Source: Gammaproteobacteria bacterium (GTDB taxonomy: Bacteria; Pseudomonadota; Gammaproteobacteria; Pseudomonadales; Azotimanducaceae). From it: a stretch of 32,070 nt of DNA. Of the stretch, positions 1-32,070 are shown piece by piece. The DNA lies in NCBI GenBank assembly GCA_030123805.1, contig JASJXV010000023.1, positions 1 through 32,070 on the forward strand, written 5' to 3'. Numbering within the stretch: position 1 is the stretch's first letter; each line of letters starts with the position of its first letter. The position numbers were made by a program, and so were the translations under genes. Under the pieces are notes generated by a model. The model was not told where the DNA came from. It made no database searches and saw nothing but the letters and a program-made list of their open reading frames with translations.

Positions 1-97
1 TCTGTCATAACCAGCTTGACTTCATGGGGTTTGATATGCAGGAATAGACCGTTGAACTAGTCGGGGAGAAATAATAATCGTTTTGCCGGGGTGCATA

Positions 98-955
98 ATG
101 AGAAGGGATTTTGAAGATAAGGTTGTGATAGTCACCGGGGCTGGATTGGGATTAGGCCGGGCGCATGCAATAGAATTTGCCAAACGCGGCGCACGGGTGG
201 TTGTGAATGACCTCGGCGGTGCTGTTGATGGCACAGGATCTGGAAACACAGCACAGGCTGTGGTGAAAGAAATTATCCGCTTGGGAGGGGAAGCCATCGC
301 CAACACGGCTTCTGTCGCAGAGGTAGAGGGTGCTCAAAGTATCATAGACGCAGCGGTAGATGCATACGGAACAGTCGATATAGTTGTAAACAATGCGGGC
401 ATTCTAAGAGACAAGACCTTCGCCAATATGACATTAGAAAATTTCCGAGCTGTCATGGACGTTCATCTTATGGGCACAGTCTATGTTACCAAAGCCGCTT
501 GGCCGATTATGTGTGGAAAGGGATGGGGACGTGTTGTGTTCACCAGCTCCGGTTCAGGCATTTTTGGTAACTTTGGTCAATCTAACTATGGTGCCGCTAA
601 AATGGCAATGGTAGGAATGATGAATGTACTGAAGTTGGAAGGCATACGTAAAGGCGTAAAAGTGAATTGCCTGGCACCAGGGGCCACAACCCGTATGACT
701 GAAAACCTCGGGGATCCGAATCGCGCGCCGAGAAGTCCGTCACTGGTGAGCCCTGCTGTATTGTACCTGTGCTCGGAAGATGCACCGAACGGGGTAATAT
801 TACAGGCTGCCGGAGGTCGTTTCTCGATCGTGGAAGTCTGTGTTAACAAGGGGGTCGATTTAAGTGATGACGCTACTTATGAAGATTTCCTTGAACATGC
901 TGATGAGATTTTGGATCAGGGAAGCCTGAAACCCCGGTCGTTGAGAGCGAACTAA
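98..955 (+). CDS. SDR-family (3R)-hydroxyacyl-CoA dehydrogenase-like oxidoreductase
   Basis: The 285-residue protein is a classical short-chain dehydrogenase. It has the nucleotide-binding TGAGLGLG at residues 13-20, NNAG at 98-101, and a catalytic Ser151-Tyr164-Lys168 triad (SNYGAAK context). The long segment after the first beta strand (VVNDLGGAVDGTGSGN) is typical of the dehydrogenase unit of peroxisomal multifunctional enzyme type 2 and its bacterial homologues, which oxidise (3R)-hydroxyacyl-CoA with NAD in beta-oxidation-like or steroid side-chain pathways. That substrate is inferred from family resemblance. I start it at the ATG at 98, behind a short G-run (88-91), rather than at the TTG at 83, which has no ribosome-binding site. 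No partner hydratase is adjacent, although several acyl-CoA genes lie elsewhere in the window. It reads in the same direction as the acetyltransferase that follows. Confidence 0.88.
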   Translation: MRRDFEDKVVIVTGAGLGLGRAHAIEFAKRGARVVVNDLGGAVDGTGSGNTAQAVVKEIIRLGGEAIANTASVAEVEGAQSIIDAAVDAYGTVDIVVNNAGILRDKTFANMTLENFRAVMDVHLMGTVYVTKAAWPIMCGKGWGRVVFTSSGSGIFGNFGQSNYGAAKMAMVGMMNVLKLEGIRKGVKVNCLAPGATTRMTENLGDPNRAPRSPSLVSPAVLYLCSEDAPNGVILQAAGGRFSIVEVCVNKGVDLSDDATYEDFLEHADEILDQGSLKPRSLRAN

Positions 956-1002
956 CTGTTTTCATTACCGCAGGAATAATGCTGCTCGGACAAGGCTGTG
1001 TT

Positions 1003-1581
1003 ATGAAAAATGGCCCCACAATGAAAACTCCACCACTACCTCACATCCAGACTGATCGGCTCACACTGAAACTTCTGGAACCATGCAATGCTGAGTTTAT
1101 GGTCAATTTTCGAGTGGAGAACAAGCAGCACCTGATGCCGTGGGAGCCGCTACGCTCGGCAGAATTCTATACGTTGGGGTTCTGGGAGATGCAGCTACGG
1201 CATGCAGTACAGGAGTTCAGAGAGCAGCACTGTGTTTGTCTGGTCATCATGGATACCGATGAGACTGAAGTATATGGGGTATGCAACTTTACGTTTATAC
1301 AGAAGGGAACGTTTCTCGCTTGCCAGCTTGGCTATGCTCTGGCAGAAAAACACCAGGAGCAGGGCATCATGGCTGAAGCACTCAAGGCTGGCATTGACTA
1401 CATGTTTAACGATATAGGATTGCATCGGATTATGGCGAACTATATGCCACATAATGATCGAAGCGCTCGTGTGCTTGAACGGCTCGGTTTTGTAGTCGAA
1501 GGCAAAGCAAAGGATTATCTGCGGATCAATGGTCGGTGGGAAGATCACATTCTCACCTCACTGGTGAATCCGGCTGATTAA
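1003..1581 (+). CDS. GNAT-family N-acetyltransferase, RimJ-like
   Basis: This is a GCN5-related acetyltransferase of about 192 residues. The N-terminal IQTDRLTLKLLEP is the usual opening of the RimJ/RimL group. The central LGYALAEKHQEQGIMAEAL matches the acetyl-CoA pyrophosphate-binding region (Gln/Arg-x-x-Gly type), and NDRSARVLERLGFVVEGKAKDY is the typical C-terminal signature. RimJ acetylates the N-terminal alanine of ribosomal protein S5; other members act on different protein N-termini or small molecules, so the substrate is not certain. Three ATGs are possible: 979, 1003 and 1021. I favour 1003 because AAGG lies 7 nt upstream. The ATG at 979 has an AGGA too close to it, and the one at 1021 has no visible site. 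It starts about 50 nt after the SDR stop. Confidence 0.85.
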   Translation: MKNGPTMKTPPLPHIQTDRLTLKLLEPCNAEFMVNFRVENKQHLMPWEPLRSAEFYTLGFWEMQLRHAVQEFREQHCVCLVIMDTDETEVYGVCNFTFIQKGTFLACQLGYALAEKHQEQGIMAEALKAGIDYMFNDIGLHRIMANYMPHNDRSARVLERLGFVVEGKAKDYLRINGRWEDHILTSLVNPAD

Positions 1582-1612
1582 TAGACCTGGCGTGTTGGCT
1601 GATAGTTAGTTC

Positions 1613-2419
1613 CTACCCGGCAAGATCGCACGCATCGGGAATCTCAAATTGATAGACAAACCCAGGCCCTCCCAGATAAATACCGCCGTCAACATTGAGA
1701 CAAAGATCACTGGCGTAGCTCCAGGGACCGGTCACCTCATCTGCTGATATATTTCTTGCAATACAGATGGGTGTGTGACCGTGAACGATCTGTTTGCCAC
1801 CAAAATATCTCAGCATCGATTGCGCTCTGTTTGTACCTGTCATCGACAGATCAGAGAAAGCCTTGTGGTCGCAGAAGCCGTCGAGTACAGCTATCCATTC
1901 ATTAATATCGGTCGATTGCAGTACTTTGTTAAAGGCTTTGTTGACGTCAGTGATGCTGAGTCCAAGCGTTATATAGACAAGTGTGTCTGCGTGGACAAGT
2001 AATTTGTCACCCAGCCGAGTCATGGCAGGTAAAGCCGTCAACCAGTCCGCTTGTGCCTCAGTTAACAGCTCAAGATCACGCTGAATGCCACCCCAACTGA
2101 TCCACTGTGTCGTGACGCTGTCACTGATGTCAGTAGAGATTCGGTGCATGCGATATACGCATAAGAGCATCATCTCATGATTACCCAGTAATGACTGCAC
2201 CTCTCCGCCCACCGTTCTCGCCTGGGTCTGAAGTTTCATGGTCAGCGACAGGCATTCTAGCCCTGCAGGACCACGATCAAAAATATCTCCGATGAGCCAT
2301 AGTTGCCTGGCGCCACCAATCCAGTTCTGTTCCCGGTCTATCAAGCCAGTATCGAGTAACAACTGGACATACTGGTCATGGTAGCCATGCAAGTCACCGA
2401 TTACTGAGATTGACGCCAT
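1613..2419 (-). CDS. Calcineurin-like (PPP-type) metallophosphatase
   Basis: The 268-residue protein carries the full set of phosphoprotein-phosphatase motifs in order: GDLHG at residues 8-12, GDIFDRG at 44-50, GNHE at 79-82, a histidine in the LLVHAD segment, and HGHTP towards the C-terminus (metal-ligand histidine). These residues form the di-metal centre that hydrolyses phosphate esters. Overall it resembles the Shewanella-like phosphatases (Shelphs) and bacterial PPP enzymes, so a protein serine/threonine or small phosphoester substrate is possible; the substrate cannot be told from sequence. There is no signal peptide, so it should act in the cytoplasm. It is convergent with the acetyltransferase and ends about 30 nt from it. 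The downstream-facing neighbour on the same strand is the PPOX protein about 40 nt upstream, so the two may be co-transcribed. Confidence 0.9.
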   Translation of the reverse strand: MASISVIGDLHGYHDQYVQLLLDTGLIDREQNWIGGARQLWLIGDIFDRGPAGLECLSLTMKLQTQARTVGGEVQSLLGNHEMMLLCVYRMHRISTDISDSVTTQWISWGGIQRDLELLTEAQADWLTALPAMTRLGDKLLVHADTLVYITLGLSITDVNKAFNKVLQSTDINEWIAVLDGFCDHKAFSDLSMTGTNRAQSMLRYFGGKQIVHGHTPICIARNISADEVTGPWSYASDLCLNVDGGIYLGGPGFVYQFEIPDACDLAG

Positions 2420-2457
2420 ATTGAAAACCGAATTGTGGGAAAGGCGCGATTATAGCT

Positions 2458-2844
2458 TCATGTGGCTACCATCGGGGCACGATTAATCACCAGTACCACC
2501 CGATTGTCGATTTTACCGGTCAATCGGGAAAAGAAGTTGGTTATGCTCATTTGCCAGCCATATTTCTTTTGTAGCAGTTTGTAAGCATAGGATTCCTGCC
2601 CGGGGCTGGCAAAAACACACTCTGTGTCAATCCAGGCACCAGTAAGATTTCCTTTTACATCGCAAGATGCCACCCTGGATTTACATGAATTTCTGATTCT
2701 TTTGACTTTACCAGTATTTCGGGCGCTGAACACATAGCAGGTGTCTTGATCCTCGGCAAACCATACCGGTGTATTGACCTGTATCCCGGTTTTACGAAAC
2801 GTACCCAGATTAAGATAACGTGCATTTGTCAGGCTATCGTCCAT
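2458..2844 (-). CDS. PPOX-class (pyridoxamine 5'-phosphate oxidase-like) flavoprotein
   Basis: A small protein of 128 residues with the split-barrel flavin-binding fold. The run LGTFRKTGIQVNTPVWFA followed by YVFSARNTGKVKRIRN is the signature of the PPOX group often annotated as probable F420-dependent enzymes (Rv2061-like). The Lys/Arg-rich KVKRIRN segment normally contacts the cofactor phosphate. Gammaproteobacteria usually lack F420, so FMN or another ligand is at least as likely here. I place the start at the second ATG (2842-2844) because a GAGAG run lies in front of it; the ATG at 2859 has no ribosome-binding site. The C-terminal part (ECVFASPGQESYAYKLLQKKYG) fits the family length. It lies 38 nt upstream of the phosphatase on the same strand. 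Confidence 0.8.
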   Translation of the reverse strand: MDDSLTNARYLNLGTFRKTGIQVNTPVWFAEDQDTCYVFSARNTGKVKRIRNSCKSRVASCDVKGNLTGAWIDTECVFASPGQESYAYKLLQKKYGWQMSITNFFSRLTGKIDNRVVLVINRAPMVAT

Positions 2845-2859
2845 TGTTGACACTCTCAT

Positions 2860-3217
2860 TAGTTGCTTGCATAAGCTGGGCGCTGCAGGGAATCGTTAAG
2901 GCTGCAAGTATACTCTCCGGGGTGCAACAGTGCCGAGACGTCTGCGCGACCCGATCTGCGCGACCCGATCTGATCGTCGAGCCGCGCCAGGAGAGGGGTT
3001 GTGGGCTGTTTTGCCATGCCATGCGCCGTGCCTTGCTGCGGTCCAACATCGTCAATTTTTCGCAATTAGTATCTCTTAGCGTCACCTGAAATCGCTCTGT
3101 GTCGGTTCCTGACCACTATAATGGGATCGGGCGCAAGCGGAATAAAATCCAATAAACCCTTTATTTACAAGGGCTGTAGAGATTCACAGGCGCACCATTG
3201 CATTAAATTATAAAAGT
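2860..3217. other. Intergenic region, no convincing gene
   Basis: The stretch between the PPOX gene and the sigma-54 promoter holds no ORF with family resemblance. It contains two perfect tandem copies of a 14-bp GC-rich unit (tctgcgcgacccga) at 2941-2954 and 2955-2968. A weak CCCTT...AAGGG inverted repeat near 3156-3173 sits upstream of the promoter. Overlapping short frames on both strands look like chance openings. The length and position would suit an enhancer-binding-protein site for the sigma-54 promoter, but I recognise no specific activator motif. Confidence 0.5.
2941..2968. repeat. Tandem direct repeat, 2 x 14 bp
   Basis: The unit tctgcgcgacccga occurs twice head to tail and is followed by a partial third start (tctgatcg). 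It lies in non-coding DNA upstream of the secreted-protein gene. It is probably a slippage product; a regulatory role is only a guess. Confidence 0.7.
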
Positions 3218-3233
3218 TGGCACGCACCATGCA
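3218..3233 (+). promoter_or_regulatory. Sigma-54 (RpoN) -24/-12 promoter
   Basis: The site reads TGGCACG-N4-ATGCA against the RpoN consensus TGGCACG-N4-TTGCW. The invariant GG and GC are 12 bp apart and only one core base differs. It lies about 70 bp upstream of the next ATG, which implies transcription starting near 3244 and a leader of about 60 nt. RpoN promoters need an ATP-driven enhancer-binding activator, and none is encoded in this window. Confidence 0.75.
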
Positions 3234-3303
3234 TTTACTTTATTAAGGTCATATTGAGGTTAGCAGCTCAATAAAATGAATTAAAACACTTGAGAGAGAG
3301 AAA

Positions 3304-3840
3304 ATGATGCACAAGTTAAACACAATCGTATCGGTATTGATTTTTCTGAGCGCATGGATCAGTACCGCCGTCTTTGCCGCCAGTGATGGCACCCTAGGCG
3401 CCACCTCCTCCGGCACCTCAGACGTCACTCTGACCATCAATGATCTCGTTCGGATCACCGGCGTGGACGATATTGCGTTGGGAGCCTATGGAGGCAGTGG
3501 CGCCTTGACGGGGCAGAGCGAGTACTGCGTATTTCGCAACGGCGGCGACAATTACAAACTCAACCTGACTTCCACCGGCGGTGTATTCCAGGTCGTTTCA
3601 GTCACGACCAGTGACAGCATCGCATTCACAGTGAAGGTTGATGGTGACACTGACGCGTCTAATGGCGAAACGCTGACTCACGGCGTCGATAGTGCAGCAA
3701 TGGTAGGATCTCCCTCATTGACGTGTAGTAGCTCAGACAACGCGTCCATGTATGTATCCTTCGCAGAGGCAGACATGCTTGCAGTCACTACAGCGAATGA
3801 CTACACGGCTACCATTACGCTGCTGGTCTCTCCGATCTAA
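3304..3840 (+). CDS. Secreted Ig-like/pilin-like protein of unknown function
   Basis: The 178-residue product begins with a clear Sec signal peptide (hydrophobic VSVLIFLSAWISTAVFA, cleavage expected near AVFA-AS). The mature part is rich in Thr, Ser, Gly and Asp and in alternating beta-strand patterns. It contains DVTLTINDLVRITGVDDIAL near its start and two cysteines (EYCVF and LTCSS) that could form a disulfide. The ending NDYTATITLLVSPI resembles the C-terminal strand of spore-coat-U or fimbrial subunit-like proteins, but there is no chaperone or usher gene nearby and I cannot assign a family. A GAGAGAG ribosome-binding site precedes the ATG at 3304; a second ATG follows immediately. It is a single-gene unit with a sigma-54 promoter in front and a strong terminator behind, so its expression is probably conditional and possibly high. 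Location should be periplasmic or on the cell surface. Confidence 0.75.
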   Translation: MMHKLNTIVSVLIFLSAWISTAVFAASDGTLGATSSGTSDVTLTINDLVRITGVDDIALGAYGGSGALTGQSEYCVFRNGGDNYKLNLTSTGGVFQVVSVTTSDSIAFTVKVDGDTDASNGETLTHGVDSAAMVGSPSLTCSSSDNASMYVSFAEADMLAVTTANDYTATITLLVSPI

Positions 3841-3870
3841 ACAAATTTACCAAGTTGTACTCTCCCCCTT

Positions 3871-3897
3871 AAAGGGACCGGCAGGTCCCTTTTTTTT
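3871..3897 (+). terminator. Rho-independent terminator
   Basis: A perfect 9-bp stem AAAGGGACC / GGTCCCTTT closes a GGCA tetraloop and runs into an uninterrupted T tract. It lies 30 nt after the stop of the secreted-protein gene and closes that unit. Confidence 0.93.
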
Positions 3898-3946
3898 ATG
3901 CTGTTTTGTAGATGATTGATACACCCGGATCAATATGCAATTGCCC

Positions 3947-4624
3947 CTAGACTGAGACCTTGAAAGAAATCGTAAATTCGGTCTGGCGCCAGGCAGCATA
4001 GATACCAAAAAAGTAGATATGAATCAAAAGCGCCAGCGTCCACTCGAACGCAGCTTCGATAGAATCATAGTCAGCCATGGTTAAGTCCAGAATCAAACTG
4101 AGCAGACCGATACTCAGTACAGTTGTGTTGAGCCCGAACAGGAAGGAATAGATCCGGTGTGAAAATAGCTGTTGCTGGCTATTTAGCTTACCTATGTGGT
4201 AGGTGAATAAAAGTTGTGCCAGATAGGTAAAAGTAAAGTAGATGATCACGCCAATACGTCTTTCAAGTTGGTACAGATCGCCTGAGGCGCCCAGCATGGT
4301 TGTGTAGAGTATTAAAAAGAGTGCCGCCACTGTGCCGATAAATGGAATACTTCGAGCGCCAAAACTGCGTCGGTATCCGGTGGTCAACAACCATTGGTAA
4401 CACAGATACCAGAACAACATCATCAGCATCGCTGCAGGGATCATGGTCGCCTTGAAAATAAAGTACTCCGGATTCTGCCGACCGGTCGCGCTGATTGAGG
4501 TGCAGCTATCGATATAAGGGATACACCAGGGCACATGTTCATTCATGGCAGCTACCAGATACACTGTATGGATAGCCAGAATAGGAAGTAATCCGGTTGA
4601 AAGTGCAATGATTCCTGGTCTCAT
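3947..4624 (-). CDS. Frag1/DRAM/Sfk1 (CWH43-N)-like membrane protein
   Basis: This is an integral membrane protein of 225 residues with about six hydrophobic segments. The loop after the first helix reads VPWCIPYIDSCTSISATG followed by PEYFIFKA. It resembles the conserved 'P-Y-I-S-x-x-G ... P-E ... F' loop of the Frag1/DRAM/Sfk1 family, whose eukaryotic members act in GPI-lipid remodelling and autophagy. Bacterial members have no settled function. An AGAGG ribosome-binding site stands 9 nt before the ATG. The gene lies 33 nt downstream of the MraY paralogue on the same strand, so the two are probably one transcript. That pairing suggests a role linked to polyprenyl-phosphate lipids, but this is inference. 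It is convergent with the secreted-protein unit. Confidence 0.65.
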   Translation of the reverse strand: MRPGIIALSTGLLPILAIHTVYLVAAMNEHVPWCIPYIDSCTSISATGRQNPEYFIFKATMIPAAMLMMLFWYLCYQWLLTTGYRRSFGARSIPFIGTVAALFLILYTTMLGASGDLYQLERRIGVIIYFTFTYLAQLLFTYHIGKLNSQQQLFSHRIYSFLFGLNTTVLSIGLLSLILDLTMADYDSIEAAFEWTLALLIHIYFFGIYAAWRQTEFTISFKVSV

Positions 4625-4657
4625 AAGGGGAACCTCTGCGCAATGATCAGGTTTGAT

Positions 4658-5707
4658 TTATCTTATTTTCAACAGCAATACCATCAGAATCGGTGTGCCA
4701 ACCGCTTGTAAAAGCATGAATCTGACCAGCACCTGAGAATTTGACCACCCCAGATTATGTCTCATATGATCGTGCAGAGGGTAGCGGACTTTTCCGAAAA
4801 TGCCAATATTCAGAAACCTTAACAGAGCAACTTTCACCATGCCCGTTGCGCCATTCACAAGAATCACATAGGCGACAACCAGAATCAAGAACGGATTACC
4901 CGTTGCCAGTACCAGCATACCCAGCATCAGACCGATAGGTCTTGAACCTGAGTCACCCATCAACACGGCACTCGGGTAACTATTGTGCCATAAGTAGCCG
5001 GAAAGAACGCCGACCATGACAAATGCCATAATGCCCCAGTCTGCTCCAAGGCTGTAATGTGGTATCAGCAGATATTGTGCAATCTCGTAGTGCCCGACAA
5101 TGCCATAAAGTATTGCGCCAAGGAAGATAGTGCTCATGGCGGACAAGCTGGCAGAAAGCCCATCCACACCATCAGTACAATTGGTGGCGTTGATAGAAAC
5201 CCAGATAAGAATTGTCGCCATGGGTATGAACAGGTAAGGGCTTAATTGGATCGGTTCTTTCAACAGAGGCAGCCAGATAACGAAGGGTTGCATCTGACAG
5301 ATGATCATCGACGCAGCAATGGCAATGACCAGGTCAATTGCGCCGAGTCGATACTCACTCCATCCCGATTCACTGTGATCGTCCAGGAATCCAACAGTCA
5401 TTGCCACGGCAACGCACATCAGTGTTTCCAGATATCGCCAGTCAAAGGGAACCACCAGTAAGCTGATAACTATGAAGATCGGGATAAAGATTAGCCCTGC
5501 ACTGACCGGCTTGCCGACACTCTTGTACGCATCGACCGCGTATTTACGCCCCTTGTCTGTAGGCAGCAGATGCCAGTATTTGGGCAGTAGCCACCAGGTG
5601 AGAAGACCCCCGGCGGCAGTACCCAGGCCTGCCAGGAAAAAATATGACGTGAGCAGGCGCACGGGGCCCGCAAACTCAGCCAGTAACTCACCGAGAGAAA
5701 ACAGCAA
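4658..5707 (-). CDS. MraY-like polyprenyl-phosphate glycosyl-1-phosphate transferase
   Basis: The 349-residue multi-spanning protein belongs to glycosyltransferase family 4 (MraY/WecA). The catalytic aspartates GFLDD are at 109-110, NCTDGVDG is at 176-183, MGDSGS at 250-255, and the C-terminal histidine motif PLHDHMRH is at 310-317 (MraY normally has a HHH cluster there). These enzymes move a phospho-sugar from a UDP donor to undecaprenyl phosphate on the cytoplasmic face of the inner membrane. The motifs are closer to MraY (lipid I synthesis) than to WecA. The gene is not in a cell-wall cluster, however, and its neighbour is a Frag1-like protein, so I read it as a second MraY copy with a possibly different acceptor or donor. 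The altered HDHMRH motif supports divergence. Confidence 0.85.
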   Translation of the reverse strand: MLFSLGELLAEFAGPVRLLTSYFFLAGLGTAAGGLLTWWLLPKYWHLLPTDKGRKYAVDAYKSVGKPVSAGLIFIPIFIVISLLVVPFDWRYLETLMCVAVAMTVGFLDDHSESGWSEYRLGAIDLVIAIAASMIICQMQPFVIWLPLLKEPIQLSPYLFIPMATILIWVSINATNCTDGVDGLSASLSAMSTIFLGAILYGIVGHYEIAQYLLIPHYSLGADWGIMAFVMVGVLSGYLWHNSYPSAVLMGDSGSRPIGLMLGMLVLATGNPFLILVVAYVILVNGATGMVKVALLRFLNIGIFGKVRYPLHDHMRHNLGWSNSQVLVRFMLLQAVGTPILMVLLLKIR

Positions 5708-5816
5708 TATCGATACCTTGACGATTAATATGAGCTGTGAGTATACGCTTTTAATGCCACAAATTAACAGGTACTTTATTAATTATTTCAAACAGATAGC
5801 TGGGATTGTTGCTAAA

Positions 5817-6629
5817 TCATATTATGTTTGCTTTCCACAGATAGCGGCAATGTCGCAGTATGATGCCAGCCGCTTCTGCGTGATGCTCGAATATTGATAA
5901 CAACCGATGTTCCACATCTTCATAAGCGGGAATCTCATCGGCCGGTAAACCCCAGGTAAGAACCTTGTACAGTTCCTCGGGTTGATCAAATATTTCCGGC
6001 ACATCGAATCCCCAACCACTATGCAACATGAAACCATTCTGATTCAGGCGGTTCTCAACTGATTGGTGGATCGAGCCCGCCCCCGTATACCGACCACAAT
6101 TTTCATAGTGCATGACATGGGGTAATTTGTTTGACCAGGCTGGAATCGGTTCCTCCATGGGACATAACTGGATCATGACAGTGCCCGGATGTCCAACGCG
6201 ACGCGCATCCTCCAACCAGTGCAGAGGTCCACGGCGGGCGATGATGACATCGATAGAATTATCTTCGGCTGGCAGTGTTATCTGTTCATGCATCAGATCT
6301 TTTGCATCGTGGCAAAGAAACTCGACATTCTCGATAGCCTTCTCCTGAGCATTTCTTTTCGCCAGTTCGATGTAGCTGGTTACGCGATCGTATGCAATAA
6401 TTTTTTTACACAGCTCAGCGAGTTCAAGGGCTACATCACCATGACCACAGCCCACATCAAGTACGATAGAATCGGGTGTGAGATGCTGTTTTACCAGGTG
6501 CATGTATGCGTCTTCACCATTTCCCTCTGATTTCACAGAAGTCCAGGGATAATAGTAGCCGATTTGGATTTTTGCGAGATTATCGTACCATTCGTCTGTG
6601 TGCGGATGAGGGATTCGGGTAGTGGCCAT
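5817..6629 (-). CDS. Class I SAM-dependent methyltransferase
   Basis: The protein has 270 residues. The SAM-binding motif I is VLDVGCGHGDVAL at about residues 55-67, motif II is the acidic IAYDRVT, and the post-I aspartate occurs in LCHDAKDL. The IDVIIARRGPLHWLEDARRV segment is the usual strand-4 motif. The N-terminal TDEWYDNLAKIQIGYYYPW and the region after residue 150 are not diagnostic of a substrate, so small-molecule or quinone-type methylation cannot be separated. AGGAG about 10 nt upstream supports the start. No signal peptide is present. The preceding gene on the strand is the PNPOx-like protein, separated by an unexplained 240-nt stretch. Confidence 0.85.
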   Translation of the reverse strand: MATTRIPHPHTDEWYDNLAKIQIGYYYPWTSVKSEGNGEDAYMHLVKQHLTPDSIVLDVGCGHGDVALELAELCKKIIAYDRVTSYIELAKRNAQEKAIENVEFLCHDAKDLMHEQITLPAEDNSIDVIIARRGPLHWLEDARRVGHPGTVMIQLCPMEEPIPAWSNKLPHVMHYENCGRYTGAGSIHQSVENRLNQNGFMLHSGWGFDVPEIFDQPEELYKVLTWGLPADEIPAYEDVEHRLLSIFEHHAEAAGIILRHCRYLWKANII

Positions 6630-6639
6630 TTTTCAAATA

Positions 6640-6872
6640 CTCCTGGCAGTTTTCCCTGCAGTTTAAGTGAAGTTCAGGGCCAATTGTCGATTTTTTGATC
6701 GGATGTGGGGCCCGATCCTGCAGGACAAAACTGTCAGCGTCCATTAAAAAGCCGGTAGTGAAGAAAGATTCACGTTCTCCGTAGCTGGTTGCACCGCTGG
6801 TGTTTTGCATCAGAGTCTGCACAGATTTCTTGCTCCAGGTGAATTCGATCGGCTTGTTTGGTACCAGGGCTA
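6640..6872 (-). pseudogene. Open frame without a start between two genes, possible relic
   Basis: After the stop of the PNPOx-like gene, a different minus-strand frame stays open for about 78 codons (ALVPNKPIEFTW ... ESFFTTGFLMDADSFVL ... DRAPHPIKKSTIGPEL). It has no start codon of its own outside the upstream gene and runs on into the methyltransferase start in another frame. The residue pattern looks protein-like, but I recognise no family. It could be a decayed gene fragment or a chance opening. Confidence 0.25.
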
Positions 6873-7424
6873 CTAATTGGAGATTCCCTGGAAATCTGTT
6901 TTCTTGCCATCCAGGCTGACAGAGTTCTCTGCTGACCAATAGTGTTTGATACCATCATCGCCTTTCTTTTCGGTCCACTGCTTGAGCGTATAGCGCTCCG
7001 AAAGAAAATCCATGAAAGGCACTGCATAGCCGCAGGAAGTCTGCACCAGTTCAATCTGCATGTGGAACAATTGACGGGATCCAGCCGGTTTGCCGAACAG
7101 AGCCAGCCATTCCTGCCACTGATCATCCCCGGGATGAATCACTTCAGCCGTGCCGTAAAGACGAAGAATTCGGGGTAATCCTTCAAATGCACAGAACATC
7201 AGTGTCATGCGGTTAGAATCAAGCAGGTGCGCTGCGGTTTCATTACCGCTGCCGGTCAGGTTTAACCATACCAGTTCATTCTTGTTCAGAATTCTGAGGC
7301 TGTCGTAACCTTTCGGAGACAGATTTACCCTACCCTCAGCAGCTGCTGTGGCGACAAAGAATATTTTCTGTGCTGCGATAAACTCCCGCAGGGAATCGGA
7401 TAGTTCACTAAATCTTTCTGCCAT
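6873..7424 (-). CDS. Pyridoxamine 5'-phosphate oxidase family protein
   Basis: The protein has 183 residues with the split-barrel flavin-binding fold. The opening FIAAQKIFFVATAAAEGRVNLSPKG is the standard first half of the family, and the central VWLNLTGSGNETAAHL followed by MTLMFCAFEG and RLYGTAEVI completes the core. A conserved CGYAVPFMDF segment occurs in the C-terminal half. This subgroup is widespread and its members bind FMN or heme; most are uncharacterised. It probably acts in the cytoplasm on a small oxidised substrate, but that is inference. GGAA lies about 9 nt before the ATG. Two adjacent TAG stop codons end it. It is transcribed away from the lipoprotein gene, from a shared intergenic stretch of about 150 bp. 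Confidence 0.82.
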   Translation of the reverse strand: MAERFSELSDSLREFIAAQKIFFVATAAAEGRVNLSPKGYDSLRILNKNELVWLNLTGSGNETAAHLLDSNRMTLMFCAFEGLPRILRLYGTAEVIHPGDDQWQEWLALFGKPAGSRQLFHMQIELVQTSCGYAVPFMDFLSERYTLKQWTEKKGDDGIKHYWSAENSVSLDGKKTDFQGISN

Positions 7425-7579
7425 TATTTCAATTCCGGGGGTGATGATGAAGTGGTTATAATATCAAATCTATGCTTGCGTAGGCACCATGCGGAGTGGT
7501 TAAAATAAGGACTGTCGGGTAACATTCTGCATTTTAGGGACGCTCTGATTAACTGGGTTTTTTCGTGAGGGATAAAATA

Positions 7580-7924
7580 GTGCAAAATAATCATCAGAAG
7601 ACCTGGGTATATGCTGTTGGTTTATTGTTGCTATCGCTCGGGCTAAACGGCTGCATGACAGTGCAGCCAGCTTCACAAATCATTGGCAGTTGGGATGGTC
7701 AATTGCATGGATTTCCCATCGTCGTTGAATATACAGAGACAACAGTTGGCGTCAGTGGAACGGAGCCAGTGGCCTATTCAATCGAAGACAACGTGATCAC
7801 GCTGGCCACCGAGAATGTACAGACATATCGGATCGAGTTTCCATCCAAACACGAGATGATTCAGATTGATGATGTCACCGGCACTGAGCAGAGATACATC
7901 CGTAGAAACCCTGAGTCAGATTAG
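7580..7924 (+). CDS. Small lipoprotein of unknown function
   Basis: A 114-residue product that starts with a basic segment and a hydrophobic helix (VYAVGLLLLSLGLNGC), ending in a lipobox-like LNGC. It should therefore be a lipoprotein anchored at its first mature cysteine. The remainder (IIGSWDGQLHGFPIVVEYT ... YSIEDNVITLA) looks like a small beta-barrel of the lipocalin-like or 'IIGSWxG' type, but I do not recognise a named family. The GTG at 7580 is preferred because GAGG lies 9 nt in front of it; the GTG at 7565 overlaps that site. It is followed after about 100 nt by the permease on the same strand. No functional link between them is evident. Confidence 0.65.
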   Translation: MQNNHQKTWVYAVGLLLLSLGLNGCMTVQPASQIIGSWDGQLHGFPIVVEYTETTVGVSGTEPVAYSIEDNVITLATENVQTYRIEFPSKHEMIQIDDVTGTEQRYIRRNPESD

Positions 7925-8031
7925 TATTAAGCCGGTCGCCATCGCTGCTGTTTTATCAACTAATCGATGCTGGGAGTGTCGACCCACTGAAACATGCCTG
8001 GTTACCAACATTCGATCTATTCATGTATTAA

Positions 8032-9363
8032 ATGACTTCAAGAAATTTTAGCCCCTCTATGGCGGGAGCCGTAGTAGTGGCCAATATGATTGGCACTGGA
8101 GTTTTCACCAGTCTTGGATTCCAGTTGCTGGATATCCAGTCCGGATTTGTGTTAATGATGTTATGGGTGGTGGGCGGCTTCACCGCATTGTGTGGCGCTT
8201 TAACCTATGCTGAACTGGGTGCGGCTTTGCCCAGATCCGGTGGTGAGTACAACTTTCTGACTGAGATCTACCATCCTGCAGCGGGATTCATATCCGGGTG
8301 GATCTCAGCAACTATCGGATTTGCTGCACCGACGGCTCTGGCAGCAATTACTTTTGGTACCTACCTGTCTTCTGTGTTTCCGGCCCTTTCACCCACCTGG
8401 CTTGCCGCTCTACTGGTTATTCTTCTGACTTTCGTTCATACCAGTAACAGGGGTACCAGTGGCAGGGTGCAGTTGATCTTAACGCAACTAAAACTACTGC
8501 TGATCGCCATTTTTTGCTTTCTTGCCTGGTTCATGGTGGCGACGCCGCAACCGATTCGATTTCTTCCCCAAACCGGAGATGGTGATCTGCTCGTTAGTGG
8601 TGCGTTCGCAGTGTCACTAATTTATGTTAACTATGCCTACACCGGTTGGAATGCAGCGACTTATCTCAGCGGTGAAATTGAGAACCCGCAAAGAAATATA
8701 CCCAGAATATTGATTATCGGAACAATGTTAGTCATGGTGGTCTATGTTGCTCTTAATTTCATCTTTCTCTATGTTGCACCTATCGATGCGATGGTGGGTA
8801 AAGTTGAGATTGGCTATGTTGCTGCGCAGTATGTATTTGGAGAAATCGGTGCTGCGATTATGGGAGTTATGCTGTCGCTGTTACTGATCTCAACCGTAAG
8901 TGCAATGATTTTGGCGGGACCAAGAGTACTGCAGGTTATTGGACAGGATTTCCCGGCATTCAGATTGCTGGCAGGGAACAACAGAAATGATATTCCCGCC
9001 ATCGCCATCGCAGCACAGGCAGTAGTCACTCTGGGATTCATACTGACTGCATCGTTTGAGTCCATTCTTGTTTTCTCCGGCTTCACGCTGGGGATAAACA
9101 CCTTGTTCACTGTGGCCGGTATCTTCGTTCTGCGCTGGCGGCGACCAGACCTGCCCAGACCCTACCGCACCTGGCTGTATCCTCTACCGCCGTTGATCTA
9201 CCTGACAGTCACCGGTTGGACTCTTGCATATATTCTATGGCATCGACCGGCGGAAGCCTGGATCGGGCTTGCTGTCATTATCCTGGGTGCGATTTTTTAC
9301 CTGGGGACAATTTGGTTTAACAGATTGGGTGGCCCCAGGGGGGATTCCGCACTCTCTGATTGA
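8032..9363 (+). CDS. APC-superfamily amino-acid permease
   Basis: This is a 443-residue membrane protein with about twelve hydrophobic helices. Helix 1 contains VVVANMIGTGVFTSLG, the substrate- and sodium/proton-site motif of the amino acid-polyamine-organocation family. Helices 2-3 carry the conserved LTYAELGAALPRSGGEY, and GYVAAQYVFG and RWRRPDLPRPYRTW follow at the usual places. It resembles the LAT/YfnA-like branch and should import amino acids across the inner membrane; the exact substrate cannot be read. The ATG at 8032 has only a weak ribosome-binding site. An in-frame ATG at 8059 would shorten the protein by nine residues and remove nothing essential. Confidence 0.88.
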   Translation: MTSRNFSPSMAGAVVVANMIGTGVFTSLGFQLLDIQSGFVLMMLWVVGGFTALCGALTYAELGAALPRSGGEYNFLTEIYHPAAGFISGWISATIGFAAPTALAAITFGTYLSSVFPALSPTWLAALLVILLTFVHTSNRGTSGRVQLILTQLKLLLIAIFCFLAWFMVATPQPIRFLPQTGDGDLLVSGAFAVSLIYVNYAYTGWNAATYLSGEIENPQRNIPRILIIGTMLVMVVYVALNFIFLYVAPIDAMVGKVEIGYVAAQYVFGEIGAAIMGVMLSLLLISTVSAMILAGPRVLQVIGQDFPAFRLLAGNNRNDIPAIAIAAQAVVTLGFILTASFESILVFSGFTLGINTLFTVAGIFVLRWRRPDLPRPYRTWLYPLPPLIYLTVTGWTLAYILWHRPAEAWIGLAVIILGAIFYLGTIWFNRLGGPRGDSALSD

Positions 9364-9450
9364 AACCTGATTATCCGGGAATAGTTGTAAATACCGGGGT
9401 AATAACTACACTGCTTCAGGGAGAGGAACCAACCCAATGGAGAAAGCACG

Positions 9451-9513
9451 ATGCCACAAAAAGCCATCGACATCATTATCTATGTTGCTGCTGGTTTGAT
9501 CGCAATGGGCTGA
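9451..9513 (+). CDS. Possible 20-residue membrane peptide, or the start of a decayed gene
   Basis: A very short frame begins at an ATG with a good GGAG site 8 nt upstream. It encodes MPQKAIDIIIYVAAGLIAMG, which looks like one membrane helix. It then hits TGA, and the same frame stays open for another 54 codons (FLPLTNHSEYGVVTYFEVAS and beyond), partly antisense to slyD. The join reads naturally if the TGA were a tryptophan codon, so this may be a small gene lost by a nonsense mutation. I see no SECIS-like hairpin after this TGA. No family is recognised. Confidence 0.25.
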   Translation: MPQKAIDIIIYVAAGLIAMG

Positions 9514-9572
9514 TTTCTGCCCTTAACAAACCATTCGGAATATGGTGTTGTGACCTATTTCGAAGTGGCCAG

Positions 9573-10043
9573 TTATGAATCGCCGTGCACGTGGCCGTGC
9601 GATAATTCTTCCTGTGTCGCATCGCGTACAGCAGTGACTTCGATATCAAAGGTCAATTTTTTCCCCGCCCATGGGTGATTGGTATCAATGGTCACCATAA
9701 ATTTACCAGCCTTGACCACAGTGACTTGCTGTTTACCCTGTTTCGTATTTACCGTAGCTGTCATGCCGGGTTGCCACCGTTTTGCGCCGGCAAGATGTTT
9801 CATTGGGATTCGTTGTTCGGAGTCTTCCCGGCGGATACCATACGCGTTGGCGGGTTCAAGGGTCACACTAAAGGCATCTCCCGCGCTCTTGTTAACCAGG
9901 ACTCTTTCCAGAGCCGGCATAATATTTTTATAACCGTGGAGATAAGTATTGGGTGTACCTGCATGGGTAGATTCGAGTTCTTCGCCAGCGTCGTCCGTAA
10001 TTACATAATGGAATTGAGCCACTTTATTCCGGGTGATTTTCAT
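9573..10043 (-). CDS. slyD: SlyD-type FKBP peptidyl-prolyl cis-trans isomerase
   Basis: The protein has 156 residues. The N-terminal FHYVITDDAGEELEST and YLHGYKNIMPALERVL belong to the FKBP half, and ANAYGIRREDSEQRIPMKHL leads into the insert-in-flap domain (about residues 68-120) that gives SlyD its chaperone activity. The ending VTAVRDATQEELSHGHVHG is nearly diagnostic of SlyD. The metal-binding tail of E. coli SlyD is much reduced here, to HGHVHGDS. SlyD isomerises proline peptide bonds and helps folding and nickel delivery in the cytoplasm. GGAAGGAA before the ATG is a strong ribosome-binding site. It lies 82 nt downstream of the UGSC selenoprotein gene on the same strand, so it could share its transcript. 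Confidence 0.88.
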   Translation of the reverse strand: MKITRNKVAQFHYVITDDAGEELESTHAGTPNTYLHGYKNIMPALERVLVNKSAGDAFSVTLEPANAYGIRREDSEQRIPMKHLAGAKRWQPGMTATVNTKQGKQQVTVVKAGKFMVTIDTNHPWAGKKLTFDIEVTAVRDATQEELSHGHVHGDS

Positions 10044-10125
10044 GTTCCTTCCTCAAGGCTCTGGATTTGTTGCAGGCGCTATTTAACTCCCTGGAATTGA
10101 TGGGTTCAGAGCTTCCCTAATAAAA

Positions 10126-10653
10126 TCATTTAACCTTCTCGGCGAGTGCCTGCACGACGGCATCGATAACGGCATCTGCCTTGCTGCGCATCTGATCATC
10201 AGTCGCATCCTGTACAGGATGGGATACGAATACACAACGAGCATCTTCCAGACCAAGTGCCCTGGCCTGGGTGTTGGCAGCTTCTTTGAACTCGATAGAA
10301 GCCACTGTGACCGATGGAATACCCTGAATTTCAAACCATACCGTGTCATGCAAACTGCACGTGGTACAGGAGCCTCAGTCGGCCAGGGCTTCGATCACAA
10401 AGTCGTTTTGTGCCTTGATCTCCCGGCGAAGTTCGTCCGGCGCGGGTTTGGTAAATGTCGGTTTTGCATATCGATTGATTGTAATACCGGGAAGGCGTTG
10501 CTGTAATGTGGACTCAAATCTGTCCAACAGCAGGCTCCCTTTCGGCTTGGAAATATCCAGTAAAGCTAATCGACCGACTATTTCACCGGTTCGCGGTGAG
10601 AGTTGCCTCGCAACGGGAACCCGTTCGTCGGTGGGGTCAAGAATTGTAGTCAT
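10126..10653 (-). CDS. UGSC-motif selenoprotein, read through an in-frame UGA
   Basis: Two consecutive minus-strand frames are one gene. The first ends ...FVIEALAD at a TGA (10375-10377). The same frame continues GSCTTCSLHDTVWFEIQG to a stop at 10126. With selenocysteine the protein has 175 residues, Sec at 93, Cys at 96 and 99, giving a U-G-S-C-T-T-C redox motif. UGSC-motif selenoproteins have been described from marine metagenomes, with Cys homologues. Their reaction is unknown, but a U-x-x-C pair indicates a thiol/selenol redox role in the cytoplasm. A stem-loop directly after the UGA fits a bacterial SECIS. The flanks read as one domain (PxxRQLSPRTGEIVGRLALLDISKPKG ... ASIEFKEAANTQARALG), with no frameshift. 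Start at 10653 is set by GAGGAG 7-8 nt upstream, which overlaps the end of the preceding gene. The alternative, a nonsense-mutated Cys gene, is less likely because the flanks are intact and the motif matches. SelA/B/C/D are not in this window. Confidence 0.85.
10339..10377 (-). promoter_or_regulatory. Putative bacterial SECIS element
   Basis: On the mRNA strand, a 6-bp stem CGUGCA/UGCAUG (10361-10356 with 10352-10347, one G-U pair) closes a GUU triloop. A lower 4-bp stem UACC/GGUA (10366-10363 with 10342-10339) is separated from it by a 1 x 4 internal loop. The apical loop begins 19 nt after the UGA and its first base is G. Bacterial SECIS elements usually show a short loop with a G among its first two bases, 16-37 nt after the codon. 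SelB would bind here to deliver Sec-tRNA. The fold was made by hand, without energy calculation. Confidence 0.65.
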
Positions 10654-10657
10654 AGTC

Positions 10658-12250
10658 TCACTCCTCAATTTTTCTTGTTACGACAATAGAACCCATGGGT
10701 CCGGTCACCCAGCCATGGAAGGCGCCGGAAAATTTGCCAGCGTCAGATCCGGCTACAACGATATGAATATCCGCCGGCGATCTGAATTTGGCAAGACTGG
10801 CTTCTTGCATCTCTTCTGGCATTGCAGCAAATCTGTCTGCCGGAATGCCGACACCGGACAGCTCATCTGCAAGCAGCTCCTTTACCGGTCTTTTACTCAC
10901 TTCCAGAATTCGATTGCGCACATCTTCTTTGCTGTAGTGACCATCTTTCAGCAGAGTATCAATATGCTCCGGGCATATCACTAACAGGGCATCACTGCCC
11001 ATATATGCTTTTGGGTGGTGGACATTTGCCAGCGCCAGTCCAAAACTCCCTGCCAATTGTGGGGCCGTGAGGGAGGTCTGGTCAACAATCAGAGTTGGCC
11101 CACTGGTCATACAGAGCAGGGTCACGGTTGAATCTTCTTTTTTAAAACCCCGTTCTACATGCAACGGGTCCCAGGGACTTCGCTCTTCCCATTCCGCAAA
11201 GCACATGGTGAATTTCATGGGGTTACCCAGTGTCGGTCTCTCGGTACCGCCAGGCTTCGCTCCCCCGATGTTGCGTATAGCCAGGCGTAACGCACGACCC
11301 GTGGTGGCGTTGGCTCGGGAACCTTGTCCCAGAGCAGAGAGTTTCATGTTCATGCCAATGCGTTCCCTGATGGGACCGTTGACCACCATCACCGGGGATG
11401 CGCCCATGGTTGTTGCCATCACACCATGGATATTGAATTCGTCTGTGCATACAGCCTCCAGAGCGGCGATGACTACTGGCAGATATTCCGGTTTGCAACC
11501 AGCCATCACAGCATTGATGGCAATTTTTTCAATGGTCGCGTCTCCCATATTTGGAGGTACTATGGCAACTACCTCTTGTGAGTCACGGCGCGTGCCGGTA
11601 AGCATGCGCACAACGCGTTCAGGAGTCGGTGGCACCAGTGGTAAGCCATCCGTAAATCCCTGATCGAACATAAACTCGAATTCATCGTCAGCAGCGGCTA
11701 TTTCGATTTTGCGAGCCCGCAATGGACTGTTCTCAGCCTCCGCTTGCAGTCTGTCTGCAATCAGAGGGTCTACAGATAAAGAGCCACAACCGGGACGCCA
11801 TTCGGGAAATTGTTCCCAGTCCACTTCTGGCGCAGGCAGACCCAGATCATTGCTCAGAGTTGTGCAGAGATTTTGCCAATCCTCTCGCACGAAGCCTTCC
11901 TGGCGCTCTATTTCCCGTCCCTCCTGGTCAGATCGGATCAGCGTGGGCACAATCTCCACATCGTAGGCAAAGGAGACTTTCAAACTGCTGTCATCCAACA
12001 TGGGTGCAGACAGATTGAACTGCTTGACCAACTGCAGATTGCCCGCATGGGTTTGTCCCACCAGGTGAACATCGATGCTATCGCCGAATGCCTTGTAACA
12101 GGCTTCCAGAATCGGCATCACCGTTTTGCACGTGGGGCAATCCTCTTTAACAAAACAGATCAGCGATTGCCTGTTGTTAGGAAAACTAATGTCTTCGCCG
12201 ATATTATTTTTCAGTGAAAAGGCAGGCAGCAGGTTATGTGCCTTGCTCAT
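10658..12250 (-). CDS. Thioredoxin-like domain fused to a large UGSC-associated domain
   Basis: A 530-residue cytoplasmic-looking protein. Residues 1 to about 135 form a thioredoxin-like domain with CPTC at 38-41 in the context FVKEDCPTCKTVMPILEAC. Residues from about 145 to 530 form a second, uncharacterised domain. It opens with FPEWRPGCGSLSVDPL, continues with FTDGLPLVPPTPERVVRML and NMGDATIEKIAINAVMAGC, and includes MATTMGASPVMVVNGP and ALRLAIRNIGGAKPGG. I recall this domain from proteins found beside, or fused to, UGSC-family proteins, but I know of no assigned reaction. Its gene ends 4 nt before the UGSC start, and its last codons contain that gene's ribosome-binding site, which implies translational coupling. 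I infer that the CPTC domain recycles the selenol/thiol centre of the UGSC protein. The TGA stop is followed by a fresh start, so the two are separate proteins. A good AGGAGG lies just before the ATG. Confidence 0.8.
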   Translation of the reverse strand: MSKAHNLLPAFSLKNNIGEDISFPNNRQSLICFVKEDCPTCKTVMPILEACYKAFGDSIDVHLVGQTHAGNLQLVKQFNLSAPMLDDSSLKVSFAYDVEIVPTLIRSDQEGREIERQEGFVREDWQNLCTTLSNDLGLPAPEVDWEQFPEWRPGCGSLSVDPLIADRLQAEAENSPLRARKIEIAAADDEFEFMFDQGFTDGLPLVPPTPERVVRMLTGTRRDSQEVVAIVPPNMGDATIEKIAINAVMAGCKPEYLPVVIAALEAVCTDEFNIHGVMATTMGASPVMVVNGPIRERIGMNMKLSALGQGSRANATTGRALRLAIRNIGGAKPGGTERPTLGNPMKFTMCFAEWEERSPWDPLHVERGFKKEDSTVTLLCMTSGPTLIVDQTSLTAPQLAGSFGLALANVHHPKAYMGSDALLVICPEHIDTLLKDGHYSKEDVRNRILEVSKRPVKELLADELSGVGIPADRFAAMPEEMQEASLAKFRSPADIHIVVAGSDAGKFSGAFHGWVTGPMGSIVVTRKIEE

Positions 12251-12294
12251 CCAGACCTCCTATAGTCCTTTGCGTCATCATCTGATAGGAAGAG

Positions 12295-12307
12295 TTGATC
12301 ATATCAA
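12295..12307. promoter_or_regulatory. Palindrome between divergent genes, operator-like
   Basis: TTGATcatATCAA is a perfect 5-bp half-site palindrome in the 176-bp gap between the thioredoxin-fusion gene (leftward) and the enoyl-CoA hydratase gene (rightward). The position suits a repressor such as a TetR-type regulator, but no regulator gene is adjacent and the site is short enough to arise by chance. Confidence 0.3.
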
Positions 12308-12426
12308 ATAAAAATTACTTGCGATCCCTTTTCCTCTTTTCCTTTATCACAAACTGACATACTATTCTTGTCAGAAAGATAACTAAACTGAAAATTGATC
12401 CTTTTGGCAAGGTGGGAGTCCATACC

Positions 12427-13278
12427 ATGACATTCAATGTAATACTCTATGAAGTTGACGATCAGATACTGACCATTACGCTGAATTGTCCGGAAAAATT
12501 AAATGCCTTCAGTGGTGAGATGCTCGATGACTTGATGCAAGCATTTGATATGGCCGATGAGGATGATGATATTAATGCGATCATCGTTACCGGCGCGGGG
12601 CGCGGTTTTTGTGCCGGTGCGGACCTTTCCGCAGGTGATTCAACCTGGGAGGGGCATGAGGAGAGACTTGCAGTGACCAGGCGAGGTGATGGTGGAGGTG
12701 AGTTATCTCGAAGAATTTACCGATCCCTTAAACCTGTTATCGTGGCTTTTAACGGGCCTGCCGTCGGTGTCGGACTGACCTTTACACTTGCCGCTGACGT
12801 CAGGATCGCCGCCAGGGATATTAAAATGGGATTTGTCTTTGCAGCACGAGGAATTGTTCCCGAGGGCTGTTCTGCCTGGTTTCTGCCGCGAATAGTGGGC
12901 ATTAGCAAGGCGCTGGAATGGTGCTTCTCTGGTAGGATATTCAAATCTGAGGAAGCCCTGGAAGCGGGTTTGGTAAGAAGCCTGCACGATCCCGAGGATT
13001 TGATACCTGCCGCACGTGGACTGGCAGAAGAGTTTATCCAGAATAGTTCCAGTATTTCCAGAGCCGTGTTGCGTCAAATGATGTGGCGTATGTTGGGAGC
13101 TTCTGATCCCATTGAAGCGCATCGGGTCGACACCGCCGCTATTAATCAGATGGCCGTTTCCAAGGATGCCAAAGAGGGAATTAACGCGTTCCTTGAAAAA
13201 CGCAGTCCGAATTTCCCGGGTAAAGTCAGTCAAGATCTTCCGGAGTTTTTCCCCTGGTGGGAAGAACCGGAATTTTAA
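12427..13278 (+). CDS. Crotonase family, enoyl-CoA isomerase/hydratase-like
   Basis: The protein has 283 residues. The oxyanion-hole motif GRGFCAGADL is at 59-68 and the second backbone-amide loop FNGPAVGVG at 108-116. The acidic residue lies in GIVPEGCSAWFLPR (Glu146). A PEGCS motif with glutamate at this place is typical of Delta3,Delta2-enoyl-CoA isomerases of the ECI2 kind, so isomerase activity is as likely as hydration. The C-terminus (AKEGINAFLEKRSPNFPGK) is the usual trimer-contact tail. The substrate would be an unsaturated acyl-CoA in the cytoplasm. I choose the ATG at 12427 because GGGAG is 8 nt upstream; the GTG at 12412 overlaps that site. It is divergent from the thioredoxin-fusion operon and convergent with the MFS transporter. 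Confidence 0.85.
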   Translation: MTFNVILYEVDDQILTITLNCPEKLNAFSGEMLDDLMQAFDMADEDDDINAIIVTGAGRGFCAGADLSAGDSTWEGHEERLAVTRRGDGGGELSRRIYRSLKPVIVAFNGPAVGVGLTFTLAADVRIAARDIKMGFVFAARGIVPEGCSAWFLPRIVGISKALEWCFSGRIFKSEEALEAGLVRSLHDPEDLIPAARGLAEEFIQNSSSISRAVLRQMMWRMLGASDPIEAHRVDTAAINQMAVSKDAKEGINAFLEKRSPNFPGKVSQDLPEFFPWWEEPEF

Positions 13279-13332
13279 AAAAAGGGACCAGTAAAAGGGC
13301 GCGGAGTCTGGGATATCCCCCGATTCCCTGAT

Positions 13333-14586
13333 TTATATACTTTGATCAAAGTCTCGATCTGGCTGACGAAATGCAAATACGACAACGGCTGCTAAACAAT
13401 ACAGGGCTACGAAGATAATAAAAGCAGGCGTATAGTCACCCGTTGTATCAAACATCCATCCGGCAAGGGGGACACCGATAATCTGGATAGGGAACATGGC
13501 GGGCCGCATCAATCCGAGAGCCTTGCCGAATTGAGCACGCCCAAACACTTTGCCAACGATAATACTCTGTAGCGGTACTACGCCGCCCATACCGTAGCCG
13601 AAAAATGCAGCGCCTGTAGCGAATACAAGCAAATTATTCTCCTGGAACATTGCCAGTTGTCCGATGATCTGGCAGATAATAATCAACCAGAGGGCTCTTC
13701 GAGCGCTCCAGCGATCACCAAACCAACCGAAGGATAGCTTACCCAGTACTCCGAAGCCTGCGCATACTGACATGACCAGAGATGCGTTCTGCAATGAGTA
13801 ACCGGCATCGGTCAGTCGCGGCACCATATGAATGAGAGTTCCACTCTGACAACAGAACAGCAGAGCTAATATTGCAACAAGCACCCAGAAGTTTGACTGT
13901 TTCAATACAGATTGTGTTTCAGGACTGCTTGCCAATTCTACGTTTAGAGGTGCATCACTCCATTTGACCATGGCGCCATCCGGTTTTAGTCCTACATCTT
14001 CCGGTGAAGAGATGACGAAGCGCAGAACCAGTGGCACAACAACAAAACCTGTGAAGCATGCATACAGTAAAAATCCCTGCCGCCAACCATAGGCTTCGAT
14101 GATGGCTGCACTGATAAAAGGCATGATCACGCCAGAGACGGAGATGCCGGTTGCAGCAATACCCAGTGCAGTTCCCCTGCGCTTGTTAAACCAGTTTGTG
14201 ACCAGCTTGGCAGTGGCAAGACTTCCCATCGCGCTTGCGCCAAAGCCGATGAATACCCCGATCGCCAGGTAGAACTGCATGGGGGTTTTCACCTGGCTTA
14301 AGGCAAGAAAACCCAGCGCCATCGAAATTGAACCAAGCGCCATAACGCGTTTTAAAGGGTAACGATCAAGTGCCTGGCCGACAAATGGTGCGACTAAGGC
14401 ACCCACTGTCGCAGTAACGGTAAGTCCCAGGGATACGCCTAGCCGTGAGTCACCAAACTCGGCAGCAATCGCTTTGAAGAAAACACCATAAGAATAGAAG
14501 AAAAACCCGACTGCAACAAAGTCCACACAGAAGGCGACGGCGACCATGCGCCAACCCAGAAATCGATGAGTAACTGCTTCAACCAC
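13333..14586 (-). CDS. MFS transporter, monocarboxylate/oxalate-formate type
   Basis: A membrane protein of about 417 residues with twelve predicted helices. The opening RFLGWRMVAVAFCVDFVAVG and YSYGVFFKAIAAEFG resemble the bacterial monocarboxylate/oxalate-formate branch of the major facilitator superfamily. The conserved loop 2-3 motif is present as APFVGQALDRYPLKRVM, and the equivalent in the second half is GKLSFGWFGDRWSARRAL. These carriers commonly export or import small organic acids. The start is uncertain: a TTG at 14607 has no ribosome-binding site, while the GTG at 14586 follows GAGAAAG and leaves the first helix whole. It is convergent with the crotonase gene. No regulator is adjacent. 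Confidence 0.83.
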   Translation of the reverse strand: MVEAVTHRFLGWRMVAVAFCVDFVAVGFFFYSYGVFFKAIAAEFGDSRLGVSLGLTVTATVGALVAPFVGQALDRYPLKRVMALGSISMALGFLALSQVKTPMQFYLAIGVFIGFGASAMGSLATAKLVTNWFNKRRGTALGIAATGISVSGVIMPFISAAIIEAYGWRQGFLLYACFTGFVVVPLVLRFVISSPEDVGLKPDGAMVKWSDAPLNVELASSPETQSVLKQSNFWVLVAILALLFCCQSGTLIHMVPRLTDAGYSLQNASLVMSVCAGFGVLGKLSFGWFGDRWSARRALWLIIICQIIGQLAMFQENNLLVFATGAAFFGYGMGGVVPLQSIIVGKVFGRAQFGKALGLMRPAMFPIQIIGVPLAGWMFDTTGDYTPAFIIFVALYCLAAVVVFAFRQPDRDFDQSI

Positions 14587-14731
14587 GCACTTTCTCAGAA
14601 GGTCCAAACCGGGACAGCATCGGGTTTGGCGCTCAAGATGATGAAAATATCGTTGCCACGGGCTATGCGGATAGAAACAAACCTACCGCCGGTTTGCAAA
14701 CGCGGGCGAGTATACCCTTTTCCTCAAATCA

Positions 14732-14810
14732 GGACATCCACTATCCTGAGCTCAATTCGGGACATCCATTATCCTAGACTGCTGGTGATCAATTTATGAT
14801 GGATGTCCTG
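14732..14810. repeat. REP-like repeat cluster
   Basis: Two direct copies of ggacatccaYtatcct (14732-14747 and 14760-14775) differ at one base. They are followed by an inverted copy, atggatgtcctg (14799-14810), which could pair with either. This head-to-head arrangement of a short GGACATCC unit in a gap between genes resembles repetitive extragenic palindromes moved by RAYT transposases. No transposase is present in the window. Confidence 0.6.
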
Positions 14811-14815
14811 AAATG

Positions 14816-14838
14816 AAATCCCCTGGATGGGATTTTTT
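14816..14838. terminator. Terminator-like hairpin
   Basis: A 7-bp stem AAATCCC / GGGATTT encloses CTGGAT and is followed by a T run on the plus strand. On the minus strand it lies just after the aldo/keto reductase stop but has only a weak U tract. No plus-strand gene leads into it, so it most likely serves the reductase gene or marks the edge of the repeat cluster. Confidence 0.5.
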
Positions 14839-14845
14839 GGGGATA

Positions 14846-15742
14846 TTAAGTCTGACCCACCCAATTATCGCTTGCGATGCTGTGCCACCGTTGACGAATC
14901 TCGTCGACCTCCTTCGGGGCTAGTGTTCCCAATGAAACAAGAGCAGCATTCTCAATCCAGCGACCCGGTTTCGTGGTACCTACGATCATGGTATGAACTC
15001 CGGATAAACCATTGGTGAAACGCAATGCAGTACCAATGCTGGTGGTCAGCTCTGCTGTTAAGAATGGATAATCCAGTTCCAGGAGCCGCTGCCAGTAAAC
15101 GTGATGATATGGATTAAGAGGCTTGTCTCCTGTTTTCCATGCCGCATTGGCAATGGGGCGCTTGACAATTACGCCAAGATTCTGCGCTTCTGCCAGAGGC
15201 AAGGTAAGCTCGATAGCCTCCTGGTCTGCAATACTGATTGAAGTTTCTATGGCATCAAATGCGTTGGTTTGTATCGCATACTTGGCCGCCAAACTGTCTC
15301 CGCTGTAGCCGATATATCGCGTGTAACCACGATGTTTTGCTTCCTGTAGCGCCTCAATTGCTTCCGCCTTTCTCAGAACATCCTCGCTGCATGAATGCAA
15401 TAGCACCAGATCTACCTGCTCGGTTTGTAATCTCTTAAGACTCCGTTGAACACTCGCGAGTATGCTATCACGTGAGTAGTCCTCGGTGCCCAACCCCCCG
15501 GGATGGCCGCATTTTGTAAACAGGAAGTAGTCATCGCGACGATTGCTTGCTGCTTTGCCGATCATTTCCTCACTGTTGGGATAACACTCTGCCGTATCAA
15601 TAACATTCATGCCCGCATCTAATGCATCGTTGAGTATTTGATTTACCGTCTCTTGTGAAGCGCCCTCATATCCAATTTCGGAGGCGCCAAAACCCAAAAC
15701 GGATACTTCCATGTCCGTGTTACCGAATTTTCTTTTTTCCAC
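14846..15742 (-). CDS. Aldo/keto reductase
   Basis: The protein has 298 residues and the TIM-barrel aldo/keto reductase pattern. The catalytic tetrad is visible as Asp49, Tyr54 (VIDTAECYP), Lys77 (FTKCGH) and His116 (VLLHSCSED). The N-terminal MEKRKFGNTDMEVSVLGFGASEIG and the late TMIVGTTKPGRW are standard for the branch that reduces aldehydes and ketones with NADPH. The substrate is not predictable. The C-terminal half holds no cysteine cluster, which argues against the iron-sulfur variants of the family. An AAGGAG ribosome-binding site is present before the ATG. The REP-like cluster and a hairpin follow its stop, and a relic of an acetoacetate-decarboxylase-like gene lies just upstream on the opposite strand. 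Confidence 0.88.
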   Translation of the reverse strand: MEKRKFGNTDMEVSVLGFGASEIGYEGASQETVNQILNDALDAGMNVIDTAECYPNSEEMIGKAASNRRDDYFLFTKCGHPGGLGTEDYSRDSILASVQRSLKRLQTEQVDLVLLHSCSEDVLRKAEAIEALQEAKHRGYTRYIGYSGDSLAAKYAIQTNAFDAIETSISIADQEAIELTLPLAEAQNLGVIVKRPIANAAWKTGDKPLNPYHHVYWQRLLELDYPFLTAELTTSIGTALRFTNGLSGVHTMIVGTTKPGRWIENAALVSLGTLAPKEVDEIRQRWHSIASDNWVGQT

Positions 15743-15784
15743 GTTAAGTCTCCTTGATTATTTTGAAATAGGGTATTGCCGGTC

Positions 15785-15967
15785 TCTTATTCCATGAACA
15801 GGGAGATTGAATGGCTAGCCGGACATTCTTACATCATCGTTTCTGTAAATGCACCGGTGATATTCAACGGCAAGGATGATCAACTCACAGGTGGGCATCC
15901 ACTGGTACTTTGGGAAAATTTTACGGATCCTATTCTCACTGGAAGGGAAAACGAAGGCATTCGTTAA
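15785..15967 (+). pseudogene. Relic of an acetoacetate decarboxylase family gene
   Basis: About 60 codons resemble the middle of acetoacetate-decarboxylase-like proteins: REIEWLAGHSYIIVSVNAPV, then GGHPLVLWENFTDPILTGR, which matches the family's 'VLWEN-DPI-TGRE-G' stretch. Complete family members have about 250-300 residues, so both ends are missing: the frame stops at TAA straight after GRENEGIR, and no start or signal precedes it. It cannot give a working enzyme. It may be the remains of a carboxylic-acid or terpenoid catabolic gene. The assignment rests on remembered family patterns and should be read as likely, not certain. Confidence 0.55.
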
Positions 15968-16021
15968 GCGGTTTTTGGGGACTTGCATCAATTCAGATGG
16001 GAGTCCCTGATTACTCCTTGC

Positions 16022-16321
16022 CTAATTACCAGGGTGACGTTTCGTGTAAGACTCGCGTCCTACCTGATCTACAGCGATGCCGTGTTGCTTGGCAATCTTT
16101 TCATAGGCAGTTTTTCTGCGCTGGTTGATACTCTTTACCAGTGCGCCGATATCCGCGGAAGCACTGCCCTGGGTTGCTACATAACCATCTGGCATTTCTT
16201 TAACATGTCCAGCGTTTTTTGCATCTGCTAAAGGGCTCGCCATCAAGTTGGCAGTAAATACGCCGCAGCATAATGCAATCGTCAGACCTTTGATTAATTT
16301 GAGCTTGCTTGATGTTTTCAT
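16022..16321 (-). CDS. ydbL: YdbL family periplasmic protein (DUF1318)
   Basis: The 99-residue protein has a Sec signal peptide (IKGLTIALCCGVFTANLMA-SP). The mature part begins SPLADAKNAGHVKEMPDGYVA and continues with ALVKSINQRRKTAYEKIAKQHG, the hallmark of YdbL. In E. coli YdbL acts with YdbH and YnbE, and recent work there suggests it helps the YdbH-YnbE bridge assemble in the periplasm. AGGAG six nt before the ATG marks the start. It is the last gene of the ydbH-ynbE-ydbL operon and is separated from ynbE by only 8 nt, so co-transcription is nearly certain. Confidence 0.9.
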   Translation of the reverse strand: MKTSSKLKLIKGLTIALCCGVFTANLMASPLADAKNAGHVKEMPDGYVATQGSASADIGALVKSINQRRKTAYEKIAKQHGIAVDQVGRESYTKRHPGN

Positions 16322-16329
16322 ACGAACTC

Positions 16330-16554
16330 CTAAAACAAGTCGTCTTCTGTTTTGAATAAGTCATCCAGTTCTCTATCTACTCTAATTCTTATCTCGTGTT
16401 CAATCTTCACATTCAAATTGATGGTGATAGGTTCCGAGGGAGTTTCTATCCTTATCGTGGGTGTGCACGAAGTAATCAGTATGCCTGTTGTAAAGAATAG
16501 GCTGAGCAGGAATCGTTGCAGATTTCCTGCGAACTTGATCGGCGGTTTTTCCAT
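16330..16554 (-). CDS. ynbE: YnbE family outer-membrane lipoprotein
   Basis: The 74-residue protein has a hydrophobic signal (FLLSLFFTTGILITSC) ending in a lipobox-type cysteine. The mature part reads TPTIRIETPSEPITINLNVK, the near-invariant core of YnbE, followed by IEHEIRIRVDRELDDLF. YnbE is an outer-membrane lipoprotein that caps the YdbH bridge by beta-strand augmentation in E. coli. The N-terminal extension MEKPPIKFAGNLQR is longer than in E. coli. GGAG lies about 8 nt before the ATG. It sits between ydbH (51 nt upstream) and ydbL. Confidence 0.9.
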   Translation of the reverse strand: MEKPPIKFAGNLQRFLLSLFFTTGILITSCTPTIRIETPSEPITINLNVKIEHEIRIRVDRELDDLFKTEDDLF

Positions 16555-16605
16555 TGTTGATTCTCCACATTTGAAGCGCCTGGGAGACTGCCTGAGGTCA
16601 GTCTT

Positions 16606-18825
16606 CTAGCGAGCATATTTTTCGTCTATCCGTTTGGTGATATCATCTCTCAATCTCAGACTTTTCAATAAAGCCGCAATATCTTCCTCAACATTCAGAT
16701 TAAAGTTGATTCTGCGTCCTCCTTCAAAATCGGGATTGCTTCCGGTAAGGCTGGTACTCAGATGTAAAATGCCATCAGCCCTGAAATCAACTTTGGAACT
16801 GAGAGTATCGTAGCGAAAGTTTTTCAAAGTATCCAGCACCATTGCCATCTGGGCATTGGATTCGACCAGATTTGTTACAGAGTCACTTGGCTTGTATTGA
16901 ATTACTCCGCCCGGTGCTATTGCTTCGATTACGCCATTCTCAATCAATATTTTATTCTTTTCAATTATGACCGGCACGCGGCCAGTAAGTTTACCTTCGG
17001 CATAAAAATCTTCCTGTTCCAGAGAAAGTACCTGCAATAGATCGAGGTTATCAAGGGTTAGCGTTAAATACCCGTTACCAGAGTCAGAACTGTAGGCATA
17101 ACTGTCACTACTGACTTTGCCGCCCAGAACTTCCGTTTCAGCAGAGATGCCTTGAACATGGAATACCTGGGAAAATGGATCCAGAGAAAGATTGAAAGAC
17201 AACTCTGTGTGGCGCATAGGAAAACCCACGTCAATCTCTTTCCAGCTCATAAGTACAGGCTCCGGCGTAATAAGTTGTGACCAACCAGTTAAGGTCAGAT
17301 TCAATTCCCCTCCCCTGAACATGTAGCCGTCCAATTCCCCCGCCAGATTTGATCCTTTGAGCCTGCTCGTAATGGTGACGGGCCACTGCTGCCACTCGGA
17401 TGCAAAGGCGCCGTGCCATTTTACTTCCTGATCAACAACAAAGTCGCCGCTGATCGGACTTTCAAACCATCGACTCAATGCAGAGATATTGCCTGCGAAA
17501 CTGCTTTGCAGTTCACCCTTGTTTGAGTCCAGTGAATGGACTAATTCAAACCGGTCAATAATCAGACCTTCGACATCCAGATTGGAACTGACCAGATGAA
17601 TCTCATTGTTGCTGAGTGCCATGTGTGCCTTTGCAGTCAACCGGGACTTGTGCGCTTCTTTTATCACCAGCTCGATGCTGGCGTTAGCTGACATTAATTT
17701 ATGTTCAGACAATTCGAGAGTAAAATCCGAAATTAGCACTGTAGCGGTGATTGGCTCCGTGGTGTAATCAGGAGTGTAAAAAGCTGTGATCATCAAATTA
17801 TTACTGCTGCACTTGGTGGCATTCATGCTGACGCGATAACTGCAAACGATCTCTTCCTGATTAATCACTTCCCCCTGGCCAATGTCCGGGATCATGGCGT
17901 TAATCCGTGTATTCGGGGCTAACCAGATCAATAACTCATCAGGCATTAACTTCAGCCTGGTAGTAATTGATTGGTTTGATTGCAGTGAAAATTCATCTGC
18001 GTCCCATCTGAAGTTGCCTAATGCTTCAATGTTGATCTCCCCACTTATGAAATCTGTCAGATCTGCTGCCTGTTGAATAGTATCAAGGGGTAATTTCAGG
18101 TTGAAGACCACGGATAACACCTGCAAATCCGTTGATAACTCACCAGGAAGTGCGGGTAATGCTGATTTCAGCAATGTGTCGTCCGTGCTGAGAATAGCCC
18201 CGGTAAGAAGTACATTATCCATGTCCGGCCAGGTCGTTTGAAGTTCGACAGCAACGGATTTTTCTCCGGACTGAAAAAACTCTATGTTAAGCAAACGATC
18301 CGTCAAGAATACGTAAAGATCAAAGTTGAGTGGATATTCACCGGATTCTGCTCTGATTTGTAGGCCGTTATCATCGTGCCACCAGGTCAGTTTCGTGATG
18401 ATACAAGGGAGGGAGGGCAGACATAGTTCAAGCTTACGAATTCGTCCCTGGTCTAATGCCAGAGGCAGGAAGGCAATGTAGGCATTTAGAAAATCCTGCA
18501 GATCAATTGGTGACACTTGATCACTTTCAGCAACGGTGATTATCAGGTAATCGATATCGATTGCGAGCTTATTTAAAGAGGCTCTCGCAGGCTTCAATAC
18601 AATATCTGAAGCCTCAACTGTCACCGCACCTGCCTGGTCAAGAATACGTATTTCATCCAAATGCAAGTTTAAATCTACCGGCCGTTGCAGGCTAAATTTT
18701 TCCAGATCCCAGGCGTACGCGTGGATTGCTCGTGCCAGTATTGTTGCAGTAATGTAAGGCAATGAAAGCCATGAAACTGCACCTGTTAAAACAGCCACCA
18801 GCAGAATCACTACTAATATCCGCAT
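16606..18825 (-). CDS. ydbH: YdbH, AsmA-like intermembrane phospholipid transport protein
   Basis: The protein has about 739 residues. A single N-terminal membrane anchor (RILVVILLVAVLTGAVSWLS) is followed by an almost entirely beta-rich periplasmic body with repeated strand pairs, as expected of the AsmA-like 'bridge' proteins YhdP, TamB and YdbH. The C-terminus (VEEDIAALLKSLRLRDDITKRIDEKYAR) matches the YdbH end that meets YnbE. In E. coli these three paralogues are redundant for moving phospholipids from inner to outer membrane. Size is a little below E. coli YdbH (about 880 residues). I start it at the ATG at 18825, since the GTG twelve nt upstream lacks a clear site. Operon order ydbH-ynbE-ydbL is the same as in enterobacteria. 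Confidence 0.88.
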   Translation of the reverse strand: MRILVVILLVAVLTGAVSWLSLPYITATILARAIHAYAWDLEKFSLQRPVDLNLHLDEIRILDQAGAVTVEASDIVLKPARASLNKLAIDIDYLIITVAESDQVSPIDLQDFLNAYIAFLPLALDQGRIRKLELCLPSLPCIITKLTWWHDDNGLQIRAESGEYPLNFDLYVFLTDRLLNIEFFQSGEKSVAVELQTTWPDMDNVLLTGAILSTDDTLLKSALPALPGELSTDLQVLSVVFNLKLPLDTIQQAADLTDFISGEINIEALGNFRWDADEFSLQSNQSITTRLKLMPDELLIWLAPNTRINAMIPDIGQGEVINQEEIVCSYRVSMNATKCSSNNLMITAFYTPDYTTEPITATVLISDFTLELSEHKLMSANASIELVIKEAHKSRLTAKAHMALSNNEIHLVSSNLDVEGLIIDRFELVHSLDSNKGELQSSFAGNISALSRWFESPISGDFVVDQEVKWHGAFASEWQQWPVTITSRLKGSNLAGELDGYMFRGGELNLTLTGWSQLITPEPVLMSWKEIDVGFPMRHTELSFNLSLDPFSQVFHVQGISAETEVLGGKVSSDSYAYSSDSGNGYLTLTLDNLDLLQVLSLEQEDFYAEGKLTGRVPVIIEKNKILIENGVIEAIAPGGVIQYKPSDSVTNLVESNAQMAMVLDTLKNFRYDTLSSKVDFRADGILHLSTSLTGSNPDFEGGRRINFNLNVEEDIAALLKSLRLRDDITKRIDEKYAR

Positions 18826-19005
18826 CACGAACCCCACTACCGATTCCCGATTTAATCAATGCGTACTCGTACTTGTCGTATAGAATCTCGCATATTGGGT
18901 GCTGAAGATAGCATAAATAGTTCGCATTCGAATGTGTTAATGTATCTGTTGATATGAAAATCGCAAGTCTTGAATGAGCATGGATGCAAAAATATTGGAA
19001 CAAAA

Positions 19006-20016
19006 ATGAAAGCCTGGGTGTGTCAGAAGATTGGTGATCTGCAGGATCTTGAGATTCACGAAGTACCGGAACCGGAGTTACAGCCGGGTTTGATAAAGAT
19101 TGCAGTGCGGGCGACGGCCCTGAATTTTCCGGATGTACTTAATGTCCGCGGCTTATACCAGCATAAACCCTCGCTGCCGTTCAGCCCCGGAATGGAGTGT
19201 GCCGGTGAGGTCCTGGCTGTCGGTGACGGCGTGAGTGGGTTCAAACCCGGTGATCGTGTTATGGCTCAGCCTCGGGGAGGTGCTTTGGCGGAGCAGGTTT
19301 GTGCACAGGCAGACCAGGCATATCAGATACCCAAAAACATCTCGTTCGTGAATGCATCCGGCTTTATTGTGGCCTATGGTACGAGTTACCACGCATTTGT
19401 GGATAGGGGTGCTTTAAAGAGTGGTGAAACGGTCCTGGTGTTGGGTGCCGCAGGAGGTGTGGGCATCACAGCCATTGAATTGGCAAAGTTGTTTGGCGCA
19501 AGAGTCATTGCTGCTGCCAGTAGCGAGGCGAAACTGGATCTATGTCGTGCGTATGGCGCAGATGACTGCATAAACTACTCAACTGAGTCCATCAAGGATC
19601 GAGTTATGGAATTGACCGATGGTCTGGGTGTGGACATTGCCTATGATCCGGTTGGCGGCGATGTTATGTTCCAGGCCCTGCGCAGCATGGCGTTGGGTGG
19701 GCGATTGTTGATCATAGGTTTTGCCAGTGGAACCATTGGGGATATCCCGGCAAACAGACTCCTGTTAAGACAGTGTCAAGCGGTTGGAGTAGCTTTTGGA
19801 TCCTATTCCAGAGCTTTCCCCGATGCTACCAGAAAACGCATGAATGTACTGGTGGACTGGCTAGATGGCGGTAAGCTGAAACCACATGTATCGAAGGTAT
19901 TTCCATTTGCAGAAGGCCGCTCCGCTCTGCAAATGTTGGCTGACAGGAAAGCTCTTGGCAAGGTGGTTGTGGCTTTCGATGAGAGCCTGGGAAACGATAC
20001 ACTGTATAGACATTGA
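19006..20016 (+). CDS. MDR-family NADPH:quinone oxidoreductase-like protein
   Basis: The protein has 336 residues of the medium-chain dehydrogenase/reductase type without the structural zinc cysteines. The substrate half (residues about 1-120) ends FSPGMECAGEVLAVGDGVSGF and KPGDRVMA. The cofactor half has VLVLGAAGGVGITAIELAKLFG, whose AAGGVG is the NADPH-binding loop of quinone oxidoreductases (QOR/zeta-crystallin branch). Such enzymes reduce quinones or alpha,beta-unsaturated carbonyls; some members act on acyl-CoA. The start at 19006 (MKAWVCQ) aligns with the family; the upstream ATG at 18970 would add twelve unrelated residues. The next gene's start falls near this stop, so the PHP lipoprotein may be read from the same message. 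Confidence 0.87.
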   Translation: MKAWVCQKIGDLQDLEIHEVPEPELQPGLIKIAVRATALNFPDVLNVRGLYQHKPSLPFSPGMECAGEVLAVGDGVSGFKPGDRVMAQPRGGALAEQVCAQADQAYQIPKNISFVNASGFIVAYGTSYHAFVDRGALKSGETVLVLGAAGGVGITAIELAKLFGARVIAAASSEAKLDLCRAYGADDCINYSTESIKDRVMELTDGLGVDIAYDPVGGDVMFQALRSMALGGRLLIIGFASGTIGDIPANRLLLRQCQAVGVAFGSYSRAFPDATRKRMNVLVDWLDGGKLKPHVSKVFPFAEGRSALQMLADRKALGKVVVAFDESLGNDTLYRH

Positions 20017-20042
20017 CGTGGCAACAGGCATTGAAAATCAGT

Positions 20043-21494
20043 ATGTATTCTCCCATGAGCATGTTCCGACAAGCAAAAAATGTATTCCTTCTGGCTCTTC
20101 TGCTTATTTCGGTTGGCTGCACAGTTTCGCTGACTGTTGAACAAACCGAATCAAGGCAATGGCTTGCAGGGGACCATCACATCCACTCTCGCTATAGTGT
20201 CGGTTGGGATACGGAAACTGACCCGCCCTCGCCCAAAATTGCCGGGGACGCAATTTATCCGATACCGATGAATGCCCTGATGGCGAAGTACTTCGGTCTG
20301 GCATGGACAGTTACAACAGATCACGGTGGGCCGAATCATGCAAAAGTGAATCTGGAGTTGGCTTATCCAGAGTTGGTTCGATCGCGCGAAGTTGTGCCAG
20401 AGCTGATCCAGTTTTATGGCATGGAGCTAAACTCACCAGCGGCTGATCACAGTAGTCTGATTATTCCGCATGGTCCCGCGGAAGCTGAACAGCTTCATGC
20501 CCTTGAATCCCGTTTTGACAAACTTGAAGTCTATCCGTTCGATCCGGCACGAGATACAGAGGAAAAGATGCTTGAAGCGCTGGAATTCATGCGGGAAATG
20601 TCACGCAAACCTGTAGTGATAGCGAATCATCCTTCCCGATCAGCAACAGGTCTGGGCGAGTATGGGTTAGATAGTCCCGCAGAGTTCAGAAGTTGGAATG
20701 ATACAGCACCTGACATTGCTGTCGGTATGGCGGGTGCGCCGGGGCATCAGGCTGTCACCTTGAATCCCGATGGATCATTGCGAGATCAATATCCGCGAGC
20801 CGGCTATCGCCTGTTTCCAACCATGGGGGCATTTGACCAGATGACGGCTCGACTCGGGGGATTTTGGGATTCCATGCTTGGGGAGGGACGGCATTGGTGG
20901 ATTACAGCAAATTCGGATTCCCACGTTCACTACACCGATGGAGGTTACGACTTTTGGCCCGGCGAATATTCCAAAACCTATGTCTTCGCTGAAAAAAACC
21001 ATGACAGCATCATCGAAGCACTCCGAATGGGAAGGATGTTCGTCACTACCGGAGATCTGGTTTCAGAGTTGTATGTGACCGCCAGCGATGGCATCAATAG
21101 TGCGAATATCGGTGATGAGCTTCATCTTGCTAAAGGATCCAGTGTGCAGGTAACGATCAAAATCAGGGATCCGTCTAAAGATAATCATCATGGTGACAAT
21201 CCGCAGGTACAAAGGGTGGATCTTATCGTTGGCGATGTTACCGGAAAAGTAACGAATAAATCACAAGACACCAACGACTCTACCAGGGTAGTCAAGCGTT
21301 TTTATAAAAAAGACTGGCGGCGGCAAGGTGACTTCCTGACCATGACTCATACCATTGAAAATGTATCCGCCAGACTCTACCTCAGGGTTCGAGGGACCAA
21401 CACTGATGAACTGGAACCTGAACCGGATCCTCTGGGTGAAGATCCGTGGTTAGACCTCTGGTTTTATTCAAACCCGATTTTCGTTAAACCTTGA
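20043..21494 (+). CDS. PHP-domain phosphoesterase lipoprotein
   Basis: The protein has about 483 residues. It starts with a hydrophobic signal ending LISVGC (Cys26), so it is probably a lipoprotein exported to the periplasm. The mature part is a PHP metal-dependent domain. Metal-ligand motifs GDHHIHSRYS, TTDHGG, VVIANHPSR and ITANSDSHVHYT appear in the expected order. A C-terminal beta-sandwich-like region (about residues 360-483, VTIKIRDPSKD ... LYLRVRGTN) follows. PHP proteins hydrolyse phosphomonoesters or phosphodiesters, but this exported, long form is uncharacterised and I give no substrate. Several ATGs (20043, 20055, 20061) could serve; none has a good site. A TTG at 20013 would overlap the upstream stop. 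Confidence 0.8.
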   Translation: MYSPMSMFRQAKNVFLLALLLISVGCTVSLTVEQTESRQWLAGDHHIHSRYSVGWDTETDPPSPKIAGDAIYPIPMNALMAKYFGLAWTVTTDHGGPNHAKVNLELAYPELVRSREVVPELIQFYGMELNSPAADHSSLIIPHGPAEAEQLHALESRFDKLEVYPFDPARDTEEKMLEALEFMREMSRKPVVIANHPSRSATGLGEYGLDSPAEFRSWNDTAPDIAVGMAGAPGHQAVTLNPDGSLRDQYPRAGYRLFPTMGAFDQMTARLGGFWDSMLGEGRHWWITANSDSHVHYTDGGYDFWPGEYSKTYVFAEKNHDSIIEALRMGRMFVTTGDLVSELYVTASDGINSANIGDELHLAKGSSVQVTIKIRDPSKDNHHGDNPQVQRVDLIVGDVTGKVTNKSQDTNDSTRVVKRFYKKDWRRQGDFLTMTHTIENVSARLYLRVRGTNTDELEPEPDPLGEDPWLDLWFYSNPIFVKP

Positions 21495-21570
21495 ATAACA
21501 TCTGGCTACAATTTGGTGACATCTCGAAAGTTATAAAGCCAACATGAAAGAAGAACGGAGCAATCAAACC

Positions 21571-22521
21571 ATGAACTGGACCTATACCAAAGGCTTACAC
21601 GATCTGGGTAATAGTTGTTATGCGTGGTTGGCACCTGATGGTTCCTGGGGTTGGAGTAATGCAGGACTAATTGTAGATGGCGAAGAATCACTGCTGGTCG
21701 ATACTCTGTTTGATCTGCAGCTGACCCGGGAGATGTTGCAGGCGATGCGCGCAGCCGAACCGTTGGCAACAAGAAATATTGGCACATTGGTTAATACACA
21801 TGCTAATGGCGATCACTGTCACGGCAATGAGTTGGTCGCGGGTGCTGAGATCATAACCTCTACCGCATCTGCTGAAGAGATGGCAGAGATGCCTCCGGAA
21901 GCCATGGCTGGCATGATGAAAATGTATGCACAAGAAGACACGACTCTAGGCAGGTATATGCGGCATTGTTTTGGTGCCTTTCAATTTGAAGGCATAAAAC
22001 ATACACCCCCAACAAAAACGTTCGATGGCAAAATGTCAGTTCGGGTCGGAGATAAAGACGTTAACCTGATTGAAGTAGGACCTGCACACACCAGGGGTGA
22101 TGTCCTGGTGCAGGTACCTGACGATCGAACCGTTTTTACAGGCGATATTCTGTTTATAGATGGTACGCCCATTCTTTGGGCTGGGCCTGTTCAGAACTGG
22201 ATTGATGCCTGTGACATCATTATGGCGATGGATGTAGAAACAGTCGTACCGGGCCATGGGCCGATTACAGATAAAAAGGGAGTCAGTGCAGTCAAGTCCT
22301 ATCTTGAGTATATCAATGCGGAAGCCCGAAAACGGTATGATGCGGGAATGGATGCGTTTACAGCAGCAAAAGATATCGAGTTGGTCGATTTCTCTGCATG
22401 GGGCGATTCTGAACGGATCGCGGTCAACGTATCTACTTTGTATCGTGAGTATTCCCATTCAGACGATGCAACTGATGCTGTAACGCTGTTTACTCGAATG
22501 GCTGAACTGGCGACCGTGTAA
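21571..22521 (+). CDS. Metallo-beta-lactamase-fold hydrolase
   Basis: The protein has 316 residues. The zinc-binding motif is NTHANGDHCHGN (His77, Asp81, His82). The other ligands appear as AHTRGDVLV, FTGDILFIDGTPI and PGHGP. The opening NWTYTKGLHDLGNSCYAWLAP and the DTLFD strand are typical of this subgroup of MBL-fold enzymes, which hydrolyse thioesters, lactones or similar esters; the first ligand position reads HANGDH, not the classical HxHxDH, so the metal set may differ. Substrate unknown. I start at the ATG at 21571, since GGAG lies about 10 nt upstream; the ATG at 21544 has no site. It sits between the PHP lipoprotein and a crotonase, all rightward, with gaps of about 75 and 45 nt. 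Confidence 0.82.
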   Translation: MNWTYTKGLHDLGNSCYAWLAPDGSWGWSNAGLIVDGEESLLVDTLFDLQLTREMLQAMRAAEPLATRNIGTLVNTHANGDHCHGNELVAGAEIITSTASAEEMAEMPPEAMAGMMKMYAQEDTTLGRYMRHCFGAFQFEGIKHTPPTKTFDGKMSVRVGDKDVNLIEVGPAHTRGDVLVQVPDDRTVFTGDILFIDGTPILWAGPVQNWIDACDIIMAMDVETVVPGHGPITDKKGVSAVKSYLEYINAEARKRYDAGMDAFTAAKDIELVDFSAWGDSERIAVNVSTLYREYSHSDDATDAVTLFTRMAELATV

Positions 22522-22567
22522 TTGTTGTAAAATCAAATTGGTCAGAGCCTTGTTAGGACATCCTGCA

Positions 22568-23398
22568 ATGAATTACACCCAGATTAGAGTAGAAACAAAT
22601 GGACGTATCGGCACGCTGGTACTTGATCGACCGGAGTACCGCAATGCCCAGAGTAGAGTCCTGCTGGAAGAACTGGATCATGCTATCCATAGTCTTTCGG
22701 ACAATAGCCAGATTAAGGTAATACTGATAACCGGAGAGGGTGATCACTTTTCCGCCGGTCATGATCTGGGAACGGACGATGAACTGGCTGACCAGAATAA
22801 TAGGCCAATAGAGGAGGGCGTACGTGGTCGGTATCAGCGTTCGAAGGAACTCTATGTTGACTATACCCTCAGATGGCGCAACATTCCGAAACCGACCATT
22901 GCCGTGGTGAAAGGTTACTGCATATTTGGTGGCTGGATGATTGCTTCTGCCATGGATCTGATATTTGCTGCCGACGATGCTATGTTCCTGGCTACCAACT
23001 TCCAATATTTTTCTGCACCGTGGGATATTCACCCCAGAAAACTCAAGGAAATTCTGTTTGAGAGTCGATTCATTGATGGCGTTGAAGCAAAGAAACTGGG
23101 TTTGGTAAACAGAGTCTACGCAAAGGCAGAGCTGATGGACGAGACGATTGCATATGCAGAGCGAGTTGCAGATAACGACAGGTTCCAGTTGCGACTCATC
23201 AAACTCGCTGTAAATCAACAACAGGACACCCAGGGTTTTGCGGCTCACATCACCGCTGCCCACACCATGCACGTTCTCAGTACGGAGGGTGAAAGAGATC
23301 CGGGTTATGAATTGAAAGTTCCCGAGGGTAAGCGTCGACCAATGGTGCAGCGGGCACTGGAAAACTATAAGCGTCATCGGGACAAGCAGAGTCTATGA
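22568..23398 (+). CDS. Crotonase family (enoyl-CoA hydratase-like) protein
   Basis: The protein has 276 residues. Oxyanion-loop residues appear in GDHFSAGHDLG and in VVKGYCIFGGWMIA, the second using FGG. The place where hydratases carry the catalytic Glu (ATNFQYFSAPWDIHPRKL) has no glutamate, so simple water addition is doubtful. Members of the crotonase fold lacking this residue act as decarboxylases, dehalogenases or ring-opening enzymes. The middle LYVDYTLRWRNIPKPTIA is characteristic of a subgroup often linked to aromatic or steroid acid degradation. AGGA 9 nt upstream supports the start. It follows the MBL-fold gene by about 45 nt, and the decayed receptor lies immediately after it. Confidence 0.83.
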   Translation: MNYTQIRVETNGRIGTLVLDRPEYRNAQSRVLLEELDHAIHSLSDNSQIKVILITGEGDHFSAGHDLGTDDELADQNNRPIEEGVRGRYQRSKELYVDYTLRWRNIPKPTIAVVKGYCIFGGWMIASAMDLIFAADDAMFLATNFQYFSAPWDIHPRKLKEILFESRFIDGVEAKKLGLVNRVYAKAELMDETIAYAERVADNDRFQLRLIKLAVNQQQDTQGFAAHITAAHTMHVLSTEGERDPGYELKVPEGKRRPMVQRALENYKRHRDKQSL

Positions 23399-23467
23399 TA
23401 TATAACGACTTTAGGCATCTCGGTAAAACTGGTATCGAGATAGTGATCCTGTTACCGATGTTAGTGA

Positions 23468-24915
23468 ATCCCACCACCGTCTATACCCAGTCTGGGTGAC
23501 GATGCCATTAGAGTGATTCAGAGATTACCGGGTGCAGCCACAATAGGCATTTCGTCACGACCAAGAATTAGAGGTGGAGATAGCAATGAGGTGCTGGTAA
23601 TGTTTGACGGGGTCGAGTTGGTTGATCCTTTTCACCTGAAGGACTATCAGAGCATTTTCAGCACCTTTAACCCACAGACGATCCAGAATATTGAATATTT
23701 CACTGGTGGTTTTCCAGCTCGCTATGGTAATCGGATGAGTGGTGTATTGGACATTGCCACACAGGAATCAATTAGTTCTCCCGGTGGTGAGTTGGGATTG
23801 AGCGTCTTCTCCACATCAGTTCTGGGATATGGCTACGTGGCAGGAGGAGACTGGTTGGCATCTGTTCGACGCGGGAACCTGGATGTAATTTTGAATGTGG
23901 TAAACCCAGGATTAGGTGACCCCTCTTACCATGATGCTTATTTCCGTTATGGATGGGAATCCGATTCGATCGGCCGATTCGAATTCAATGGGTTGCAGTT
24001 TTCAGACGATATCAAATTTGTCCAGGAGCTGATGACCGCGAATTCTGATGTCACCAACAATTATGTCTGGTTCACATGGGAAAAGGAGTGGTCCCAGGAT
24101 CTCTATACTCTTCGAACCAACTCACGATACTGATTATAGATTGAGTGCGGGTCGTTTTTACCAACCCCAGGCTATTCATGAGTTGCAAGTATCTGATGGT
24201 GAATCCCGGTTTTTTTAAAGCGCAATATGCCGATCATGCAATTGCGAGTATTACCCACCTGTTGTCACCTGATATAAGCATCAAGGCAGAATATTTTTTC
24301 AAGCGGATGAAAGATTTAAAGCCGCGTTATGAGAACCTGTTTACTGATCTTGTTATTGTGCCCGAATTGGAGGGAGACAGATTCCAGATTAGTGCCAGCG
24401 AGGGGAAGTCCAGGGGTATTGAACTCGGCATAGAAAGAAGTCTCGCGGATTCCGTATCATGGTATCTGAATTATGCCTACGCAAAGGTTCAAGATAACGA
24501 CAGTGGGCGTTGGATTTCCAGAAGATGGGATCAACGTCAAACTGTAAATGCCGGGATGACCTGGGAACCGGGTTTATGGAAGTTTTCAATTGCCGCCGGT
24601 TGGCACTCAGGCTGGGCTTTTACGACACTACCGAATGAGCTGGAAACCGACACCAGCATCGAAATTTCTGCTATTCGTAGCAATCGACGTGCGCGTGATT
24701 ATAGCACCCTCGATATGAAAGTCAGCAGGAACTTGCTGCTACCGGGTTCAACCATTTCAATTTTTATTGAAGTGACCAATGCGTTTAATCGTAACAACAA
24801 TGGTGCGATCGACTATGAAATATCCGAGGAAGAGGGTCTGTTTATTCTGGAAGAGATGGATGTGGACCCGGTTTTGCCACTGGTTACATCCATTGGCGTT
24901 CTGTGGCGGTTTTAG
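23468..24915 (+). pseudogene. TonB-dependent receptor, disrupted
   Basis: The first part (to about 24120) is a plug domain and first barrel strands: LGDDAIRVIQRLPGAA, VMFDGVELVDPFHLKDYQ, NIEYFTGGFPARYGNRMSG. It breaks at TGA (24131). A second frame then gives TDYRLSAGRFYQPQAIHELQ. It runs into a T7 run (24210-24216), and one T fewer restores the third frame, FKAQYADHAIASITHLLSPD onwards, to the natural end VTSIGVLWRF. A full receptor of this type has some 700-800 residues. Here the N-terminus (signal, regulatory domain) and an internal block near 24125 are missing, plus the T-run frameshift. Complete receptors take up siderophores or other ligands across the outer membrane. The last stop lies 2 nt from the stop of the FecR relic on the other strand. 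Confidence 0.85.
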
Positions 24916-24917
24916 CA

Positions 24918-25160
24918 TCAGATTGATTCAATCATAACCACATCGTCAGATAGAGCGCTGACTCGTAATTTAGTAACGCTCAATACATTCTGCAAAGCGT
25001 CATCTGCTACATCCGTCGGATAAGTCCCATGAATTGTATCTTCTTTTGCTGCAATTAGATCCGAGGGTTGTTTGAATTGCAATTCGCGACCAGTTTCCCT
25101 GGCGTGCCATTCCAGAAACTCAATTACTCGACGCTTGTCAGTATCAAATGTTGGTGATAT
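24918..25160 (-). pseudogene. FecR-type anti-sigma factor, C-terminal relic
   Basis: The minus-strand frame reads KRRVIEFLEWHARETGRELQ, then GTYPTDVADDALQNVLSVTK, and ends DVVMIESI at TGA. That is the C-terminal periplasmic STN-like domain of FecR-family anti-sigma factors, which normally have about 300 or more residues. The inner-membrane and N-terminal parts are gone. Upstream it joins a sigma-factor fragment in another frame. It is convergent with the receptor relic and their stops are 2 bp apart. Confidence 0.65.
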
Positions 25161-25320
25161 CTGATTGAACCGCTTCTGTTCCGATTTGCATCCGAACGGC
25201 CATCTCCTTGATACTCAAGCCTTCAATATATTTATACTCAAGTGCATCACCGTAACGGTTTGGAAGATAGTCCAGTGCAAGGGCGGCAATCAGTGCAAGG
25301 GCGTTTGTATTTGCCATGTG
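25161..25320 (-). pseudogene. ECF sigma factor, region-4 relic
   Basis: The minus-strand frame reads ALIAALALDYLPNRYGDALE, then YIEGLSIKEMAVRMQIGTEA. This is the sigma region-4 signature of the extracytoplasmic-function type (LP-RYGDAL-KYIEG-S-KE-A). The region-2 part is missing, the first in-frame stop upstream is near 25350, and the frame ends at TGA (25144) shortly after the switch to FecR sequence. In working systems such a sigma factor is held by FecR and switches on the receptor gene. Confidence 0.65.
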
Positions 25321-25508
25321 CTGCCATATCAGTATGAAAGGCCGCTACCTGGCCCGCAGGGCGTCAAGATTGACAGAGAGATCCGGTCATTCAGGCATGT
25401 TCGTCGACACATTTAATTGTCATATTCATTGACAATTTGTAGGATGGTCGGCAACTCGCATGCGCTCGTTCGATGTATGGGAATAATAAAGACCGGAAAT
25501 GCACGGAT

Positions 25509-25694
25509 AGCAGTGGTCCGCCGATAGCCATTCGGTACATGAAAGAGAATCTAAATCGCGCCATCGATTGTGACCTGATGACAAGTCTGCAGATTGAAGC
25601 AGGCAATATGGTGCGTTGTACGCAGACAGCAGATCGCAAGGAAGCGGTAAAAGCGTTTATGGAGAAACGATCACCCGATTTTAAGGGTCAGTAA
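25509..25694 (+). pseudogene. Crotonase C-terminal relic
   Basis: About 60 codons encode GPPIAIRYMKENLNRAIDCD, then NMVRCTQTADRKEAVKAFME, ending KRSPDFKGQ. This is the C-terminal tail of an enoyl-CoA hydratase/isomerase (gP-a-r-iK-nLN-a ... t-D--Egv-aF-EKR-P-F-G). About 200 N-terminal residues are missing. The small frame that contains it starts at an unrelated ATG (25473). It is followed closely by the SDR gene, suggesting that an intact crotonase once preceded the SDR in an operon. Its tail resembles that of the crotonase ending at 13278, but they are not near-identical. Confidence 0.7.
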
Positions 25695-25733
25695 ATCATT
25701 CAATAGGTGGCGGACACAGTAAGGAAGAAAAAG

Positions 25734-26477
25734 ATGAGTGACTCTAAACCAGTAGCTCTGATCGTAGGTGCCGGGGACTATATTGGGGCGGCCATAGCAC
25801 GGCGATTCGCACTTGGAGGATTTTCTGTCTGTATGGGAAGACGGCGAGGAGAGGAACTGGAACCACTGGTGGATGAGATCAAGGGTAGCGGTGGGGATGC
25901 CCACGGATTTACATTGGATGCCAGAGAAGAGCAACAGATCGCATCAGTTTTTGAAGAGATTGAAACTAACATCGGTGCAATCGATCTGGTGGTATTTAAC
26001 GTTGGCGGGAATGTCAATTTTCCAATTTGTGAAACCACAACACGCGTGTTTCGAAAAGTCTGGGAGCTGGCCTGTTTCGCTGGTTTCCTGACGGGTAGAG
26101 AGGCAGCGAAGTATATGGTGCCCAGAGAAAGGGGATCCATATTCTTCACCGGGGCAACAGCCAGCATGAGAGGGAGCAAAGGATATGCAGCCTTTGCCAG
26201 TGCGAAATTTGGATTGCGAGCGCTAGCGCAAAGCATGGCGCGGGAGCTGGGTCCAAAGAATATCCATGTAGCGCATCTGATCATTGATGCCGGAGTCGAT
26301 ACTGCCTGGGTCAGAGATATCATCAAGAAACAGCGCGGTGTTGATGTCTCGGAGTTGCCCGAAGATACGCTTATGCACCCGGACTCGGTGGGAGAGACAT
26401 ACTGGTATCTGTATCATCAATCCCGTGATGCCTGGACACATGAGCTGGATGCCCGGCCTTTTGCTGAAAACTGGTAA
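25734..26477 (+). CDS. SDR-family protein lacking the catalytic tyrosine
   Basis: The protein has 247 residues of the Rossmann SDR fold. The nucleotide loop is VGAGDYIGAAIARRF (residues 11-25, a variant of TGxxxGxG). The NNAG motif is FNVGG (88-92). In the active-site segment TGATASMRGSKGYAAFASAK the conserved YxxxK reads F154-A-S-A-K158, so the catalytic tyrosine is phenylalanine. A tyrosine is present at 151, one turn too early. The following ALAQSMARELGPKNIHVAHL is typical of an atypical SDR group that shares this substitution. It may bind NAD(P) without standard alcohol oxidation. AAGGA stands 8 nt before the ATG at 25734, so the GTG at 25707 is less likely. The crotonase relic lies immediately upstream. 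Confidence 0.85.
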   Translation: MSDSKPVALIVGAGDYIGAAIARRFALGGFSVCMGRRRGEELEPLVDEIKGSGGDAHGFTLDAREEQQIASVFEEIETNIGAIDLVVFNVGGNVNFPICETTTRVFRKVWELACFAGFLTGREAAKYMVPRERGSIFFTGATASMRGSKGYAAFASAKFGLRALAQSMARELGPKNIHVAHLIIDAGVDTAWVRDIIKKQRGVDVSELPEDTLMHPDSVGETYWYLYHQSRDAWTHELDARPFAENW

Positions 26478-26541
26478 CCGCTCCTTTTGAAAAATATACC
26501 AATTCCCATCGGTTCAGTATAACCTGATCTGCCAATCTGAT

Positions 26542-27294
26542 ATGAATAACGCAATTCAATCAATACCGCTGGCGAATCTGCTCATTGTATTTCTACCCGT
26601 CGCAGTGGTACTGGGCATTCTCTTTAAATGGTCGCTTAATGCCGGGAATGCACTGTATGCGATGCTGCGCATGCTGATACAACTTCTTCTTGTGGGTTAT
26701 TTTCTGGCATACATTTTTGGTTCAGATAACGCCTGGTTGGTTGTCATCATCCTGGCAATCATGGTCTTTGCTTCCAGTTGGATTGCTCTGGGATCAGTCA
26801 AACCTCTGCGTAGAACCTTGTACAAGAATGCACTGTTATCAGTCCTGGTGGGTGGGGGTTCGATACTATTCATTGTTACCCAGGGCGTTCTTCAGCTTCA
26901 CCCCTGGTATTTACCTCAATATATGATTCCACTTGCAGGAATGATATTTGCCAGTTCCATGAATAGTGTTAGCCTTACCGCTGAAAGGTTGAATGCCGAG
27001 ACACAAAGAGCTGTGCCCTTTGAAGAGGCGCGTAATACGGCGCTTCAGGCGGCACTGATTCCTGTCATTAATTCCCTCTTTGCCGTCGGTATTGTCTCCC
27101 TTCCGGGAATGATGACGGGTCAGATTCTTTCCGGGGTGTCTCCGCTCGTTGCTGCCAGATACCAGATCATGGTCATGTGCATGCTATTCAGTGCTTCCGG
27201 AATTGCAGCCGTATGTTTTCTGATAATGGTAAAGCCGGTGTTCGAAAACCAACTTGCCACCAGGGTGGATGAAGATAACGGTGCCAATAACTGA
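26542..27294 (+). CDS. fetB: FetB/UPF0014-type ABC transporter permease
   Basis: The 250-residue protein has about seven membrane helices and matches the UPF0014 family: ALYAMLRMLIQLLLVGYFLA, ASSMNSVSLTAERLNAE, and PFEEARNTALQAALIPVINS followed by VSLPGMMTGQILSG. In E. coli FetB pairs with the ATPase FetA to export iron and protect against peroxide stress. No ATPase gene is next to it here, so it may work with a distant partner or have another role. There is no strong ribosome-binding site before the ATG. It stands between the SDR (about 65 nt upstream) and a HIT-family gene (about 35 nt downstream), all in the same direction. Confidence 0.85.
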   Translation: MNNAIQSIPLANLLIVFLPVAVVLGILFKWSLNAGNALYAMLRMLIQLLLVGYFLAYIFGSDNAWLVVIILAIMVFASSWIALGSVKPLRRTLYKNALLSVLVGGGSILFIVTQGVLQLHPWYLPQYMIPLAGMIFASSMNSVSLTAERLNAETQRAVPFEEARNTALQAALIPVINSLFAVGIVSLPGMMTGQILSGVSPLVAARYQIMVMCMLFSASGIAAVCFLIMVKPVFENQLATRVDEDNGANN

Positions 27295-27329
27295 ATCAGA
27301 AAACTCAAACTAATCAAGGGAAAAACAAG

Positions 27330-27746
27330 ATGAGCTACGACGATCAGAATATATTTGCCAAAGTTCTAAGAGGGGAGGCTGATTGCATCAAAGTCTTTGA
27401 GGATGAATACACCCTGGCTTTCATGGACCTAATGCCTCAGGGAGATGGACACACCCTTGTCATTCCCAAGGAACCTGCAGAGAATCTAGTGGACTTGTCG
27501 GATGATGCCGCAATGTCCTGCATCAGAACGGTAAAAAGGCTTGTCAAAGCTATAAAAAAAGCGTTTAACGATTCAGGAGTCATTGTTATGCAGCTAAATG
27601 GCGCTGCAGCGGGTCAAACGGTACCGCATATTCATTTCCATATAATCCCGGGATCGATTCACTCGATGCGCGCACATGCCAAGGATTTTGGAAATCCCGA
27701 CAAGTTGAGAGAGCTGGCGGAAAAGATCAAAGCATGTATTGAATAG
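27330..27746 (+). CDS. HIT (histidine triad) family nucleotide hydrolase
   Basis: A 138-residue cytoplasmic protein with the histidine triad VPHIHFHIIPG (His100, 102, 104), which carries the catalytic histidine in nucleotidyl-hydrolases and transferases of the Hint/Fhit type. The N-terminal NIFAKVLRGEADCIKVFEDE and LMPQGDGHTLVIPKEP are typical of the bacterial Hint-like branch, which cleaves adenosine 5'-phosphoramidates or lysyl-adenylates. The HIT core is followed by a basic-acidic helix (FGNPDKLRELAEKIKACIE). AGGGA lies upstream of the ATG. It is the last gene of the rightward set and converges on the acyl-CoA dehydrogenase gene across a hairpin. Confidence 0.93.
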   Translation: MSYDDQNIFAKVLRGEADCIKVFEDEYTLAFMDLMPQGDGHTLVIPKEPAENLVDLSDDAAMSCIRTVKRLVKAIKKAFNDSGVIVMQLNGAAAGQTVPHIHFHIIPGSIHSMRAHAKDFGNPDKLRELAEKIKACIE

Positions 27747-27753
27747 AGGCCGC

Positions 27754-27831
27754 TCAGTTGTTGTTAGCGCCCGCGTCAATCCAGACTTTGATTGTCTCAA
27801 GAATGTCGCATTGAGCCACATCAAACCTCAC
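27754..27831 (-). pseudogene. Possible C-terminal relic of a cytochrome-c-like protein
   Basis: A minus-strand frame of about 25 codons ends CDILETIKVWIDAGANNN at TGA. The ending 'I--WI-aGA-nN' is common at the C-terminus of c-type cytochrome-domain proteins. No heme motif or start remains. It is too short to be sure and could be chance. Confidence 0.25.
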
Positions 27832-27839
27832 AGATCTTC

Positions 27840-27857
27840 CCTGAATGACCATTCAGG
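27840..27857. terminator. Bidirectional hairpin between convergent genes
   Basis: A 7-bp stem CCTGAAT / ATTCAGG with a GACC loop lies between the HIT and acyl-CoA dehydrogenase stops. It lacks a strong U tract on either strand, so termination is plausible but not assured. Confidence 0.4.
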
Positions 27858-27867
27858 TGATTGATAT

Positions 27868-29028
27868 TTAACGGATTGCAGACATGCCGGTTAATGATCG
27901 TCCGATGATCAAATTTTGTATTTGGGTGGTGCCGTCGGGGATGGTGAGCATCCTTGCATCGCGCATGCAACGCTCCACTCTGGCTTCGGTCGCAAGTCCC
28001 AATGCGCCCATACACTGAATGGCTTTATTGCATACACGCACACCCATCTCAGTGGCAAATGCCTTTGCCATAGAAACCTCGGTCTGACAGTCACGGAGCT
28101 GGATTAATTGCATTGCACGATAGGACAACAATCTGGCAGCATCAATATCAGTTGCCATTTCAGCGATCATTTCCTGGACGAGTTGAAAGCGACCGATTTC
28201 TTTTCCGAACTGTTTGCGTTCGCCAACATATTTCAGTGCCATCTCGAACGCCCGTTGGGCGATTCCGACGGAGATCAATGCGGTACCTATTCTCGCTGCA
28301 GCAATTGACCGCAGAACCCTGCCAAAAGATTTAGCCGGATCCTGTTTGCGATCCGAGTCACCCCAACCATCCAATCGATGCGTTTCCGGAATTTCCACAT
28401 CGTCCAGAAACAGCTCAGATGTTGGGAAAGCTCGAAGCCCGATAGTCTCGATATCCCGGCTTTCAAAGGGTGTTTCACGTCGATCAATTACGAATTGACG
28501 AATACCGGCGGGTCCTTTGGACGGATCAGTCTGGGCCACAACCACCACAACATCGGCAATATGTCCATTGCTGATCCAGCATTTGGTACCGCTAATTATA
28601 TATCGGTCATTTTTTTGTATGGCTCGACATTCGATGGACGACGGATCGGATCCCACATTGGGTTCGCTGATAGCGATTGCGCCAATCAATTCACCATTAA
28701 TCAATGGTCTTGCAAGGTGGGCTTTGACATCCGCATGGGCGCGGGTTTCGATCATGCGACCTGCAGATGTGGATATCCCGGCGCATCCGCCTAATGAAGG
28801 AAATACGCGAGCCATTTCCTCAGACATGATGCAACTGATGACCCAGTCATTAACCCTCTCTTCACCAACATACCCCCATGGGATCAGCATTTGGAATAGC
28901 GACTTTGCACGCTCGCTGGTCATCTCAACATCGCCCCATTTGTTATCCAGGGGCATGATTTCTTTATCCAGAAATTTTCTGAGGCTGTCCCGGTAGATAT
29001 GCTGTTCTTCGCTATATTCAAAGTCCAT
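27868..29028 (-). CDS. Acyl-CoA dehydrogenase
   Basis: The protein has 386 residues of the FAD-dependent acyl-CoA dehydrogenase fold. The N-terminal helical domain is followed by AIAISEPNVGSDPSSI (flavin-binding beta domain), KCWISNGHIADVVVVV, and YVGERKQFGKEIGRFQLVQ in the C-terminal domain. The late motif is IPDGTTQIQNLIIGR. At the place where many family members carry the catalytic glutamate (EGT), this one has Asp365. Other members place the base on a different helix, so activity cannot be excluded. It should introduce a trans-2 double bond into an acyl-CoA, feeding electrons to ETF. I choose the ATG at 29028 because a GGGGG run precedes it; upstream in-frame codons give unrelated residues. 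It is convergent with the HIT gene and follows the porin in orientation. Confidence 0.9.
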   Translation of the reverse strand: MDFEYSEEQHIYRDSLRKFLDKEIMPLDNKWGDVEMTSERAKSLFQMLIPWGYVGEERVNDWVISCIMSEEMARVFPSLGGCAGISTSAGRMIETRAHADVKAHLARPLINGELIGAIAISEPNVGSDPSSIECRAIQKNDRYIISGTKCWISNGHIADVVVVVAQTDPSKGPAGIRQFVIDRRETPFESRDIETIGLRAFPTSELFLDDVEIPETHRLDGWGDSDRKQDPAKSFGRVLRSIAAARIGTALISVGIAQRAFEMALKYVGERKQFGKEIGRFQLVQEMIAEMATDIDAARLLSYRAMQLIQLRDCQTEVSMAKAFATEMGVRVCNKAIQCMGALGLATEARVERCMRDARMLTIPDGTTQIQNLIIGRSLTGMSAIR

Positions 29029-29187
29029 GTTATTTCCCCCGGATATGAACCCTTTTGCGTTTATACAAAACTGTCGGATCTGCGGGTTCCATCCAACCGA
29101 GTCCGCTTTCATTTCAGGGCGCGAAGCATACTAACAGCATATCAGATCCTGGCTAGATGTCCGTGTGATTGGTCGCGGTTGCGCCCT

Positions 29188-29212
29188 TCAGACACTGACC
29201 CAGCGTGTCTGA
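29188..29212 (-). terminator. Hairpin after the porin gene
   Basis: Perfect 8-bp arms TCAGACAC / GTGTCTGA enclose a 9-nt loop. The hairpin lies a few nt after the porin stop on the minus strand. No T run follows, so it may act as an RNA-stabilising or Rho-linked structure, not a classical terminator. Confidence 0.4.
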
Positions 29213-29219
29213 GTCCAAT

Positions 29220-30152
29220 TCAGAATTTGTATTCGCCACCGACTTCGATCGCACCCAGGCTATCAGATTTCACCTTCCTGTGGTAGCCGTTAATATATAG
29301 TTTCATCCGCTTATTCAAGCGATAATCTGCACCTAATGATAGGCGTTGTAGATCTTCAACTTTGATATCTGAATCGCTCCATTGTGCCCGGAAAGTGAAG
29401 CTCTGGTACTTGTAAGCACCGGAGATTATTATGGCTTCCTGCCGTTTGACTCCCTGAATATTTTGCAAATCTGACGATTGGAACAAGGCGCCAAGCTTCA
29501 GGTTGCCCAGGGTGTATTGTGCGACTGCTCGATAAGAATCGAACACCCGCGTTTTGGCGGCGGATCTGTTGTTCTTTCGCATATCCGCATCATAGGCTGC
29601 GGCCAGGTACAAATTATCGCGTTGATATGTCAACGAGTAGGATTGACTGGAATCGAATTGACTATCAGAATCGACATACATGGCATTGAATTGAAAGCCA
29701 GCCCCAAATCGGGGAGAGTTGTACATATAGGAATCTGTCGCACGCACTTCACCTACGATGCCGTTTCTGATATCCCCCAGTTTGTCATTGAACTGGTCTA
29801 CTTTTCCCTGTGCCATTTTCAATGGTGAATCGTGTGTACCGAAGATCAAGCGACCCATATTGCTCTTGAAGCCCACAAAAGAGTTCCGCGTTGAAAGAAG
29901 CGTGTCCCTGGTGGTACCGCCATGTATAGGATCCAATTCCTGCTCCAATTGATAGACTATTCGTAACGTTTCGGATATTGGATAATTACCTTTCACACCA
30001 ATCCTGGATGCGTTGCTAATCCAATCATTATTCCTTTCTTCCAGGAAATCTCGGCTGATATTAATCTTTCCATACAGATTGGTGTTGAGGCCAATTGCAG
30101 ATGCGGCGTTAGAAATAACTAACAACACAATTAAGGTTAATTGTTTAAACAT
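29220..30152 (-). CDS. Gram-negative general porin (OmpC/porin_4-like)
   Basis: A protein of about 310 residues with a signal peptide (MFKQLTLIVLLVISNAASA). The mature N-terminus GLNTNLYGKINISRDF and NASRIGVKGNYPISETLRIV are typical of trimeric porins, as is FVGFKSNMGRLIFGTHDSP at the constriction loop start. Beta strands alternate to the C-terminal IEVGGEYKF, whose final phenylalanine is the recognition mark for the outer-membrane assembly machinery. It should be a 16-strand channel for small solutes. I use the ATG at 30152; a TTG at 30170 would add six residues before the signal peptide. There is no close partner gene. Confidence 0.85.
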   Translation of the reverse strand: MFKQLTLIVLLVISNAASAIGLNTNLYGKINISRDFLEERNNDWISNASRIGVKGNYPISETLRIVYQLEQELDPIHGGTTRDTLLSTRNSFVGFKSNMGRLIFGTHDSPLKMAQGKVDQFNDKLGDIRNGIVGEVRATDSYMYNSPRFGAGFQFNAMYVDSDSQFDSSQSYSLTYQRDNLYLAAAYDADMRKNNRSAAKTRVFDSYRAVAQYTLGNLKLGALFQSSDLQNIQGVKRQEAIIISGAYKYQSFTFRAQWSDSDIKVEDLQRLSLGADYRLNKRMKLYINGYHRKVKSDSLGAIEVGGEYKF

Positions 30153-30523
30153 CGGTGCGTGAAATTCCAAAATCGTTTGACAACCCAGAGAATCGGTCCC
30201 CAGTTTGAATGGCTAATGTTAAGATCAGATAAAGTTTTGGGAAAAAAGCGCTAGATTACCTTCCCGAGCGGCTGTTGACAATAGTATCGTCACCAGAGCT
30301 ATTTACCTGTCTGCTAATCCGCAAACCTGACCTTCCAGGTCAGAGATCGAGAATTCCTTCTGGAGTTCTGAACACCGCAATGATTCTGCCTTCAAGCGGA
30401 GGGAGTTCGATTTTCACACGACACGAGCAGTGCATCTATCGACGGCTCAAAGTCGGGTATCGGGTAACTTGCATTCTTGATATGCTGAGCCAATTGAATT
30501 GCTCGCAGAGCAGGAATCTGAAC
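30153..30523. other. Divergent intergenic region
   Basis: This gap separates the porin and serine-hydrolase genes. I see a possible sigma-70 -35 box TTGACA at 30273-30278, with a weak GCTATT at the right distance downstream, and the inverted repeat at 30327-30343. The frame upstream of the hydrolase is open for about 80 codons, but its residues resemble no protein and lack a signal peptide; I treat it as leader DNA. No small gene is convincing. Confidence 0.5.
30327..30343. promoter_or_regulatory. Inverted repeat in the hydrolase leader
   Basis: CTGACCT-TCC-AGGTCAG is a perfect 7-bp inverted repeat with a 3-nt centre, about 180 bp before the hydrolase ATG. It could be a transcription-factor operator or a leader hairpin. 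No regulator is adjacent. Confidence 0.4.
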
Positions 30524-31921
30524 ATGTACAACAATTTTTTTTATGCTACTTTATTAACCTGCTTTTGCGTGACTGCCTTCGCCGCTGAACAGAACAGAGT
30601 CCATATCGCAAGCTCCCTGGGTGAAGCTGGTGAAGCCGCTGTCAACGCCGGTTTCAAAGGCGTGTTTACCTGCTCCGGCATTTTTGTGGCTGGCCGCACC
30701 CTGGAACAAGTGTTGCAGCACGAATTGCAAGGTGTGCCTGAAGAGCCGGTACCCATTGTGAACTATGATGGCAAGTATGTTTCAGTGCCGTTTAGTGACC
30801 TATTCCCTGCAAAGATACATGCCTACCGAAAGGGTATGGGGTGTACGACTCTGCCCATCGGGTCTACAACAGCAGACATAGTGAATCTGCCCTATGTGGA
30901 ACAACCCCAGGCACCGGGCAATCCCGAAGAGATACTCTGGCCCATGGGAGACAAACTGCCTGATATCGATGTACCGGCTGAAGTTGATGTTGAACAGGTT
31001 AAGGCAATCGTTCAGCGCGCCTTTGATGGCGAAACCTATGGCAACGAAAATAAAACCATCGCGTTGGTCATCGTCTACAAGGGTCAGATAATCGGTGAGG
31101 CTTATGCGCATGGTTTTGGTATTCACACTCAGTACCGAACCTGGTCTGCTGCCAAAAGTATAGCCAGTGCCCTGATCGGCATTCTAACAGGGCAAGGTAA
31201 ACTGGATGTCAAGGCACCTGCGCCCATTCCGGAATGGCAAGGTGAGGCCGATCCGCGCAAGTTGATCACCGTGGAGAATCTGCTGGAGATGAGCAGTGGG
31301 TTGGAAACCGGTGGTTCAAATAGTGATGGTATCTATTGGTTGGGTAGAGCAGTTACCCAGGACGCCACTGCTGCGCCATTGGAAGTTAGTCCGGGATCGC
31401 GATGGAAATATTCGAACAACGATACCCTTTTGCTAATGCGGGCAGCCAGACATGTGATTGGCAATGACTTTGCGTACCTGACATTTCCTCGTCGCGAACT
31501 GTTCAACAAAATTGGCATGCGTGACACTTACCCGGAGATTGATCACGATGGTAACTTCATATTCTCCAGCCAGGTATTTACCACAGCTCGCGATTTAGCC
31601 CGGTTCGCTTTGCTGTTCTCCAGGGATGGTGTTTGGTTGGGAGAAAGGATTCTTCCGGAAGGCTGGGTTGATTACAGCGTGCAACCGGCAGCCGCGAAAA
31701 AGGTTCCTGGAAGGGGTTATGCTAAACAGTGGTGGTTACTGGACTCGAAACCTGGCGTACCAGAAGGCACCTATACCGCGGCCGGTGCGCGTGGTCAGTA
31801 CGCAACCGTTGTACCAGGACATGATTTGGTGATCGTCAGAAGAGGCATTGATCCGTTTACGGTTCGCTTTGATCAAGAACAGTTGGTAGTTGATATAGCA
31901 CATGCTGTAGGTGTGGAATAG
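30524..31921 (+). CDS. Serine hydrolase, beta-lactamase/penicillin-binding fold
   Basis: The 465-residue protein starts with a Sec signal (NNFFYATLLTCFCVTAFA-AE). The N-terminal 140 residues (VHIASSLGEAGEAAVNAGFK ... LFPAKIHAYRKGMGCTTLPIG) recur in front of this branch of hydrolases and have no named role. The catalytic domain carries the nucleophile motif S208-A-A-K211 (WSAAKSIAS) and the YSN motif at 296-298. The late GARGQYATVVPGHDLVIVRR takes the place of the KTG box. It resembles class-C beta-lactamase-like esterases and 6-aminohexanoate-dimer hydrolase (NylB), so it probably cleaves an ester or amide in the periplasm; resistance to beta-lactams should not be assumed. AGGA 8 nt before the ATG at 30524 sets the start. 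Confidence 0.87.
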   Translation: MYNNFFYATLLTCFCVTAFAAEQNRVHIASSLGEAGEAAVNAGFKGVFTCSGIFVAGRTLEQVLQHELQGVPEEPVPIVNYDGKYVSVPFSDLFPAKIHAYRKGMGCTTLPIGSTTADIVNLPYVEQPQAPGNPEEILWPMGDKLPDIDVPAEVDVEQVKAIVQRAFDGETYGNENKTIALVIVYKGQIIGEAYAHGFGIHTQYRTWSAAKSIASALIGILTGQGKLDVKAPAPIPEWQGEADPRKLITVENLLEMSSGLETGGSNSDGIYWLGRAVTQDATAAPLEVSPGSRWKYSNNDTLLLMRAARHVIGNDFAYLTFPRRELFNKIGMRDTYPEIDHDGNFIFSSQVFTTARDLARFALLFSRDGVWLGERILPEGWVDYSVQPAAAKKVPGRGYAKQWWLLDSKPGVPEGTYTAAGARGQYATVVPGHDLVIVRRGIDPFTVRFDQEQLVVDIAHAVGVE

Positions 31922-32026
31922 ACATATTTGTTCGCTTCTTAATATGTGTCACGCGCCATCTTCCCGGTGAGATATTGTCCTCAAAATAAGGTATATTGCC
32001 TCGTTCCAATTATCAGCAGGGACTCG

Positions 32027-32070
32027 AAACTGTCCCCTTAATTCAATTAAGTAAACTGTCCCCTTAATTC
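32027..32070. repeat. Direct repeat pair, REP/RAYT-like
   Basis: Two identical 18-nt copies of aaactgtccccttaattc (32027-32044 and 32053-32070) are separated by 8 nt. Sequences of this 'CTGTCCCCTTAATT' kind often flank REP-associated tyrosine transposases in Gammaproteobacteria; that association is from memory. The window ends inside the array, so more copies or a transposase may lie beyond it. Confidence 0.6.

Follow-up and report, generated by a model that had tools for sequence, protein, structure and literature searches.

The window (the whole 32,070-nucleotide stretch of DNA that was analyzed) contains a minus-strand frame interrupted by one TGA. This locus raises the question of whether the codon ends a gene or is read as selenocysteine (Sec) and, if it is Sec, what the full-length protein does together with its neighbors.

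Reading frame of the UGSC gene

The frame at 10653-10126 (minus strand) runs from an ATG to a terminal TGA and contains, in translation, exactly one internal TGA, at residue 93 (10375-10377, minus strand). A sequence-only reading of this DNA had described a single frame split by nothing but this codon, whose halves join without a change of frame. Both points were borne out, and the gene (10126-10653, minus strand), which belongs to the UGSC family of selenoproteins, is one continuous frame of 175 residues read through one UGA. The codon for Sec93 is found in the motif D-U-G-S-C-T-T-C, which has the form UxxCxxC (Sec93, Cys96, and Cys99), within the segment EALAD-U-GSCTTCSLHD. The ATG is located 4 nt past the stop of the upstream gene (10658-12250), and a Shine-Dalgarno-like GAGGAG (10661-10666, minus strand) within the 3' end of that gene precedes it by 7 nt, in agreement with the earlier assignment of this signal to the upstream gene. 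As had also been stated, the second half has no ATG of its own; taken alone, it can start only at a TTG (10353) that lies within the motif and opens the ORF 10126-10353.

TGA terminates genes here, including the partner gene upstream and the UGSC gene itself, and a true stop at residue 93 would mean either a pair of short proteins or a gene disrupted by nonsense mutation. Additionally, 30 TGAs in the window are preceded by 92 open codons, and 4 of the 30, the UGSC TGA included, have at least 82 open codons after them, so that, judged by length alone, a TGA with such open flanks is no rarity in the window. The UGSC frame stands above chance because of homology: one family model spans both halves, and relatives share the position of the TGA. 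Termination at this codon is extremely improbable in view of the 48 of 51 family matches that carry one TGA and read on through it, the lack of a usable start for the second half, the conservation of the part after the UGA in distant Cys forms, and the SECIS signature described below. In particular, H145-P146 is invariant in 34 aligned sequences, distant Cys forms among them. Homologues that always end at the UGA, which the sequence-only reading had named as evidence against itself, are thus not what was found. For annotation, the consequence of taking such a UGA as a stop is that the redox center and half of the protein are lost.

Family membership and relatives

The joined protein, for which a database search had been suggested, exceeded both curated cut-offs of the UGSC (seleno)protein family, namely NF041046 (161.3 bits, cut-off 125, residues 28-170) and PF24696 (159 bits, cut-off 25, residues 3-171). 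It shares with the family the (U/C)GSC motif, in which Sec occupies the conserved column of Sec/Cys exchange, and the member in the window has no feature that distinguishes it from the others. A sequence search of the PDB gave no relative of UGSC.

Within the same order, 25 of 293 genomes contained UGSC, with 36 matches, 34 of which had one in-frame TGA. The survey of the class (369 genomes) gave 15 further matches, 14 with the TGA, and the two surveys together account for the 48 of 51 mentioned above. Among the 45 of these 51 loci that were inspected, the TGA was found in [DHN]-U-GSC at 35 and in U-S-[STL]-C at seven; the remaining three were L047 (Ser), L042 of G052 (Cys), and L090 of G626, whose Sec site was not located. 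A scan of named genomes, which by design detects Cys codons only, identified Cys at the site in 38 of 38 loci, which by species name belong to Alpha-, Beta-, and Gammaproteobacteria, Bacteroidota, and Actinomycetota. The relatives thus carry Sec or Cys where the sequence-only reading had allowed that Trp or another residue might count against it; Trp was present in no sequence read, and one paralogue from the same genome (L047) has Ser. The order alignment (A1) consists of the window, which is itself locus L023, together with 25 of 29 further order loci, the omitted four being L020, L032, L034, and L040, and alignments A3 and A4 each include 33 of the 38 Cys loci. In viral contigs, 18 stretches fit the motif pattern, none of which encodes a UGSC relative.

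The paralogue L047 (G000:C183:17444-17875) is the second UGSC gene of the source genome; Ser replaces Sec in its motif (SESC), and a search beside it revealed no partner gene. Another gammaproteobacterium (G621, 3.5 Mb) harbored ten UGSC matches (L088 and L092-L100), all with one in-frame TGA. The four of these that were read whole (L088, L094, L096, and L100) are fusions to the partner domain; by eye, signal-peptide-like starts are present in seven of the ten, and U-S-[STL]-C replaces UGSC in six.

The UGSC family, its Sec form, and its fusion to a domain called Unknown_1 are already published. With 255 sequences, the family ranked with the most abundant groups of selenoproteins in the GOS survey (PMC2398784). 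The sequence-only reading had referred to reports of UGSC selenoproteins in marine metagenomes. UGSC has been listed among families whose functions are largely uncharacterized (PMC13188914), and PMC5330540 refers to selenoproteins with the UGSC motif that are read at UAG.

Recoding signal downstream of the UGA

The sequence after the UGA contains the apical hairpin of a putative bacterial SECIS element (10347-10361, minus strand). The hairpin agrees with the four bacterial SECIS criteria given in PMC13188914 in having a GUU loop (G first), 6 bp, a spacing of 19 nt from the UGA, and an energy of -11.7 kcal/mol. Across the 11 closest rows of the alignment, six of the seven codons from +3 to +9 after the UGA were without synonymous change, as against 0 of 47 other degenerate codons with an invariant amino acid; the p value of this contrast (1.4e-5) is indicative only, as the range was chosen post hoc and the 11 rows are related.

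The hairpin (nt 17-31 from the UGA) had 90.6% of its cells paired over 23 distinct rows, a count that covers 23 of 27 distinct rows and omits the four from G621, which do not fit the hairpin. Changes on both sides occurred at two of the six pairs (21-27 as CG, GC, and UA; 19-29 as UA and GU), and the covariation score of 0.142 was reached by none of 500 shuffles. Two of the five covariation measures were unremarkable, being reached by 35 and 230 of 500 shuffles, and the structure slid by -1 scored 0.100 against 0.142, with seven both-side cells against five. Pair 22-26 was unpaired in 7 of the 23 rows, and two further pairs were broken in L037, L046, and L087. The folding energy of the 52-nt stretch was no better than that of shuffles (z 0.24). 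Against Rfam, the window gave no match over the gathering score and one chance-level match near the gene.

Selenocysteine machinery and co-occurrence with SelA

A look for Sec genes elsewhere in the source genome, as proposed by the sequence-only reading, was successful for tRNA-Sec (64.9 bits, anticodon TCA), SelB (453.9 bits), and SelA (588.2 bits, on a different contig from the window), and unsuccessful for SelD. The SelB and SelA matches are 29 bp apart. The source genome (G000) is an incomplete assembly rated 94.8% complete, in which SelD gave no match; the AIRS_C domain, which is shared with SelD, occurs in it only as two stretches of one 1304-residue frame, presumably PurL. SelD model matches were present in 60 of 61 family genomes, with G000 the sole miss, and an assembly gap is the likelier explanation of this absence.

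Across 67 genomes, SelA scored over its cut-off in 27 of the 28 that have the TGA form, in neither of the two with only other UGSC forms (G052 and G626, both 75% complete), and in 4 of 37 genomes without UGSC, which were taken from the top of the non-matching list and not at random (Fisher p 5e-13 for 27/28 vs 4/37). The only TGA-form genome without SelA over the cut-off was G426. This genome is 97% complete and contains a UGSC-type frame with an in-frame TGA (G426:C55:671-1075, L089). A further predicted selenoprotein of the source genome is the PrdB-type L115 (G000:C121, from 1172 on), whose frame runs past the TGA in PVUPLC.

Decoding of the UGA as Trp or by leaky near-cognate readthrough would likewise produce the full-length chain, and it is scarcely credible beside the Cys at all 38 named loci (from the Cys-only search), a set of sequences read in which Trp is nowhere seen, and the presence of tRNA-Sec, SelA, and SelB, with SelA tracking the TGA form. 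The product that the sequence-only reading had proposed, a protein of 175 residues with Sec93, is thus supported by the family models, the relatives, the SECIS signature, and the three components of the Sec pathway.

The partner gene

The upstream gene (10658-12250, minus strand) encodes a partner protein of 530 residues, composed of an N-terminal thioredoxin-like domain of the ResA/StoA type (11831-12250, minus strand; residues 1 to ~140, motif CPTC) and a C-terminal unnamed domain (10661-11683, minus strand; residues 190-530), which is fused to UGSC in some genomes. The partner is a near-constant companion of UGSC. The profile of the unnamed domain found matches (34 in total) in the same 25 of 293 order genomes as UGSC, and tblastn located the partner near UGSC at 38 of 38 Cys loci and at 28 of 30 order loci, the two others being L045, which lies at the edge of a contig, and the Ser paralogue L047. 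Many partner/UGSC pairs overlap by ATGA, and the two proteins form a single chain in L043 and in the four G621 fusions.

The unnamed domain is rich in invariant residues; neither Pfam nor NCBIfam gave a significant match to it, and a sequence search of the PDB gave no relative. Weak matches of the partner family were to MTTB (6 of 34 members, best E 0.0064) and to LWXIA (E 0.049), and in the structure comparison of the partner the listed matches were taken up by the thioredoxin domain. This domain is probably Unknown_1, whose fusion to UGSC was reported in 2008 (PMC2398784).

The thioredoxin-like domain of the partner resembles ResA/StoA-type thioredoxins, with StoA (3erw, E 1.6e-7) as the best Foldseek match and a VIA Z of 15.8 to 3gl3 (rmsd 2.1 over 131 residues), and differs from them in its fusion to the large unnamed domain. 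It was present on the partner at 18 of 19 loci from L018 to L036 (L022 is cut) and at 24 of 38 Cys loci. In the other 14 Cys loci (L069 being cut off) it was not detected; therefore, the domain is not universal on the partner. Thioredoxin-less partners at L073, L074, and L077-L082 end in a cysteine tail of the form D-C-(S/A)-(S/T)-G-T-C, and we infer that this C-x-x-G-T-C tail (e.g., in L073 and L082) could have the same role as the thioredoxin domain.

Predicted fold and relationship to GrdB

The AlphaFold model of the UGSC protein, with Cys in place of Sec (pLDDT 91.3, pTM 0.87), consists of five alternating strand-helix units, and residue 93 is placed after strand 85-91 and directly before helix 94-109. 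The best Foldseek match of the model was the FMN reductase MsuE (E 7.5e-5, TM 0.50), and VIA gave a designed protein (Z 11.1), Rv1626 (1s8n, Z 10.2), and a chain of the methyl-CoM reductase activation complex (8s7v, Z 10.2). The matches listed include FMN reductases, flavodoxin, and receiver domains. The modeled arrangement is a common one and indicates no function.

In the NCBIfam search, models of the GrdB type were the strongest non-self matches, TIGR01917 being matched by 6 of 26 UGSC proteins (best E 3.2e-4), and the UGSC protein of the window itself had no match among the GrdB models, even with E allowed up to 10. An hhalign comparison of 59 UGSC sequences with GrdB, based on two GrdB sequences only, gave a score of 48.4 (probability 85%, 81 columns), against at most 19.3 for 60 column-shuffled decoys and 21.6 for the reversed sequence. 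With GrdB, GrdF, and GrdH (TIGR01917, TIGR01918, NF040794, NF040795, and PF07355) and with PrdB (TIGR04483), UGSC has in common the UxxCxxC motif in register and, after it, similar G-I/M-P and H-P segments; the aligned region surrounds the Sec site and comprises about 80 residues. The U93-G-S-C96-T-T-C99 of UGSC fits the UxxCxxC of GrdB, a component that binds glycine and releases ammonia (PMC13188914).

No UGSC protein came near the curated GrdB cut-offs (TIGR01917, at most 18.2 bits against 602.2; NF040794, 18.9 against 800), and PF07355 had no match in UGSC. GrdB is also the larger protein, with about 430 residues against 175 for the UGSC of the window, and a search for GrdB in 398 genomes of the phylum returned partial matches only, at profile positions ~202-345. 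In G226, GrdB adjoins a gene that we take, from its position, to be GrdE; this gene shows no likeness to the UGSC partner, and hhalign of the partner with two GrdE-position proteins gave a probability of 0.1. A multi-subunit selenoenzyme can be listed as a trait common to both systems, which for UGSC is a proposal from the genes. UGSC organisms presumably include aerobes, unlike the setting of GrdB. Because of the hhalign signal, the distance of every member from the curated cut-offs, and a partner unlike GrdE, UGSC is, on sequence grounds, distantly related to the C-terminal part of GrdB, which bears the Sec, and is not a GrdB. The marine PrdB-like selenoproteins showed no profile likeness to UGSC (probability 0.1), a result that, at the level of profiles, speaks against a broad Grd/Prd link.

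Proposed function

Given the single frame, the conserved UGA, the Sec/Cys exchange, the SECIS signature, the co-occurrence with SelA, the pairing with the partner, and the homology to GrdB, all of which were established here by computation, we consider it very probable that the UGSC selenoprotein, with Sec93 inserted at the UGA via the SECIS, and the upstream partner form a two-gene unit and a candidate self-contained, thioredoxin-driven, selenium-dependent reductase of small molecules. The substrate would be held between UGSC and the partner domain and attacked by Sec93 as the nucleophile, and this attack would leave a selenenyl-sulfide between Sec93 and Cys96 (or Cys99). The thioredoxin domain of the partner could then reduce the selenenyl-sulfide and might itself be re-reduced by thioredoxin reductase or the general thiol pool. 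Such a reductase would in outline be like GrdB.

A general thiol redox protein of the peroxiredoxin- or thioredoxin-like kind, rather than a substrate-specific reductase, was the guess in the UGSC passages of PMC2398784, which call UGSC a 'likely' Trx-fold protein. The UxxC motif and the thioredoxin domain on the partner are in keeping with this guess, whereas the predicted model consists of five alternating strand-helix units, no thioredoxin was among the 50 matches listed by Foldseek or by VIA (an absence from lists that excludes nothing), and near-constant pairing with a large, invariant-rich domain suits a dedicated substrate. We therefore regard a general thiol function as unlikely.

The pair might also handle selenium or a metal, by storage, delivery, or sensing in connection with the Sec pathway, instead of being a catabolic enzyme. 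In G222 and G159, about 1.1 kb separates SelA from UGSC. In G044, G183, G204, and G224, the SelA match is on the same strand as UGSC and starts only 48-84 bp past its stop, and in G621 SelA follows a UGSC fusion by 157 bp. This close spacing favors a role in selenium handling, but the linkage to selA may reflect mere co-inheritance, and Cys forms have the same partner at the 38 named loci. Many species with Cys-form UGSC presumably lack Sec. A selenium- or metal-handling pair thus appears quite improbable, and a two-gene reductase is the reading that we prefer.

More tentatively, and with a good deal of doubt, this two-gene reductase could represent a new class of two-subunit selenium-dependent reductases, which would pair a GrdB-derived Sec domain with an unrelated substrate domain, in many cases one with an integral thioredoxin. 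The class would extend over several phyla, would sometimes be part of a selenium island with selA, and would have ten copies, most of them apparently exported, in one gammaproteobacterium. The UGSC passages of PMC2398784, PMC9312934, PMC13188914, PMC5029168, PMC5330540, PMC7539508, PMC9402790, and PMC7435645 do not mention the near-constant partner, the adjacency of selA, or the kinship of UGSC and GrdB. What is added here is the near-constant partner with its thioredoxin domain, together with a predicted fold, the relationship to GrdB, and, for some genomes, the adjacency of selA. Tying UGSC to a partner, a thioredoxin, and the GrdB reductases would turn an orphan family into a testable two-protein enzyme and provides a functional lead.

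Gene neighborhood

The FKBP-type gene downstream of UGSC (9573-10043), a candidate for a third gene of the operon, was rejected, as it was found at only one of 68 local loci, that of the window itself, in a set in which 30 of the 68 loci have flanks of at most 1.5 kb. Neighborhood clustering did not bring out a clear third gene shared by every lineage. One cluster extended over 36 of 38 loci with 130 frames; its representative runs antisense across the pair, and the cluster was set aside as shadow frames.

Several neighbors were restricted to particular loci. In L049 (about 0.3-4.6 kb), a gene for a beta-keto acid cleavage enzyme is directly upstream of the pair according to Pfam, as it is by clustering in L050 and L054-L056, and a 3-hydroxyacyl-CoA dehydrogenase and an amino acid permease are encoded nearby. 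A dicarboxylate symporter was identified in L060 and, by clustering, in four Methylobacterium loci. L053 has a gene with an ABM domain, and a pyridine nucleotide-disulfide oxidoreductase and a thioredoxin reductase are encoded near L060 and L073, respectively. These neighborhoods do not agree on one substrate. Elsewhere in the window (23513-24915, plus strand), the frames 23513-24133 and 24145-24915 resemble, by eye, a single TonB-dependent receptor, perhaps divided by a frameshift.
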